Below, one piece after another: positions 1 through 64,000 of a stretch of DNA of 64,000 nucleotides. Positions within the stretch are counted from its first letter, which is position 1, and each line of letters opens with the position of its first letter. Origin of the DNA: Akkermansia sp. RCC_12PD (GTDB taxonomy: Bacteria > Verrucomicrobiota > Verrucomicrobiia > Verrucomicrobiales > Akkermansiaceae); assembly GCF_036417355.1 (NCBI RefSeq), contig NZ_CP143889.1, positions 682,001-746,000 of the forward strand, given 5' to 3'. Below the pieces are notes generated by a model. It was not told the origin of the DNA and ran no database searches. It saw nothing but the letters and a program-made list of their open reading frames with translations. A program made the position numbers and the translations under genes.

Positions 1-1
1 G

Positions 2-2170
2 CAGCTCGGAGACCAGCAGCTTCTCGTGGAATCCTTGACCAGGCTGGGCCGCTCGGACTCTCCCTCCGTTTCACACACCGCCAACATCCTGCTGGCGGAC
101 ACCCTAGCCGGCATGCAGAACTATACGGAGGCGCAATCCATCCTCGAACAGGTAAAAAACAGTCTGTCCGGCACGGAAAAGCCGCCCATCCTGCTTCCCT
201 ATGCAGAACTGGTGGACGGAAAAATATCGGTCATCCAGGGCAATGTAGATCAGGCCATTAAAACATTTGCTTCCATTGCGGACAACACCTCCTACCCTGC
301 AAAAATCCGTGATCTGGCACGGGTGGCACTGGCGGAAGGGGAAATTCTCCGGGAAAAACGCAATCCGGGGCAGGCGGAGGAAGAAGCGCGCGCGCAGCAG
401 CCGGAAGAGGAAAACATCCACACCGCCGGAACGGGAGAAGACCGGCTCATCACCTTCATCGGCGGAAAGGCGGACTCCCCCCTGCTGATGGACGCCTTCA
501 ACATCCTTCTGAGAGAAAACACCTTCCGTACCGACCCTCAGGCACTGGAAAAACTCACAGGCTGGGTGAACTCCAAAGACGCCACACGGCAGCCTGCGGC
601 CATGTACGCCATGGGCAGCCTTCTTCTGGAAAAGGGAGACCTGGCGGGAGCCATCAAGCTTGCCGGAGACAGCCTTGCCAAATATCCGCAGAACGTTCCT
701 GTCCAGACTCTCTGTCTGAACGTCATCACGGCCCTCCTTGACAAAGGACGCACGGAAGATGCGGAACGTCTCATCTCCAAATATCCGGGCACATCTGCCG
801 GCATCGTCTTCCAGCAAGGCGCCCTGGCCTTCCAGAAAGGGGATTACTCCCTGGCTCAAAAACTCTTCCGTGAAGCCTCCCGGCGCGGTACGGAAAAAAC
901 GGCGGAAGCCGCGCTCTTCAATGAAAACCTCTCCGCCCTGCATGCCAACGATGCGAAAGGCGCGGCCGCGCTGGTCCGGGAAGCCGCAGGCTCTGCAAGG
1001 CTGCGGGAACATATCCTCTTTGAACAGGCCCATTATGCGGCTAAAAGGATGAACCCGGAGGCCACGGAACTCCTGGCTGCCTTCGTAGCCCTGGCGGAAG
1101 ACCCGGCTCTGAAAACCCAGGCGCGGCTGGACCAGGCGGAAGTGGCTCTGAACCTCAATCCGCCGGACATCCAGACCGTGCAATCCATCCTCCCTCTGCT
1201 GGAAAAGGAACAGCTCACCCCGGACCAGTCCATGCAGCTCGGCCGCTTGAAAATCCTGCTGGCGGAAAACCTCCAGGAATGGACGGAGGCCATCCAGGCA
1301 TGCCGGCAAACCATTGCCCTGAACAAGGACGGGAAGCAGGCCGACGCCCTGTACCTCAAACTTGGGGAACTCTTGTACAAAAACGGCGACTTCCACGAAG
1401 CCCAGCTCGTACTCCAGCCCTTCCCCTCCAAATATCCGGACAGCCCCCTGAAAGCGGCGGCTCTCTTCCTGGCAGGAAAGGCGGCGCAGCAAAGCAACAC
1501 TGTCAACACGCTGGAAGCGGCCCTTAACATCTTCCAGACTCTGGGGGCGGGAACAACGCAATTTGCCCAGGCCGCCAAAATAGAAGAAGCCTCCGTCCTG
1601 CTGCGCATGGGAAAAGCGGACCAGTGCATCGCCGTGCTTGACGAACTGCTTTCCAAGCCGCTGCCGCGCTACATGCGGCTGCTGGCCCTCTCCATCCAGG
1701 CGGATGCGTGGGTAACCAAGGAAGACACCCACTCAGACACCCTCCGCAAGGCCATCAACCTGTGCACGGAAATCCTGAATACTCCCAATCTGGGACTGGC
1801 ATGGAAATTCAAAACCCTTACCCAGCGGGCCCAATTTTACGAACGGCTGAACGACCAGGAAAAAGCTCTGGATGACTATGCCTCCATCCTAGTCCATACG
1901 CCCAGCGGCAGTTCCGCCAACAAGCGCCGGGACTGGCACTGGTTCTATAATGCAGGATTTGCGTCCATACGCCTCATGGGGCAGGCACAGAACTGGGACG
2001 GCGCCCTGGCCCTGGCCAGAAAGCTGGCGCAAACGTCCGGCCCCAGGGCCAGAGAAGCGGCGGCCTATGCACGCCGCATCCAACTGGAGCACTTCATCTG
2101 GCAGGAAGACCCGGTTGAAACGGAACAGCCGCCGGAAATGCAGCCTGTACCAAAACAGGCCCCCCAGTAA
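2..2170 (+). CDS. TPR-repeat protein, 5' end outside window
   Basis: The reading frame is open to the left edge, so the N-terminus is missing; the first possible start inside the window is a GTG at 26, but codons before it continue the same frame. About 720 residues are visible. They consist of degenerate tetratricopeptide-like helical hairpins with the A-x-x-x-x-G/A-x-x-A spacing (for example segments around ALYLKLGELLYKNGDFHEAQ and AALFLAGKAAQ). The C-terminus is a short Pro/Gln/Glu-rich tail. TPR arrays act as protein-protein scaffolds; no enzymatic domain is visible. The next gene starts 16 bases after the stop, so the two are probably co-transcribed. Partner and precise role are unknown. 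Confidence 0.8.
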   Translation, partial: QLGDQQLLVESLTRLGRSDSPSVSHTANILLADTLAGMQNYTEAQSILEQVKNSLSGTEKPPILLPYAELVDGKISVIQGNVDQAIKTFASIADNTSYPAKIRDLARVALAEGEILREKRNPGQAEEEARAQQPEEENIHTAGTGEDRLITFIGGKADSPLLMDAFNILLRENTFRTDPQALEKLTGWVNSKDATRQPAAMYAMGSLLLEKGDLAGAIKLAGDSLAKYPQNVPVQTLCLNVITALLDKGRTEDAERLISKYPGTSAGIVFQQGALAFQKGDYSLAQKLFREASRRGTEKTAEAALFNENLSALHANDAKGAAALVREAAGSARLREHILFEQAHYAAKRMNPEATELLAAFVALAEDPALKTQARLDQAEVALNLNPPDIQTVQSILPLLEKEQLTPDQSMQLGRLKILLAENLQEWTEAIQACRQTIALNKDGKQADALYLKLGELLYKNGDFHEAQLVLQPFPSKYPDSPLKAAALFLAGKAAQQSNTVNTLEAALNIFQTLGAGTTQFAQAAKIEEASVLLRMGKADQCIAVLDELLSKPLPRYMRLLALSIQADAWVTKEDTHSDTLRKAINLCTEILNTPNLGLAWKFKTLTQRAQFYERLNDQEKALDDYASILVHTPSGSSANKRRDWHWFYNAGFASIRLMGQAQNWDGALALARKLAQTSGPRAREAAAYARRIQLEHFIWQEDPVETEQPPEMQPVPKQAPQ

Positions 2171-2186
2171 GCAGATTTGCCCCGTT

Positions 2187-3530
2187 ATGGACACTCCTTC
2201 ACCAGCCAGAACATGGAGAATCAACGCGGCTGCCATCATCATGGATGCCGACGGCTACATCCTGCTGGGCAAGGACCACGGCCGCAATCCCTACTGGCAT
2301 TTCCCCCAGGGAGGCGTCATCAAGAATGAAAGCATTGAACGCGCCCTGGCACGGGAAGTCTGGGAGGAAGTGGGACTGCGCCCCTCGGACTACACCATTG
2401 TGGCGCGCCTGCCCGGACTGCGGTACAAATATCCTGCCAACCACCGTAAAATCACCCGCTGGGTGGGCCAGGAACAAACCTACTTTCTGGTGCGCTGTAA
2501 AACGAGCCGCCCGAAGACGGACCTGCACCGCAGCCCGGAATTTGCAAAAATAAAATGGGTGCTTCTCCAGGACATCAAGCTGGAAATGTTCCCCAAATTC
2601 AAAAGAAAAGTCATTAAGGACGCCCTCACTCAATTTTTCGGCCCCCCCCCTGCCGCCAACCGCTCCTCTGCGGAAAAGCGAGTCGACCGGCTCGCTTCCT
2701 CTTCAACACTAACTTCTCATACTATGAACCGTTACCTGGTGCCTCCGGGCAAAAAACTGCGTTTAAAGGACTACCCCACGGATGACAGATCTCTCTTCTC
2801 TGGAACCAAGGAAGAATCACTGGTCGAATTTGACAAGCTGAGGGAGGAACTGCAGGAACTGCAGAAAAAACTCTTTGCCCAGCACAAGCACAAAATACTT
2901 GTCATCCTCCAAGCGATGGATGCCGGCGGCAAGGATGGCTGCGTCAAGCACGTCTTCTCTCGCGTGGACCCGCAGGGGCTGCATGTGGTGCCCTTCAAAA
3001 AACCTACCCCGGAGGAACTGGACCATGACTTCCTCTGGCGCGTGCACAAGGAAGTGCCCACCAAGGGCCAGATTGCCATCTTCAACCGTTCCCATTATGA
3101 AGACATCATCGCCGTACGTGTAAAGAAAATCTTCCCGGACCCCGTCTGGAAGCGCCGCTATAAACACGTGCTGGATTTTGAATCCATGCTTGCGGAGGAA
3201 GGCACCACCATCATCAAGCTCTTCCTGAATATCTCCAAGGCGGAACAGAAAAAGCGCCTGGAATCACGGCTTCAGGATCCGGACAAGCTCTGGAAATTCT
3301 GCATGGATGACCTTGACGACCGCAATCGCTGGGATGAATTCCAAGCTGCCTACCAGGACCTCATTGAAAAAACATCCACTCCGGAAGCCCCCTGGTATAT
3401 TATCCCCGGAGACCGGAAATGGTACAGAAACCTTGTCATTGCACGCCTGATCGTGGAAAAGCTCCGGCATCTCCAGCTTGCCTTTCCCACCCCTAACTTT
3501 GATCCGGCCACCATATCCATACCCGATTGA
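2187..3530 (+). CDS. Nudix hydrolase (RppH/Ap4A-like) fused to class III polyphosphate kinase 2
   Basis: 447 residues with two domains. Residues 10-150 are a Nudix hydrolase: the box runs from G42 to L64 and fits GX5EX7REUXEEXGU exactly (E48, R56-E57, E60-E61, G63). Nearby WHFPQGG resembles RppH and Ap4A hydrolases, which release mono- or diphosphates from capped RNA or dinucleoside polyphosphates. After a Pro/Ser-rich linker (about 150-179), residues 180-447 form a PPK2 domain with Walker A MDAGGKDG (244-251), then NRSHYE, DPDKLWKF and APWYIIPGDRKW. This pattern is typical of class III PPK2, which phosphorylates AMP/ADP from polyphosphate. The start at 2187 follows the TPR gene by 16 bases and gives a normal Nudix N-terminus. 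An in-frame ATG at 2724 is the natural start of a separate PPK2. The junction contains nine consecutive C (2642-2650), so the fusion depends on the exact length of that run. Confidence 0.85.
   Translation: MDTPSPARTWRINAAAIIMDADGYILLGKDHGRNPYWHFPQGGVIKNESIERALAREVWEEVGLRPSDYTIVARLPGLRYKYPANHRKITRWVGQEQTYFLVRCKTSRPKTDLHRSPEFAKIKWVLLQDIKLEMFPKFKRKVIKDALTQFFGPPPAANRSSAEKRVDRLASSSTLTSHTMNRYLVPPGKKLRLKDYPTDDRSLFSGTKEESLVEFDKLREELQELQKKLFAQHKHKILVILQAMDAGGKDGCVKHVFSRVDPQGLHVVPFKKPTPEELDHDFLWRVHKEVPTKGQIAIFNRSHYEDIIAVRVKKIFPDPVWKRRYKHVLDFESMLAEEGTTIIKLFLNISKAEQKKRLESRLQDPDKLWKFCMDDLDDRNRWDEFQAAYQDLIEKTSTPEAPWYIIPGDRKWYRNLVIARLIVEKLRHLQLAFPTPNFDPATISIPD
2642..2650 (+). repeat. C9 homopolymer at the Nudix/PPK2 junction
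   Basis: Nine consecutive C encode part of the Pro-rich linker. With eight C the Nudix frame would end at TAA 2710-2712, leaving the PPK2 ATG at 2724 eleven bases downstream. With ten C the Nudix frame would run to a TGA shortly inside the PPK2 coding region. The tract is therefore either a slippage site or a place where a sequencing error could create an artificial fusion. Confidence 0.75.
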
Positions 3531-3702
3531 CAAATCTCTGTCATAATAATAACTAATTTGTGCATTGAGTAAATATTTTTGTACATTTATCGTTATCACG
3601 CTGTCTTAGTATTACAAAATCGGCATTATTCACAATAACAGTCAAAAGTTAATATTTCTAACGCTTGACTGACACCGTGAAAAACTGTTAGAAAACAACT
3701 TA

Positions 3703-3717
3703 ACACGTAGAACGTGT
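3703..3717. promoter_or_regulatory. Perfect inverted repeat upstream of DeoR-type gene (candidate operator)
   Basis: ACACGT-AGA-ACGTGT is a perfect 6+6 palindrome with a 3-base spacer, ending 29 bases before the start of the DeoR-type regulator in an AT-rich 216-base gap. Position and symmetry suit an autoregulatory operator. A TTGACT at 3665-3670 could be a -35 element, but no convincing -10 follows. Binding is inferred only. Confidence 0.4.
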
Positions 3718-3746
3718 AAACATTCTATATAGAAAAACAGAACCCA

Positions 3747-4496
3747 ATGTACTTAGCATCCCAACGTAAAGAGTTCATTCTGAAAACCCTGGCCGAACAT
3801 GGAGCCGCAAGGACAATCGCTCTGGCCAAGCAGATGAAGGTCACAGATGAGACTGTCCGCAACGATTTAATTAATCTTGAAAAAAGGGGATTCCTCAAGC
3901 GTGTTCACGGCGGCGCACTGGCGCTCACTCACAAATCTCTTCATGAAGACATTGTCACTCAGGACCATGTCTCCATCCAGATTGCCAAAAAAACCGTTCA
4001 GAACATCCCGACCTCTGTCGTCATGTTCATTGACAGCAGCACCATGGGTTACCAGATCTGCAACCATGTCAACTCCAGGGATACGCATATCGTCTCCAAC
4101 AACCCCACCCTTCTGACCCGGCTGGAAGGCATCCCGAGCCTCAGTTTCTACTGCACGGGCGGCCGTTTCGACCGTGAAGCCCAAGTGTACGTGGGCCAGG
4201 ATGCGGCACACGCGGCCGGTTCCCTGAACATTGAACTGGTAGTACTCACCCCGGACTGCTACTCCCCCAAACATGGCGCCGGATACAAAAACATGCTTCA
4301 ATCTGAATTCATCAGAAGCGTCATCCCCCAGGATGCCAAGGTAATCATCGCCATGCCTTCTACAAGCATCGCAAACAGCCCCGCATTCTATACGGTCGCG
4401 CCCAACTTGGTGAACATGCTCATCACGGACGACTCCATTGCTCCGGAAATGGTGGAGCAGATCGAAAAGAGCGGCGTCAAGGTGGAAATCGCCTAA
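3747..4496 (+). CDS. DeoR/GlpR-family transcriptional regulator
   Basis: 249 residues. The N-terminal 60 residues form a DeoR winged helix-turn-helix (QRKEFILKTLAEHG, VTDETVRNDLINLEKRGFLK, then RVHGGAL, the family signature just after the HTH). The rest is the DeoR sensor domain, related to phosphosugar isomerases (VVMFIDSSTMGYQI, HIVSNNPTLL). Family members repress sugar or phosphosugar catabolism genes and release DNA on binding a sugar phosphate. It is monocistronic, with a 216-base AT-rich upstream region holding a palindrome and a strong terminator downstream, so its targets cannot be read from neighbours. No clear Shine-Dalgarno precedes the ATG. Confidence 0.85.
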   Translation: MYLASQRKEFILKTLAEHGAARTIALAKQMKVTDETVRNDLINLEKRGFLKRVHGGALALTHKSLHEDIVTQDHVSIQIAKKTVQNIPTSVVMFIDSSTMGYQICNHVNSRDTHIVSNNPTLLTRLEGIPSLSFYCTGGRFDREAQVYVGQDAAHAAGSLNIELVVLTPDCYSPKHGAGYKNMLQSEFIRSVIPQDAKVIIAMPSTSIANSPAFYTVAPNLVNMLITDDSIAPEMVEQIEKSGVKVEIA

Positions 4497-4525
4497 ACGT
4501 CTGCCGGCATCCTAAAAATCAACTC

Positions 4526-4560
4526 GGGCGGAGGTTCTTCAGGAGCCTCCGCCCTTTCTT
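4526..4560 (+). terminator. Rho-independent terminator after DeoR-type gene
   Basis: Perfect 9-bp stem GGGCGGAGG (4526-4534) / CCTCCGCCC (4546-4554) with an 11-base loop, followed by TTTCTT. It lies between the convergent DeoR and GNAT genes and could serve both directions, although the U tract favours the plus strand. Confidence 0.8.
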
Positions 4561-5011
4561 ATGACGGACGCGGCCTTTTCCACTCCAGACGGTATTCCCG
4601 GCTGCCGGTAAGTTCATCCTCAAGGGAGCCGATCTCTTCAAACCCGCTGCGCTTGTAAAACTGCAATGCACGCGGATTCTCCTCATAAACTCCTACGGTC
4701 AGCAGTCCCTTGCTGTGATCCTTGGCCCAATTCAGCAACTCCGTCCCTATTCCCTCGCACTGGCGTTCCGGGTCCACGAACAAGGCGGCTAATTCTCCTT
4801 CCCCCACCAGGCAGGCAAACCCTACCACGCGGTCACCGTCACGGCATATCCAGGTCCGCGCCTTAGGCAAATACACCTGCCTCATATCCTCCACCAGGCC
4901 GCACCAGAAACCAACCCCGGCAAACGCGTGGGCCTGTTCGGACGCCTTTAGCCAAATATCCAGGACCGCCGCCTCATCCTTGCTTTGATAATGTTCTATA
5001 TTCATAAGCAT
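4559..5011 (-). CDS. GNAT-family N-acetyltransferase
   Basis: 150 residues with the GNAT fold. The acetyl-CoA motif is seen as LFVDPERQCEGIGTELLNWA (R/Q-x-x-G-x-G/A), followed by VYEENPRALQFYKRSGFEEIG, the usual beta6-beta7 region. Overall it resembles the YjaB/PhnO-like GNATs. The substrate cannot be deduced. The start at 5011 gives MLMN; a second ATG lies two codons on (5005). It is convergent with the DeoR-type gene and stands alone; the 161 bases between it and the desulfurase gene contain no feature I can name. Confidence 0.8.
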   Translation of the reverse strand: MLMNIEHYQSKDEAAVLDIWLKASEQAHAFAGVGFWCGLVEDMRQVYLPKARTWICRDGDRVVGFACLVGEGELAALFVDPERQCEGIGTELLNWAKDHSKGLLTVGVYEENPRALQFYKRSGFEEIGSLEDELTGSREYRLEWKRPRPS

Positions 5012-5172
5012 CTACTAGAAAAACCGCTGTTTTCCACAATCTATAAACCGTAGCATGAACCATGCACGGCGGCAAGAATGAAAGAGAAGAGGGCAATTTG
5101 CCCAAAGCACCAGCCCTTGGCGTCTTGACGGACGATCCACCGCCATAAAGTGCTTATCAGGCGGTCTCCCGC

Positions 5173-6321
5173 TCACGGCCTGTAAACAAACACGGGACCG
5201 GTACGGGAAGACTGGACGCAGCGCACTTTCCCGACAGCCTCCGCCACCAGCTGCACGGCCTCCCGCACCTCATCCTCTGTTGTGGTGAAAGACAGGGAAA
5301 AACGCAGGGAGGAACGCACCTCCCCGTCGGACAGCCCCATAGCCGTCAGCACGTGGGACGGCATGGGCTGCACGGTATGGCAGGCGGACCCGGCGGAACA
5401 CAGCAATCCGGCGGGTTCCAGCAAAAGCATCAGGGCTTCGGCCGTGCACCCGGAAAAAGCCAGATTGGACGTATTCGGAATCCTCTCCGCAGCGCCGGAA
5501 TGCACCGTCACTCCGTCTATGGCCTGCGCCAGGGAAGACTCAAAACTATCCCGCAGGCGTCTCACGCGCCCTGCTTCCTCCAGATGCCGGAGAGCTACAC
5601 GGGCCGCGGCTCCAAAACCGATGATTCCCGGCACATTCTCCGTACCGGACCTCAGCCCGCACTCCTGGCCGCCTCCAAACAGGACAGGCTCTAGGGGAGC
5701 GCCGGAGCGCCTGTACAGGCATCCTATGCCCTTCGGACCATGCAATTTATGGGCGGAAACGGATGCATAATCCACATCCATCCCATGCAGAGATACGGGA
5801 ATCTTTCCGGCACACTGCACCGCATCCAGATGCACGGGCAGCCCATGCCGCCGGGCGGCGGCGCACAAAGCCGCAGCATCCTGAAGCACGCCCGTCTCAT
5901 TATTGGCCCAGGCAAAGGAAACGCCGCTCACCTCCCCGGCGCACAGGGCTTCCCATTCTTCCGGTAAGGCCCTTCCTTCCCGGTCCACGGAACAAATGCG
6001 TCCATTCCCCAGGGTAATGGATGTTTTCAGGGAAGCATCATGATCCGTGGACAGGACGGCCACGCCCTTTCCTTTACGGGCCATCTGGCGAAAGGCCGCA
6101 TTGGTGGCCTCCGTTCCTCCGGAAGTAAACACAATTTCCGCCGGAGACACGTCCAGCAGGGCCGCCACTCCGGCACGGGCTTCCTCCACGGCCTCCCGCA
6201 CGCGCCGGGCTTCCCCATACCCGGCGGAAGGATTGAAAAACCGTTCTTTCAGGAACGGCTCCATGGCGGCGTAAACTTCCGGAAGAAGGGGAGTGGTGGC
6301 GTTATTGTCCCAATAAATCAC
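5173..6321 (-). CDS. Cysteine desulfurase (IscS/NifS class)
   Basis: PLP-dependent enzyme that takes sulfur from cysteine and passes it as persulfide to Fe-S or thio-cofactor synthesis. Visible signatures: the N-terminal IYWDNNATTPLLPEV, the TSGGTEATN cofactor loop, the PLP lysine in SAHKLHGPKGIG, the GGGQE..LRSGTEN loop, and the catalytic cysteine in SAGSACH, typical of group I desulfurases. The frame is open to 6390 (GTG), but family proteins begin at IYxDNxATT, so the GTG at 6321 is preferred (382 aa); the start is uncertain because no good ribosome site precedes it. It is divergent from coaB. As no SufS lies beside sufCBD at 20.7-24.2 kb, this enzyme could supply that machine. Confidence 0.9.
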   Translation of the reverse strand: MIYWDNNATTPLLPEVYAAMEPFLKERFFNPSAGYGEARRVREAVEEARAGVAALLDVSPAEIVFTSGGTEATNAAFRQMARKGKGVAVLSTDHDASLKTSITLGNGRICSVDREGRALPEEWEALCAGEVSGVSFAWANNETGVLQDAAALCAAARRHGLPVHLDAVQCAGKIPVSLHGMDVDYASVSAHKLHGPKGIGCLYRRSGAPLEPVLFGGGQECGLRSGTENVPGIIGFGAAARVALRHLEEAGRVRRLRDSFESSLAQAIDGVTVHSGAAERIPNTSNLAFSGCTAEALMLLLEPAGLLCSAGSACHTVQPMPSHVLTAMGLSDGEVRSSLRFSLSFTTTEDEVREAVQLVAEAVGKVRCVQSSRTGPVFVYRP

Positions 6322-6418
6322 GCCTTCATAACTCGCCCAATCACGGACAGGAGTCAAGCCGGAACATAATACCCCGCTGAACAAGATCACTCTTCACTTT
6401 TCCCCACGATTCCGCATA

Positions 6419-7117
6419 ATGCTGCCCATGCGTTTCCTCATCACGGCCGGTCCCACCAGAGAAGCCATTGACCCCGTAAGATACATCACCAACCGTTCTT
6501 CTGGCAAAATGGGATACTGCCTGGCGGAGGCGGCGGCCCACGACGGCCACCGCGTCCTGCTCGTCTCCGGCCCCACTTTCCTCGACATTCCGCACGGCGT
6601 TGACTTCCTCCCCGTGGAGACCGCGCAGGAAATGTATGACGCCGTGCAGAACCAGGCGTCCTATACGGACATAGCCATTCTCAGTGCCGCCGTCGCAGAC
6701 TACAGGCCGGTTTCCGTACCGGACCGCAAGATCAAAAAAACAGGGGAACGCATGGTTCTGGAACTGGAGCGCACGAAAGACATTCTAGGTTCCATGCGCT
6801 CGGAATTCGGCTTCCGCGGCATTCTGGTCGGCTTTGCGGCGGAAACCCACGATGTGGAATCCTATGCGCGCGGCAAGCTGGAGCGCAAGCAATGCGACAT
6901 GATCATAGCCAATGATGTTTCCCGCCGGGACATCGGTTTCGACGCATCGGAAAACGAAGTGCTACTCATCTATCCAGATCGGACGGACCTGCTGGAAAAA
7001 GCCGCCAAAACCCACATCGCCCACCAGATAGTAGAACGCGCGTGCCGCTTGTACGCCGGAAAGACCTGCCATCCCGGCCAGCATACCTTTTCCGGGCTTG
7101 AACCCAGCTGGAATTGA
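6419..7117 (+). CDS. coaB: Phosphopantothenate-cysteine ligase (stand-alone CoaB)
   Basis: 232 residues matching only the C-terminal (CoaB) half of the usual bifunctional CoaBC protein. It condenses 4'-phosphopantothenate with cysteine in coenzyme A synthesis. Seen: FLITAGPTREAIDPVRYITN, the NRSSGKMG nucleotide loop, ILSAAVADYRP, KIKK (a key lysine region), and LVGFAAET, followed by MIIANDVS. No flavin-binding CoaC (decarboxylase) domain is present, so that activity must be encoded elsewhere. The start is either ATG 6419 or the internal ATG 6428; the latter lies directly before the conserved RFLITAGPT. Divergent from the cysteine desulfurase gene. Confidence 0.88.
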   Translation: MLPMRFLITAGPTREAIDPVRYITNRSSGKMGYCLAEAAAHDGHRVLLVSGPTFLDIPHGVDFLPVETAQEMYDAVQNQASYTDIAILSAAVADYRPVSVPDRKIKKTGERMVLELERTKDILGSMRSEFGFRGILVGFAAETHDVESYARGKLERKQCDMIIANDVSRRDIGFDASENEVLLIYPDRTDLLEKAAKTHIAHQIVERACRLYAGKTCHPGQHTFSGLEPSWN

Positions 7118-7177
7118 GCCATCATAAAATATTAGCCGCAGCATACCGCTTCTCTCAAACAATACCTCTCCTCCTTC

Positions 7178-8299
7178 ATGCCCGTTACCCTTCAGGACCT
7201 AGGCTGGAACGACCACTTTCAAAACGCCTTTGACGCCATTGCCAAATCCGGCTGGATTCCTGGACGCCTGATCCGGGAAACGAAGATCAACTTCACAGCC
7301 CTGCTGGACGGAGGGGAGGATATAGACGTGGTCGTGAGCGGCAAACTCTGGCATGACGCCGCTACAGACGCGGAACTGCCCGCCGTCGGAGACTGGGTGG
7401 CGATCGCTCCCGGAGAAGCGGAGGATGAAGCCGTGATACGCGCCATTCTTCCCCGCCAGACCTGTTTTTCCCGCAAGGCGCCGGGAAAAAGCAGCGCGGA
7501 ACAGGTGCTGGGCGCCAATGTGGACATCGTGGCCGTCGTCACGGAACCGGGAACCGACTTCAACCCCAGGCGCATGGAACGCTACTTCACGCTCATCCGC
7601 CGTAGCGGGGCCATGCCCCTCATCCTGCTCAACAAGGTGGACCTCTTCTCCAGGAAAGAAGTGGAGGAAGCCACGCACATCCTCCGGGAACTCTGCCCGG
7701 AATGCGGCATTATCTGCATCAGCGCCCTCCGCAACAAGGGCATCAAGGAATTCCGCAAATGTCTGGAACGGGGAAAAACCATCTCCATTGTAGGTTCATC
7801 GGGAGTGGGGAAATCCACGCTGGTCAACACCCTGCTGGGGGATGAATGGCTCTGGACGGGGGAAGTAAACGAGGTCACCGGCAAAGGGAGGCATACCACG
7901 GTGGCGCGAGAACTGGTGCTTCTCAAGCATGGCGGCCTTCTGATCGACAATCCGGGCATCCGGGAAATCCAGATGTGGACGGACGAGCACACGCTCCGGG
8001 AAAGTTTTGCGGACCTCACGGAACTGGCGCATGAATGCAGGTTTGCGGACTGCAGCCACGGCAAGGACGCCGGGTGCGCCATCAGAAAAGCCGTGGAAGA
8101 GGGACGTCTGGACAAGGAACGCTACCTGAACTTCCTGAATCTGGAAAACGAAATTTCCCAGCTTGCCAAGCGCCAGAAAAAACGGCAGATGAACGTGGAA
8201 AGGGCCGGGAAAAGGGATAGAAAAGTCCAGGCCCGTAATTACGAAGACCGCGTGGAGCTGGAACGCCGTCACAGGCCCAACCACCGGGCTCATGACTAA
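7178..8299 (+). CDS. rsgA: Ribosome small subunit-dependent GTPase A
   Basis: 373 residues. A circularly permuted GTPase that checks and releases factors during 30S subunit maturation. The N-terminal OB-fold (about 1-110) is followed by G-motifs in permuted order: LNKVDLF (G4), SALRNKG (G5-like), then GSSGVGKSTLVN (G1) and DNPGIREI (G3). The C-terminal zinc knuckle has Cys/His ligands in HECRFADCSHGKDAGCAI. The C-terminal tail is Arg/Lys-rich, as usual for ribosome contact. It follows coaB by 60 bases and may share a transcript. Confidence 0.93.
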   Translation: MPVTLQDLGWNDHFQNAFDAIAKSGWIPGRLIRETKINFTALLDGGEDIDVVVSGKLWHDAATDAELPAVGDWVAIAPGEAEDEAVIRAILPRQTCFSRKAPGKSSAEQVLGANVDIVAVVTEPGTDFNPRRMERYFTLIRRSGAMPLILLNKVDLFSRKEVEEATHILRELCPECGIICISALRNKGIKEFRKCLERGKTISIVGSSGVGKSTLVNTLLGDEWLWTGEVNEVTGKGRHTTVARELVLLKHGGLLIDNPGIREIQMWTDEHTLRESFADLTELAHECRFADCSHGKDAGCAIRKAVEEGRLDKERYLNFLNLENEISQLAKRQKKRQMNVERAGKRDRKVQARNYEDRVELERRHRPNHRAHD

Positions 8300-8351
8300 C
8301 TCACCGTCAAATTGACTTGCCAGGCCACGGATGCTCGCTTACCTGTAAGGG

Positions 8352-9329
8352 ATGCTTTCCGTACACAGCTTGCCACTTGCCGCTGCAGGCCTTCTGATGC
8401 TGTCCTTGCTTCCGCTCTCCTTCGCGGAAGAAGAGGCTTCCCTTCCGGACAGGGCCACCGCATTCCTGACCGGCATGGAGCCGATCAAACTGGCAAGGGA
8501 CCCCAACAGCAAACTGCTTATTGCGGAATGCCGCATCAACGGCATCCCGTGCAATCTCATCGTGGATACGGCTGCCTCCCATACTACGTTCGACGTCAAA
8601 TTCATCCAGAAGCACTTTCCAAACCTGACCCTGCAGGAAGTGCAAATTGCCCCCGGTTCCAATGTCCATACCGCGCCCCGGGTATTTCCCATGGAATCCT
8701 TTTCCATCGGCGGCCTTCTGATCAAAAACTTTTATGGATGCACCATGGACCTGGACTCTCTTCAAAAAAGCACTCACATCCGCGTGGACGGCATCCTGGG
8801 CATCAATTATCTGGGCTTCTGCCCCTTCCTGCTCTCCGTCAGCAACGCCACCCTGCAATTTCTCGAACGTTCCAGCTTCCCCCTTAAAGACATGAAACCG
8901 CTGGACGTCGAACGCCATGCCTCTGGCATCCTCTATATCCGGTGCACCCGGGACGGTGCGCCCTTTCTCCTGGCGCTCGACTCCGGTTCCACGCTCTCTC
9001 TGGCCCCTGTGGAGCAATGGCCGGCGGCCCCGGACGGCAGTCATGTCAAAGCCATGACATCAGACATCAACGGAAGCAGCGGCAGCCATTCCGTCATGAA
9101 GCTGGGCGTTCCGTCCACGCTCCACATGGGACCGGACTTCCAAATGGAGGGCCTTTCATTTGTCGTGACGGGAACCGGCGGCAGATGCCAGATCGGCGTG
9201 GACACCCTCCGGCACTTCGACATCATCGTTGATGCACCCCAGGGGGAAGTCTATGCCCTGCCTCTCCATTCAATACCGGAGGAGAACAAAAAAACGACGG
9301 ACGCCCCTCCGGTCAAACGGGAATCTTGA
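8352..9329 (+). CDS. Secreted aspartyl protease-like protein with two retropepsin-type units
   Basis: 325 residues with a signal peptide (about 1-25, ending LSFAEEE). Two aspartic-protease units follow. Unit 1 has D72 in LIVDTAAS and later VDGILGINYLG. Unit 2 has D210 in LALDSGST and later IGVDTLRHFDIIVD. In each, a D-T/S-G/A loop is followed by a hydrophobic-G/D motif, as in retropepsin-like folds, so the two halves together could form a pepsin-like single-chain catalytic site. Active-site loop 1 is DTA rather than DTG, a change tolerated in this superfamily. Likely exported; the substrate is unknown. The 3' end overlaps the convergent waaA gene by 17 bases. Confidence 0.7.
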   Translation: MLSVHSLPLAAAGLLMLSLLPLSFAEEEASLPDRATAFLTGMEPIKLARDPNSKLLIAECRINGIPCNLIVDTAASHTTFDVKFIQKHFPNLTLQEVQIAPGSNVHTAPRVFPMESFSIGGLLIKNFYGCTMDLDSLQKSTHIRVDGILGINYLGFCPFLLSVSNATLQFLERSSFPLKDMKPLDVERHASGILYIRCTRDGAPFLLALDSGSTLSLAPVEQWPAAPDGSHVKAMTSDINGSSGSHSVMKLGVPSTLHMGPDFQMEGLSFVVTGTGGRCQIGVDTLRHFDIIVDAPQGEVYALPLHSIPEENKKTTDAPPVKRES

Positions 9330-10599
9330 GCATGATGCAAATCATGCGGATGGTGCGAGCCGTAGCGCCATAATGGGCTTTCAACGCCACCTGGGCGCGC
9401 GAAGCCTGCGCATGCGCCAGCAAGGGGTTGTCCAGCATTTCCTTGAGGACGTCCGGCAACTGTTCTTCTCCGCATCTGGTGATGCCATCCACCCCTTCCA
9501 GAAGCTGGACAAGAGCATCAAAATTCTCCATGTGCGGTCCCGTCAGCACGGGCACGCCGCAGGCAACGGCTTCTGCCGGATTCTGTCCGCCGTCCGCCAG
9601 AAAACTCTTGCCGATCACGGCCACGTCGGCCAGGGCCGTCCAGTCCCTCAACTCCCCGGTCGTATCCACGACATAGCAGACGTTCTCCTTGAGGGTTTCA
9701 GGAATTTCCCCTTCCGTCCGCAAAATGCACTGCCAGCTGCGAGCGGACAAATCCTTCACCACGGCATGGCGGCGTTCCGCATGGCGGGGAACGATCAGGG
9801 GAAAACCTCCAGCTTTCCTGGCAGCCTCCGCAATCAGGACTTCCTCCCCGTCATGAGTGCTGGCGGCCAGCACCACGGGCTTGCCGCGCTTCAACTTCTC
9901 CAGAATGGCGGAAAACTCGGGATTTGCATCACGGCGGTCCGCTGTCTGCTGGTCAAACTTGATGCTTCCGGTCACATGGATGACAGAGGGGGGGACCCCC
10001 ACGGACTCAAACCGCTGCACATCCCCCTTATCTTGGACGCCCATGGCATCCAGAAAGGAAAAATAATATTTGGAAAGCCACTTGAACGCGCGGTACCGGC
10101 TCTCCGACCTGGCAGACATGCGGGCATTAATCATCGCCATGGGAATACCGCGCACCTTGGCCGCGCGCGCAAAATTGGGCCACAGCTCCGCTTCCACCAG
10201 CACAATGGCTTCCGGTTCAAAGCGGTCAAAGCACCTGCCAGGCAGCCCCAGCAAGTCAAAGGGGGCGTAAATCACACGTACTCCGGGCATCTGGGCATTC
10301 ATGGCCGTGGCATGCCCCGTAGCTGTACTGGTGGCCAGCACGGCGGAACCTCCGCGCTCCCGGAGCCATGCACGCAGGAATTTGAGGGCTATCACTACTT
10401 CCCCCACGCTCACGGCATGCACATACAGCACGCCTTTCGGCTCCCGGTTGTAGGAAACGCGGTACAGGCCAAAACGTTCCATCAATCCCGTCCCGAATCC
10501 CCCCCGACGTTTCTGCTTGAGCAGATAGGAAGGCAGCGTCACCAGCCAGCCGACGGTGTACAGGATATTATAACAACAGGACAATAAAAGGGCTTTCAT
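9313..10599 (-). CDS. waaA: 3-deoxy-D-manno-octulosonic acid (Kdo) transferase
   Basis: 428 residues. WaaA/KdtA (GT30) transfers Kdo from CMP-Kdo to lipid A precursor at the inner membrane, so this organism makes LPS. Visible: a hydrophobic N-terminal anchor (about 1-20), GGFGTGLMERFGLY, the signature YVHAVSVGEVVIALKFL, then FVEAELWPN-like VLVEAELWPNF and, in the C-domain, VLAASTHDGEE and GGQNPAEAVACGVPVLTGP. The start at 10599 was chosen because it gives the membrane anchor, has GGAG upstream and lies one base from the rsmD stop; upstream codons to 10743 lie inside rsmD. Probably translated together with rsmD. Confidence 0.92.
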   Translation of the reverse strand: MKALLLSCCYNILYTVGWLVTLPSYLLKQKRRGGFGTGLMERFGLYRVSYNREPKGVLYVHAVSVGEVVIALKFLRAWLRERGGSAVLATSTATGHATAMNAQMPGVRVIYAPFDLLGLPGRCFDRFEPEAIVLVEAELWPNFARAAKVRGIPMAMINARMSARSESRYRAFKWLSKYYFSFLDAMGVQDKGDVQRFESVGVPPSVIHVTGSIKFDQQTADRRDANPEFSAILEKLKRGKPVVLAASTHDGEEVLIAEAARKAGGFPLIVPRHAERRHAVVKDLSARSWQCILRTEGEIPETLKENVCYVVDTTGELRDWTALADVAVIGKSFLADGGQNPAEAVACGVPVLTGPHMENFDALVQLLEGVDGITRCGEEQLPDVLKEMLDNPLLAHAQASRAQVALKAHYGATARTIRMICIMLKIPV

Positions 10600-10600
10600 C

Positions 10601-11176
10601 TTACTTCTCCGGCAATCGATAGAACAGCAGCATATTTTTCCCGTATCTGCGGGTATCCACCAGGCGCAGTCCGTCAAAATCGGCGGAACCTTCGCTTCCG
10701 GTTCCCCATCCTTCCTGGACCTCCGCAATGAACACGCCTTCATCCTTCAGCAGACCGGCCGCCCCGGCTTCCACCAATTCCACGACAAAATCCCGGTCCA
10801 AGGGCCCCTTGCAATAGGGAGGATCCGCGAACACCACATCGTACTTTCTGCCGGCCGTCAATTCCCTCTTCACAAACTGGACGGCATCCCCCTGGATTAC
10901 CGTGCCGCCCTCAAGCCCGGTCTTGGACAAATTAGCCTTGACGGTGATGCAGGAAGACCTGGAAGCGTCTACCATGCGCGCGGTCCTTGCACCCCGGCTC
11001 AGGGCTTCCAGCCCGAACGCCCCCGAGCCGGTGAACAGGTCCAGTACGTCAGCATGCTTGATCAGAGGATGCAGAATGGAAAAAAGGGCTTCCCTCACCC
11101 GGTCCGTAGTGGGCCGAACCTCCCCCTTGGGAACGGACAAGGATATTCCACCGGCTAATCCACTGATAATACGCAT
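10601..11176 (-). CDS. rsmD: 16S rRNA (guanine966-N2)-methyltransferase RsmD
   Basis: 191 residues. A SAM-dependent Rossmann methyltransferase that modifies G966 of 16S rRNA. Seen: N-terminal MRIISGLAGGISLSVPKG, TTDRVREALFSIL (characteristic of RsmD), the SAM loop LDLFTGSGAFGLEALSRGA, and catalytic VFADPPYCKGP (N/D-PPY). Length agrees with the family (about 185-200). It lies directly upstream of waaA with a one-base gap. Confidence 0.93.
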   Translation of the reverse strand: MRIISGLAGGISLSVPKGEVRPTTDRVREALFSILHPLIKHADVLDLFTGSGAFGLEALSRGARTARMVDASRSSCITVKANLSKTGLEGGTVIQGDAVQFVKRELTAGRKYDVVFADPPYCKGPLDRDFVVELVEAGAAGLLKDEGVFIAEVQEGWGTGSEGSADFDGLRLVDTRRYGKNMLLFYRLPEK

Positions 11177-11210
11177 CTTTATAACCGGAAGTAAGAAAAA
11201 ACATCAGCCA

Positions 11211-11972
11211 TTACTGACGGGCGCGGGCCTTGGCCTTCTCCAGAAGGGGATCTCCCACGATGCTGGTCATGGGAACGCGCAGCACGATGGACTGATTGGC
11301 AATAACAAAATTGTCCGGATTCTTCTCGGACATGTTGTACACAAAGTAGGCATACTTTCCATCCTTTGTCTTGCCGAGGATGACGGTTTCCGTCAGTGTG
11401 GAGAGAATGGTCTTCTTTTCCAGCGTCCATTCCTTGCCGCTCCACGCCCCGTACACGTTCATATCGTCATAGGATACGTCACCTTTCAGGGCCAGGGCAC
11501 CGTTGGGGGAAATCCATGACTTGGTATTAGAATCATACTTGAGCGTGCTCATCGGCAGGGGACCCTGCTGAACCACCGTTGCCAGATTCCAGATGCCCTG
11601 ATCCCCATCCGGGAAAATCCCCATCGCCACGGGAGCCACTTCCTGAATCTGCTTCTTTTTCCAGCACTCCAGATATTTGGCATAATCTTCCTTGGTCCAG
11701 CCCAGGCGTTCGTCATACGGGACAGGCTGTCCGGGGACAATCTGAGACACCAGTTCCTTCTTGTCTTTTTCAGGCAGGCTGCCGAAAACGCTGTCAATCT
11801 TTTCCATGAATGGCTGAAGGCCTTCGTCAAGCAAAACGCTGACGGCAGAGCCTTCCACCATCTTGCCGACCGGAAGATACTCATTGATAATTTCCGGTTT
11901 TCCTGCTGCAGACAGGGAGGAAACCAGACCCGGGACCATCAGTAATAAGGCCAGATTGCGGAACGCTTTCAT
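11211..11972 (-). CDS. Secreted protein of unknown function
   Basis: 253 residues with a signal peptide (MKAFRNLALLLMVPG..SSLSAAG, cleavage near residue 23). The mature part holds no domain I recognise: an acidic helical first half, a WTKEDYAKYLECWKKK segment, then a beta-rich half ending in a basic KAKARARQ tail. It precedes rsmD by 34 bases on the same strand, which may be transcription by proximity rather than function. It is divergent from the small lipoprotein gene at 12037. Confidence 0.6.
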   Translation of the reverse strand: MKAFRNLALLLMVPGLVSSLSAAGKPEIINEYLPVGKMVEGSAVSVLLDEGLQPFMEKIDSVFGSLPEKDKKELVSQIVPGQPVPYDERLGWTKEDYAKYLECWKKKQIQEVAPVAMGIFPDGDQGIWNLATVVQQGPLPMSTLKYDSNTKSWISPNGALALKGDVSYDDMNVYGAWSGKEWTLEKKTILSTLTETVILGKTKDGKYAYFVYNMSEKNPDNFVIANQSIVLRVPMTSIVGDPLLEKAKARARQ

Positions 11973-12036
11973 AACTTGTCAGTTCATTTTACTCAACAAA
12001 AGACCCTTGGCAAGAGTCAAAGTGAGTGTTATCCGT

Positions 12037-12492
12037 ATGCATATCATGAACTGGAAGTTACTTTTCACCACCTTGGCCGCTGCTTTGAGCCTTGCTTCCT
12101 GCGTGTCCACCCCAGCCTCCCGTATTCAGAAAAATCCCGTTTTATTCAATTCGCTTCCGCCTGCTCAAAAGGCGCTGGTGGAAACCGGCCAAATTGTGGA
12201 AGGTATGACGCCGCCCGCCGTATTCCTGGCATGGGGAGACCCCTCCGCCGTGGCGGAAGGCAACCTCAACGGCAAGCCGGCCACCCGCTGGATCTACTCT
12301 TCCCTGCAGCCCGTTTACACGCCGCCACCCTCCTTCTGGTACGGTCCGTACTGGGGCGGCCCTTATTGGGGAGGAGCGGGCTTCTATAGCCCGTATTATC
12401 CTTATTACAATGACGTAACCTACGTACCGGTAAACACGGGATACGTTCTGTTTATCAACGGCAAGGTAAAATCCTGGGAACGCAGGCGCTGA
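12037..12492 (+). CDS. Small lipoprotein with Tyr/Pro/Gly-rich C-terminus
   Basis: 151 residues. The signal peptide ends in the lipobox LASC (Cys about residue 22), so it should be a lipoprotein. A conserved-looking central part, VEGMTPPAVFLAWGDPS..GKPATRWIY, resembles the short SmpA/OmlA-like region of small outer-membrane lipoproteins (gate-like GMT..V...WG.P motif). It is followed by a Tyr/Trp/Gly/Pro-rich stretch (YGPYWGGPYWGGAGFYSPYY). The start at 12037 was chosen because it gives a lipoprotein signal; a second ATG at 12046 is also possible. Function unknown. Confidence 0.65.
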   Translation: MHIMNWKLLFTTLAAALSLASCVSTPASRIQKNPVLFNSLPPAQKALVETGQIVEGMTPPAVFLAWGDPSAVAEGNLNGKPATRWIYSSLQPVYTPPPSFWYGPYWGGPYWGGAGFYSPYYPYYNDVTYVPVNTGYVLFINGKVKSWERRR

Positions 12493-12611
12493 TTACAGGG
12501 TGCTCCCTCTTTCCCCAGACGCTGACTTCCATGGCCCCATTACGGGCGTATCCCCTTCATCCTGCCCCCAGGCACGGTGATTATCCCGGAACAGAACCGG
12601 CCACGCGCCAT

Positions 12612-13535
12612 TCACTCCTTGTTCCTGTCGCGGGGATATTCCAGTTCTTCCCGGAATCTGGGGAAGAAAGACTTCAATTCCCCGGACACTTGCGGATATT
12701 TCAGCTTCATATCCGTCAGGGCGCCTGCAATCGCACACAGGCAGACCAGCCGGGAATACCACTTGTTATCCGCCGGAACCACATACCAGGGAGCATCCGG
12801 AGTAGCCGTATTCCGGATCATCTCTTCAAAAGCCTTCTGATAACCGTCCCAGTATTCGCGCTCATGGATATCTCCTTCTGAAAACTTCCAATTCTTGTCG
12901 GGAGTATCCAGGCGCACCAGAAGGCGCTTCCTCTGCTCCTCATAGGAAAGATGGAGAAAGATTTTGACAAACCGCGTTTTATTGGCATGCAAATGGCGTT
13001 CCAGGTTATTGATGGACCTGTATCTCTCCTTCCAGAAAGCCTTGCCTGCCTGGCCCGGATCATACCCTTCCCCCGCAAGGTATTCCGGATGCACGCGGAC
13101 GCTCAGCACCTCCTCGTAATAGGAACGGTTGAAAATGCCGATCATGCCTCTCTGCGGCAGGCGCATCACACACCTCCATAAAAAATCGTGGCTCCGTTCC
13201 ACAGTGGAAGGATACTTGAAACTGCTCACCACACATCCCTGGGGATTGATGCCTCCCATCACATGCTTGACAATCCCGTCCTTGCCGGCACTGTCCATCG
13301 CCTGCAAAATCACCAGCAGGGCATAGGACTCGCTGGCGTAAAGCACCTCCTGCAACTGTCCCAGCAATTCGATGCCTTTTTCAAGCTTCTCAACGGCTTC
13401 CTTCTTGCTGTCCTTGTCCAGCTTGCCCAAATCCCCCGGATCATGATGGGACAATTTAAATCCCTTGCCGTCCGTCACACGGTAAGGCTCAATGAACTTC
13501 TTGCAGCGTTTGATCAAATGGGAAGGAATTTCCAT
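12612..13535 (-). CDS. Polyphosphate kinase 2, class III (polyphosphate:AMP/ADP phosphotransferase)
   Basis: 307 residues, normal for single-domain PPK2. Motifs: Walker A VILQAMDSAGKDG, GGINPQGCVVSSFK, HDFLWRCVMRLP, the lid motif IFNRSYYEEVLSVRV, DTPDKNWKFS and APWYVVPADNKWYSR. The pattern fits PPK2 class III, which uses polyphosphate to phosphorylate AMP and/or ADP. The start at 13535 fits family N-termini; the upstream frame to 13577 is not needed. It is the second PPK2 in the window (the other is the C-terminal half of the protein at 2187-3530), similar in motifs but with a distinct N-terminal region. Confidence 0.9.
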   Translation of the reverse strand: MEIPSHLIKRCKKFIEPYRVTDGKGFKLSHHDPGDLGKLDKDSKKEAVEKLEKGIELLGQLQEVLYASESYALLVILQAMDSAGKDGIVKHVMGGINPQGCVVSSFKYPSTVERSHDFLWRCVMRLPQRGMIGIFNRSYYEEVLSVRVHPEYLAGEGYDPGQAGKAFWKERYRSINNLERHLHANKTRFVKIFLHLSYEEQRKRLLVRLDTPDKNWKFSEGDIHEREYWDGYQKAFEEMIRNTATPDAPWYVVPADNKWYSRLVCLCAIAGALTDMKLKYPQVSGELKSFFPRFREELEYPRDRNKE

Positions 13536-13589
13536 AATCCTTGTAAGACATCTCTCTGACGCAAGACGTTGAAACAATCGGGGAAAGCG

Positions 13590-15012
13590 TCAATCCTTCC
13601 TTGCCGGCGGCAAAACCTTTCCATTGAAATAAACGGTAAATCTCTGGCACAGGGCGGAGCGTTGATACAAACCCGAATCCTCCATCGCTTTTAATACGAG
13701 AGCATACCGGCCCGGGCGGGAAACGACAATGGCATCATAATCTGACCAATAATTCGCCAGAGGCTGAAAACGCCATCCATAAAATTCCCCTCTAAACTTA
13801 TTGCAAAGGAGAAGAACCTTCATTCCTTTCTGCTGCAATGATTTGCAATAGGAAACAGCCTCCCGGTAATTTTCCCGGCTATAAATACCGCAAAAACGAA
13901 TACGGAAATCGCTTGCCAGCCAGACAATCATCATCAGGATAAACAGAACAACCCGGCACCGGTCGGAAAACTTCCAGTTCTGGGGCCATACCTTGGACCA
14001 AATCAGGCACAATACAGGCAGCAGAGGAGCGCAATGTCTGCCGGAAAACCGGAAATCCATGGCTTCCGTTCCATAAAGAAACACAATTCCGGGAACCAGC
14101 ACAAGAGCAAAGAGCGCCCATGGCAATGATCTGGAGGATTGCCTGCTCCACAATACAACTCCATAAATCAGGGTGCCAATCATGACTAGAGCGACAATAC
14201 CTCCAAAAAACAATCCTTCCATCTTCCATAAGGAATCCAGGGTCGTACACAGTCTTAACTCGGCGCGCGGAGGCCCCAGCCCTGCCAGTCCCATGAGTTC
14301 ATACAAGGATGCGGCCACATTAACAACCCAGCTGGAAGATATCACAACGGAACGGGCCCCGAGGGAAAGGGTATAGACATAATACGCGGCTAGCCCTGCA
14401 AACGGAAAAATCCAGCAAAATACGGCCTTCCAAAAACTCCGTCCTTTGAACTGCCGGAATGACAAGATGAAAAATGCAGCCATAAAGCCGAAACCCCATA
14501 CAACCCCCGTCAGGCTTGTCAGGCACAGAAAAAACAAGGACCCAAAAATGGCATGGAACCTTGGCGAATGCCCTCTGCTGGCTTGATAAAGCAGCATGGT
14601 TACCCCCGCAGGAAGCAGCAATTTGTAAAATATAAGGGCGCAGTTCTTCAGTATAATAAATAAAAAACGGGGAAAGCAGTAGAATGACCAGGACTTTCGG
14701 CTCCTTTCTGAAGAACCAAGCTGCCAGAAAAACCCAGACCCCATTGAACAGGCGAAGAGCCAGCTCGGATTCGGCTCCCGTCACCTGATGCCACAAAAAC
14801 AAAAGATAGTAATAAAAAGCAATCTGGGCATCACTTCCCCCAATTCGGCAAATTTGCCGCCAGCATTCTTCCAGGCTCGGCTGTACAGCACACAATGCTG
14901 TACAGCATTCATCAATCCAAAAACTCTGGTTATGAAATGAAAAACAGCACGACAGGAAAGATAAAACCAGCCAATTGTACTTTGCCCACCAGCCGCTACA
15001 TTCCTTCTGCAT
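13590..15012 (-). pseudogene. GT-C-type (ArnT-like) membrane glycosyltransferase, broken by one frameshift
   Basis: Two overlapping minus-strand frames together encode one polytopic membrane protein. The first (ATG 15012, or TTG 15039) has an early acidic motif FWIDECCTAL, as in GT39/ArnT-type enzymes, and ends its meaningful part at YYTEELRPYILQIAAS. The second, open to 13590, takes up with GVTMLLYQASRGHSP and continues through about seven hydrophobic helices to a soluble C-terminal domain. They join exactly if one G is removed from the five-G run (forward CCCCC at 14603-14607). This is either a real inactivating insertion, a slippage site or a sequencing error. Base composition is lower in GC than the neighbours. 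If intact it would transfer a sugar from a polyprenyl-phosphate donor. Confidence 0.75.
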
Positions 15013-15258
15013 TGCACAAGGAACATAGTAGATTGCCAAATTGGTTCAAACTAAACAAAAAAATTAGAGAGAACCAACGACAACCGGAATGGCAACAGTA
15101 ATGAAAATCTTTTCAGTCCATTTCCGACCAGCTCCGCAATCCTTCCCTGCTTGCGTCCATTTGCGGTACCTCTCCATGGCAGGCCCCCGCACGCATGACA
15201 TCCGGAATCGGCCATCCGTAAAAAACCGGTAGGTATTGTAAAGACAGGCAGGAGAATA

Positions 15259-17565
15259 TTACTCATCCATGTGCACCTGGATTGCCGGCGTATTCTCCAG
15301 TTTGCAGTCGGCTATGGTCCACGTGTGCGGCGGTTCCACACGGTTGCCCTTGATCAGAATATTGGCGCATCTTCTGAACTGGAAGGGCTTCTGTCCCCAT
15401 CCCCTGTAATCGTTGTTGTAAATAATCCTGTTGTTAATGAACTTGATATTTTCCGCGGAAATGGCAAACAGCAAGGGAACATCGAAGGTTTTAAACACGT
15501 TGTCCTCAATAAGAATGTTGCGGTGGTAATAGTCCTTCTGGTTGTTCAGCTGCTTGACCTCCGGATAAATGGAAATGATCGCGTTGGTGAACTGGTAGCG
15601 GGAGGTCAGGTTGTTGATGAACGTATTCCTGCGGATCACCACCTCGTGGCAGGCGCCGCTTTCGTACCAGCCCTGGGCATCTCCGGCCAGCAGAATGGCC
15701 GCTCCGGAGGAATGGTCAAACAGATTGCCTTCCACCAGCACCTTTTCAGGAGTGGTGAACAAGGTGCCTCGCGCCCGGTTGTTGCGGACAATATTGTTCC
15801 GGAACACGACAGACGGATAAAAATCAGCATTTTCAACGGCATCACCCGCCTTTACCCCGCCGGGAAGAGGTTCCTCCAGAGTGATCAGCAATTCCTTTTC
15901 ATTCGTTTTGACGGCTGATTTTACGGTGCCCGTTTCTCGCGGTTCCAAGGTGGGGCCGTTGATAAAACGGATTTTTTCACCGGGAAGGAATACTTCAAAG
16001 CCTACGGCCTGGCGGTGCATATACCTGCATCTCAGAGTGTGGCTGTCCACCACCTCTTGAATTCCCAGGCAGGTGGAATGGACATTGATGGCGTCATCCA
16101 TCATTCCTTCAAACAAAGCTTTTTCCACAATGATTTCACCACGGGTATTGGAAAAATGCGTAGCGTCCGCTCCGGACGTGTGCACGCGTTTCGTCCCCTT
16201 TCTGATGAAAACTCCCCCTCCCTTGATGCTGATATCCTCCGATCGCTGCGCCAGCAGCGCCATGCCGGTGCTTTGATGCAGGGCCACGTCATTCAAATGC
16301 GTCTTCCGCGCCCGGTAAATCACGCATCCCGGATGGGGGCGGTTGTAATTCCGGAATACCAGCGTATCGCCGGGCTTGATCCCTTTTTTCTTGAGGTTCC
16401 ATTTCAGCTTGAGGCGGTTTCCTCCCACGGGCTCCACATGGCCATTCCATCCGATGTCCGCCGTATTGGCAATGATATGCCCCGTTCCCTTCTCAAAAGC
16501 CATGCAGCTGGCCATACCTTCCCGCCAGCCCTCCCCGATAAAGACAAATTTGTTGTTCTTGATTTCGTATGGGTAGGTTTTCTTGTCTATCTCCACTTCC
16601 GTGAACTGGTCATCCACACTGGTCACGCTCCCTTCGGAATAATAGGGGCGTTCATAATCGACCGCCAGGCGCTCCACAGTGACGTTCTCGCTATCCATGA
16701 TCAGCAGCGGAATCACCTTCCCGTGAAACAGGAACAGGGAACCATTCCCTTCAACCCTGACATCGTTCAGGTCCGTCAAAGGCACGCACACCGGATGAAC
16801 GAGGGGCTGGTCGTGATTGGAAATGTAAAAACTCATGTCCAGTGCTCCATCCGGATAAAAATGATACACCCCTCTGGGAATGCTCAAAACGCCTCCGCCC
16901 CTTCTTCTCAGGGCGGAAATGGCGGCGCGCAAAGCCGGTCCCTGGTCCTTCCTGACACCGGAAATCATTCCGAACTTGGCTGCGTTCACTACGGCCGCCT
17001 GCATGGTACCTCCTTCCTTTCCGATTCTCCAGGCCAGATCCACCCAATCCGCGTGGTCATAGGAATTGTTCTCCACCCTGTCCGCCATCAAATACAGGTT
17101 CTTCAGGCCGTTGGCCGCCACCTTCACGGAAAATTTCTTGGCAGGCATCCCTCGTTTCATGACTCCGGAACTCCACAGTACCTCTGAGCCGCTCATCACA
17201 CGAAACTCAACGCTTCCCTCCCCGTCAGTACCGTCATCCACGCCGCACGCGCCTTCAAAGCTCACCACTCTTCCTCCCTGAATACTCGGCACCGGAAGGG
17301 GAATCATGGAAGTGGCATGCGTGCCAATGCCCCTTGCATACTTCTTGCCGCCTATGCTCAGTTCGGCATCTTTAAAAGACCTGTCCAGCCTGGTCTGCCC
17401 AGTCTCTTGCCGCGCCATCAGCAGGCTGGCGGCAGGCACTTCCACGGCCATCCGAGCAGGAGGGGGGACTTCTTCAGCACTCCGGCACGTCTCAAAAGAC
17501 ATGCCGGTCATGCAGGCCGCCGCAAAACACCAGGAGAACATTCTGTAAGACATGACGGTTATCAT
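15259..17565 (-). CDS. GH110 alpha-1,3-galactosidase with N-terminal NPCBM-like domain
   Basis: 768 residues. A signal peptide (about 1-30) is followed by an NPCBM-like carbohydrate-binding module (about 45-175; signature YARGIGTHATSMI...FEGACGVDD...FRVMSGSEVLW). Then comes a right-handed parallel beta-helix typical of GH110 (about 190-760; GGGVLSIPRGVYHFYP, FEGMMDDAINVHST, GTLFTTPEKVLVEGN, AILLAGDAQGWYESG). GH110 enzymes remove terminal alpha-1,3-linked galactose, as in blood group B and alpha-Gal epitopes, which fits mucin glycan degradation. Whether it needs fucosylated substrate (subfamily A) or not (B) cannot be read here. Likely exported. Transcribed alone; the 247 bases between its stop and the broken gene at 15012 show nothing I can name. 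Confidence 0.9.
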   Translation of the reverse strand: MITVMSYRMFSWCFAAACMTGMSFETCRSAEEVPPPARMAVEVPAASLLMARQETGQTRLDRSFKDAELSIGGKKYARGIGTHATSMIPLPVPSIQGGRVVSFEGACGVDDGTDGEGSVEFRVMSGSEVLWSSGVMKRGMPAKKFSVKVAANGLKNLYLMADRVENNSYDHADWVDLAWRIGKEGGTMQAAVVNAAKFGMISGVRKDQGPALRAAISALRRRGGGVLSIPRGVYHFYPDGALDMSFYISNHDQPLVHPVCVPLTDLNDVRVEGNGSLFLFHGKVIPLLIMDSENVTVERLAVDYERPYYSEGSVTSVDDQFTEVEIDKKTYPYEIKNNKFVFIGEGWREGMASCMAFEKGTGHIIANTADIGWNGHVEPVGGNRLKLKWNLKKKGIKPGDTLVFRNYNRPHPGCVIYRARKTHLNDVALHQSTGMALLAQRSEDISIKGGGVFIRKGTKRVHTSGADATHFSNTRGEIIVEKALFEGMMDDAINVHSTCLGIQEVVDSHTLRCRYMHRQAVGFEVFLPGEKIRFINGPTLEPRETGTVKSAVKTNEKELLITLEEPLPGGVKAGDAVENADFYPSVVFRNNIVRNNRARGTLFTTPEKVLVEGNLFDHSSGAAILLAGDAQGWYESGACHEVVIRRNTFINNLTSRYQFTNAIISIYPEVKQLNNQKDYYHRNILIEDNVFKTFDVPLLFAISAENIKFINNRIIYNNDYRGWGQKPFQFRRCANILIKGNRVEPPHTWTIADCKLENTPAIQVHMDE

Positions 17566-17679
17566 ACTGCCGAATCACCCCTGTCCTATCAAACATTTTT
17601 TTGGAAAACGAATCCGCTACGAATGAACCTCCTGAAAACGGAGATTGCCTTTCCGCCGGAATTGATGGACACTGTCTTC

Positions 17680-18150
17680 ATGAGACTAGGATTCATCATC
17701 TTGCCGGGCGTCCTTCTCACTCTCTCAGCCTGCGGCCGTGGGGGAGCTACCCTGGAGACGGACAATGTACAGGCGGAATGGTTCCCCAAAGGCAGCAGAA
17801 CAGCCATTATTCTGGAGAATGAAACAGAACCGGGCGCCGATAAAGCGGCCCGGAACGCCCCCGCCGCATTCACTCTGCTTTATACGTCCCACGGGGACGG
17901 TCAGGGGGTGCTCAGTGTCAACGGAAATTCACCGGAAACAGCCACTGTGCGCCGTCAGGAGGCGAACATCAGTGCCACCTTTCATTTTAAAACACCCTCG
18001 CGGGAAATCAGCCTCCATGAAGTCCGCCGCTCATCCGCGGATGGAAACGCAGCACGGCTGTCCGGCTGGACTTATCAGGAACAGCCCAGTGCGGTACCTC
18101 GCACCGGAGCGGCTGGCTCCCTTGCCATCACGGACAACTCACCCCGGTAG
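17680..18150 (+). CDS. Small lipoprotein of unknown function
   Basis: 156 residues from ATG 17680, whose signal peptide ends in the lipobox LSAC. Two earlier in-frame ATGs (17623, 17665) would put a hydrophilic extension before the signal, so they are less likely. The mature part is short and hydrophilic, probably beta-rich, with no domain I recognise. It is followed after six bases by the alpha/beta hydrolase gene, so the two are probably one operon. Confidence 0.55.
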   Translation: MRLGFIILPGVLLTLSACGRGGATLETDNVQAEWFPKGSRTAIILENETEPGADKAARNAPAAFTLLYTSHGDGQGVLSVNGNSPETATVRRQEANISATFHFKTPSREISLHEVRRSSADGNAARLSGWTYQEQPSAVPRTGAAGSLAITDNSPR

Positions 18151-18156
18151 CCAGAC

Positions 18157-18966
18157 ATGCCCCTGATGAGACGGAAAGGATGGAAAATCTGGACAACGGT
18201 TCTGCTGACTGCTGGCATGGTGCTGGCGTGCCCCCATTGTTCCGTCCGTTCCCTGGTCTATCTGCCTCCCCAGCCCAAGGACAAGACCGCCTATCTGCAA
18301 AAACGCGCCGAGTGGGAACCCCACAGGCGCACCTTCCACCGGGAAGGAGCCAGCCTCAGCGGATGGCTCATTGAAAAAAAAGGACAGCCCCTTCTTGTTT
18401 ACTACGGTGGCAACGCCATGGACATCTCCATGATGCTGCCCTATCTGGATCAATTCCCCCACGCCAAGCTTCTTGTCAACTATCGCGGCTACGGCCTCAG
18501 TACCGGCAGTCCCACGGAACAGGCCATCATGGGAGATTCCTTGGCCATCCTGGACGACGTGCTGAAGGAAACGGGAAGAACCCCGGACGACGTTATTCTG
18601 GTAGGCCAGAGCCTCGGCTCCGGAGTAGCCACCCAGATAGCCTCCGTCCGGAACGTGAAAAAACTTGTGCTGCTGGTCCCATTTGACAGTCTGCTGGACA
18701 CCGCCAGGGACCTCTTCCCCTATCTGCCTGTCAGGCACATCCTGCCCGACCACTTCCGTTCCGACCTGGCGGCCCCCAAAGTCTCCTGCCCCGTCAGCAT
18801 CCTGGCGGCGGGATCGGATGAAGTCATTCCTCCGGCCCATGCCAAGCGGCTGCGCGACTGCTTCTCCACTCCCGTCAACTATCAGGAATTCCCCGGAGCC
18901 ATGCACAACACCATCTGGCACAGTCCCGGATTTGACAAGGCGTTCGCCAAAAGCATCGATTACTGA
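18157..18966 (+). CDS. Alpha/beta hydrolase, membrane- or envelope-associated
   Basis: 269 residues. An N-terminal hydrophobic segment (about 8-28) contains Cys residues (VLACPHCS) and may be a lipoprotein-type signal or anchor. The hydrolase domain carries the nucleophile elbow VGQSLGSGVA (Ser in GxSxG), LLVNYRGYGLSTGSP typical of the BEM46/ABHD13-like group, an acid in AAGSDEVIPPAHA, and the catalytic His in GAMHNT. Such proteins are serine esterases, thioesterases or peptidases; the substrate is unknown. It is paired with the small lipoprotein upstream and convergent with tsaE, six bases away. Confidence 0.8.
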   Translation: MPLMRRKGWKIWTTVLLTAGMVLACPHCSVRSLVYLPPQPKDKTAYLQKRAEWEPHRRTFHREGASLSGWLIEKKGQPLLVYYGGNAMDISMMLPYLDQFPHAKLLVNYRGYGLSTGSPTEQAIMGDSLAILDDVLKETGRTPDDVILVGQSLGSGVATQIASVRNVKKLVLLVPFDSLLDTARDLFPYLPVRHILPDHFRSDLAAPKVSCPVSILAAGSDEVIPPAHAKRLRDCFSTPVNYQEFPGAMHNTIWHSPGFDKAFAKSIDY

Positions 18967-18972
18967 ACCGGC

Positions 18973-19422
18973 TTATGAATGGGGAGCCAGGGAAACCCTG
19001 CGCAAACATTCCCCCGCATGCTCCAGCAGCAGCCAGGAAGCGTCCTCCGGCAATGCGTCCGGAAACAGGTTGGCCCATTCCACAACCAGCACGGTGTCTC
19101 CGTCCAGATACTCATCCCAGCCTATCCCGAAAAGCTCGGACTCGTCCCGCAGCCGGTAGAAATCAAAATGGCAGGCCCTCAACCGTCCGTCCCGGTGCTC
19201 ATGCACTAGGGAAAACGTGGGACTGGCGGCAGCATCCGTGCTCCCCAGTCCTTCCATAATCCCCTGAGTCAGATGCGTTTTTCCCGCTCCAAGCTCTCCT
19301 ACCACTCCTAGAACCTCGCCAGGCATTAAAATTTTACCTATTTCCCGTCCGAGAGCCTGCATTTCTTCCGGAGAATGCGTTAAAACAGCTCCATTTTTAA
19401 AAATTTTATGCCACTCGCTCAT
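18973..19422 (-). CDS. tsaE: tRNA threonylcarbamoyladenosine biosynthesis ATPase TsaE
   Basis: 149 residues, normal for TsaE. The P-loop is GELGAGKTHLTQGI, followed by SPTFSLVHEH and HFDFYRLRDESELFGIGWDEYL, the family signatures. TsaE is the ATPase that cycles the TsaB-TsaD complex making t6A37 in ANN-decoding tRNAs. It reads toward the alpha/beta hydrolase and is divergent from rplU. Its partners are not in this window. Confidence 0.93.
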   Translation of the reverse strand: MSEWHKIFKNGAVLTHSPEEMQALGREIGKILMPGEVLGVVGELGAGKTHLTQGIMEGLGSTDAAASPTFSLVHEHRDGRLRACHFDFYRLRDESELFGIGWDEYLDGDTVLVVEWANLFPDALPEDASWLLLEHAGECLRRVSLAPHS

Positions 19423-19440
19423 TTTTTTATGAAATTTTGC

Positions 19441-19469
19441 TTGTCTAAAGAAAAGTGATATGGTTTAGT
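19441..19469 (+). promoter_or_regulatory. Candidate rplU-rpmA promoter
   Basis: TTGTCT (19441-19446) and TTTAGT (19464-19469) are spaced by 17 bases and lie about 40 bases upstream of rplU. Match to the sigma70 consensus is 4/6 at each box. Assigned by eye only. Confidence 0.35.
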
Positions 19470-19475
19470 GCGGCT

Positions 19476-19489
19476 CCCGCAACCGCGGG
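19476..19489 (+). promoter_or_regulatory. Hairpin in the rplU leader
   Basis: CCCGC-AACC-GCGGG forms a five-pair GC stem with a tetraloop, ending 21 bases before the rplU ATG and just downstream of the candidate promoter. L21 operons often have structured leaders bound by a ribosomal protein; that role here is inference. Confidence 0.35.
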
Positions 19490-19510
19490 CGAACCTTAAC
19501 AGTGATAGTA

Positions 19511-19828
19511 ATGGCATACGCAATTTTCAAAACAGGTGGCAAGCAGTACCGCGTCCAGAAGGGCGACGTGATCGACGTTGAATGCATCAATACTCTTGAA
19601 GAGGGTGCCGAAGCAAGCTTCGATCAGGTGCTTATGGTGGAAAATGACGGAAACGTGACCCTCGGCTCCCCGACGGTGGAAGGCGCTACCGTCTCCGCCA
19701 AGGTAGTCAGCCAATTCCGCAACAAGAAGATTATCGCCTTCAAATTCAAGCGCCGCAAGGGCTTCCACAAGAAAAAAGGTTCCCGCCGCGCCATGACGAA
19801 GCTGGAAATCACCGACATTAAAGCCTAA
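19511..19828 (+). CDS. rplU: 50S ribosomal protein L21
   Basis: 105 residues beginning MAYAIFKTGGKQYRV, the standard L21 N-terminus, so ATG 19511 is chosen over the GTG at 19502. The C-terminal half has the conserved FKRRKGFHKKKGSRRAMTKLEI region that contacts 23S rRNA. It is followed after 28 bases by rpmA, the usual L21-L27 pair. Confidence 0.97.
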   Translation: MAYAIFKTGGKQYRVQKGDVIDVECINTLEEGAEASFDQVLMVENDGNVTLGSPTVEGATVSAKVVSQFRNKKIIAFKFKRRKGFHKKKGSRRAMTKLEITDIKA

Positions 19829-19856
19829 TTTCAACCTCTAATTTCATCTTACTCTT

Positions 19857-20117
19857 ATGGCTCACAAGAAAGGTCAGGGTTCTGTCAAGAACGGTCGCGA
19901 CTCCCGCAGCAAGCGCCTCGGCGTGAAAAAATTCGGCGGCCAGGAAGTAATCGCGGGCAACATCATCATCCGCCAGCGCGGCACCAAGTGGCACCCCGGC
20001 AAGGGCGTGGGCATGGGCCGTGACTACACCATTTTCTCCCTGGTGGACGGCCGCGTATTCTTCGACCGTGAAGGCCGCCGCGTCAATGTAGCTCCGGAAA
20101 CCGAGTCCGCCAACTAA
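19857..20117 (+). CDS. rpmA: 50S ribosomal protein L27
   Basis: 86 residues, starting [16 protein letters not shown], with [34 protein letters not shown], diagnostic of L27. The N-terminus begins directly with the mature A-H-K-K sequence that reaches the peptidyl-transferase centre, so there is no Firmicutes-type cleavable extension. Second gene of the rplU operon, with a terminator behind it. Confidence 0.97.
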
Positions 20118-20145
20118 TCGTTGCGGTTCACAGCTATTTCCCTGC

Positions 20146-20183
20146 AAGGGCGGCCATCCACAAGGTGACCGCCCTTCTTTTTC
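20146..20183 (+). terminator. Rho-independent terminator after rplU-rpmA
   Basis: AAGGGCGG (20146-20153) pairs with CCGCCCTT (20169-20176), followed by CTTTTT. It ends the ribosomal operon before the Fur-like/suf cluster. Confidence 0.75.
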
Positions 20184-20199
20184 CCTGCCGTTCAAAACA

Positions 20200-20218
20200 A
20201 AGAACAGGAATTGTTCTT
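20200..20218. promoter_or_regulatory. Inverted repeat upstream of the Fur-like gene (candidate operator)
   Basis: AAGAACA-GGAAT-TGTTCTT is a perfect 7+7 inverted repeat ending 39 bases before the start of the Fur-like regulator. It does not match the classic Fur box. It could be the site through which the regulator controls itself and the following sufCBD genes. Inference from position and symmetry. Confidence 0.4.
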
Positions 20219-20257
20219 GCAAAATGATAGTACCTTCTCCACTATTCCCCGCAGAGC

Positions 20258-20710
20258 ATGAAATATAAAACGAGTTCCAAAACAGATACCTCGGACGCCG
20301 TAAAAACGGCTTCTACCCTTCCAGTCATTTCCGGCTTGAGGCTCACCAAGCAACGGCAGGAAGTATACCAGGTCCTTCTGGAACAGCGCGACCACCCCAC
20401 GGCCAATGAAGTCTACCACCGGGTCCGCAAAAAACTCCCCAGCATCTCCCTGGCTACGGTCTACAACTGCCTGGAGGCCCTGGTAAACCACGGCTTGGTC
20501 AATCAGGTCAACTTTGAACGCAGCTCCTCCCGCTTTTGTCCCAACCTCGTCGACCACGGCCACTTCCAGGATACCCGGACCGGCCGGATTTACGACATTA
20601 CCATCAAGGAAGGCGTGGACCTGAGGGAATTCATCAATCTGCCCGACGACGTATGCGTGGAAGAGGCCCAAATCACCTTGAGGGGCTCCATCATCACGCC
20701 GCAGGGTTAA
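20258..20710 (+). CDS. Fur-family transcriptional regulator lacking the usual zinc cysteines
   Basis: 150 residues. The N-terminal winged helix has the Fur signatures [30 protein letters not shown] and [18 protein letters not shown]. The metal region is unusual: the common HHDHxxCxxCG is replaced by [16 protein letters not shown], keeping His residues but no CxxC, and no C-terminal CxxC pair follows. A single Cys lies in SRFCPNL and another in DDVCVEE. A low-cysteine metal site is known in Irr-like members; whether that applies here is inference. It lies 16 bases before sufC and almost certainly regulates Fe-S assembly in response to iron, haem or oxidative state. Confidence 0.85.
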
Positions 20711-20726
20711 TTCCTCCTTTTACATC

Positions 20727-21485
20727 ATGAGCTTGGTCATTAAAAATTTGCACGCCAGCGTGCAAGGCACGGAAATTCTTAAAGGCATCAATCTTGAAAT
20801 CCCCAAGGGGGAAGTACACGCCATCATGGGGCCGAACGGCTCCGGAAAAAGCACGCTTTCCAAAGTTCTCTGCGGCCACCCGGATTATGAGGTAACGAGC
20901 GGGGAAGTCTGGCTGGACGGACAGAACCTGCTGGACATGAGTATTGACGAACGCAGCCGTGCCGGTCTTTTTCTTGCCTTCCAATACCCCATGGAAGTTC
21001 CCGGCGTGTCCAACGCCAACTTCCTGCGCGCGGCCATGCAGGCGCGCATGCCTCAGGGAGAGGAACTTGACGCCGTCACATTCTACAAGACGCTGTACGC
21101 GAAGATGGACCAGCTTGGCATGTCCCGCCAATTCACTTCACGAGCCGTGAATGAAGGCTTTTCCGGCGGGGAGAAAAAACGCAACGAAGTCCTTCAAATG
21201 CTCCTGCTGGATCCCCTTTACGCCATTCTGGACGAAACAGACTCCGGCCTGGATATCGACGCCCTCCGCATCGTCTCCGAAGGGGTCAACTCCATGCGTT
21301 CCCCTTTCCGCAGCTTCCTGGTAATCACCCACTACAAACGCCTGCTGGACTACATCAAACCGGACGTGGTCCACGTGCTGGCCGGCGGACGGATTGTCCG
21401 CACCGGGGGCGGAGAACTGGTGGACGAACTGGAAAGCAGAGGATATGAATTCCTGAAGGAGACCGAAGGAGTAGCCAACGCATAA
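20727..21485 (+). CDS. sufC: Fe-S cluster assembly ATPase SufC
   Basis: 252 residues. ABC-type ATPase with Walker [15 protein letters not shown], the family-specific signature [15 protein letters not shown], Walker [17 protein letters not shown] and H-loop [10 protein letters not shown]. SufC hydrolyses ATP to drive the SufB/SufD scaffold that builds Fe-S clusters in the cytoplasm. It sits 16 bases after the Fur-like regulator and 21 bases before sufB. Confidence 0.96.
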
Positions 21486-21506
21486 CCCGGCAATCCGGCA
21501 GTCATC

Positions 21507-22943
21507 ATGAGCGAAACATCTGACACACCTGCGAACGACAGCACGCAAAACCCGTTTGACTTCGACAGGAGCAAGGGAAACTTCTCCTTCCCGGAACGCC
21601 ACAAATTTGACGCAGGCTACGGCCTTACGGAAGCCACCATTGACTATATCTCCGACGTCAAGGACGAGCCGGACTGGATACGCCATTTCCGCAAAAACGC
21701 CCTGGCCGTCTTTGAAAGCAAGCCCATGCCCACACATTGGGCCTCCCCGGAAATTGAAAAAATAGACTTCTCCCAGATACGCTACTACCTGTCTGACGGA
21801 GAGCGGCCCAAAAGAAGCTGGGAAGACGTTCCGGAAGACGTCAAGCGAACCTTTGAGCGCCTGGGAGTGCCGGAACAGGAGCGGCAATTCCTGGCAGGCG
21901 TGGAAGCCCAGTACGACTCCGAATCCGCCTATTCCAACATGAAGGAGGAATTGCGTAGCCAGGGCGTCATCTTCGTCAACTCGACGGAAGGCCTCAAAAA
22001 CCATGAAGAAATCTTCCGCCAGTGGTTCGGAAAAGTCATCCCTACGGGAGACAACAAATTCTCTGCCCTGAACAGCGCGGTATTCTCTGGCGGTTCCTTC
22101 ATCTACGTGCCCAAGGGCGTAAAACTCAAGCACCCTCTTCAGGCATACTTTCGCATCAACTCGGAAAACTTCGGCCAGTTCGAACGTACCCTCATCATCG
22201 CGGACGAAGACGCGGAGCTCATGTATATGGAAGGCTGCACGGCGCCCCAGTTTGAAACGTCAACCCTCCACTCCGCCGTCGTGGAGCTGGTGGCCCTGAA
22301 AGGAGCGAAAATCCAGTACGTCACCGTGCAGAACTGGTCCTCCAACGTATTCAACATGGTTACCAAGCGCGGCCTTGCCATGGAGGACGCGGAAATCCGC
22401 TGGATTGACTGCAACATCGGCTCCGGCCTCACCATGAAATACCCCGCCGTGGTCCTCAAGGGCAAAAGGGCCAGAGGGGAAGTCATCTCCATCGCACTGG
22501 CCAATACGGGCCAGCACCAGGACACCGGCGCCAAAATGATCCACGCGGCGGACGACACTACGTCCAACATTGTCTCCAAATCCATCAGCATCGGAGAAGG
22601 CCGCGCCAGCTACCGCGGCCAGGTCGTCATGGGCAAGGGGCTCAAGGGCTGCAAGAACAATACGGAATGCGACGCTCTGCTGCTGGCGTCCAACAGCCGC
22701 ACGGATACCTATCCCGCCATCACGGTGAAGGGAGACCGGAACATGGTACAGCATGAAGCGTCCGTCTCTCAGGTCTCGGAGGAAATGCTCTTTTACATGC
22801 AGCAGCGCGGCATTCCGAAAGCGGCGGCCATGTCCCTGGCGGTCAACGGCTTCATCAACGATCTCGTACAGGAATTCCCGATGGAATATTCCGTGGAGCT
22901 GCGCAGGCTCATTGACTTGGAAATGGAAGACAGCATCGGATAA
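21507..22943 (+). CDS. sufB: Fe-S cluster assembly scaffold SufB
   Basis: 478 residues, the usual SufB length. Beta-helix scaffold on which Fe-S clusters are built. Seen: [93 protein letters not shown], and [17 protein letters not shown] followed by [20 protein letters not shown]. Candidate cluster ligands include the Cys in GCKNNTECD and the C-terminal Glu/His residues. No intein interrupts it. It lies between sufC and sufD. Confidence 0.96.
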
Positions 22944-22951
22944 AGGAGGAA

Positions 22952-24208
22952 ATGATGAATCAATTGCTCAACGACGAACAATTTCCGGCAGGCTTCCTCC
23001 CCGAATGGTTTGAAGCGCGGCACACGCAGATGAAGGAACGGGCCGCACAGCTACCCGAACCTTCCCGCCGCGTGGAATCATGGCGGTTCGGGGCGCCTGC
23101 CAACGAATCCCTGGAAGGATTTGAAGCGGCATCCCCCCTGGACCCGGAAACCCTGGCAGCCATCATCAGGGACCATGCCTCCATGCCGGACGCCCTCCGG
23201 GTGGTGTATGCCAACGGACTGCCCGTTTCCATGCCGGAGGAACTCCCCGAAGGGCTTTCCGTGATGGATCTGGAAGACTTTGTTCTCCAATACCCGGACC
23301 TGGCGCGGAAACATTTGGAAAACATGCCGGAACTGCTCGGCTCCGACCGCCTGGCGGCCATGAACATGGCCCTCCAGCACAACGGACTGGTCATCATGGC
23401 GGACCGGGAAATCCCCCGGCCTCTGGAAATCTTCCACTTCATCTCCGGAGACAACGTGGCTGTCTTCCCCTACACACTGGTCATCACGGGAACCGGCGGC
23501 CGCCTCCGCATTCTGGAACGCCATGTCAGCGCGGATCACGGCATGCAGTTCTGCGGCGCCCTGCAACAACACCATCTTTCTTCCGTTTCCTCCGTCAAAT
23601 ACGCCCTGGTTCAGGAACTCAATGCCCGGTCACGGGTTGTGGAACTCAGCCACATCACGGCAGACGATTCCGCGGAAATGGAACACCTCACCAGCCATCC
23701 CGGCGCGGCATGGGCCAGGCAGGAAACGGTCTGCATCCTTACGGGAGACGAAGCCAACGTGCGCCTGCTCTCCGCCAATCATCTGAAGGAACGCAAGGAA
23801 CTGGACCAAAGAACCTACCAAAAGCACCGCTACCGCGGAGCCTCCAGCAACCTGTTTTACGCCAGCGTGCTGGACGACGACGCCGCCAGCGTTTTCAGCG
23901 GCATGATCCTGGTGGAAGAGGGAGCGCACGATACCAGCGCCTACCAAAGCAACCGCAACCTGATCCTCAGCCCGCAGGCGGAAGCCAACTCCATTCCCGG
24001 CCTGGAAATTCTTGCAGACCGGGTGCAATGCTCCCACGGTTCCGCCACATCGTCCATCTCCCCGGAAGAAATCTTCTATCTTCTTTCACGCGGCATTCCG
24101 GAACAAACGGCGCGCAGCATGATCGCCCAGGGCTTCCTGAAACACGCGCTGAACCAGTTCGGAGACGAAACCATACGCACCGCCGTAGAAGGCATTGTCC
24201 TGTCCTGA
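22952..24208 (+). CDS. sufD: Fe-S cluster assembly protein SufD
   Basis: 418 residues, paralogous to SufB, with the late conserved region RYRGASSNLFYASVLDDDAASVFSGMILV and CSHGSATSSISPEEIFYLLSRGIPE. SufD completes the SufBC2D complex and is linked to iron delivery. The start (ATG 22952 or 22955) follows a strong AAAGGAGG eight bases after the sufB stop. No sufS, sufE or sufU follows; the transcript ends at a hairpin 16 bases downstream. Confidence 0.93.
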   Translation: MMNQLLNDEQFPAGFLPEWFEARHTQMKERAAQLPEPSRRVESWRFGAPANESLEGFEAASPLDPETLAAIIRDHASMPDALRVVYANGLPVSMPEELPEGLSVMDLEDFVLQYPDLARKHLENMPELLGSDRLAAMNMALQHNGLVIMADREIPRPLEIFHFISGDNVAVFPYTLVITGTGGRLRILERHVSADHGMQFCGALQQHHLSSVSSVKYALVQELNARSRVVELSHITADDSAEMEHLTSHPGAAWARQETVCILTGDEANVRLLSANHLKERKELDQRTYQKHRYRGASSNLFYASVLDDDAASVFSGMILVEEGAHDTSAYQSNRNLILSPQAEANSIPGLEILADRVQCSHGSATSSISPEEIFYLLSRGIPEQTARSMIAQGFLKHALNQFGDETIRTAVEGIVLS

Positions 24209-24223
24209 TTCTTCATTCCTCAT

Positions 24224-24247
24224 GCCGCCTGAAAAAAGGCGGCTTAT
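24224..24247 (+). terminator. Hairpin terminator after sufD
   Basis: GCCGCC (24224-24229) and GGCGGC (24238-24243) form a six-pair GC stem with an A-rich loop, followed by TTATT. The U tract is weak, so termination may be partial. Confidence 0.55.
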
Positions 24248-24725
24248 TGCCCAACCTGTTTTTTCCAGACAGGAAAGCCTCGGGCAGCGAAAACTCCGCC
24301 GTCTCCCGTCAATAATGCCAGGGGACTTCTACCCATCCGGCCAGCCATTCTCCGCAAACAGTTTTTCTTTATGGCCACATTCTCATATACACAGAACTGC
24401 GGCAGGGGGGACTCCAATTTGAATTCCAGGAATACGGGACATGATCATTTTTGTTTTAAATGAAACACGCCCAGGCAACTTCCTCCATCTCCTTCCATAT
24501 GCTTGCGGGCCGGGCTGATTCCAAGCAGGAGACATCATATCCACCCTAAAAAAATAACATTCATCATCGGATTATCAATCCGGAGCATCCTGATTTTAGC
24601 AAAGGAACGGTTCTTTTCCGATTAAACCGGAACTTCATATCTCGAAGAATCAGCACATTCATCTTGTTTTTATAAGGTCATAATATACTGATAATAAGCA
24701 ACTATCACTCCTTGCAAAACATTAG
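24248..24725. other. AT-rich intergenic stretch, no gene seen
   Basis: About 480 bases between the suf operon and the hairpin cluster at 24726. No frame has convincing coding character; stops are frequent and composition falls well below the surrounding GC. It contains one copy of the CGGATT-N3-AATCCG motif (24568-24582). I see no tRNA-like fold or transposase remnant. Confidence 0.5.
24568..24582 (+). repeat. CGGATT-ATC-AATCCG motif, copy 1
   Basis: A 6+6 inverted repeat with a 3-base spacer. Its reverse complement is identical to the motif at 24874-24888, so the two copies form a 15-base inverted repeat 291 bases apart. Confidence 0.5.
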
Positions 24726-24872
24726 ACGCTAAAAAGGCGAAGAAAAACCTTCGCTTAGGAAATCATTCATCCACGAAAGCCTTCCGGCTTTCGTTCCCAA
24801 GGGCCGGTTTTCGCAAAAACCAGAAAAAAAATTTATCTTAAATGGTTTTATCTTAAAATTGTTAAATTGACT
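24726..24872 (-). ncRNA. Candidate structured small RNA
   Basis: Read on the minus strand, this AT-rich stretch carries three hairpins: GGTTTTT-GCG-AAAACC (24806-24821), a perfect nine-pair stem with a tetraloop (24773-24794), and GCGAAG/CTTCGC (24737-24754) followed by CTTTTT, a terminator-like end. Upstream on the same strand, TTGCAA and TATCAA are spaced by 17 bases (24878-24906) and could be a promoter, giving an RNA of about 145 bases. No coding frame explains these structures. I recognise no known RNA family; the call rests on structure alone. Confidence 0.35.
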
Positions 24873-24873
24873 T

Positions 24874-24888
24874 CGGATTGATAATCCG
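24874..24888 (+). repeat. CGGATT-GAT-AATCCG motif, copy 2
   Basis: Exact reverse complement of the motif at 24568-24582. It lies 12 bases before the start of the membrane protein gene at 24901 and overlaps the putative minus-strand promoter of the small RNA candidate, so it may be a regulator-binding site. Confidence 0.5.
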
Positions 24889-24900
24889 TAAAATGTTCTC

Positions 24901-26610
24901 TTGCAAACGCCTTTTCCTTTGAAAGAAAACATTTGTGGAAGCTTCATTTTACTTTTAAGCCGGCACCCTTTTCTTTTAAATATTTTCCTACTGGGGTGCT
25001 CTTTTCTGTTCATTCCGCGGTTTTCAACCAATGACGACCCTATCCTGGCCTACCTGATCTATTCAGGCTCCCATCATCTTGCTCTCTGCATGCATCCATT
25101 AATGTCATGGATTCTGCATACTGTCAGCCTGGCTTCTCCAGAACTCCCCGTTCTTTTTCTGATGGAAACACTCATTAATTTCGTTTCCATCTACCTTCTT
25201 CTGAAAAGCGTCATCCACCATTTGTCTGCCAAAACGCCTCCTATACTGTTCATTTTTACCATTTTCACCATCAGTTTTTACGCTTTATACAACTATATCC
25301 AGCCTCAATTCACACAATGTGCAGGGCTGGCCATGGCGTCTGCAATATGTTTTTATACCGTTTCTCAAACTTGGAAAAACCGTTTATTTTGCACTCTATG
25401 GTTTCTTGCGGGCTGTACTGTACGGCTTGACATGATTTACGCCATCATCCCGTTCACAGGCTTTCTGGCCTTACAGGAGTGGATCCGGCTGATTCAACAT
25501 AAAAAAAACCGTGCCAGCCATCACTCCTTCTCATGGAGCCTATTTCTGGTAATTACCCTAGCAGCTATTCCTTTACTGAGCATGGGAGAAAAACTCGCGT
25601 ACAACCTTTCTCCCGGTTGGGAAAACGGTCTCCATTTCAACCACCAAAGAGCCTTGATCTGTGATTACCCGGATTATTCAGGCATGGATAAATCCCTGGA
25701 AATCTCCGCCCAGACAGGTCTTTCCACCGTTGAATGGAATATGCTCAAGAATTTTGAATACGTTCCACAACTGGCACAACAAACAAACATGATTGACCAG
25801 CTGGCCTCTATTCACCGGGAAGGCAATACCATGGAAACAAAAATGATTCATGCAAAAGATCATTTCCCGGCGGTCGGAAACGCCATTCCTCTTCTTTTTC
25901 CCATCATCGGCTTGCTGCTGACTGGAATGATCTGCATCCGCAGGGTCAATTATTCCTTTTGGTCATATCCATGCATAGCATTCTCCCTCATCATTCTTTT
26001 TCTTTTCATGGGAAGAGTTTACAACAGAGTGCTGTACGCTCCACTTCTGCTGTGCTTCGTCCTAATGGCCATCTCCCTGAATAATAATATACAATGGAAA
26101 AAAATCCCGGGGAAAGTGTGCATATTCCTGTCCATGCTCATCATGGCAGGACTGTTCCTGAATAGTCAGGGGAAAATTCTTGGGGGCGTCATTAAAAGGA
26201 CATTCACTAAAGAGCAGAGGGAAAGCAAAGTCGTTTTCGATTACCTCACCATGCATCCTGAAAAAATATTTATCTCTTTTGACGCCTTTTCCACCTTTGA
26301 GGAGGCGCTTGCCGTAAGCCGCCGGAATTTCCTCCGAACCGACCATGTTATCAATTGCACGGGCTGGCATATGTGGAATCCGACTTTTCAGGAGCAATTG
26401 GACAGGAATTCCATCACGGATCCCTACCTTGCCTTGTATCAGGATCACGTCAGATTTATACAAAAAGGGGTGGAAACTCCCGCAATCCTGCCCTATTTGG
26501 AACATCATCTGGGAATTAAAACAAAAGCAATCTTATGCGATTCATTGGGCTCTTACCGAATTTACCGAATACAGAAGGATACTGAGTTTTCCCTTATTAA
26601 ATCGAACTAA
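24901..26610 (+). CDS. Polytopic membrane protein, GT-C glycosyltransferase-like
   Basis: About 569 residues with roughly ten hydrophobic helices and a soluble C-terminal domain. Near the first helix is FSTNDDPILAYLIYSG, matching YQSNDDLVIASVLDG in the protein at 30687-32462; both also share a TVRLDMIYA / MIRLDAALV segment and the C-terminal YRIYRI / VRIYRLR. Acidic residues after the first helix are typical of GT-C enzymes, which use polyprenyl-phosphate sugars. It is therefore probably a sugar transferase, but the function is inferred. The start is uncertain: TTG 24901 is the first available, without a good ribosome site. Composition is markedly AT-rich compared with the window, a sign of transfer. 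Confidence 0.6.
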   Translation: MQTPFPLKENICGSFILLLSRHPFLLNIFLLGCSFLFIPRFSTNDDPILAYLIYSGSHHLALCMHPLMSWILHTVSLASPELPVLFLMETLINFVSIYLLLKSVIHHLSAKTPPILFIFTIFTISFYALYNYIQPQFTQCAGLAMASAICFYTVSQTWKNRLFCTLWFLAGCTVRLDMIYAIIPFTGFLALQEWIRLIQHKKNRASHHSFSWSLFLVITLAAIPLLSMGEKLAYNLSPGWENGLHFNHQRALICDYPDYSGMDKSLEISAQTGLSTVEWNMLKNFEYVPQLAQQTNMIDQLASIHREGNTMETKMIHAKDHFPAVGNAIPLLFPIIGLLLTGMICIRRVNYSFWSYPCIAFSLIILFLFMGRVYNRVLYAPLLLCFVLMAISLNNNIQWKKIPGKVCIFLSMLIMAGLFLNSQGKILGGVIKRTFTKEQRESKVVFDYLTMHPEKIFISFDAFSTFEEALAVSRRNFLRTDHVINCTGWHMWNPTFQEQLDRNSITDPYLALYQDHVRFIQKGVETPAILPYLEHHLGIKTKAILCDSLGSYRIYRIQKDTEFSLIKSN

Positions 26611-26660
26611 ACTCTCCAGACGACAAATTTCAGGATGATGAAAACCACAGGTTAATGGTG

Positions 26661-26705
26661 CGTCCGTTTCATGACGGGGTTCATGAAAGTAGACGGAATT
26701 TTTTT
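26661..26705 (+). terminator. Hairpin and T run after the GT-C-like gene
   Basis: TTTCATGA (26667-26674) and TCATGAAA (26681-26688) form a perfect eight-pair stem with a six-base loop, extended by CGTC/GACG outside, then GAATTTTTTT. It fits an intrinsic terminator for the upstream gene. Confidence 0.6.
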
Positions 26706-26770
26706 AAAATATAAGCCAAAAATTTTAGCTATTATATTGCAGGTCATTTCTTACAGAAACATATTCTCCA

Positions 26771-26799
26771 TTGACCTTTTCCCTTCCCTGACCTATCTG
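26771..26799 (+). promoter_or_regulatory. Candidate bioBA promoter
   Basis: TTGACC (26771-26776) and TATCTG (26794-26799) spaced by 17 bases. If used, the bioB transcript would carry a leader of about 255 bases. Confidence 0.35.
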
Positions 26800-27061
26800 T
26801 GACAAAGCCAACGCAGCTTAATGTGGTATTATCATCAACGCCCTCGGTTGGGCGAAAATCCTAAAGACAGAAGAAACCCCATTCACAAAGCCACTGCTAT
26901 TCTGGACAACGAATCCAAACCAGCCTCCGAATTTCCCGGCCTTGCTCTACAAGGCACCAAAACAGCCTGCCCAACAGGAAAGAACAGCCGGAGTTCCGAC
27001 CATCCATACCCCCTGGCATTCTACCCTTGACGTGAAACGCGCCGGAGGTAGTCTTTCACGC
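26800..27061 (+). other. Long bioBA leader region
   Basis: About 260 bases between the candidate promoter and bioB. It contains a stem CGCCC-TCGGTT-GGGCG (about 26838-26853) followed by GAAAATCC, and later GCCACTG. The last 120 bases are open in the bioB frame (from a TTG at 26942), but the amino acids look non-coding in character. I cannot assign a known riboswitch class or a BirA operator. Confidence 0.35.
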
Positions 27062-28027
27062 ATGAGTCTGACATCTTCCCTCCTTTCCAGGGTGCTCCAT
27101 GGAGCGTCCTGCACCAGAGAAGAACTGATAGCCCTGCGCCGGGAACCGCTGGAAGAATTGTGCCGGTCAGCCAATACCATCCGGAAACATTTCTGCGGAA
27201 ACGTCTTCGACCTCTGCACCATCATCAACGGACGCAGCGGCAGATGCTCGGAAAACTGCAAGTACTGCGCCCAGTCTGCGCACTATTCCACGGCTGTGGA
27301 GGAATACCCCCTGCTGAGCGACGAAGCGTTGCTGGCGGGGGCCAGATATAATGAAAACAAGGGAATCCTCCGCTACTCCATTGTCACCTCCGGAAAAAGG
27401 CTGACGGATGCGGACGTGGACCAGCTCTGCGCCAGCTACAAAAACATTGCCGCCCGATGCGGCATTTCCCTGTGCGCCTCCCACGGTCTTCTCTCCAAAA
27501 AGCACTGCGAGCAATTGAAAGCGGCGGGCGTCACCCGTTACCATAACAATCTGGAAACCTCCCGCCGCAACTTCCCGAACATCTGCACCACCCACACGTA
27601 CGACGACAAGATACAGACGATCAAGTGGGCCATGGAAGCCGGTCTGGAAGTATGCAGCGGCGGCATCATGGGGCTGGGAGAAACATGGGAAGACAGAATT
27701 GACATGTACATGGACATTGCCGCCCTGGGCATCAAATCCGCTCCCATCAACTTCCTGACCCCCATTCCCGGCACCCCCTATGCGGACATGACTCCGCTGG
27801 GGGAAGAAGAACAATTGCGCATCGTGGCACTTGTGCGCTTCATCATGCCGGACGGGTTCGTCCGCATTGCCGCGGGGCGGAACACCATGCAGGACCATGG
27901 CCGGAAAATCTTCATGTCCGGGGCCAACGCCGCCATTTCCGGCGACATGCTCACCACCTCCGGAGTAACGATCAGGGAGGATCTGGCCATGCTCGCGGAA
28001 CTGGGATACGAAGTCCGCATGAAATAA
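27062..28027 (+). CDS. bioB: Biotin synthase
   Basis: 321 residues. Radical-SAM enzyme that inserts sulfur into dethiobiotin. The SAM cluster ligands are in CSENCKYC (CxxxCxxC), preceded by NGRSGR. Further family features: YHNNLETSRRNFPNICTTH, IMGLGETWEDRIDM, FLTPIPGTPYADM and RIAAGRNTMQ (the Arg region near the second cluster). The start at 27062 matches family N-termini; GGAGG lies 14-18 bases upstream. It pairs with bioA 34 bases downstream. It needs the Fe-S machinery encoded at 20.7-24.2 kb. Confidence 0.94.
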   Translation: MSLTSSLLSRVLHGASCTREELIALRREPLEELCRSANTIRKHFCGNVFDLCTIINGRSGRCSENCKYCAQSAHYSTAVEEYPLLSDEALLAGARYNENKGILRYSIVTSGKRLTDADVDQLCASYKNIAARCGISLCASHGLLSKKHCEQLKAAGVTRYHNNLETSRRNFPNICTTHTYDDKIQTIKWAMEAGLEVCSGGIMGLGETWEDRIDMYMDIAALGIKSAPINFLTPIPGTPYADMTPLGEEEQLRIVALVRFIMPDGFVRIAAGRNTMQDHGRKIFMSGANAAISGDMLTTSGVTIREDLAMLAELGYEVRMK

Positions 28028-28061
28028 GCTTTCCCGGCTTACTGCCCCTCCCCCCTTCATC

Positions 28062-29411
28062 ATGAATCACGCTGACTGGTCAAAAAAAGATCTGGAATAC
28101 ATCTGGCACCCCTGTTCCCAGATGAAGGACTATGAAACGCTGCCCCCCATCGTCATCGACCACGGCCGGGGAATCAGCCTGTACGACGTAGACGGCAAAC
28201 GCTACATGGACGTCGTCAGTTCCTGGTGGTGCAACCTGCTGGGCCATTGCCATCCCAAAATCAGCCAGGCCATCAAGAACCAGCTTGATTCCTTGGAACA
28301 CGTCATCTTTGCCAACTTCTCGCACAAGCCCGCCATCACCTTGTGCGAGGAATTGATGAAAAAAATTCCGCCAGGACTTTGCAAATTCAATTTTTCCGAC
28401 AACGGCTCAGCTTCCATTGAATCGGCGATGAAGATGAGCTTCCAGTACCATTACCAGACAGGCAACCGCCGGAAAGTGCGTTTCATGTCCCTGAGCGACG
28501 GCTACCACGGGGAAACCCTGGGCGCCCTGTCCGTCGGTGGCCTGGATCTGTACTCTGAACTCTACAAGCCGCTTCTGCTCGACATCGTGCGCATTCCCGC
28601 TCCGGACTGCTACCGCTGTCCCAAAGAAAAAAAACGCGGATGCTGCCAGGCGGAATGCATTGACGCGGCGCAGGAAGTATTCGCGCGCCACGGTGAAGAA
28701 TGCGCTGCCCTGCTGGTGGAACCCCTGCTCCAGGGATCGGCCGGCATGAGAATGTACCCCCCTTCCTATCTTGCCAAGCTCCGCACCCTGTGCGATTCCT
28801 ACGGCGTCCATCTCATTGCGGATGAAATCGCCACGGGATTTGGCCGTACAGGCAGCATGTTCGCATGCGACCAAGCGGGAATCACCCCGGACATCATGTG
28901 CATCTCCAAGGGGCTGACGGGCGGTTACATGCCCATGTCCATTGCCATCACCACGCAAAAAATCTACGATGCCTTTTATGCGGACTATCGGGAGGGCAAA
29001 GCCTTCATGCACAGCCACACCTATGCCGGCAACCCGTTGGGCTGTTCCGCCGCGCTGGCCGTTCTGAAGGTGCTGGATGAAGAACAAATTATTCCCCGTG
29101 CACAGGAAAAGGCCCCCTTCTTCCATCAATTGATCGTGGATGCCCTGGGAGATCATCCCCATGTGGGGGAAATCCGCTACTTGGGGCTCGTCAACGCTAT
29201 CGAACTGGTGGAAGACCGGAAAAGCAGGAAAAGCTTCCCGTCCGAACGGCGTCTGGGTTACCAGATTTACAAGGAAGCCCTCAAACAGGGACTGCTGCTC
29301 CGCCCGCTGGGCGACGTGCTGTACTTCAACCCGCCCCTCGTTATCTCTCCGGAAGAGATGCAGGAGGCTGTTTCCATCTGCGCCGGCTGCATCCGGAAAG
29401 TGCTGGGATAA
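28062..29411 (+). CDS. bioA: Adenosylmethionine-8-amino-7-oxononanoate aminotransferase
   Basis: 449 residues. PLP enzyme converting KAPA to DAPA with SAM as amino donor in biotin synthesis. Seen: IWHPCSQMKDYE and VVSSWWCNLLGHCHPKI (substrate region typical of BioA), FSDNGSASIESAMKM, LIADEIATGFGRTGSMFACDQAGI, and the PLP lysine in CISKGLTGGYMPM. Length is normal. Second gene of a bioBA operon; bioF, bioD and birA are not in the window. Confidence 0.94.
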   Translation: MNHADWSKKDLEYIWHPCSQMKDYETLPPIVIDHGRGISLYDVDGKRYMDVVSSWWCNLLGHCHPKISQAIKNQLDSLEHVIFANFSHKPAITLCEELMKKIPPGLCKFNFSDNGSASIESAMKMSFQYHYQTGNRRKVRFMSLSDGYHGETLGALSVGGLDLYSELYKPLLLDIVRIPAPDCYRCPKEKKRGCCQAECIDAAQEVFARHGEECAALLVEPLLQGSAGMRMYPPSYLAKLRTLCDSYGVHLIADEIATGFGRTGSMFACDQAGITPDIMCISKGLTGGYMPMSIAITTQKIYDAFYADYREGKAFMHSHTYAGNPLGCSAALAVLKVLDEEQIIPRAQEKAPFFHQLIVDALGDHPHVGEIRYLGLVNAIELVEDRKSRKSFPSERRLGYQIYKEALKQGLLLRPLGDVLYFNPPLVISPEEMQEAVSICAGCIRKVLG

Positions 29412-29519
29412 ACATTCTCCGCGGGAAAACAATATGCCCGTCATTTTTTTTGAGGATAAATGAAACTTTTTTTCACGCACGGTGTTTGTTAAAATACCCT
29501 GTAAACCCTCCGCACCGTT

Positions 29520-30608
29520 ATGATACACTTCAATCCCCTGCATAAACGTCCGGCGCTTTCCGCGCTCATCCTCCTTGTCATGGGTTCCGGCTTTTGCCAG
29601 GCCCAGGAACTGCTTTCCGATTCCGCCAGAAAAGAAGCGACGGAATGGCTCAAGGAAGTCAAAACCGGGCATCTGAACACCAGTTCGGCCCGTCTTCAAA
29701 AAGCCATGGCCGCTCTGACAACCGCCATTGCCACGGAAAACGCCGCCATGAAACTTTACGTGGACGCCATGAAAGACAGATTCCTGAATCCTACCAGCAT
29801 GATGTCCCGCATGCTGAACCGCGGCGGCGGCGGTTACCGGATGATGCGCATGCCCGCCATGAACGGCGGCAGAGGCGGCAACAATGGCCGCAACGGCAGC
29901 CAGAATGAAAGCCCAAGCTCCGCCTTCTCCAACTGGCGGAAGCAAAACACGGGCAACAATGTAGCTCCCGGCTTTAAAAAGGCCCTCCAGCTCCAGTGCA
30001 AATGGATGCTGCTCTGCCTGAAAAAAGCGGAGGCGGAAAAAAATGAGCGCGAGATCAACGTTTCCGCCAACGTGCTGTCCATGCTGGATGAAGTGGCCGC
30101 CAACGCCAAGGACGTGGGCGAACAGCTAGCCATGGTAGGCGGAGCCAGCGACGTCATCCGCACTTATCTGAACATCAGTGATTACCGTTCGGAAACCCTG
30201 CCGGACAACCTAATGGACCTCAATGGCATCTTCGAGCGCGTGCTTCTGGCCCCGTACAAGGAAAACAAGGATGTGGAAAACTTCCGCAAGCTCTGGAACA
30301 AACGCATCAGCCTGGAACTGGCTCTGCTGATGAACAACACCGCCAGCGACAAGAAGACGGCTGAAGTGGAAAAGGCCAACTTCCTCCTTAAAAGGCAGTG
30401 GGAACGGGAAAAAGCCTGTTTTGAACTCGGCGACCAGGTTGCTTCTCTGGACAAGATGAAGAGCCTGCTTCCCGGCATCAAGGACCCCAACGACAAGCAG
30501 CGGGCCATCCGGGATCTGGAATACCTGCTTCTAAGCCCGGCGGAAAAGGAAAAACTCCGTGAAGACCGTACCAACCGCCGCATGCCGCCGGGAGGTCCGC
30601 GCTTCTAA
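29520..30608 (+). CDS. Secreted helical protein of unknown function
   Basis: 362 residues with a signal peptide (cleavage near GFCQAQ, residue 28). The mature protein is mostly helical and rich in Ala, Lys and Glu. A low-complexity Gly/Asn/Arg/Met stretch occurs around residues 100-125 (RGGNNGRNGSQNE), and a short basic Pro/Gly-rich tail ends it. No domain is recognised. It is followed by a strong terminator and probably transcribed alone from the 108-base gap after bioA, where TAAAAT (29490-29495) could be a -10. Confidence 0.6.
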   Translation: MIHFNPLHKRPALSALILLVMGSGFCQAQELLSDSARKEATEWLKEVKTGHLNTSSARLQKAMAALTTAIATENAAMKLYVDAMKDRFLNPTSMMSRMLNRGGGGYRMMRMPAMNGGRGGNNGRNGSQNESPSSAFSNWRKQNTGNNVAPGFKKALQLQCKWMLLCLKKAEAEKNEREINVSANVLSMLDEVAANAKDVGEQLAMVGGASDVIRTYLNISDYRSETLPDNLMDLNGIFERVLLAPYKENKDVENFRKLWNKRISLELALLMNNTASDKKTAEVEKANFLLKRQWEREKACFELGDQVASLDKMKSLLPGIKDPNDKQRAIRDLEYLLLSPAEKEKLREDRTNRRMPPGGPRF

Positions 30609-30637
30609 AGGGGCCAACAGACTGCTCCTTTTTTCAT

Positions 30638-30667
30638 CCCCCGGTCCGTCAACCGGGGGATTTTTAT
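30638..30667 (+). terminator. Rho-independent terminator
   Basis: CCCCCGGT (30638-30645) / ACCGGGGG (30652-30659), six-base loop, followed by ATTTTTATT. Ends the secreted-protein gene; it faces the convergent operon at 30687. Confidence 0.85.
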
Positions 30668-30686
30668 TATCCGGACCGGACTCCAT

Positions 30687-32462
30687 TTATAAAACCGGAG
30701 AACGTTCCCTGCCGGGCTGGAACCAGGTCTTCCGAAGGCGGTAAATGCGCACCCCCTCAATATTCTCATCCAGGTGCCACGCCGTGCGGATACCGTGGTG
30801 TTCCCATATGTGGCGGCAAAGCATCGTAAAAAATTTCCTGTCCATATCGGAAAGATCTCCCTGGGGCGTCAGACAGACGATATAGACGTTATCCCGGCAA
30901 AGATTCAGGGCAGTCTGTCCGTCCCAGCCCATTTCCTGCAACTTTTTCTGCACGGGCTTCAGCGGGAAATTCCATCCGCCCAGCGTCACCACATTCTTCC
31001 GGGAACAGCTCCACGCCTTGCGGAAAACGGATTGCCCGGGAGCCAGGTCATCAATAGTTCCGCCGGACATCTGCACACAAAACAGGGAATCCGGCTCCCG
31101 GTCCACCCGTTCGCAAAGCAGCCGTCCGGCCTCCGGCGAAAACGACTCCATATTGGCCTCCCAAACGGCGGCGCACGCCTGAGAGAGGGAGACGGCAAAC
31201 GCGCAGAATATGGGCAAGCCGCCCGTCAAAGCCCCCTTCCCCGTCCACTTGACGTGGACGGACTGGAAATGCTCCGGTCTGAGCAGGCATAACCCGGCAA
31301 TCAGGAATGTGGGATACACCACCCGGAAATACAGGCGGTCTATGCTGGCCATGTACAATAAAACAAGCACCAAAAGGCCGCCTACGCACCACAGGAGCGC
31401 CGGAGAATCCCCACGGCGGAAAGATGCGCGGCAGGCCAGTCCAAACAGAATCCAGCAAGGCAGGAGATCCACAATGGAATCCCAGGAAAACAAATGCAGG
31501 GCCTTTTTTCCGCGAATCCACATCCTGGGCCAGAAATCATTCCCGTCCCGCGCCAGCCTGAGTCTTCTCAGATAATCGGTGTTGAACACTTCCATGTCGC
31601 AATTCGTGAACATTTGCACCATTTTGATATCGTTGGCAAACACCCTGTAGGAAGCGCATTCGTACTCGTTCTCGGAACGGATGGGAGACGTGTCGGACAA
31701 CAGGGCGCGGGCCTCATTCCAGGCAGCCACGTCACATCCCTCAAACACGCTGCGGTGGGCATGCCTGTTGTATCCGTTCAACCCGTAGGAAAAAGCAAAC
31801 ACGCATGCCAGGGCTCCCCACAGGCGTCCCCGGGAACGCAGCTTTTCCCAGGAGGGACGGAACCCGTCCATACTCCCCGCCACCAGCACCGCCCCGAAAA
31901 AAGCATCACACACCAGAGCAGCATCCAGCCTGATCATGCTCCCCAAGACACACAAAAAGACACCTGCAGCCAGCTTCCACCAAGATGAGGAACCATGCTT
32001 CAGGCAGATAAGCACACCGGTGAACCCCACGAGAAATGCGGCATGGCTGAACTGCAGGGCGGCATAAAAACCGGGCATGATCAGCAACCATACCAGCAAC
32101 AGCACAAGCGTCGTGAAATCATAGCTGCGCGCCTTGCGGGCATGCGCCGTAAGCATCGTGAAAATGGCGGCTCCGCTGGACAACGTGGCAACAGCCAGAA
32201 ACACCGGCCAGACGGACAATCCACCCAGAACGGGGGCGGCCACCAGAAGGGACCTCGTCAGAAGGGGATTGACAAAAATGACGTGCGCATCGGCATAGGA
32301 AGGATCGCCCCACCCGTCCAGCACGGAAGCGATCACCAAATCGTCATTGGACTGATAAGCAACCCCGGCAATACTCCAGGCAAGAACCAGCAGAATGATA
32401 TTAAACCATACCGGATGAAGCAGGGGCAAAAACGATATCCATCTCCAAACCTGTTTCATCAT
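30687..32462 (-). CDS. Polytopic membrane protein, GT-C/ArnT-like glycosyltransferase
   Basis: About 591 residues with roughly ten hydrophobic helices and a soluble C-terminal domain (last about 180 residues). Close to the first helix is YQSNDDLVIASVLDG, with acidic residues where GT-C enzymes bind the metal or polyprenyl-phosphate sugar. It resembles the protein at 24901-26610 along its length. It is the last gene of a minus-strand run that also encodes a sugar aminotransferase, an acetyltransferase, a polyprenyl-phosphate glycosyltransferase and a flippase-like pair, so it is probably the final periplasmic transferase. The start at ATG 32462 is preferred; GTG 32507 is also possible. Confidence 0.65.
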   Translation of the reverse strand: MMKQVWRWISFLPLLHPVWFNIILLVLAWSIAGVAYQSNDDLVIASVLDGWGDPSYADAHVIFVNPLLTRSLLVAAPVLGGLSVWPVFLAVATLSSGAAIFTMLTAHARKARSYDFTTLVLLLVWLLIMPGFYAALQFSHAAFLVGFTGVLICLKHGSSSWWKLAAGVFLCVLGSMIRLDAALVCDAFFGAVLVAGSMDGFRPSWEKLRSRGRLWGALACVFAFSYGLNGYNRHAHRSVFEGCDVAAWNEARALLSDTSPIRSENEYECASYRVFANDIKMVQMFTNCDMEVFNTDYLRRLRLARDGNDFWPRMWIRGKKALHLFSWDSIVDLLPCWILFGLACRASFRRGDSPALLWCVGGLLVLVLLYMASIDRLYFRVVYPTFLIAGLCLLRPEHFQSVHVKWTGKGALTGGLPIFCAFAVSLSQACAAVWEANMESFSPEAGRLLCERVDREPDSLFCVQMSGGTIDDLAPGQSVFRKAWSCSRKNVVTLGGWNFPLKPVQKKLQEMGWDGQTALNLCRDNVYIVCLTPQGDLSDMDRKFFTMLCRHIWEHHGIRTAWHLDENIEGVRIYRLRKTWFQPGRERSPVL

Positions 32463-32591
32463 AAGCAAATTCCCTGACTGCCCGATCATGGATGCTGGCC
32501 GGGGCACGCATACTAGAAACGGGAAAAACGAAAGTCAAGAGCCGTATCCGTTCCATCCTTTGGCCTTTCGTCCATCAACCGCCCTCGCGCC

Positions 32592-32936
32592 TCAACGGTT
32601 CAGGCAGACAATAATGCCGGTAATGATCAGCAGGTTTCCTACCACCTTGCGCAGCGTCACCGACTTTCCGAAAAAAATGCGGTCAAAAAAAAGGATATAC
32701 ACGTAAGCGGAGCATTCCAACACATTGACCGTAACCATCGGCAGATGGGAAAGGCAGTAAAATGTCAGCAGGCTGCACGCCAAGAAAATGGCATACGCAG
32801 ACACAGTAGCCCGGTTCACGAAATAGGAAAAACCGGACAGCCGCTCATTCATGGCGGACTTTTTCAAAATCACCTGGGAACAGGACGCCATAAAGACGGA
32901 AAACAAGGTCAGGCCGATATAACCCCCCTCATTCAT
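32592..32936 (-). CDS. Small EamA/SMR-type membrane protein (ArnF-like half of a flippase pair)
   Basis: 114 residues, four predicted transmembrane helices. Pattern VILKKSAMN near the first helix and a final NLLIITGIIVCLN helix, as in small EamA/SMR proteins. It overlaps the previous gene by four bases (ATGA), so the two are co-translated, like the ArnE/ArnF pair that flips undecaprenyl-phosphate-aminoarabinose. The surrounding genes support a lipid-linked sugar flippase, but sequence alone cannot prove the substrate. Confidence 0.65.
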   Translation of the reverse strand: MNEGGYIGLTLFSVFMASCSQVILKKSAMNERLSGFSYFVNRATVSAYAIFLACSLLTFYCLSHLPMVTVNVLECSAYVYILFFDRIFFGKSVTLRKVVGNLLIITGIIVCLNR

Positions 32937-33271
32937 GAAGCATCCTCCTCCATGGATACCAGAATAATTCCACCGATGATCATGGCCGCGCCCAGAGCCA
33001 GTGTCCAGGAAAGAGGTTCCCCCAGGCACAGCCATGCCAGCAAAATCCCCCATATCACGACTGAGGAGCGGTTGGCGTACGCCACGCCCAGATTAAACCT
33101 CTTCAGCATGACTTGCCATCCTATGGCGTAAATGCCCAACAGAAACAGCACGCCGCACAGCAGGACATATCTGTGCCAATCCAGCCAGCCATAGGGGGCG
33201 GCCATGCGCCCCATCATCGTATTGAAGGCATAGACAATGAAAAGAAAATGTAAAACCAGATAATTGATCAT
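32933..33271 (-). CDS. Small EamA/SMR-type membrane protein (ArnE-like half of a flippase pair)
   Basis: 112 residues, four predicted transmembrane helices. The last half, GVAYANRSSVVIWGILLAWLCLGEPLSW followed by AAMIIGGIILV, is the classic EamA/SMR signature. It starts 30 bases after the glycosyltransferase gene and overlaps the next small gene by four bases. Likely forms a heterodimer with that protein to move a polyprenyl-phosphate sugar across the inner membrane. Confidence 0.68.
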   Translation of the reverse strand: MINYLVLHFLFIVYAFNTMMGRMAAPYGWLDWHRYVLLCGVLFLLGIYAIGWQVMLKRFNLGVAYANRSSVVIWGILLAWLCLGEPLSWTLALGAAMIIGGIILVSMEEDAS

Positions 33272-33301
33272 GAAAGAGAGAAAAAGACAATGGACGGGAG
33301 A

Positions 33302-34240
33302 TCATTCATAACGCCGGGCCACAATCACGGAAGGCCTGTGCTTGGTTTCCGTGTAAATTTTGGAAATGTAGATGCCAATGACGCCCAGACTCATCAGAAT
33401 AAAGCCGCCAACCAGCCAGACGGAAGCCACGGAGGATGCCCAGCCCGTTGGCGCCACATTATACAGCAACTGCCGCCCCAGAATCCATGCAACATACAGC
33501 ATGGCTACCAAAGTCACCGCCAGCCCGAAATAGGAAATATACACCAGAGGCTTGGCACTGTAGGAAACCACGGAATTGATCGCCAGCGCCATCTTCTTGC
33601 GGAACGTATAAGTCGTAGGGGAGGAGGAAGCCTTCTTCACCGTGCACGGCACCTGCCGGAATCCGGTGGCAACGCACAGACCGAAAAAGAAAGGTTCCCT
33701 GTCCTGAAACTTCAACATCTCACGCACGAACTGGGCACTCATCAGACGCGCTGTAACCATATTCTTCGTGATCTGCTGGTCGGAAAGCAGATTGAACAAG
33801 GTATAAAACAATTCACCGGACACGGCCTCAAAAAAGCCTCCCTTCCTTCTCTCCTGCACGCCATACACTACATCCGCCCCCGTGTCGTCCATTTCCCTGG
33901 AAAAATCCGCCAGCCATTCGGGCGATTCCTCCAGATCGCTGTCAATCAGGAATATCCTCTCCCCACGGGCTTCCTCGCAAGCCACATACATGGCCAGATG
34001 ATGCCCAAAATTGCGGGACAAATCCACCACCCGCACCCTCCGGTCCTTCTCGCGCTCCGCCAGAGCCCGTTCCAGCCCGTCCCTGGGGCAGCCATCATTC
34101 ACCAGCACCACTTCCGTCCGGTCCGGATCGTAACCAGCCGCACGGGCGGCAGAAAAACAGCGGGAACAGAACTCCGCCAAATACTCCCCCGTGCAGTACA
34201 CGGTGGCCGCCATGGACAATTGAATCTGCGGATCAGTCAT
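33302..34240 (-). CDS. GT2 polyprenyl-phosphate sugar transferase (ArnC/GtrB/DPM1-like)
   Basis: 312 residues. N-terminal GT-A domain: VVLVNDGCPRDGLE, VRVVDLSRNFGHHLAMYVAC, and the metal-binding IFLIDSDLEESPEWL (DxD-like). Two transmembrane helices at the C-terminus (about 230-290: ISYFGLAVTLVAMLYVAWILG and LVGGFILMSLGVIGIYISKIY) and the closing YTETKHRPSVIV are typical of GtrB/ArnC enzymes that load a sugar onto undecaprenyl phosphate. The start at 34240 overlaps the acetyltransferase stop (ATGA), so translation is coupled. Confidence 0.88.
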   Translation of the reverse strand: MTDPQIQLSMAATVYCTGEYLAEFCSRCFSAARAAGYDPDRTEVVLVNDGCPRDGLERALAEREKDRRVRVVDLSRNFGHHLAMYVACEEARGERIFLIDSDLEESPEWLADFSREMDDTGADVVYGVQERRKGGFFEAVSGELFYTLFNLLSDQQITKNMVTARLMSAQFVREMLKFQDREPFFFGLCVATGFRQVPCTVKKASSSPTTYTFRKKMALAINSVVSYSAKPLVYISYFGLAVTLVAMLYVAWILGRQLLYNVAPTGWASSVASVWLVGGFILMSLGVIGIYISKIYTETKHRPSVIVARRYE

Positions 34241-34734
34241 AAATCTTTCACATACATCAGAACATGTTTCCTCTCCCCGTTCTTGACGCATTCACCCGTA
34301 TCTTCCGGGGAAAACTCAAAACCCATGCGCTCATGAAAATGAATGGACTTGGCGTTATTCTCCAGAATCCGGGCACACAGGCGTTTCAAACCGAGTTCTT
34401 TTGCGGCAAACCCAATCATCCCTTCATAGGCAAAGGAAGCAGGCCGCAATTCCTGAAAATCCCGGTTATAAATATAAATACCGATTTCGCCCTGACGGGA
34501 ATCCCGGTCAAACCACGGCAAATACACCAACCCGAGCGGGACCTGGTCCGCATAAATCACGCAGGCGCAGGCATTCTCCCCGCGGATGTTTTTCTTCAGC
34601 CATGCATGGTGCTGTTCTTCTGTTACCTGGTCCAGCAGAAAAAAAGGGCTGACCACATCGGAATTGCGCCATGCACGGAGTTGTGCGTGCATGGCTTCGT
34701 CCACGTCGGACACATTGACCAGGCGCAGCTTCAT
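34237..34734 (-). CDS. GNAT acetyltransferase, probably acting on a nucleotide-linked amino sugar
   Basis: 165 residues. RimJ/PseH-type GNAT: RAWRNSDVVSPFF near the N-terminus, IGIYIYNRDF, then GLKRLCARILENNAKSIHFHERMGF, the usual acetyl-CoA/C-terminal region. It overlaps the aminotransferase upstream by four bases and the glycosyltransferase downstream by four bases. Lying between a WecE-type transaminase and a lipid-carrier transferase, it most likely N-acetylates the 4-amino sugar, the role WecD has in E. coli; this is inferred from context, as sequence does not fix the substrate. Confidence 0.75.
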   Translation of the reverse strand: MKLRLVNVSDVDEAMHAQLRAWRNSDVVSPFFLLDQVTEEQHHAWLKKNIRGENACACVIYADQVPLGLVYLPWFDRDSRQGEIGIYIYNRDFQELRPASFAYEGMIGFAAKELGLKRLCARILENNAKSIHFHERMGFEFSPEDTGECVKNGERKHVLMYVKDL

Positions 34735-35873
34735 GACTCCGGCGCTCCTTCCATGCCGAAACCGGCTTTCAACACGCGGCGGCAGCCCTCCGCGCCCAAG
34801 TCATAATACAAGGGCAGCCTGAGCAGGGTATCACTGGTACGGTCCGTGCACTCCATGCTGCCGGAGGTACGCCCGAATTTAACGCCTGCCGGAGCGGAAT
34901 GAAGCGGAATATAATGGAACACGGCCTTGATGCCCCCCTCCGCCAGTTTGGCGATCAGGCTGGTGCGCTCCTCCAGGGAATTGAGGAGAACGTAATACAT
35001 ATGAGCGTTATGCACGCAATCCTCCGGAATGCGGGGGCGTTTCAGCATACCCGCCTTTTCCAGCGGCTCCAGGGCCTGATGGTACATGTTCCACCATTTC
35101 AGCCGCTCACCGTTGATCTCCCGTCCATGTTCCAGCTGGGCATACAGATAGGCGGCCGTCATCTCTCCGGGAAGATAGGAGGACCCTACGTCCACCCAGG
35201 TGTACTTGTCCACCTGTCCCCGGAAAAACTTGGAACGGTTCGTTCCTTTCTCCCGGATAATCTCCGCCCGTTCCATGAATGCGGAATCATTCACCAGCAG
35301 GGCTCCACCCTCGCCGCAAATGACGTTTTTGGTCTCGTGGAAGCTATAACACCCCAAATGTCCGATAGACCCCAGCTTGCGCCCCTTGTAGGAGGAACCC
35401 ACGCCCTGGGCCGCATCTTCAATCACGTACAGATGATGCCTATGGGCGATATCCATGATGGTATCCATCTCGCACGCCACGCCCGCGTAGTGAACCACGC
35501 AAATGGCCCGCGTCCGCTCCGTAATGGCCGCTTCAATCAGCGTCTCGTCAATATTCTGGGTATCCGGCCTGATATCCACGAACACCGGCACCGCGCCGCG
35601 CAGAACGAAGGCGTTTGCGGTGGACACAAACGTATAGGAGGGCATGATGATCTCGTCTCCGGGCCTGCAGCCAATCAGCAGGGCGGCCATTTCCAAGGCG
35701 GCGGTTCCGGAATGGACGAGAAGCGCTTTTTTGGCGCCTGTGCGCTCTACGAGTAACTCATGGCACTTCCGGGTGTATTTGCCATCTCCGGACAAATGGG
35801 CACAATGGATGGCATCCCGAATATAATCCAGCTCGGGACCGTGCTCATGAGGTTGGTTAAAAGGAATATTCAT
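34731..35873 (-). CDS. wecE: dTDP-4-amino-4,6-dideoxygalactose transaminase (WecE-like)
   Basis: 380 residues. DegT/DnrJ/EryC1 PLP aminotransferase. The N-terminus IPFNQPHEHGPELDYIRDAI..LSGDGKYT is the WecE/RffA signature; the PLP lysine is in SFHETKNVICGEGG, with YVIEDAAQGVGSSYKG before it. Family members convert dTDP-4-keto-6-deoxyglucose into dTDP-Fuc4N. The start ATG 35873 fits family N-termini (the frame runs to 35903). First gene of a tightly coupled minus-strand operon down to about 30687. Confidence 0.87.
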   Translation of the reverse strand: MNIPFNQPHEHGPELDYIRDAIHCAHLSGDGKYTRKCHELLVERTGAKKALLVHSGTAALEMAALLIGCRPGDEIIMPSYTFVSTANAFVLRGAVPVFVDIRPDTQNIDETLIEAAITERTRAICVVHYAGVACEMDTIMDIAHRHHLYVIEDAAQGVGSSYKGRKLGSIGHLGCYSFHETKNVICGEGGALLVNDSAFMERAEIIREKGTNRSKFFRGQVDKYTWVDVGSSYLPGEMTAAYLYAQLEHGREINGERLKWWNMYHQALEPLEKAGMLKRPRIPEDCVHNAHMYYVLLNSLEERTSLIAKLAEGGIKAVFHYIPLHSAPAGVKFGRTSGSMECTDRTSDTLLRLPLYYDLGAEGCRRVLKAGFGMEGAPES

Positions 35874-35968
35874 GGCTCCAAAAGAAATCTGCGGGCATCT
35901 CACCCCGGGACGAACGGCTCCGTCCGCATGAAGCAGACCCTACTATGGATGAAGGACTGAAAACAAGC

Positions 35969-37090
35969 CTATACCTTGATGAACGTCCGGTTTTTATACA
36001 GATAATACAGGACGCCCCAGATCAGGGCGTAATTGCATAAATAAAAAACGAACTGCCGCCCGTCGCCGAAACACTCGCTGAATCCGGTAAAAAGCACGCG
36101 CGAAAAATTGCGCGTGGGCGGGCACACCTCCGTCCACATGTACACGAAAATGGCATTGCTCCCTATAACGGAGAAAAAGAACGTCAGCCAGTTAAGCCTC
36201 AGAACATCCGTCAGCACGTAAAACAGGGCCAGAAACAGATAGCACCAGCCGGCGGCCCACAAAACCATGGAACTGGTGAACAACTTCTTGATCATGGGGA
36301 AATCAAGGCTCCAGAAATACCCCAGCGCCAGACAGGCCAGCCCGGCGGCAGCCAGACAGAGCAGCTTTTTCCCGTGCCCCTGGATCTGCTTTAACATCTG
36401 GCCGCCCAGCAATCCAAGCATGGTCATGGCCCCAAAACCGAACTGTCCCAGAATCCACGCGTAATTCGTGCCGTCCTGCCAGGGCCCCATTAGGTACTTG
36501 TCCACAAGCAGGGCCACATTCCTGTCGGGTTCCAGAACTCCCGCTGCGCACGACCCAACGGCAGGATCGGAGAAAGGAACAAACTTCATCACCAGCCAGT
36601 AGGCGGCCAGCAGAATGGCCGTGGCCGCCACCTGCCAGCGTATGGACAAATTCAGCAGGCAGATGGCCGCAATCAGATAGCCTGAAGCAATGGCCTGAAG
36701 AGTATTGCAGTACAGCGACATCTTGTCCGGCTCAAAACTCAGCAGGTTGCCCTGCACCACCATTCCCAGCAAAAACAGCACCACCACCCGTTTAATTACC
36801 TTGAAATAAATCTTCCATACGGGTTCCGAACCGATGCGCCGACCAAAGGAAAACGGCATGGCCGTACCCACAATGAACAGGAAAAGCGGCATCACCAGAT
36901 CCCAGGCCGCAAACCCCTCCCACTGGACGTGCGCGGCATGTTTCAGCAGCCATGCGGGGCTCTTCTCATAAAACAGGTTGATGCCGGCAACGACAAGAGC
37001 CAGCCCCCCGGTTAAAAAAAACATGTCGAAACCTCGCAGTGCATCAATGGCGGCGATCCTCTGCGGCCGGGTATCAGGTGCTGAATCCAT
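35969..37090 (-). CDS. DUF5009/HGSNAT-like membrane acyltransferase
   Basis: 373 residues from ATG 37090 with about ten transmembrane helices. The N-terminal RIAAIDALRGFDMFFLTGG and WDLVMPLFLFIVGTAMPFSFGRR are the signatures of the heparan-alpha-glucosaminide N-acetyltransferase-like (YeiB/NagX-type) family, which acetylates sugars across a membrane. An alternative start at ATG 37198 adds 36 residues and has AAGGAG close by. A related protein is encoded at 58563-59660. Lies upstream of the aminotransferase operon, with a gap of 95 bases, so co-regulation is possible. Confidence 0.8.
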   Translation of the reverse strand: MDSAPDTRPQRIAAIDALRGFDMFFLTGGLALVVAGINLFYEKSPAWLLKHAAHVQWEGFAAWDLVMPLFLFIVGTAMPFSFGRRIGSEPVWKIYFKVIKRVVVLFLLGMVVQGNLLSFEPDKMSLYCNTLQAIASGYLIAAICLLNLSIRWQVAATAILLAAYWLVMKFVPFSDPAVGSCAAGVLEPDRNVALLVDKYLMGPWQDGTNYAWILGQFGFGAMTMLGLLGGQMLKQIQGHGKKLLCLAAAGLACLALGYFWSLDFPMIKKLFTSSMVLWAAGWCYLFLALFYVLTDVLRLNWLTFFFSVIGSNAIFVYMWTEVCPPTRNFSRVLFTGFSECFGDGRQFVFYLCNYALIWGVLYYLYKNRTFIKV

Positions 37091-37251
37091 GGCAATATTC
37101 CCAATACGGAAATCAGGCGTCCAATCTTTCCCTCTTCCGGAAAGAAAAAACGGCTTTCTCTTTTCCTGTTTTCCGCGGAAACCAAGCAACTCTGTCATGA
37201 TCTCCTTGTGCGTATCCTTCCCGGAAACAAACGTGGTACCATAGACTTCAC

Positions 37252-37767
37252 ATGACCACGGGGAATGAACAAGCCGGCGGACCATCCTGCTTCCGGGAGA
37301 TAGAAGCCTATGCCCGTTTGAAACTGGATGAATACGGGCTGCATGACTGGCAATTCGGGTGGGACCGGGCACGGAGGAGGCTGGGCGTATGCCGCCTTCA
37401 GGAAAAAAGCATTACTCTTTCCATCCATTTCGTCCGTGCCAACCTGGAGGCGCCTCATGAAATCCGGGACACCGTCCTGCATGAAATAGCTCATGCCCTG
37501 GCGTGGGTCCGCCATGGGGAACGTACCCATGGCCCGTTGTGGAAACGCATCTGCCGGGAAATAGGAGCCGTTCCGCGCGCCGCGGCCAGACAGGACGCCA
37601 TCCGCGTCACCACGTACAAATACATTCTTCGTCTGAAAACAACGGGGGAAATCGTAGCCAAATACCATCGCCGCCCTGCCTTCGCCAAACACCTCAAGCG
37701 CCTGGCGTTGAAAAACCGCCCGGAAACGCTGGGACAACTGGCTTTGGAACCTTATGAAAACGAATAA
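37252..37767 (+). CDS. SprT-like zinc metalloprotease domain protein
   Basis: 171 residues. The zinc motif HEIAHAL (HExxH) lies in IRDTVLHEIAHALAWV, followed by a third candidate ligand in RTHGPLWKRICREIG, the arrangement of SprT-like proteins. After this the segment resembles the short C-terminal zinc-ribbon region but lacks CxxC pairs (TYKYILRLKTTGEIVAKYHRR). SprT/Spartan relatives process DNA-protein crosslinks; the role here is not known. Divergent from the DUF5009 gene. Confidence 0.8.
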   Translation: MTTGNEQAGGPSCFREIEAYARLKLDEYGLHDWQFGWDRARRRLGVCRLQEKSITLSIHFVRANLEAPHEIRDTVLHEIAHALAWVRHGERTHGPLWKRICREIGAVPRAAARQDAIRVTTYKYILRLKTTGEIVAKYHRRPAFAKHLKRLALKNRPETLGQLALEPYENE

Positions 37768-37921
37768 GCTCAGTCAGGGAGAAAAAACCATTCCTCTACT
37801 GTAATTCCATTATAAATACAGTTGCTACACAGCATAAGAAACCAAAATAAAGAACTCCGTTAATCAGTATAAGAAAATGTGTATAATATAAAAAATTCTC
37901 GATAGATATTCTAATTATCTG

Positions 37922-40900
37922 CTACATGCTCGCTGCAGCTTCTTCAGACACATATAAGGAACCATGGTAATAAACCTGTGATTCCCGATTGCTGAAATAT
38001 AATTCTCCATACCAGCCTTCTACACGGTATGTGATGAATATCAATGTCCGCCCGTCTTCATATTCATGAAACCAGGAATACATATCATAAAGACCAAACG
38101 ATAGCATGCTTGAGCGTCCTTGTTGAATTGTCCCTACTGCTAGATTGCATGGTATTATTTTTTCTCCCAATTTTATAGAGTAGCCTTTCTGATTTTTAGT
38201 GGTGAACAAATCCAATACATGTTCTTTTCCATCTTTCATATATCCCACACGCCATTGATGCGCGTACCCCGATTGAGCATTGCGTTTTAATAATACCCTT
38301 GTTTGAGAGCAAAGGGCCGGAGGGGAAATAACTTCGGTATATACTCCGGGAAGTGAATCGCATTCCCACGTCACTAGAGAAGTCCAATGGGGAATAATGG
38401 AAAAAACATGTTTTGATGCCTGCTTTGCGGTCAGCGTTTTTACTCCTTTATTGTAAGGTAAGGGCAAAGGCGAAGGTCTGGAACCAAAAATCACAGGATC
38501 ATTGTCTATTTCTTTTATCACCTCATCTTCATTTTCCTGCATAGGAGGCAACAAACCGTCCTCTTCTAATGATTTGAATGGAGAAACCCGACTGTCTTCC
38601 TCTGCCATAACATTGCCACATATGCCGGAAAAAATTAGCACCATTGCCCCAATAAAAGAGGCCAAATGAATTGCCTTTTTAATAAAATATTCGCAATCAG
38701 GACATCTTTGATTCAAATACTGTTGCCACCTTTCAAAATAAAAATCACGTAATCCCAATCCAACTCCCATTAAATCCTCTCTTCCATTTACCAAGCGCTC
38801 TTTCAAGTCTTTCCCTTCATAAACATAAGGAGCTTGAACAGTTCTGTTTCCCCATAAAAGTACTTTAACACCATAAGAAGATTTTCCTTCACCAGGATGA
38901 CAAAGTCCCAATCCATGTCCAAATTCATGAGCTGGGACAAAACCTGGCGAAGGAGCAAAAAGATGTGAATTAGAGTCTTGAGGATAATATTTCATATGAC
39001 CATTATCACACGGGAAAATTCTATGTCCGTACCCAGGGAAAGGTCGGGCTGAACTTCTTCCATCTCCTTTATATATATGTAAATATAAATCATAATCATC
39101 CAACGATCCATTAATAAAATTGACAAGAGGCTTCATTCCATTACAGCAAGGACATTTTGCAGGATCGAGTTTCTTGGGAAAAATCATATAAGGATCTGTG
39201 GTATAAACTTGGTTCCACACTTCCTTGATGTGGCCCACCATTTGATTACGTATTTCTACACTTTGATCAACAGTTAATCCCGATCCAGGTATTGCTCTCG
39301 CAATTAACTTTACTTGCATAGTTAAAGAGCATTGACGTTTTTCAAATTTAAATTGGGGTTTCATTCCAAGAAAATCTATGGCATTATTACTATTATTAAC
39401 AAATCTATACAAATTATAATCCGCCTGTTCCGCAATAGGATCTCTGTTAATCCACCTGCCGTCCATAAGGTTGAGGTGGCGGTAATTGTAGTAGACAAGT
39501 CCCAGTTCATCGTCCATGCATTCACAGGAAAATCTGAACCTGTTGTCCTGAGCCATGTCTCCCTGTGCCGTGATGAGGACACCAAAGGGGGCATACTCAT
39601 AGCGGGCCCTTTGTGCCTGCTGTTCATCGAAAATGGAGGTGACATTCTTCAATGCGTCATGGGTAAAATAAAGATTTTTCTCCACTTCTTTTCCATTTTG
39701 CTTCCAACGTGTCATCATCAGGATGCGCGTGGCTGTCGGTTCCGTCGGGTCCCACCAATAGCTTTTTTCCAGCACGGGCATGGGATGCATCATGTTTAGC
39801 TCGGCAACTTGCAGATAACCCCGATACAAGTAATAAACGTGGCTCGTAATGGCTCCGCTGACAGCAACTTTTTTCTCAAAGCGACGTCCTTGATAGTCGT
39901 AGCCGCAGGTGACGGTGATCCGGCCATCTTCGCTGGTGAAGGAAACAGGCCTGTCATTGGCATCGTAGCAAACATTCCAAATCCCCATTGAGGTTCTAAT
40001 TCTTGTCTGGTTGCCGTCCGCATCATAGAGAGGGTCAAAGGAAACATCCGCCTGAATTATGTTTGTGTACTGGTTGAGCTCGTTGGCTCCGTAGGATATT
40101 TCTTTTTCCAGCTCACGGGATATCTTGCGGTTGCCGATGTTGTCGTACTGGTAGGCAAAGTTGTTTCTTTGCTGTATCTGATCCCCTGTCAATTCACTTC
40201 TGCCGTTGTAGGTGAAGTTTCTCGTGGCTCCCGCTGTAGGATCATCCCAAGAGTCCCGGCGCTGGATCGGGCGCATTAGGTTATCGTACTGGTACACATG
40301 TCCGGCCAACATGTCGCCAGTTCCGGCGTCCTCATAGCCGATGGAGGCCAGGAGATTGAGCCTGGGATGATAAGTGTTCCTGCGAACCATGCCGTTGGGA
40401 TAGGATAATTGCTTGAGGAAGCTGCTGGTTTCATCATACTCCCACGTAAAAGGAGTATCCAAGCCTTCCAGATTCACCCTAATAATGGCATCTTTGTGGT
40501 CATAGTCAAGATGGGAGTATTGCACGGTGCGGGTTCCGATCATCAGGCGGTATCCGCAGGGACGCCCAAAGGAATCGTACTTCTCCTGGATGCTGCTTTC
40601 CACCGTTCCAAAGGAAGTGTCCTGCTGGCTTCTCCCATAGGCGTCATAAGAGAACTCTCGAGTACCTAAAGCGTCGGAAACGGTGATCATCTGTCCCAGG
40701 TGGTTGTAGGAGTAGAGCCATGGCTGGGTGTTGTCACTGTGAGAGACGGAGACTAATTCCCCGGTGGCCGGAGCGTACTGATAAGTTGTTACAATACCCC
40801 TGGCTCTGGTAAGAGTTTTCAGGCGGTTGAGTCTGTCGTAGGTTTTGGAAACACAGGAGCCGTCGGCATAGGTCTTCTTGAGTTCCAGTCCCGTGGCCGT

Positions 40901-43900
40901 GTCGTAGAGCCAGGTGGTGGTGTCTCCGTCGGTACGGTTGGAAGGATCGGTGGTAATATCGCCTTCATTCGCCCTGAAGGTGGTTAACGATGTCAAGCGG
41001 CCTGCTTCATCGTAAGCAAAGCAGGAGGGCTGGACGGCTGTACCGTACTCGGCAATCTTTCTGCCTCGGATATCGTAGGAATAGCAGGTGGTGCCTCCCA
41101 GAGCATTCGTGATGCAGGAAGGAGCGTCACAGCAGGGAGAGTAGGCGGTTAAAGTGATATTGCCCTGTGCGTCCGTTGTCCTGATAGGGCGTCCGGCCAG
41201 GTCGGTTTCGATGGCAGTAACATTACCTCTGGCATCGGCCTCCTGCTGAATCATGCCTGCAGAGGTGTAGGAACGCTCCTGTGAAGAACAAATTCCTGCG
41301 TGATCGGTCTGACTCACACCAAATCCGTCCACTACGAGGGATTCAGCAACAATATCCGAAGTGGGAATACGGCTGAACCGGGTGCGTTTGGTGGGAGCTG
41401 TGTATTCCGTCCATTGAACACTCTGCTGGCCGTACACATCAGTGGCAATAGTCTTGCTTTCCAGTACAGGATTCAACTGCGAAACCATGGTTTCTGCAGT
41501 TTGGGTGAGAGGCAGCCCCTCGGCATTATAAGTTATGGAGGTTTGTACCTGATAAATACCGTCTTCCCGTATCTGGTAGCAGGAAGAACTTTCCGATATC
41601 CTGTTTTTAGCGGGATCACCCGGATGCAATTGATCCAGAAGAACAGTCTGTTTTACAGTTTGGCCCAATTCATTGTACTCCGTTACGGCAGGTGCCATGT
41701 CTTCTGTCCGCGTGCATATGAGTTGCCCTTTGCTATTATAAGTGTTACTGGTGACAATAAATCCTTCCAAAGTATTGGGCTGTTCCTGTCGGATAGTTTG
41801 ACCGAATCCATTTTGAAGAGTTCGGGAAAAAACGACTCCCCGGGACAGGGTTGTGGTGAGGATGCCCTCTTGTGTCAACTCAAGTTGAGTTTCGATTTCT
41901 CGCTGACCGGTTCCTGTCTGGAGAAGAATAAAGTCGTCATAATAGGTTTTGGTAATCAAGGTAGACCCTGAAGGAGTGGTAACAGTAGTGGTGAGTTGAT
42001 CATCACTGTATTGAGTCCTGGTTACACGTCCAAGGATATCCGTTGCAGAAATAACCCTTCCCAAATCGTCGTACTCCGTGCTTTCAACCGTGGTCATTGA
42101 ACCGACATCTCGGCGCGTGGAAAGAATATGTCCTTTCGCATCTCTCATGTAGGAAGTGATGGTTTCGGGAGTGGTTTCGGTTGCCGATCGGATGGTTTCC
42201 ACCAGTTGCTTGGCCGAGTTGTATGCGTAGCTGGTTGTGATGCCATCTTCGTCGGTTTCTCTCAAGGGCCCGCAGCACATCCATTCTGTGGTACTGGTTC
42301 TGCCATTGGCCTTCGTAGTTTTGACAAGTTTGAGCTCGGCGTCGTATTGGTAGTCTTCGGAAGAAATCAGAGACCAATTTTCACCTGTGTGGACATATTG
42401 TTCCATCCGTGTGGTGGTGCCGTTTTGAGCAATGTACTCAACACTCCGGGTACTTTGACCGGGAACAATGCTCCCCTTTGCCTGAACAGTGGAGGTCACC
42501 TTGTGGAGAGCACCATGATCCGTGGTGGCTTCATAGGTATAGACGGTCTGAACGCCGTTGATACCCTGGCTCATCTTCTGTCTTCCCCGGGCGTAGGGGT
42601 ACTGTGCTGCTTCCCCATAAGTCTCCGAGACGCTTGTGTGAACCTGGTCGGAGCCCAAAGCTGTTTCGGTCACTGTCGTGCGGTTGACTTCGGGGCTGTC
42701 TTCATAAGTGTAGCTCCTTTGGTTCAGAACGGTTTCCGTTCCGTCCTGGGCAATGATGATTTCCCTTTCCGTTGCCGGCCTGAAATCATTGAAACGCAGG
42801 TCGGCATAGGTGGTACGTGTTCCTTTTTCTCCTCCTCCTGCCCACGGTGTTGCTTCCAGAACCACCCGGCCCTGGTCGTCGTACTCATAGCGCGTGTAGC
42901 CTCCGTCGGGCTTGATTTCCAATGACACGCGGAACTGGTCGTTATACGTGTAGAGTGTTGTTTGGGCCAGGGGAGTATCGTAGCCTTCCGTGCTGCTGAT
43001 GGTCAGCCAGCCGCCGTCCGTGCTCTTCTGGACGGTGCGTACGCAGGATACGGGCGTTTCCTCGTTGATCTTGCGGTAGCTCTCAATCATTTCCCACTTG
43101 GAGCCGGGCAGGAAATTGCGCTCAATCCGCCGTACGATGCGCTCGTCCCCTTCACCCTGGGTGATAGTTACATGGTTGCCTTCCACTTTCCGCTCCGTGC
43201 GGAAGGCGGGCATGCCCTGCCTCTGCTCGGTGATGAGCATCACGGGTTCTCCATCCTTGACAGTATTTTCATAGCTGACCGTCTTGTAGGGAGTCCCGGA
43301 AGCAGTTACGCTCCGGGCGGTTTTGTTCACCTGGGAGGGGGAGTACCACTCCAGGGTGAGTTTGTTGCCTTCAGGCACTGCCTGGAGAAGACCCTGCGAC
43401 TGGGACCAGATGCTTTGGATGGCGCCGGTGGAGGGATGGCGGTTGACCTGGAGTTTGGCAGCATAGGCTTCCGCCGTGGTTTCCACCCCGGAAGAAGAAA
43501 TCAGGGAAACAACCTTGCCGGTGGAAGCCGAGAAGCGCAGGGTACTTCCATTGCTCTGGACCATGTCCAGATAAATGGGATTTCCGTCAGTGCAGGGAGA
43601 CTTGTCCCGGTTGAGCAGCCGGACCCTGTAGTTGAGTTTGCGTGAGCCTCCGGAAACGGGAGCGTCGGCGCTTCCGGCGGCGGCGCGGAAAGAGATGGAG
43701 CTGCCGGTTGGGCGCTTGACAGTTGCCTGGCGGGAAGCGGAGTCCCAGGAGCAGGTCCATTCGAGGGGATGCTTGTAGCGCAGTCCAATGGAGCATTGAG
43801 GATTGGCCCGGAAACTGAAGGAAGCTGCGCCGCCTCCTTCACCCCCGCCTCCGGAGTTTTCCCCGCCGACTTCCAGCATGCCTTCACAGTCGTCGGCATC

Positions 43901-44953
43901 ATCCGGGTTGCCGCCGAAGGAGTGGCCTCCGGCAGAGTTGGGTCCTCCATTCTTGTCACACTCGGATTGAGCGCTTTCTTCCTCGCATTTGCAGGAACAG
44001 GGGCATGGGCAGCCTTCTTCTTCCGGTCCGCTGGAGGAGGAAGAGGAATTGCTGCTGGAGCTGGAGCTGGAGCTGGAGCTGGAACTGGAACTGGAACTGG
44101 AACTGGAACTGGAACTGGAACTGGAACTGGAACTGGAGCTGGAGCTGGAGCTGGAGCTGGAGCTGGAACTGGAACTGGAACTGGAACTGGAACTGGAACT
44201 GGAACTGGAACTGGAACTGGAACTGGAACTGGAACTGGAGCTGGAGCTGGAGCTGGAGCTGGAACTGGAACTGGAACTGGAACTGGAACTGGAGCTGGAA
44301 CTGGAACTGGAACTGGAACTGGAACTGGAGCTGGAACTGGAGCTGGAGCTGGAGCTGGAGCTGGAACTGGAGCTGGAACTGGAACTGCTTGACTTGGGAT
44401 CAAACTCAAAATCATCCCCTCCCCCTTCCGAAGAGCTGCTGGAGGTGGTCTCTTCTTCCTCGTCCCGATAAAGATTGACCAGGGTGATGACTTCCTCCCC
44501 TTCCCTATCCGGCGGAGTTATATTGGAATTGAGATAGGAATTAATATCGGGCGCCTCCGCCTTGTCGGAAAGAACGGCAATGCAGAACTCCTGTCCGGAG
44601 CCCAGGGCGGGGTGGTATTCATGGACGATTCGGCACCAGTAATACCCCTGTTCCAGCACGACGCTCTCCGGCTTCACGGAAAGGTCCTTTGCTTCCTTCG
44701 TGAACTCTACATTCTTGAATGGGATGGCCAGGGAGATGGAGGAATCGGCGTCCAGGGAAAGGAAATAGGTACCGCGTTTCATGATCTTGAGGTACCCGGT
44801 CCATTCATGGCGTGTGTCGCCGGAAGCGGAACGTGGGGAGATGAGAACGGGGGCGGTGATGCCGTTGACGTAGAAGTCGGCCTGCGGGAGGCCGTTGGCG
44901 AACATGGGAACGAAGGGATAGCGGGGTTCCAGGGTTTTATCGGTATTGTTCAT
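37922..44953 (-). CDS. RHS-repeat protein with metzincin-like C-terminal domain and fused signal-peptide protein
   Basis: 2343 residues. Order: an N-terminal beta-rich domain (about 1-150, no signal peptide seen); an acidic segment; a 114-residue Ser tract (188-301); a Cys-rich patch [11 protein letters not shown]; a Gly-rich linker; then RHS/YD repeats to about 1865, ending with [32 protein letters not shown], the RHS core boundary. The C-terminal region has [11 protein letters not shown] (2009-2019, HExxHxxGxxH) and DLMGVG, a likely Met-turn, so it is a metzincin-type metallopeptidase, probably a toxin. From about 2090 comes an apparent signal peptide ([24 protein letters not shown]) and another 220 residues, fused in frame. 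The C-terminal third is markedly AT-rich. Export route and target are unknown. Transcribed alone. Confidence 0.85.
44051..44392 (-). repeat. Hexanucleotide tract encoding 114 serines
   Basis: Tandem six-base units (forward GGAACT or GGAGCT) run for 342 bases within the RHS gene. On the coding strand they read AGT/AGC then TCC, so every pair of codons is Ser-Ser. Expansion or contraction by whole units keeps the frame. The mixture of GGAACT and GGAGCT units is arranged in blocks, which suggests repeated duplication. Confidence 0.95.
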
Positions 44954-45042
44954 TGTCTTGTAAATCAGGTTGGTTCAAATGATTTGCGGACAATGTAGAA
45001 CTTTCTGTCACCCAAATGAAAGACGCCTGAAACGTTAGGATT

Positions 45043-45060
45043 CATTTCATTTTTGAAATG
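45043..45060. promoter_or_regulatory. AT-rich hairpin upstream of the RHS gene
   Basis: CATTTCA-TTTT-TGAAATG, a perfect seven-pair inverted repeat about 90 bases upstream of the RHS start in a 287-base AT-rich gap. It may be an operator or part of a leader. Nothing else in this gap can be named. Confidence 0.3.
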
Positions 45061-45191
45061 GAAGGTAATACACAAGAAAAGACCTTATCCCTTCCGATAA
45101 ATTTCTTAGAAATACCAGAATAAAAATGAAAATTGCGCTAGAATCAACGCCTTAATTATAGCCGATTGCCGGAACAGGAATTTATTCCATT

Positions 45192-45220
45192 CAAAAAATC
45201 CTATTTCTGAAAAACAGAAA
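45192..45220 (-). terminator. Weak candidate terminator of the ATP synthase operon
   Basis: On the minus strand TTTCTG-TTTTT-CAGAAA (45204-45220) is followed within a few bases by TTTTTT. The stem is only six pairs and AT-rich, so confidence is low. It lies 20 bases after the stop of the last gene. Confidence 0.35.
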
Positions 45221-45240
45221 CCAAGGAATACCTGCCTCAG

Positions 45241-45798
45241 CTACTCTTCCTCCACGGGCTTTGCCGCAGAGCTCAGGGCGCACTGGCGCACATAGTCGTA
45301 AATCTTTGGATCGCTGTCCCCGGCGGCCCAGACTACGCGCAGAAAATCGGCAGGATGAATGTGGCCGTGGTCCCGGAAAAAACGGCGGTCGTTTTCACAG
45401 CAGTAAATGATATCGTCTCCCATGGACCCGGCCAGCTTGGCTCTCGCCTTGGCAATCAGACGCGGCAGGTAGGGAAGGCCGCTGAGCTCATCTCCGAATC
45501 CGGGCAAATCATACCCGATCACGGGTTTTCCCTGGTAAAACTGGCCATGCTGGATAATCAGGAAAAAATCCCGGCGCGCCGCGGCTATCAGCAGTACCGT
45601 CGTAGGAGACGGAGCTCCCGTGCGGGCATAGGATTCCACAAAGTCAAACAATTCCCTCGTGCGGCAGCCGATGGAAGACAGAAACATGATCTCCTGGTCC
45701 GTGAAGAAGCCGTCCACATTCCGGTGGCCTTCATGGTAGCGCCCCACCGCTTCGCGGAAAAGGTCGTAAAACGTATCGTTCCAATCTTCCTCCATCAC
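45241..45798 (-). CDS. DUF5069-family protein
   Basis: 185 residues. Matches my recollection of DUF5069 by the pattern LFREAVGRYHEGHRNVDGFF, FLSSIGCRTRELFDFVESYA and, near the end, LPRLIAKARAKLAGSMGDDIIYCCENDRRFF. No catalytic site is recognised. It overlaps atpC by four bases (ATGA) and is therefore translated with the last ATP synthase gene, which suggests, but does not prove, a link to energy metabolism. Confidence 0.75.
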   Translation of the reverse strand: MMEEDWNDTFYDLFREAVGRYHEGHRNVDGFFTDQEIMFLSSIGCRTRELFDFVESYARTGAPSPTTVLLIAAARRDFFLIIQHGQFYQGKPVIGYDLPGFGDELSGLPYLPRLIAKARAKLAGSMGDDIIYCCENDRRFFRDHGHIHPADFLRVVWAAGDSDPKIYDYVRQCALSSAAKPVEEE

Positions 45799-46217
45799 CG
45801 TCCGGGGGTTCTGTGCTTGCGTTTGAAATTCAGCATCATGATCTGCTTGGTCAGGCTGGCCTCAAACCGCGCCTGTTCCTCGCGGGACATTTCAGAACGG
45901 GCCTTCAGCACTTCCTGCGCTTCCTCAATGGCGCGCTCCACGCTGCTTTCATCAATCTGGGAGGAGTCCAGCGCCAAATCCGTCACCATGAGTACATGGT
46001 CGTCGTTGATCTGCACAAATCCGGTTCCCACCACCATGCTTTCCTCCGGTCCGTCCACAGGCTTGTAGCGGAGTTCCCCCGGTTCCAGGGAAGTGATCAT
46101 GGCCGTGTGGTGGTCCAGCACCCCCATTTCACCAAGGCTGCCGGGCAGGTACACATACTCCACATTGGCGGAGACCACCACTTCATCCGGGGTAATGACT
46201 TTGAACTCCATGCTCAT
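45795..46217 (-). CDS. atpC: F1 ATP synthase epsilon subunit
   Basis: 140 residues. N-terminal beta-sandwich (EFKVITPDEVVVSANVEYVYLPGSLGEMGVLDHHTAMIT) followed by the C-terminal helical hairpin (about 90-135), which can inhibit ATP hydrolysis. Part of the central stalk. Last canonical gene of the operon, 24 bases after atpD; its end overlaps the DUF5069 gene. Confidence 0.95.
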   Translation of the reverse strand: MSMEFKVITPDEVVVSANVEYVYLPGSLGEMGVLDHHTAMITSLEPGELRYKPVDGPEESMVVGTGFVQINDDHVLMVTDLALDSSQIDESSVERAIEEAQEVLKARSEMSREEQARFEASLTKQIMMLNFKRKHRTPGR

Positions 46218-46241
46218 GGTACGGAATGATCGGGAAAAGGG

Positions 46242-47672
<1,431 letters not shown>

Positions 47673-47735
47673 TTAATATTGAAATATGATGAAGGGAAAA
47701 GTTGCTTGGGGGATGGGTGAAAGCTGGCGGTATCC

Positions 47736-48608
47736 TTATTCCATGGCGCGCATGGCGGTGGTGATTTCCAGCAATTCGTTGGTAATCTGCGTCTGACGCG
47801 CCTTGTTGTAATCCAGCGTAAGTCCGTTAATGATGTTTTTGGCGTTTTCCGTGGCGCCCTTCATGGCGACCATGCGGGCGGAATGCTCGGAAGCGCGGGC
47901 CTCCAGCACGATCTGCACCAGCCCGTGGAAGACGTACAGCGGCAGAATCGTATTCAGCAAGTCCGTGGGGTTCGGTTCCAGCAGGAACTGCTTGTGGGCC
48001 TCCGCCCCGTCCAGAGAGGCGCCCCCGGCCTTGGCCATCTTCATCAGGGGGTCCTGCTCAATAGGCAGCAACTGGCGGAAAAGGGGCTTCTGCACCATTG
48101 TGTTCACAAAGCCGGAGAAGGCCACAAATACGCGGCTGTATTCCCCCTCCTTGAATTTTTTCAGCAGGAAGTCAAAGATGGGCTTCAGCTCTAACAGGGA
48201 AAGAGGGTCCGTCAAGCTCCAGGTGGCATCCAATTGATCCCCCAGCCTGGCCAGCGTGGCATTCAGCTTGCGGCCGATGGTGACATAATGGGCGCCTTCC
48301 GGCGCGGCCTCCCGCGTCACCTTGATGAGGTTGGCGTTCAGGCCGCCGCACAAGCCGCGGTCCGTGTTCACCAGAAGCACCAGGTCCACGCCGCCGTGGC
48401 TCTGCATCAGGGGGCTGGAATTGGTATCTATTTCATCCTGGAGATGGTAGAGCACTTCCGCCAGAGCGCGGATGTAGGCACGGCCCTTCACAGCCTGCTC
48501 CTGGGCGCGGCGCATCTTGGCGGAAGCCACCATCTGCATCGCCCTGGTGATCTGGGACGTGTTTTTGACGGACTTGATCCGGCGTCTGATGTCTCTCAGG
48601 TTGCCCAT
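47736..48608 (-). CDS. atpG: F1 ATP synthase gamma subunit
   Basis: 290 residues. The rotor shaft: N-terminal LRDIRRRIKSVKNTSQITRAMQMVASAKMRRAQ and C-terminal EHSARMVAMKGATENAKNIINGLTLDYNKARQTQITNELLEI, the two coiled-coil ends. Both are diagnostic. It lies 21 bases after atpA. Confidence 0.96.
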   Translation of the reverse strand: MGNLRDIRRRIKSVKNTSQITRAMQMVASAKMRRAQEQAVKGRAYIRALAEVLYHLQDEIDTNSSPLMQSHGGVDLVLLVNTDRGLCGGLNANLIKVTREAAPEGAHYVTIGRKLNATLARLGDQLDATWSLTDPLSLLELKPIFDFLLKKFKEGEYSRVFVAFSGFVNTMVQKPLFRQLLPIEQDPLMKMAKAGGASLDGAEAHKQFLLEPNPTDLLNTILPLYVFHGLVQIVLEARASEHSARMVAMKGATENAKNIINGLTLDYNKARQTQITNELLEITTAMRAME

Positions 48609-48629
48609 GGTTCAGTGCTCCGGTAATCG

Positions 48630-50162
<1,533 letters not shown>

Positions 50163-50181
50163 GGGAAAAATGGTTCATTGG

Positions 50182-50589
50182 TTAATTGGAAAGGGAGCGG
50201 GCCAGATCGGCCAGCCGGTCTATTTTGGAGCGTACGGAACCGTTGCGCACATCGTCGCCCACCTGGATGCGGATGCCGCCCAGCAGTTCCGGGGCAACCT
50301 CCCAGTGGTAATAAAGGCCCTCGCCGTATTTCGCGGCCAGCTTCTGCTGGATTTGGGAGCGTTCCTCGTCCGTCAGGGGCACGGCGCTCCGGATGGTGGC
50401 GGTCCGGCTTTTCACGGCGTATTCCACCATGCGGGAAAAAGCGGTCAGCAGGGCCTCATAATTGCGGGGCTTGCGTTCCACGATTCTCCGGGCAACCAGG
50501 CGAACCCGGTCTTCCACCACGGAATTGCCGTCCATGCAGAGCCGGAAAAGCCTGCGCGCGGCGTTTTGCGTGTCCTTGCCGATCTTCAT
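50182..50589 (-). CDS. atpH: F1Fo ATP synthase delta subunit, short form
   Basis: 135 residues, compared with about 175-180 in most bacteria. The C-terminal half is recognisable (TIRSAVPLTDEERSQIQQKLAAKYG, LLGGIRIQVGDDVRNGSVRSKIDRLADLA). The N-terminal helical domain that binds the alpha subunits is shortened. Delta links F1 to the peripheral stalk. Position between atpF and atpA supports the call; the start at 50589 is eight bases from the atpF stop, so the short length is not a start error unless it overlapped atpF. Confidence 0.88.
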   Translation of the reverse strand: MKIGKDTQNAARRLFRLCMDGNSVVEDRVRLVARRIVERKPRNYEALLTAFSRMVEYAVKSRTATIRSAVPLTDEERSQIQQKLAAKYGEGLYYHWEVAPELLGGIRIQVGDDVRNGSVRSKIDRLADLARSLSN

Positions 50590-50597
50590 AAAAACAT

Positions 50598-51125
50598 TCA
50601 GGAATCCAGGCTGTCAATGGCCTCCCGGTTGATGCGCCGCTGGTCTTCCTCCGTCAACACCTTTCCGGTAACCCGGGCCGTGGCAAGCGCCACCAGCTGG
50701 CCAAACTGCTCCTTGAGGGCGTCGCGCTCCTTCTGCTGTTCCAGAGCGGAAAGCTCATGCGCCTTCTTGATGATTTCCGCCGCCTTTTCGGAAGCGGCGG
50801 CTTCCTGCTCTTCCAGCAAACGGGCGGCCGCGGCCTTGGCGGCGTCTATCTTCTCCTGCCCCTTTTCACCAGCTTCCACCAGCATTTCCCGCGTCTGTTC
50901 CTTCACGGTCGCCAGCTGGCGTTCGCTTTCCTCCCGCATTTCCTCGCCTTCCTCAATGCGCTGGCGCCTTTTTTCCAGAATATTCTGGATGGGCTTGAAT
51001 GCCACGTAACGCAGAATCACCACCATCAGGATGAAGGCGATCAGGTTGGCTAGAAACGGCTCCCAGCTTGTCACGCCAAAGGGCGCGAAAGGGTTCCAGG
51101 ACTGGTCGGCTATGATTTGCAGCAT
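50598..51125 (-). CDS. atpF: Fo ATP synthase b subunit
   Basis: 175 residues from ATG 51125. One transmembrane helix (about 23-45: FLANLIAFILMVVILRYVAF), then a long charged helix (KPIQNILEKRRQRIEEGEEMREESERQLA...) that dimerises as the peripheral stalk. An upstream frame to 51197 is not needed. Between atpE and atpH, as expected. Confidence 0.93.
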   Translation of the reverse strand: MLQIIADQSWNPFAPFGVTSWEPFLANLIAFILMVVILRYVAFKPIQNILEKRRQRIEEGEEMREESERQLATVKEQTREMLVEAGEKGQEKIDAAKAAAARLLEEQEAAASEKAAEIIKKAHELSALEQQKERDALKEQFGQLVALATARVTGKVLTEEDQRRINREAIDSLDS

Positions 51126-51225
51126 AAAAATGAATTGGTTGGAACATGCCGGAGAAAATACTCCGGAAAAGGGGAAGGCCGTTCCCGGCCGGGCCACGCC
51201 GCCCGGGAACGGAGCAAATTCATGA

Positions 51226-51444
51226 CTACATGAAAATGGAAATCAGGGCCACCCCTTCAATCAGGGCCGCCAGCGTGATGGCAATCACCATGATGGAGGA
51301 GGAAGCGCCGGGATTGCGCCCGGTGGATTCAGCGGCCTTCGCGCCAATCATGCCAATGCCCAGGCCGGCGCCGATGGTAACGAGGCCGAACCCCACATTG
51401 CCGGACAGTTCGGCAAGGGAAGCCATTGCGGTAGGATCAATCAT
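51226..51444 (-). CDS. atpE: Fo ATP synthase c subunit
   Basis: 72 residues, two-helix hairpin. Helix 1 GAGLGIGMIGAKAAES, loop TGRNPGA (the RNP loop), helix 2 with the ion-binding Glu at about 63 (AALIEGVALISIF). The Gln and Ser/Thr ligands used by Na+-type c rings are not apparent, so a proton ring is likely. It may start at ATG 51444 or at M7. Confidence 0.93.
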   Translation of the reverse strand: MIDPTAMASLAELSGNVGFGLVTIGAGLGIGMIGAKAAESTGRNPGASSSIMVIAITLAALIEGVALISIFM

Positions 51445-51527
51445 ATTGTCTGTTGGTTATGTTTTTTGTTGTTGGAACGTTCCCCCACGGTTTGCCCATG
51501 GTCGGAAACGGAAATTCTGCACCCGGT

Positions 51528-52487
51528 TCAGGGCTTGTTCCCGGCTCCGGGTTCCGGCAGGGATTCCGGAGGAGTGTCGTGCCTCTGGGAATCTTCATCG
51601 CCTATCTGGAGCTTCAGGAAAATGGCGGTAAGGAGAAGGAATACGAGTGCCTGGATGAAGCCGACCAGCAGTTCAATGGCCAGGAATGGAAGTACGCACA
51701 AGGCGCTTCCCAGGGGGCCGAACATGTGGGACATCGTTTCAATGATCGTCTCACCAGCGTAAATGTTTCCGAACAAACGGGCGGCCAGCGCAATGGGCCG
51801 GATGGCAATGCTGAGGCACTCCACAATCCCCACGAAAATGAAAATGGGCACCAGCACCGCCCCCATGAACCCCTTCATCCCCCCCTTGGGACCAAACAGA
51901 TGGAGGAAGAAATGCTTCAGCCCCTGCTCCCGAATGCTCCAGTACAGCCACATCACGGCATAAAACAGTCCCAGGAACATGGTCACGTTCAGGTCGGCGT
52001 TCGCCCCGCGGAAAAGGGGGACCCCATGATAGGTAATGGTGCCGACGCCGGGCAAAAGCCCCATGTAATTACTGACCAGGATGATGGTGAAAATGGTGCC
52101 GAAGTACCAGAAATACTTACGGGTGAGCCGCGGCCCCAGAAGGGACTCCACAAAATTGTACAGGGTTTCAAAAAAATACTCCACCATGTTCTGGAACCTG
52201 GAGGGAAGAATCTTCATGGCACGCGTAGCCAGCCATACCACTACGCTGATGAGGAGAATAGCCAGGAAAAGCATCAGCATGGAATTGGAAACCGGCAACT
52301 CGATTCCTCCAGGAAGAGGCAGGGAAAACAGGTGGGGGGCCGCCTGGTCCAGCCCATGGCCTCCGCTTTCCTCCGCTGCCTGGGCAGTGCCGCCCAGCAT
52401 TCCGGACACCATTGCCACCGCCAACCACAGGAACTGGAAAAATCTGCTCATTGTCTCTCTAGCCATTGCTTGTGTCCATTCCGTCAA
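51528..52487 (-). CDS. atpB: Fo ATP synthase a subunit
   Basis: About 307-319 residues depending on start. A cleavable signal-like N-terminus (SRFFQFLWLAVAMVSGMLGGTAQA) is followed by about five transmembrane helices. The key region is SIAIRPIALAARLFGNIYAGE, with the essential Arg in ARLFGN. The C-terminus ends in a hydrophilic Pro/Glu tail. Possible starts are TTG 52487 (GGAG 11 bases upstream, within a hairpin loop), ATG 52466 and ATG 52451; the last gives the cleanest signal peptide. First gene of the operon; no atpI is seen. Confidence 0.93.
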   Translation of the reverse strand: MTEWTQAMARETMSRFFQFLWLAVAMVSGMLGGTAQAAEESGGHGLDQAAPHLFSLPLPGGIELPVSNSMLMLFLAILLISVVVWLATRAMKILPSRFQNMVEYFFETLYNFVESLLGPRLTRKYFWYFGTIFTIILVSNYMGLLPGVGTITYHGVPLFRGANADLNVTMFLGLFYAVMWLYWSIREQGLKHFFLHLFGPKGGMKGFMGAVLVPIFIFVGIVECLSIAIRPIALAARLFGNIYAGETIIETMSHMFGPLGSALCVLPFLAIELLVGFIQALVFLLLTAIFLKLQIGDEDSQRHDTPPESLPEPGAGNKP

Positions 52488-52512
52488 ATAAAAGGTATCT
52501 CCTTTATTTGAC
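52483..52512 (-). promoter_or_regulatory. Ten-pair hairpin in the atpB leader with GGAG in the loop
   Basis: On the minus strand GTCAAATAAA and TTTATTTGAC form a perfect ten-pair stem with a ten-base loop reading GGAGATACCT. The only clear ribosome-binding-like sequence before atpB is in this loop, 11 bases from the TTG at 52487. Structure could affect translation of the first ATP synthase gene; alternatively it could be a protein-binding palindrome. Confidence 0.5.
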
Positions 52513-52703
52513 AGTGATGATTGTGGACTTTCGCCCTACCCTTGGCAAGTCCAAAACTTGCCACGTGAATAAAATGTATACATTTGTTCATAATTTCATA
52601 CTCCCCAGGAGAATTGTCCTGTTCCTGCACCCTCTCCGCCATGAAAGAAGGGGTTGGGAACACCCCTGAACTTTCCGAAAAGGCGGAGCTTTCTTCCGCA
52701 CCG

Positions 52704-52743
52704 CATAAAAAAGAGGGCCGCTCCACGTATGGTGAAGCGGCCC
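52704..52743 (-). terminator. Rho-independent terminator after the large lipoprotein gene
   Basis: On the minus strand GGGCCGCT (52736-52743) pairs with AGCGGCCC (52715-52722), followed by TCTTTTTTAT. Strong GC stem plus T run, 22 bases after the stop. Confidence 0.82.
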
Positions 52744-52764
52744 CCGCAAAACGTCATGGCAGAT

Positions 52765-54999
52765 TTACTTGCCGGCGGAAAGAATATGAATGTGGTACAC
52801 GTCCCTGCCGTCTCCAGCCTTGTAGCCCGTAGCATGAATGCCCGTAATGTCGGAGGTGATCACGTCCAGGGCCTTGGTGGCTTTCTGGATGTCCTTGTTT
52901 CCGTCAGCGGCGCTCTTCAAGGCATCCCGGACCGGAACCAAGTTCAACTGGAACTCCATCGGAGCCACCTGACCGGGAGCCTTCATGGACTCCTTGAGGA
53001 CTTCGTCACCGAACGCCTTGGGCATGCTGAGAGCCCAGCGGCTATCGGACACGCTCACCACCGGATTCAGATCAGGACCCATCGGGCATTGATAATCGTA
53101 CGTCGTAACATCTCCCTCCGTAGTGGCTTTGGGAGCGGGCAGTTCCGTCATCTTGCCCTGGCTGACCAGCGGAACAATCGTCTTGGAAGCATCGATCACC
53201 TTTTGCCAGGCCTGCGCCAGAGCGGCGCGGTCCTTGATCTCATACACCAGGGAGAAGCGCGGGGACGGAACATTCTGAAGCATGGGATTGGGAGCTCCCT
53301 TCATGTCCACCACATAAGCCCCTGCGCCGGTCATCCCGTTCCAGGCCAGTTTCTGGGCCTTCCAGAGTTCTTCAATAGTGGGACGGGCCATCTGGATCAT
53401 AGGAGCAGCCATGCGCACCTGGTCGCTCACCTTATTCTTGGGATCGGCAATGTAGGCGTTGGCGTAGTCCCACACGATCTGGGAAACATCCCCAATCAGG
53501 GAATAATACATGTCCACCGTCTCATGGTTGACGGCGCCGGACCAGTAAAGAACGGTATCCGCCCCCGGACGCACGGAATTCATGGCCGTGGGGGCATCCA
53601 GCTTGTAGCAGTCCATCGGGTACATGGCTATTTCCAGATGAACCCCCTGGTTCTGCCAGGAATACCAGGAAACGGGCGTGGCGTTACGCGCTATCTTATC
53701 ATAGAAGCCGAGAATATTTCCCTGAATGGAATCCAGAGAGGACAGGGCCGGAGCCATATCCGCAACCTTCCATTCCTTGCCGAGGAATTCCATCACCTGC
53801 TTCAAGCCGGTCAGATAGCCCTTGTACATGGCTATATCGGACTTCAGCGTGGCCTGCATCAAAGCCTTGTCCACAAAGCACAATCCGTAGGCGGGATACT
53901 GAAGCTGGCCGTCCGCCATGTTGAAATCCGGACGGGCAACGACGGAATCTTGCGGAGAAGCGGCCACATGCACCTGCAATTCGGGATTCGCGGTCACAAA
54001 GCCTACAAGCGTGTCATTGACGAAACCGACGACCGCATACAGCTTGGAATCATCAAGGCGCTTCAATGCCTCGTTGATCTGCTCCCTGGTTTCGGGAGTA
54101 ATGGAATTCTCTGAGTAAACATCCTTCAGGTGTTCTTCTATCTTGGCGCGCAATTTCTTGCAGTCCACTTCCGCCACCTTGCACGCAAGGCCGTTGTATG
54201 TCTTGTCATACAGAGACACAATGCCGTGCAGCTCCATATCTTCCGGCAGATTGGCATCCTTCAGGGCAGACTGGACCTGGGCCAGGGCATCGGGAGTCAG
54301 CTTGGCGGCGACCATCACCGGAGCCGTCTTGTCCTGTGAAGGCCGCAGATCGACCAGAGCAGCCCATTGAGCGAGCGTTTTGAAAGTCCTGTTCATCATT
54401 ACCGAAGTTCTGGCGGACAGAGCCTCAGGAGTTCCTTGCACTCCGGAACTGACGGAGGAAAAGAGGGTGTACATGTCCAGCATCGACTCCATCTGGTTCT
54501 GCCCCATACTGCCAAAGGCCCCCTGGGCGCTGTCCAGCCAGGCCGCCCATCCGGGTCCGAAGCCGACCATGGCGTCAATAACCGGACTGTCCACCTTTTT
54601 GACGGTAATTTCGGAAAGATCTTCCTTCACGACAACCTCGTCCCCGTCCTCTCCAGAAATAGCGATACTTTCATCCTCCTCTTCCACATCCACTTCGCAC
54701 GCTCCCCATGTCTTGAACATATTCAGGCCCTGGAAGCCTTTGATCATGCCGGGAATATCATAAACACCCGTCACCATGCTCATTTCCCTGGGAAACAGGG
54801 CGGCTATGCCCAGGCGTTCGGCGCGTTTCGCCACCAGATCGGCAGTGACCGGCTTGCTCAGGTCAATCGCGGCAGCCGGGGCGGACGCCGCGGCATCCTG
54901 GCCCGGCTTACCGGAAGAATTCTTATTGTCGTCGGAACATCCGGCAAGGGCACAAGTCAGCGCCACACAGGGTATCGAGTAAAGATAATGGGTTTTCAT
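52765..54999 (-). CDS. Large lipoprotein of unknown function
   Basis: 744 residues. The signal peptide ends in the lipobox LAGC (Cys 21), followed by a Ser/Asn/Ala-rich linker, then a long mixed alpha/beta protein. Two parts of the protein look alike in broad plan: both have a VVARPDFN / VYEIKDRAALAQAWQK type beta-helix segment, followed by an amphipathic helix; this is only a visual impression. No enzyme motif or transmembrane segment beyond the signal is seen. Monocistronic, with its own terminator. Located between the ATP synthase operon and the cell wall genes; likely outer-membrane or periplasmic. Confidence 0.7.
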   Translation of the reverse strand: MKTHYLYSIPCVALTCALAGCSDDNKNSSGKPGQDAAASAPAAAIDLSKPVTADLVAKRAERLGIAALFPREMSMVTGVYDIPGMIKGFQGLNMFKTWGACEVDVEEEDESIAISGEDGDEVVVKEDLSEITVKKVDSPVIDAMVGFGPGWAAWLDSAQGAFGSMGQNQMESMLDMYTLFSSVSSGVQGTPEALSARTSVMMNRTFKTLAQWAALVDLRPSQDKTAPVMVAAKLTPDALAQVQSALKDANLPEDMELHGIVSLYDKTYNGLACKVAEVDCKKLRAKIEEHLKDVYSENSITPETREQINEALKRLDDSKLYAVVGFVNDTLVGFVTANPELQVHVAASPQDSVVARPDFNMADGQLQYPAYGLCFVDKALMQATLKSDIAMYKGYLTGLKQVMEFLGKEWKVADMAPALSSLDSIQGNILGFYDKIARNATPVSWYSWQNQGVHLEIAMYPMDCYKLDAPTAMNSVRPGADTVLYWSGAVNHETVDMYYSLIGDVSQIVWDYANAYIADPKNKVSDQVRMAAPMIQMARPTIEELWKAQKLAWNGMTGAGAYVVDMKGAPNPMLQNVPSPRFSLVYEIKDRAALAQAWQKVIDASKTIVPLVSQGKMTELPAPKATTEGDVTTYDYQCPMGPDLNPVVSVSDSRWALSMPKAFGDEVLKESMKAPGQVAPMEFQLNLVPVRDALKSAADGNKDIQKATKALDVITSDITGIHATGYKAGDGRDVYHIHILSAGK

Positions 55000-55275
55000 T
55001 GTCTTGCAACATGGGGTCTTAATGCACCTCTCAGGGCAGCCGGATATCCGGCCACAACAGCCTTATCGACATGCAACATTGACAGTATATAGGCATTCTC
55101 CCCGTGTGACGCAAGCATAATGAGGAACAGCAGCGGCATCAACGAGGCGCCTCACCCTCTGCCACCACGGGACAACACCTCTCCCCTCCCTCACACTCGT
55201 AGCCGCGGCAGCCTGCGTGTCATTCCCTTCCGTACAGGGAAGTCACAATGCATTCGCAGTCACAGTCAATTATTC

Positions 55276-57762
55276 TTAAAGAGTTTCCGCCATCGGTATA
55301 TCATCCGCCGGCATAGGGGCCCGCGGAGCGGGAGACGTCACGGGAACGGTATGATTGAGATGACGCGGAATCTGGCGGGGCAAACCCGGTATGTAGTCGG
55401 AATCCCCGCGCCGCGGAGCCAGCGGAGCCGCAGAAGGGTCCTCCGAAAGCGGAGGAGCCGTCCGCCGGGCACTCCGCTGAACGCCGCCCACGGGAGTCGC
55501 CTTGATTTCGGCATCGGAAGAATCGTCCAGATCAGCGGGAATTTCATGAACCTTGATAGGCTCCATTCCTTCCGGATCATACAGGCCGGGAGGCAGGTTG
55601 TCCGGGACTACGGCGGGAACGCGGCCCTGCTCACGGATGGCGGCCGCTTCCGTAGCGGAAGTTTCCTCCACCGGTTCCGCTACCGGAATGTCATCCTTGG
55701 GCGGGTCGATGATGGCCTTGATATCCTTCTTTTCCAGTTCAAAAAACTCTTTCACGATGGGCGCGGCAACAGCTCCCCCGCCCAGGGTTTCATGCGGCCG
55801 CCCTTCGTGCAGCACCACATACGCAAAACGGGGATTTTCATAGGGCATGAACCCGGCAAACCAGGCCAGGCGCTTGTCTTCCCGCTCCGGCCCCCACTGG
55901 GCCGTTCCGGACTTGCCCGCAATGCTGGAATAGGAGAGGCGGGCGCGGCCGCCCGTACCGCCTTCAATGACGGCCTTCATCCCCTTGCGCACGCTGGCCA
56001 AGGCTTTTTCATAGTCGGGCAGCGGCCGCTGCACCTCCTGGGGCCTGGGAGCGTAAACCACATTGGAATTGCCGTCCTGGATCTGCTTGATCAATTGAAG
56101 CCTGGGGAGATAGCCGTTGGCCACGCCCGCCATCATGTGGGCCACCTGGAGAGGCGTCGCCAGCAGGGGACCCTGGCCTATGGACAGGTTGGCGGCATCC
56201 CCCGGCATGAAATCGCGCTTGTAATTGCGGATCATGTACTCGCTGGTAGGAACAAGGCCGGGATCATCCGGAAGAGGAAGCCCCGTGCGCTCGCCCAGGC
56301 CGAAAGCCCGTGCGGTATCCATCAGCGCTTCCGCTCCCAGCCTCAGTCCCATCTGGTACATGAACGGATTGTTGGACATCGCCAGGGCACGGACACAATT
56401 GGCGGGCCCCAGAGGCACCTTGCTCCAGTTCTTGAACACGTGGTTGCCGATCGTAACGGAAGCGGGACAGTCAATCACGTCATTCTCCGTAATTTTCCCG
56501 TTTTTGAGAGCACTGGCGACAGTCAGCACCTTGAACGTGGAAGCGGGAGGGTAGCGTCCCTGGAATGCACGAGCGCCCAGCGGACCGGCAGGGTCATTGC
56601 GCAGGGCATCGTAATCCTTCTGGGAAATATTCGGAATAAACAGGTTCGGATCGTAGGAGGGAGTAGAGGCCATCACCAGTATTTCACCCGTCACGCAATC
56701 CAGAACCACCATGGCGCCGCGTCTCTTGCCGCGGGAAAGGATGCGTTCCGCATCCCGCTGCCATTTCAGGTTCAGGGTGGTCACCACGGCGCCGCCCGGT
56801 TTGGGGCGTATCTGCAGTTCGTCCAGAATCTTGTTGCCGTCCTCGTCAAACATCAGGCGCCATACGCCCGGCGTTCCGGTCAGGGCCTTGTTGAATTCCT
56901 TCTCCAGTCCGGCGCGCCCCTCCACCTGCTGAAACAGGGGATCCATGTGGTTGATAGGCCCCGTAGGCAGCTTGTCGCGGGAACCTACATAGCCGCCAAT
57001 ATGTACTGCAACGGACTTTTCCGGATAATACCGGATGTAAATGGGCATCAGTTGAAGGCCGCGAATGTTCTTCACCTTGTCCTTCAGCTTCTCCGCATCT
57101 TCCGCGCGGATCACGTTGGTCAGCGGCAGGGGGAGCCAGCGGCGGTGTTCATAATGCTTCCAGAACTGGTCATCGGAAAAAGTCCATGCCTTCCCGGATA
57201 TTTTCTCTGCCTGCTCCAGGCAGTTGCGCGCAAACTCCACGACGCGGGACCTGTCCGGATTCTCAAAAATCTCAAACCTCAAGGCCAGCTGGTAGGCCAC
57301 CTGCGTTACGGCCAGCGGCTCTCCATGGCGGTCCAGAATGGGACCGCGAGGAGCGGGAATCAGGAGAGCCATCGTCCTAGCGGAAGGCCGCGTACTGGTG
57401 TGGGCCTCGCGCGCGGCATCCAGGCGGCCGCCGTTCAAGGAAGGAATCAGGGAAAGGGAATCCAGCCCGCTCTGCTCCGTGTCCGTTTCCCTGGGCATTT
57501 CCGGAACATCACCCAGCCCTTCCCTCTCCCCGGAAGCGGTGCCCTCAGAAGTCTTCCTGCCACCCAGGTCAACGGTTTTTACGGTGTCATCCTCTCCAGA
57601 CACCTGTGCCGGAGCCGCCGCGGAGACCGCCCTGCGTGAAGAACTGCCCCTGCGGGTGCCCTGGCCGCAGGCCGTGTCCGCAGCAAAGGCGCCCAAACTT
57701 GCCAGCAATACCAGGGAACGTATCAAAGCCATCATTTTCATGAACTTGCGGAAGTGTGTCAA
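55276..57762 (-). CDS. Penicillin-binding protein 2-like D,D-transpeptidase
   Basis: 828 residues, longer than the usual 600-650. A hydrophobic N-terminal segment (MMALIRSLVLLASLGAFAA) is followed by a Ser/Thr/Ala/Glu-rich region of about 80 residues. Then come the PBP2 dimerisation domain (APRGPILDRHGEPLAV, typical class B) and the transpeptidase with S-x-x-K in PPASTFKVLTV, S-x-N in AMSNNPF and K-S-G-T in AGKSGTAQWGP. The C-terminal 150 residues form a Pro/Ala/Glu-rich tail. It crosslinks peptidoglycan, most likely in elongation. No rodA lies beside it; the L,D-transpeptidase gene upstream is on the same strand, 38 bases away. Confidence 0.9.
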   Translation of the reverse strand: MTHFRKFMKMMALIRSLVLLASLGAFAADTACGQGTRRGSSSRRAVSAAAPAQVSGEDDTVKTVDLGGRKTSEGTASGEREGLGDVPEMPRETDTEQSGLDSLSLIPSLNGGRLDAAREAHTSTRPSARTMALLIPAPRGPILDRHGEPLAVTQVAYQLALRFEIFENPDRSRVVEFARNCLEQAEKISGKAWTFSDDQFWKHYEHRRWLPLPLTNVIRAEDAEKLKDKVKNIRGLQLMPIYIRYYPEKSVAVHIGGYVGSRDKLPTGPINHMDPLFQQVEGRAGLEKEFNKALTGTPGVWRLMFDEDGNKILDELQIRPKPGGAVVTTLNLKWQRDAERILSRGKRRGAMVVLDCVTGEILVMASTPSYDPNLFIPNISQKDYDALRNDPAGPLGARAFQGRYPPASTFKVLTVASALKNGKITENDVIDCPASVTIGNHVFKNWSKVPLGPANCVRALAMSNNPFMYQMGLRLGAEALMDTARAFGLGERTGLPLPDDPGLVPTSEYMIRNYKRDFMPGDAANLSIGQGPLLATPLQVAHMMAGVANGYLPRLQLIKQIQDGNSNVVYAPRPQEVQRPLPDYEKALASVRKGMKAVIEGGTGGRARLSYSSIAGKSGTAQWGPEREDKRLAWFAGFMPYENPRFAYVVLHEGRPHETLGGGAVAAPIVKEFFELEKKDIKAIIDPPKDDIPVAEPVEETSATEAAAIREQGRVPAVVPDNLPPGLYDPEGMEPIKVHEIPADLDDSSDAEIKATPVGGVQRSARRTAPPLSEDPSAAPLAPRRGDSDYIPGLPRQIPRHLNHTVPVTSPAPRAPMPADDIPMAETL

Positions 57763-57800
57763 ATGTACGGGCAGGAATCAACGATTATTCGCGCTTGCAC

Positions 57801-58430
57801 TTACTCCTGAACTACTACGGCCGTTCCCAGGCCGCATTTGTCAAACAAAATGCGGCATGCCTCCACAGGCACCCGGATGCACCCGTGGGAATTGGCATCC
57901 CGGTACACGGTCCCCACATGCAGGCCGATTCCTCCGTGAATGCGCATCCACAGCGGCATTTTGGCTCCGATGAACTTGCCGCCGCGCGGAACGGGAGAGG
58001 AGGAAGTCGCGTCCGAATTCACGCACTTGCCGCTCACGTCAAATACGCTGCCGTAGGACCGGGAACGGTAATCCTCATCCTTCTGGATGATGGTGAACCT
58101 GCCCCGCGGCGTTTCATGGGTGGACCTTCCGGTGCAGACGGGGAAATCCATGGCCACCTGGTCATCGACCCACAGCACGCCGCGCTGGTTCTTCAGATGA
58201 ATGACAATTTTGCTGTTCTTCGTCCCGGCCCGGCTGATGCGGGCGTCGTGATACCAGACGTCCCGCGTATGGCGGTAATTCGGGTCCGCCACAAAGGCAT
58301 TGTAGGAAGAGGCATACCTGCCGTCCTTCATCAGCGGCCTGCCGTTGGGAGCCTTCGTGGAGGAGGAGCACCCCGCCAGCAGCACGGACACACACAGGAA
58401 AAGGAGGAGGGTAATGGGCGCGCGCGGCAT
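57801..58430 (-). CDS. L,D-transpeptidase (YkuD) lipoprotein
   Basis: 209 residues. Lipobox LAGC after a short signal peptide. The YkuD domain has MRIHGG and the active-site motif ANSHGCIRVP with catalytic Cys, followed by a short C-terminal strand. Such enzymes make 3-3 peptidoglycan crosslinks or attach lipoproteins to the wall. It is 38 bases upstream of the PBP2-like gene on the same strand, so the two wall transpeptidases are probably expressed together. Confidence 0.92.
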   Translation of the reverse strand: MPRAPITLLLFLCVSVLLAGCSSSTKAPNGRPLMKDGRYASSYNAFVADPNYRHTRDVWYHDARISRAGTKNSKIVIHLKNQRGVLWVDDQVAMDFPVCTGRSTHETPRGRFTIIQKDEDYRSRSYGSVFDVSGKCVNSDATSSSPVPRGGKFIGAKMPLWMRIHGGIGLHVGTVYRDANSHGCIRVPVEACRILFDKCGLGTAVVVQE

Positions 58431-58562
58431 GCGGCTTGCTTACCCTCTCCAACTGCGGAAATCAAGCACGATTCCCTCCCGCTCCGGCATGTTTTCACGG
58501 AATGATAAAGAAAAGCCCTTTCTCGCGTATATATCCCTGTTCCACCTCTCTCCCGGCCTGCC

Positions 58563-59660
58563 GTGAATCATCTCTCTCCCACTTCCGAACGTCCCCCCAG
58601 ACTGGCATCCCTGGATGCCCTGCGGGGTTTGGACATGTTCGTCATTCTGGGGCTGGACGCGCTTATCCTGCTACTGGCTTCCAAAGCGCCGGACAACGAA
58701 CTGCTCAAAATCGCCGCCATCCAGATGACTCATGCCGGTTGGCAGGGACTGCGCCTGTATGACCTCGTCTTCCCCGTCTTCGTCTTCATTGCGGGCGTTT
58801 CCATGTCTTTCTCACTGTCACGGCATGAGGATGAAAAAACCGGACCGGGGCCGGGCCTGCTCAAAATCTGGAAGAGGGCCTCTCTCCTGGTCCTCCTGGG
58901 AATGCTTGTCAACGGCCCCCTTACCTGGACGGAAGACATGAGGTATGCGTCCGTGCTGGGGCTCATCGGCCTTTCCTGCGCCATGGGGGGCACCTGCGTG
59001 CTCCTGCTCAGGTGCCGGAAAGCCATAGCCGCCGCGACAGGCGGCATTCTGGCCCTGGTCGCCCTGCTCCAATTCTTCGGAGGGGACTTCACTCCTTCCG
59101 GCTCCGTCAATTCATGGCTGGACGCGCACATGCTTCCGGGGAGCCTGCACGGCGGGACATTTGATCCGGAAGGCCCCCTCTGCATCATCTCTGCAGCCGC
59201 CCTGTGCCTGGGAGGCTGGCTGGCCGGAACCTTCCTGCAGGACGGGCGCGTGCCGCCAGTCCGCCGCATCCTGCTGATGCTGGCCGCGGGAACATGCCTG
59301 TTCGGAATGGCGTGGGGACTGGACGGCATCTACCCCATCATCAAGAAAATGTGGACCGGTACATTCGTGCTGGCCGCGGCAGGCGTCTCCCTGATACTGC
59401 TGGCTTTTTTCCATCTGGTCATAGACGTCTGGAAATTTCGGATATGGTCGTTCCCCCTGCGCATTATCGGCCTGAACGCGCTGGCGGCCTACCTGATTTA
59501 CCAGCTTCTCAACATCCACTCCCTCAACCAGCGCATCTTCAGCGGGGCGGCAGACCTGTTCCCGCCCTTCCAGCCCGTTTTTCTGGCCGTCACCCTGCTC
59601 CTGCTGCAATGGCTGATTCTTTTTTTCTTCTACAAACGCAGCATTTTTATCAAACTGTAG
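58563..59660 (+). CDS. DUF5009/HGSNAT-like membrane acyltransferase
   Basis: 365 residues with about ten transmembrane helices. RLASLDALRGLDMFVILGLDAL and YDLVFPVFVFIAGVSMSFSLSRH match the same family as the protein at 35969-37090, including the conserved D-L-V-x-P near helix 2 and the closing FFFYKRSIFIKL / YLYKNRTFIKV. The family moves acyl groups onto sugars such as terminal glucosamine. It is 10 bases ahead of the GH36 gene, so a role in handling imported or periplasmic glycan breakdown products is a reasonable inference. Confidence 0.8.
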   Translation: MNHLSPTSERPPRLASLDALRGLDMFVILGLDALILLLASKAPDNELLKIAAIQMTHAGWQGLRLYDLVFPVFVFIAGVSMSFSLSRHEDEKTGPGPGLLKIWKRASLLVLLGMLVNGPLTWTEDMRYASVLGLIGLSCAMGGTCVLLLRCRKAIAAATGGILALVALLQFFGGDFTPSGSVNSWLDAHMLPGSLHGGTFDPEGPLCIISAAALCLGGWLAGTFLQDGRVPPVRRILLMLAAGTCLFGMAWGLDGIYPIIKKMWTGTFVLAAAGVSLILLAFFHLVIDVWKFRIWSFPLRIIGLNALAAYLIYQLLNIHSLNQRIFSGAADLFPPFQPVFLAVTLLLLQWLILFFFYKRSIFIKL

Positions 59661-59670
59661 CCTACTGAAC

Positions 59671-61701
59671 ATGATGACAACCGCACGCCTGATCATGCCA
59701 TTGCTGATGGCACTCACTGCCTGGACGGCCGTTGCCCAGCCGCAAACCTCCCTGCTGCGTCCCGTACCGGGAAAAACCGCACTCCCCCTTCCCGTACCGC
59801 CCTACCAATCCTTCTGCTGGTTTGCGGCGGACCGGGGCCGATGGCCCGGCGACGGCAACCGCGTGCTGCCCTGGTTTGGCAAAACGGACCCCGGCAAGCT
59901 GATGGACGACAAGCCGAACCCCACCGTCGCGAAGCCGGGCGTGCACGCCATGTTTGCCCTGTTCCATCTCAAGGACGGCCGGTACATGGCCGTACTGCCC
60001 GTTGCCGAACCGGATTCCCTGGCCTGGCTGAACATTGACGGAAAGGGAAACTTCATGGTGGAATACGGCACCCTGGGGAAAAACCTCGCCAAACCCCAGT
60101 CCGTCCTCGCCGTCATGGCCGTGGACGGCAATATTTACAACACCTGCTCCGCCGTATGGGAAAAAGCCCTGTCCCTCCCCTTTTTGAAAGGCAGAACCCT
60201 TCCCCGTGAAAAAAAGGCCTACCCGGAACCCTTCAAATATCTCGGCTGGTGCAGTTGGGAACAATACAAGAAAAACATCACTTCCGCCCTTCTTGAAAAA
60301 ACGGCGCGCCATCTGGAGGAATCCCCCGTACCCGTCCGGTGGCTGCTGGTGGACGACGGCTTCCAGGTCCAGGAAGGGCTCAAGCTGATCAGCTTTCAGC
60401 CCCGGCAGGATAAATTCCCGGAGGGCTGGAAACCCCTCATGAAGCACAAAAGCGCCAAGCTGAAATGGATGGGCCTGTGGCACTGCTATTATGGCCTTTG
60501 GAAGGGCATCCACCCCGAACACCGGCTCGGCCCTCAGGCCGCGCGCGGACTGGTCTCCACCCCCAAGGGCTGCATCCTGCCCGGCGATGGTCCCGGCGGA
60601 GCCGGGGCATTCTACAAGCCCTTTCTCCAGTCAGTCAGGGATGCCGGATTCGATTTCGTGAAGATCGACGTCCAGGCGGAATACCTGAAACAGGCGGACG
60701 GCCTGGACAATCCGGTCCACCACAACACCAAATGCTCCGAAGCGCTGGAAAAGGCATGCCGCCAGACGGGCCTAGAACTGATCAACTGCATGGCCCAGGG
60801 AACCGTCAACATCCAGAACACGCGGCACAGCGCCGTCACCCGGTGCAGCATCGACTACAAGATGGGAGACGAGGCCATGGGCAAATCCCACCTACTCCAG
60901 TCCTACGCCAACACGCTGTGGCTGGGGCAGACTGCATGGCCGGACCACGACATGTTCCATTCCACGGACCCCGCCAGCGCCCGCCTGATGGCCGTCTCCA
61001 AGGCCGTATCCGGCGGCCCCGTCTATCTCTCGGACCCGGCGGACAAGCTCAACCCGGAACACATCATGCCCCTCGTCTGGTCGGACGGACTGCTGCTTCG
61101 GCCCCTGGCCCCCGCCGTCCCCCTGCCGGACTCCGTCTTTCTGGACGCCCTGAATGAAAACCGCCTTTACCGGGTCATCGCCCCGTTGCCCGGCCAAAGC
61201 GCCGCCATAGTTCTGTACAATCTGAAACACCCCTCCCCGGAAGCGGCCGTCCGCGGAAAAATCTCCCTGAACGACTACCGTTACGCCGCCGCCCTGCTGA
61301 AAGGAAAGCAGGCGCTAAACTACTACGGGACACCCGTGGAAGGCATCGCCGCCTATTCGGCGGAAGGGGGACGCGCCCTCACGGCATCCCGGCCGGAGCT
61401 GGACGTGGAGATCACGGGCTTCCAGGACCGCCTGTTCATCCTGGCTCCGATTGTCGGCGGCTGGGCCGTCATCGGCAGAGGGGACAAATTCCTCTCCCCC
61501 TGTGCCGTCGAAGGCAGCACGGAATATGCGGAAACCTCTCTTCGCTTCCGCATCAGGGAATCGGGACCGGTCGTCATCTGGCATGGAAAAGGCCCGGTCA
61601 AGGCAGGCGGCACGCCCGTCAAAAACCTGGGGAACGGATTCTATGAACTTCAATTCCCCGTCTCCTCCCGGCCCTTGGACGTCACGGTAACGGCGGAATG
61701 A
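59671..61701 (+). CDS. Sip1/raffinose synthase-type alpha-galactosidase (GH36)
   Basis: 676 residues with a signal peptide (cleavage near WTAVAQ, residue 23). The GH36 Sip1-type core is visible: YLGWCSWEQYKK, WLLVDDGFQVQEG, the catalytic nucleophile Asp in FDFVKIDVQAEYL, CMAQGTVNIQNT, and the acid/base region WPDHDMF. The C-terminal beta-sandwich is complete. The family cleaves or transfers alpha-linked galactose, in plants in raffinose metabolism; in gut bacteria it may act on host or dietary alpha-galactosides. Overlaps the next gene by four bases. Confidence 0.85.
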   Translation: MMTTARLIMPLLMALTAWTAVAQPQTSLLRPVPGKTALPLPVPPYQSFCWFAADRGRWPGDGNRVLPWFGKTDPGKLMDDKPNPTVAKPGVHAMFALFHLKDGRYMAVLPVAEPDSLAWLNIDGKGNFMVEYGTLGKNLAKPQSVLAVMAVDGNIYNTCSAVWEKALSLPFLKGRTLPREKKAYPEPFKYLGWCSWEQYKKNITSALLEKTARHLEESPVPVRWLLVDDGFQVQEGLKLISFQPRQDKFPEGWKPLMKHKSAKLKWMGLWHCYYGLWKGIHPEHRLGPQAARGLVSTPKGCILPGDGPGGAGAFYKPFLQSVRDAGFDFVKIDVQAEYLKQADGLDNPVHHNTKCSEALEKACRQTGLELINCMAQGTVNIQNTRHSAVTRCSIDYKMGDEAMGKSHLLQSYANTLWLGQTAWPDHDMFHSTDPASARLMAVSKAVSGGPVYLSDPADKLNPEHIMPLVWSDGLLLRPLAPAVPLPDSVFLDALNENRLYRVIAPLPGQSAAIVLYNLKHPSPEAAVRGKISLNDYRYAAALLKGKQALNYYGTPVEGIAAYSAEGGRALTASRPELDVEITGFQDRLFILAPIVGGWAVIGRGDKFLSPCAVEGSTEYAETSLRFRIRESGPVVIWHGKGPVKAGGTPVKNLGNGFYELQFPVSSRPLDVTVTAE

Positions 61702-62669
61702 ATTTGCTCGCCACCGGAAAACGGGCCTGTCATGATAAACCCATGTGCATTCTCCGTATCACGCTGGTTTCCGTGGTCCTGCTGACGTGCTCGCTGCCCC
61801 CTGCGGCATCCGGAAACACGGCGGCGCAGCCCGTGGCGACGCCAAATGCCCAGGAACCGAAAAAAGCCATTGAACAATTCCTGAGTCTGACCGCCATCTG
61901 GATGCTGGAACTGGAATGGACTCACGCCTATGTCAACAAGACGCCCAAGGCGGAAGACTTCCGTAAGGCCATGCTGGCCGCGGGCTTGCAAGACTGCCCT
62001 GCGGACTTCCAGGAGGCTTGGCTCAAGCAGGCGGCCAAACCGGGCCGCAACTACGCCGCCCCGGTGCTGCGCAAATACGGCATCAGCCTGAAAGATCTGC
62101 GGGAACGGCTCCAGGGAAGCCTGTTCAAAATAAATCCCAGCGTCCGTCCCCCCATCCCGCTTTACGACGAAGAGGAAAAAATCCCCCGCATGGACCCCCG
62201 TACCTGCGGAAATCCCAAAGACATCCTGAAGGCGCTGGCGGCTCTGCGGGCCCAGGTCATGGGCCTCACACCAGCCCAGTTGGAAAAAGCCGCCCGATCA
62301 ATTGAACGGGTCATGCTGGAATTCACGCTCGCCTACGTGGAAACCTCCATCTGCATGAACACCGGAGGCATCAGGGAAAGCCAGGTCCGGGAGCTCTTTT
62401 CCCCCATCAATACGGAACAATGCCCGGAAGACTTCCGCCGCGCATGGCGGCATGACCTGCCGTTCTTTCTGAAGGGCCGCTTTACGGGTAGCGAACTGGC
62501 CCTGTCCCCCCTGTGTAAAAAATACGGCGTGGACGAACAGGAACTGCTCCTCCGCGTGCGTAAAAAACTGGCGGAATGGGATGTCAAGCCTCCCACGCCC
62601 CGGACGCAGGCCGAATTCCGCCGCGACATGCAGGAAATCAGGGAAAACATGCTGGGCGGCAGGAAATAA
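61698..62669 (+). CDS. Secreted protein with a duplicated helical domain, unknown function
   Basis: 323 residues from ATG 61698; a better signal peptide starts at ATG 61743 (MCILRITLVSVVLLTC). The mature protein holds two related units of about 85 residues: LELEWTHAYVNKTPKAEDFRKAM..DCPADFQEAW..VLRKYGISLKDLRERL and ERVMLEFTLAYVETSICMNT..QCPEDFRRAW..LCKKYGVDEQELLLRV. They share W/F-T-x-A-Y, C-P-x-D-F, A-W and K-K/R-Y-G, so this is an internal duplication. Overlaps the GH36 stop by four bases, so it is probably co-translated and may assist that enzyme. Confidence 0.65.
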   Translation: MNLLATGKRACHDKPMCILRITLVSVVLLTCSLPPAASGNTAAQPVATPNAQEPKKAIEQFLSLTAIWMLELEWTHAYVNKTPKAEDFRKAMLAAGLQDCPADFQEAWLKQAAKPGRNYAAPVLRKYGISLKDLRERLQGSLFKINPSVRPPIPLYDEEEKIPRMDPRTCGNPKDILKALAALRAQVMGLTPAQLEKAARSIERVMLEFTLAYVETSICMNTGGIRESQVRELFSPINTEQCPEDFRRAWRHDLPFFLKGRFTGSELALSPLCKKYGVDEQELLLRVRKKLAEWDVKPPTPRTQAEFRRDMQEIRENMLGGRK

Positions 62670-62711
62670 CGCCCTCCGTACCCGCAAAAACGGTCCTTCC
62701 ACGCGCCGGGC

Positions 62712-63587
62712 TCAGCCCAGCAGGCCCGCATCCATCCCCTCGTTATACTCCCACAGGCCCTGCTCCACCATGAAAGAGCTCCAACTGTTGAGAAGCTGCT
62801 CAAAATAGGCGGCATTCACATTAAAATGGTAAAACGTGTGATCGGCCACGTCCAGAAGCTCGAACCTGGCCTTATTCCTCTTCTTCATCCACAATTCCGC
62901 CAAGCGTTCGCTGGTCCGCCACGGCAGCAACCTGTCCCGTCCCCCATGACTGGCGAACAAGGGGGGAAGCCCCTTTTGCAGACGCTTCAGCGGATTCAGG
63001 GAATCCCTTTGTTCCGGAGTCATCGTGTCCGTCAGCTTGAACACGGAATCCGCAGAAAGGTCGCATACGCCCCGGAACAGGGCCACCGCCGCAGGTCCGG
63101 GCGGCAAAGGAGCTTTTTTACGGAAAAGGGACCAGCGGGCGGGCTGGTCCGGCAGCGCCGCATGCAGGGCCATCAGCCCACCGGCGTCGCTGCCCGCTAC
63201 GGTAATGCGGGCCGGGTCCAGCCCCAGCAGGGAGGCATTCTCATACACCCAGGCCCAAGCCTCGCGCGCTTCTTCCAGAATATCCAGCGGCTCCACTTCA
63301 TACGCGCCGCGCGTGCGGAACATTGGAATAATGCCCGCAATGCCCTGCTGGGCCAGATGAAGGGCCCACGGCACAAAATCCCCCAGGCTCTTGCCCACCC
63401 ACATGCCGCCATGAAAAAACAGGACGGAGGGAATGGAAGCGGACGCCTCATGGCCCGGAGGAAAAAACACGTAGGCCATCAGTTCCTCTCCGTCGGAAAA
63501 GCGCCTCCATGCAAAGCCGGGCTGTTCCCGCAACAGTTTCCTGTAGCGGGCTTCCGCCAGATGATCGGCTTCCGTGAACAATTCCAT
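62712..63587 (-). CDS. Alpha/beta hydrolase with Ser replaced by Asp at the nucleophile elbow
   Basis: 291 residues from ATG 63587. HSL/BD-FAE-like esterase fold: oxyanion motif LFFHGGMW, elbow AGSDAGGLMA (132-136), acid in SHGGRDRLLP and a late His in VADHTFYHF. The usual elbow is GxSxG (GDSAGG); here Ser and Asp are swapped so Asp134 sits at the nucleophile position. This may be inactive or use a different chemistry. No signal peptide, so likely cytoplasmic. It faces the secreted protein gene at 63653 and the frame to 63722 overlaps it, so a shorter start is preferred. Confidence 0.75.
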   Translation of the reverse strand: MELFTEADHLAEARYRKLLREQPGFAWRRFSDGEELMAYVFFPPGHEASASIPSVLFFHGGMWVGKSLGDFVPWALHLAQQGIAGIIPMFRTRGAYEVEPLDILEEAREAWAWVYENASLLGLDPARITVAGSDAGGLMALHAALPDQPARWSLFRKKAPLPPGPAAVALFRGVCDLSADSVFKLTDTMTPEQRDSLNPLKRLQKGLPPLFASHGGRDRLLPWRTSERLAELWMKKRNKARFELLDVADHTFYHFNVNAAYFEQLLNSWSSFMVEQGLWEYNEGMDAGLLG

Positions 63588-63652
63588 GAGAACGGCTTCA
63601 TGATGCAATTGTGTTGCACTCCGCGCAAGTTTGATGTCTAAATAATCGTGTA

Positions 63653-64000
63653 ATGACCTTCCGCTCCTTCCTTGCCCTTGCCTGCTGCACCGCAGCCCTC
63701 GTGAATTCCGCTCTCGCGGCACCGCGCCCTGGAGACTCCCAATTGAGGGACGATCTGGACGTGGCCTACAACACCTGGCGCCTGCACATGCTCCGCGGCA
63801 ACTATGACGGATGGAGGGCCACTACCTCCGCCTACCGCCAGGTAAAAGTCCGCAATCTGGCCGTTTCCGAAAAGCGCCCTTTCCCCGCCTCCCTGTTCAG
63901 GCAGCCCATGGCGCCTCCGGCCCTGTCTCCGCTCATGTACGTGGGTTCCGTGGTGGACGGCCCTACGGCGGCGGCCACCTATTACGGAAAAGTGGACCTG
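63653..64000 (+). CDS. Secreted protein, 3' end outside window
   Basis: The frame starts at ATG 63653 and is open to the right edge (116 residues seen). A signal peptide is clear (FLALACCTAALVNSALAAP, cleavage near residue 23). The visible mature part is VAYNTWRLHMLRGNYDGWRATTSAYRQVKVRNLAVSEK, then a Pro-rich stretch PFPASLFRQPMAPPALSP. No domain is recognised. Divergent from the hydrolase gene, with about 65 bases between the two starts. Confidence 0.6.
   Translation, partial: MTFRSFLALACCTAALVNSALAAPRPGDSQLRDDLDVAYNTWRLHMLRGNYDGWRATTSAYRQVKVRNLAVSEKRPFPASLFRQPMAPPALSPLMYVGSVVDGPTAAATYYGKVDL

Follow-up and report, generated by a model that had tools for sequence, protein, structure and literature searches.

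The GtrA/GtrB/Gtr systems of O-antigen glucosylation and the GT136 pentofuranose systems, as described in the accessible part of PMC11127046, couple a polyprenyl-phosphate glycosyltransferase with a flippase, small or of another type, and a GT-C glycosyltransferase. The operon reported here, located in a 64,000-nucleotide stretch of the genome of Akkermansia sp. RCC_12PD (hereafter the window), would resemble these known sugar-adding systems in its working, with the same three kinds of component predicted and a homologous GtrB. It is set apart from the systems presented there by its sugar and its unclassified transferase: it brings along a dedicated route to a 4-amino-4,6-dideoxy sugar, and its GT-C protein falls outside all Pfam and NCBIfam families. 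In addition, two EmrE-like genes take the place of GtrA or MATE. An exopolysaccharide locus of Pseudomonas stutzeri, according to the accessible part of PMC5532660, groups WbqC, a putative WecE and GT2 proteins with a Wzx-like translocase.

On the donor side, the operon compares with the dTDP-Fuc4NAc pathway of enterobacterial common antigen (RmlA, RmlB, WecE, WecD, WecF). RmlA, RmlB and WecE are common to both, whereas in Akkermansia another GNAT replaces WecD and the sugar would go to a GtrB-type transferase rather than to WecF. The Arn system (ArnBCADTEF) follows the order of steps proposed here, from a transaminase and acylation of the amine through a transferase of the ArnC kind and a pair of small flippase proteins to a transferase that in Akkermansia may have the ArnT fold, but runs on a UDP-pentose and not on the dTDP-6-deoxyhexose route predicted here.

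The surface glycans of Akkermansia muciniphila, LOS above all, are studied for how they affect host immunity. Should the reading proposed below be true, the surface of this species bears a sugar that is absent from the accessible composition lists. A survey of 12,939 genomes, as far as the accessible part of PMC7725333 reports, placed Fuc4NAc only in Gammaproteobacteria; it would then have missed the Akkermansia sugar, perhaps through the differing acetyltransferase.

Results

A six-gene operon kept as a unit in Akkermansia

Six genes occupy positions 30687-35873 of the window on the minus strand (Table 1), as an earlier note on this DNA had placed them. Four-base overlaps join WecE to GNAT, GNAT to GtrB and the first EmrE-like gene to the second, so that the description of most junctions as overlapping holds by a bare majority (three of five); 30 nt separate GtrB from the first EmrE-like gene, and about 129 nt the second from the GT-C gene. 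All six reading frames were open in seven of seven related loci compared, with three of the GT-C copies terminating by a stop of their own at residue 585, and dN/dS of the operon genes between these loci and the window was 0.04-0.20. Because the frames are open and dN/dS is in this range, we conclude that the six predicted genes are real genes. The operon showed no clear promoter or terminator; 6 promoter-like sites were counted against an expectation of 3.7. A hairpin at 30636-30661 followed by T's was rejected as the operon terminator, as it fits the convergent plus-strand gene.

Linkage of the genes in relatives had been set as a test of the operon, and the linkage was found. WecE, operon-type GtrB and GT-C co-occurred in the same three of 37 Akkermansia genomes in a first set, and among 76 Akkermansia genomes searched, every GT-C-positive one (12/12) carried all six genes in the same order.

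Table 1. Genes of the operon and the genes for its predicted precursor. Positions are those of the window, except for the last row.
Gene product	ID	Length	Position	Strand	Remark
WecE-type aminotransferase	P0001	380 aa	34731..35873	-	Predicted reaction: dTDP-4-keto-6-deoxyglucose to dTDP-Fuc4N
GNAT N-acyltransferase	P0002	165 aa	34237..34734	-	Proposed N-acylation of the 4-amino group
GtrB/ArnC/PgfS-like polyprenyl-phosphate glycosyltransferase (putative)	P0003	312 aa	33302..34240	-	
EmrE/EamA-like protein 1	P0004	112 aa	32933..33271	-	Proposed flippase subunit
EmrE/EamA-like protein 2	P0005	114 aa	32592..32936	-	Proposed flippase subunit
Large GT-C-fold membrane glycosyltransferase (predicted)	P0006	591 aa	30687..32462	-	Alternative upstream GTG start at 32507
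RmlB and RmlA (adjacent genes, elsewhere in the genome)			G000:2096929-2098842		

WecE and the likely donor sugar

The aminotransferase scored 613 bits with the NCBIfam model NF008687 (cut-off 375) and 608 bits with TIGR02379 (cut-off 434.85), and it is close to a solved WecE (PDB 4piw; 504 bits over residues 3-368). No other NCBIfam model of a sugar aminotransferase exceeded its own cut-off on this protein. The genome also encodes RmlA and RmlB, which score 484 and 480 bits and each exceed their model's cut-off. Since the WecE assignment is clear and rmlA and rmlB are present, dTDP-Fuc4N is the likely product. Matches to WecE were also seen in 45 plasmid records.

The GNAT protein matched Pfam PF13302 (60 bits) and stayed below every specific NCBIfam cut-off, the nearest model being PseH (63 bits, cut-off 93). 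NCBIfam, which we take to contain a WecD model, returned none among the hits at E <= 0.05; the GNAT is not WecD. The protein probably N-acylates the product of WecE, and an acetyl group, giving dTDP-Fuc4NAc, would be the simplest choice. The sugar might instead be another 4-amino-4,6-dideoxyhexose such as Qui4N, or the acyl group might not be acetyl, as the lack of a specific model for the GNAT would allow and as could be argued from related modules elsewhere, which carry a PglD-like acyltransferase and methyltransferases instead. Given the height of the WecE score above its cut-off, the failure of all other sugar aminotransferase models and the closeness to 4piw, we consider either variant distinctly unlikely.

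Putative lipid loading and flipping, and a GT-C-like transferase

The GtrB homologue contains a GT2 domain (Pfam PF00535, 71 bits) and matches the solved polyprenyl-phosphate transferase sll0501 (PDB 5ekp) at 128 bits; in NCBIfam it scored 145 bits with PgfS and 77 bits with ArnC, both under cut-off. Judged by these sequence matches, it is a putative polyprenyl-phosphate glycosyltransferase of the GtrB type. The two EmrE-like proteins each have four hydrophobic segments and reach the EamA cut-off of 28.2 bits, the first with 30.1 bits and the second with 28.2 bits. Small ORFs beside the GtrB gene of another genome, G049, were rejected as flippase candidates, since none of them matches a transporter family or looks EmrE-like.

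The GT-C protein matched no Pfam or NCBIfam family and no sequence model of ArnT. A first AlphaFold run, with eight orthologues aligned, reached a mean pLDDT of 37.8. The second run, with distant relatives aligned, gave five models with pLDDT from 50.6 to 70.4, and the best one alone was used (pLDDT 70.4, pTM 0.77). Foldseek placed ArnT first (E 0.012, probability 0.97), with no hit under E 0.001, and in a structural comparison 44 of the first 46 rows were GT-C glycosyltransferases or their complexes. The ArnT structures 5ezm and 5f15 gave Z 11.2 and Z 10.9, on a par with OST and further GT-C structures, in a range where, according to the comparison tool's note, Z 12 is reachable by chance for helical models. 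This one predicted model suggests that P0006 has a GT-C-like fold.

A proposed pathway for Und-P-Fuc4NAc

We think it probable that the operon is a dedicated three-component, extracytoplasmic glycosylation system for Und-P-Fuc4NAc that includes a pathway for its donor. RmlA and RmlB would supply dTDP-4-keto-6-deoxyglucose, which WecE would convert to dTDP-Fuc4N and the GNAT would N-acylate, most simply to dTDP-Fuc4NAc. For the later steps we infer that the GtrB homologue would load the sugar on undecaprenyl phosphate at the cytoplasmic face, that the predicted EmrE-like pair would flip the lipid-linked sugar, and that the GT-C protein would transfer it to a periplasmic acceptor. The computed results behind this reading are the gene content and order, the assignments of WecE, RmlA and RmlB, the GT-C-like model, the conservation of the unit and the linkage of GtrB with WecE in other phyla. 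They support the earlier proposal of a complete gene set, entered at WecE, to make, load, flip and transfer a 4-amino-4,6-dideoxy sugar. The open-licence PMC literature, in its accessible part, yielded no description of the operon or of a three-component system for Und-P-Fuc4NAc.

Relation to Arn and candidate acceptors

The locus had also been read as Arn-like. As an analogy of mechanism this holds; kinship is not supported. The scores were far under cut-off for ArnB (202 bits, cut-off 631), ArnC (77, cut-off 529), ArnE on the first EmrE-like protein (21, cut-off 92) and ArnF on the second (19, cut-off 99), and the six genes include a GNAT and nothing like ArnA or ArnD. On these scores and this content we rejected membership of the Arn system. 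A reading in which free Fuc4N would give lipid A a positive charge, as in the Arn system, and so lower polymyxin binding could appeal to ArnT as the first Foldseek match and to the paired small flippase-like genes, which recall ArnE and ArnF. However, the GNAT gene overlaps both neighbours, which points to a blocked amine, the Arn models fail as described, and the accessible part of PMC12527988 mentions no sugar substituent on lipid A; together these points make this reading highly improbable. Since N-acylation would take away the positive charge of the sugar, and since that account mentions no such substituent, the case for a role in polymyxin resistance is weak. Lipid A phosphate is an unlikely acceptor.

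Our first guess at the acceptor is the outer core of LOS or some other surface glycan, with proteins next. The published composition of Akkermansia LOS, in its accessible part, names no 4-amino-6-deoxy sugar. The masses of fully deacylated LOS are compatible with one, because Fuc+HexN and Fuc4N+Hex are isomeric: either pair gives a computed m/z of 1144.332 for OSF (reported 1144.357) and of 909.742 for OS2 (reported 909.74). By the same pathway, the GT-C protein could add a single sugar to surface or periplasmic proteins, in the manner of PMT or OST, rather than to LOS or another glycan. Structures of OST, PMT, PglB and DPY19 fit the model no less well than ArnT, and the accessible LOS composition, lacking the sugar, would suit a protein acceptor too. 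Yet a common GT-C fold says nothing about the acceptor, and the operon contains no gene for an acceptor protein; we regard protein glycosylation as possible though unlikely.

Related GtrB-WecE modules in other phyla

Relatives of the operon's GtrB (42-52% identical) lie in 75 loci of Pseudomonadota, cyanobacteria and others (L066-L140). WecE was nearby in 61 of the 75 and in 0 of 20 control regions around GtrB paralogues (14 from Akkermansia and six others of the order; GtrB identity 27-33%), the controls being unmatched to the loci in taxonomy or length and eight of them shorter than 19.5 kb. Fourteen loci, several of them short, have no WecE of at least 350 bits (L072, L082, L085, L091, L095, L101, L105, L116, L119, L122, L123, L127, L128, L133): a DegT piece is cut by the contig end in L105 and L116, L119 and L127 hold a DegT enzyme of another kind, and the other ten contain no DegT enzyme.

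A distant GT-C relative, the single match in its genome, occurs in six loci, adjoining WecE in five and at one gene's distance from it in the remaining one; L089, with a split GT-C ORF, was left out of the alignments. Taken in one direction, the relation to the GT-C proteins of these loci is weak (eight-sequence profile, best E 0.017), and four of ten genomes carrying the GtrB module have no such GT-C. The family is rare in the class searched, since only two of 369 genomes matched the profile, both already in it.

These modules share with the operon the GtrB homology, mostly WecE and, in six loci, a distant GT-C relative, and differ in their companions. Across the 61 WecE-bearing loci, in approximate counts that rest on a simple gene caller plus a measure of hydrophobicity, with a single member giving each family its name, these were WbqC (49/61), an unclassified protein of about 307 aa (43/61), a PglD-like acyltransferase (41/61) and methyltransferases (37/61 and 23/61), while the window's GNAT type was present in 0/61. 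We give even chances to a broader proposal, in which a WecE-fed three-component class in Verrucomicrobiota, Pseudomonadota, cyanobacteria and others would charge undecaprenyl phosphate with 4-amino-4,6-dideoxyhexoses, which GT-C enzymes from a family not yet described would pass to acceptors. Akkermansia would have the minimal six-gene version, and Fuc4NAc would occur outside Gammaproteobacteria, as an overlooked surface decoration of a gut symbiont that lives in mucus. With its partners across phyla, the unclassified GT-C protein offers a testable module.

A DUF5009 gene upstream of the operon

A DUF5009 gene lies directly upstream of the operon in the window and in the regions of nine relatives, and by coordinates also in the other two positive genomes. 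It was not adopted as a seventh component: of the 64 genomes that lack the GT-C gene, 46 have a homologue too (58 of 76 overall). In five operon-negative Akkermansia genomes, the stretches read at the DUF5009 locus contained none of the six operon genes. The 12 best DUF5009 homologues are those of the 12 positive genomes (at least 734 bits; next 512), which is expected of one clade; the DUF5009 gene may therefore still have a role alongside the operon.

Conservation of the six-gene operon in Akkermansia

The genome that contains the window is a single contig of 3.17 Mb. The operon encodes, in this order, a WecE-type transaminase, a GNAT protein, a GtrB-type transferase, two small EmrE-like proteins and a GT-C protein. 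A four-base overlap (ATGA) occurs at three of the five junctions, in line with the earlier note, which has most junctions overlapping in this way; the remaining two are gapped by 30 nt (GtrB/first EmrE-like gene) and about 129 nt (second EmrE-like gene/GT-C). In the seven related loci compared, all six frames are open, with dN/dS values of 0.04-0.20 against the window, and the window GtrB shares 86-97% identity with that of five records titled Akkermansia muciniphila, Akkermansia sp. or Akkermansiaceae.

The GT-C gene was present in 12 of 76 Akkermansia genomes and in 11 of 387 sampled genomes of the phylum, every one of them Akkermansia. A search for the same gene order in relatives had been proposed, and all 12 GT-C-positive Akkermansia genomes (the window, nine fetched regions and the loci L061 (G289) and L062 (G431)) carried the six genes in the same order. 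The window and the nine regions also share their neighbouring genes: at one end of the operon lie a small gene and DUF5009, at the other a hypothetical gene, BioA and BioB. Within a first set of 37 Akkermansia genomes, WecE, the operon-type GtrB and the GT-C co-occurred in the same three and were absent from the rest. Co-occurrence and conserved order indicate that the six genes come and go together as one unit, following one clade.

Features of the window
Feature	Coordinates	Strand	Remarks
Six-gene operon	35873 to 30687	-	All six genes on one strand
DUF5009 membrane protein	35969-37228	-	Directly upstream of the operon, same strand, in 12/12 positive genomes; 46 Akkermansia genomes that lack the operon have a homologue too
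RHS/YD-repeat-like protein	37922-44953	-	Very large (2343 aa); long serine run close to the start; zinc-protease-like 11-residue motif near the end
P0007, lone GT-C-like membrane protein	24901-26610	+	21% identity to the operon GT-C (E 4e-7); lower GC in the region (0.448); unassigned in both Pfam and NCBIfam
Two overlapping ORFs in different frames	13590-15039	-	Resemble one GT-C-like membrane protein split by a frameshift; no Pfam match

Functional assignment of the operon proteins

The WecE-type assignment of the transaminase held up: the protein scored 613 bits against the WecE equivalog (cut-off 375), compared with 213 for PseC, 202 for ArnB and 135 for DesI, all under their own cut-offs, and residues 3-368 align with the solved WecE structure 4piw at 504 bits. 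RmlB (480 bits) and RmlA (484 bits), the makers of the WecE substrate, are encoded adjacently elsewhere in the genome and both score over cut-off. Since the best match of the GNAT protein, PseH, remained under its cut-off (63 versus 93 bits) and no WecD model was among its matches, its putative role in N-acetylation rests on operon position and superfamily.

As a GT2 polyprenyl-phosphate transferase, the third protein resembles GtrB, ArnC and PgfS. Each of the two small proteins contains four hydrophobic segments and barely reaches the EamA cut-off. The GT-C belongs to no family in either Pfam or NCBIfam, and a sequence comparison with the PDB gave no meaningful match. An AlphaFold model built with a 15-row alignment raised the mean pLDDT from 37.8 to 70.4 (pTM 0.77). 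Its top Foldseek match was ArnT (E 0.012, probability 0.97), with nothing below E 0.001. In a second structural comparison, 44 of the first 46 rows were GT-C glycosyltransferases or complexes containing them (OST/STT3, ArnT with Z 11.2 and 10.9, ALG12, Pmt, DPY19, AftD, PglB, Emb); the other two were GPI-transamidase subunit U, which shares the GT-C fold. At row 47 Z drops to 5.8 over 138 residues, and because the tool's own note states that such Z can be reached by chance for helical models, we place weight on the uniform class of the matches. The model matches support a predicted GT-C fold, not any one acceptor.

Proposed pathway and acceptor

We propose that WecE would convert dTDP-4-keto-6-deoxyglucose to dTDP-Fuc4N, which the GNAT would acetylate to dTDP-Fuc4NAc; GtrB would then form Und-P-Fuc4NAc, the EmrE pair would flip it and the GT-C would hand the flipped sugar to an acceptor. 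Likeness to the Arn system lies in mechanism only. Polymyxin resistance via Arn rests on the charge of the added sugar, and the operon GNAT would remove this charge. The description "Arn-like" is apt for the comparable mechanism; kinship of the proteins is not supported, as the Arn models tested all scored under cut-off. The same logic as in the proposed pathway is found in three-component glycosylation systems, as presented in PMC11127046. A genome survey describes Fuc4NAc as confined to Gammaproteobacteria (PMC7725333), and searches of open-licence papers turned up neither an account of the operon nor one of any WecE-fed three-component system. The operon would be a new combination of known chemistry and known logic, with an unclassified GT-C.

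The LOS sugars of A. muciniphila listed or built on by one group are L-fucose, GalN, GlcN, Glc, Man, heptose and Kdo, and the available sections of these papers name no 4-amino-6-deoxy sugar (PMC12527988, PMC13135019). These published sugars disfavour LOS as the acceptor, although not decisively, because the oligosaccharides were deacylated and mass-assigned, Fuc+HexN and Fuc4N+Hex have identical computed formulae, and the sugars were identified against standards. A capsule study reports that, under the conditions it used, neither A. massiliensis nor A. biwaensis had detectable exopolysaccharide (PMC13343947).

Related loci outside Akkermansia

A GtrB alignment scan of named genomes returned 339 loci, the best 80 of which comprised five from Akkermansia and 75 from elsewhere. 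Judged by record titles, most of the 75 are Pseudomonadota, alongside cyanobacteria, Deltaproteobacteria, Bacillota and more. In 61 of them the locus, including flanks of up to 10 kb, held a WecE-type enzyme that scored 350 bits or higher. Control regions around other GtrB paralogues, which were drawn from Akkermansia and its order and so are not matched to the 75 loci in taxonomy, contained such an enzyme in 0 of 20 cases and other DegT enzymes in three (110-126 bits). Approximate counts of companions in the 61 WecE loci (again from the best 80 of 339) were 49 for WbqC, 41 for a PglD-like hexapeptide protein, 43 for an unclassified protein of about 307 aa, and 37 and 23 for methyltransferases. 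A protein resembling EmrE or GtrA was present in 43 of these loci, and 53 had a large ORF in which seven or more hydrophobic segments were counted. In L067, L074, L081, L086, L097, L100 and other loci we observed a recurrent cassette of WbqC, GtrB, methyltransferase, PglD-like acyltransferase, the ~307-aa protein (in no Pfam family), EmrE or GtrA, and WecE, the sugar product of which seems to be undescribed.

When the 7,098 ORFs of the fetched loci were searched with a profile of eight Akkermansia GT-C sequences and P0007, a distant paralogue, there were six non-Akkermansia matches with E values of 1e-6 to 0.01 (L086, L100, L108, L114, L138 and L077). Five of these directly adjoin WecE, in loci that carry an EmrE-like gene, and the one in L108 lies one gene away. 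Each is the sole match within its own genome. Four further genomes that carry the GtrB module gave no match, and a search of 369 genomes from the class of L086 returned two matches only, both already in the profile. The sequence link from the GT-C to the relatives in other loci is weak in one direction: when P0007 was omitted, only L086 (E 0.017) and L114 (E 0.31) appeared. The reverse profile, made from the six relatives, recovered nine of 12 distinct Akkermansia copies (E 5e-7 to 8e-4) as well as P0007 (E 4e-8), and gave E 0.087 for the window GT-C. Columns kept in a ten-row GT-C alignment include an NDD following the first helix and N-x-x-R-A-x-x-x-D.
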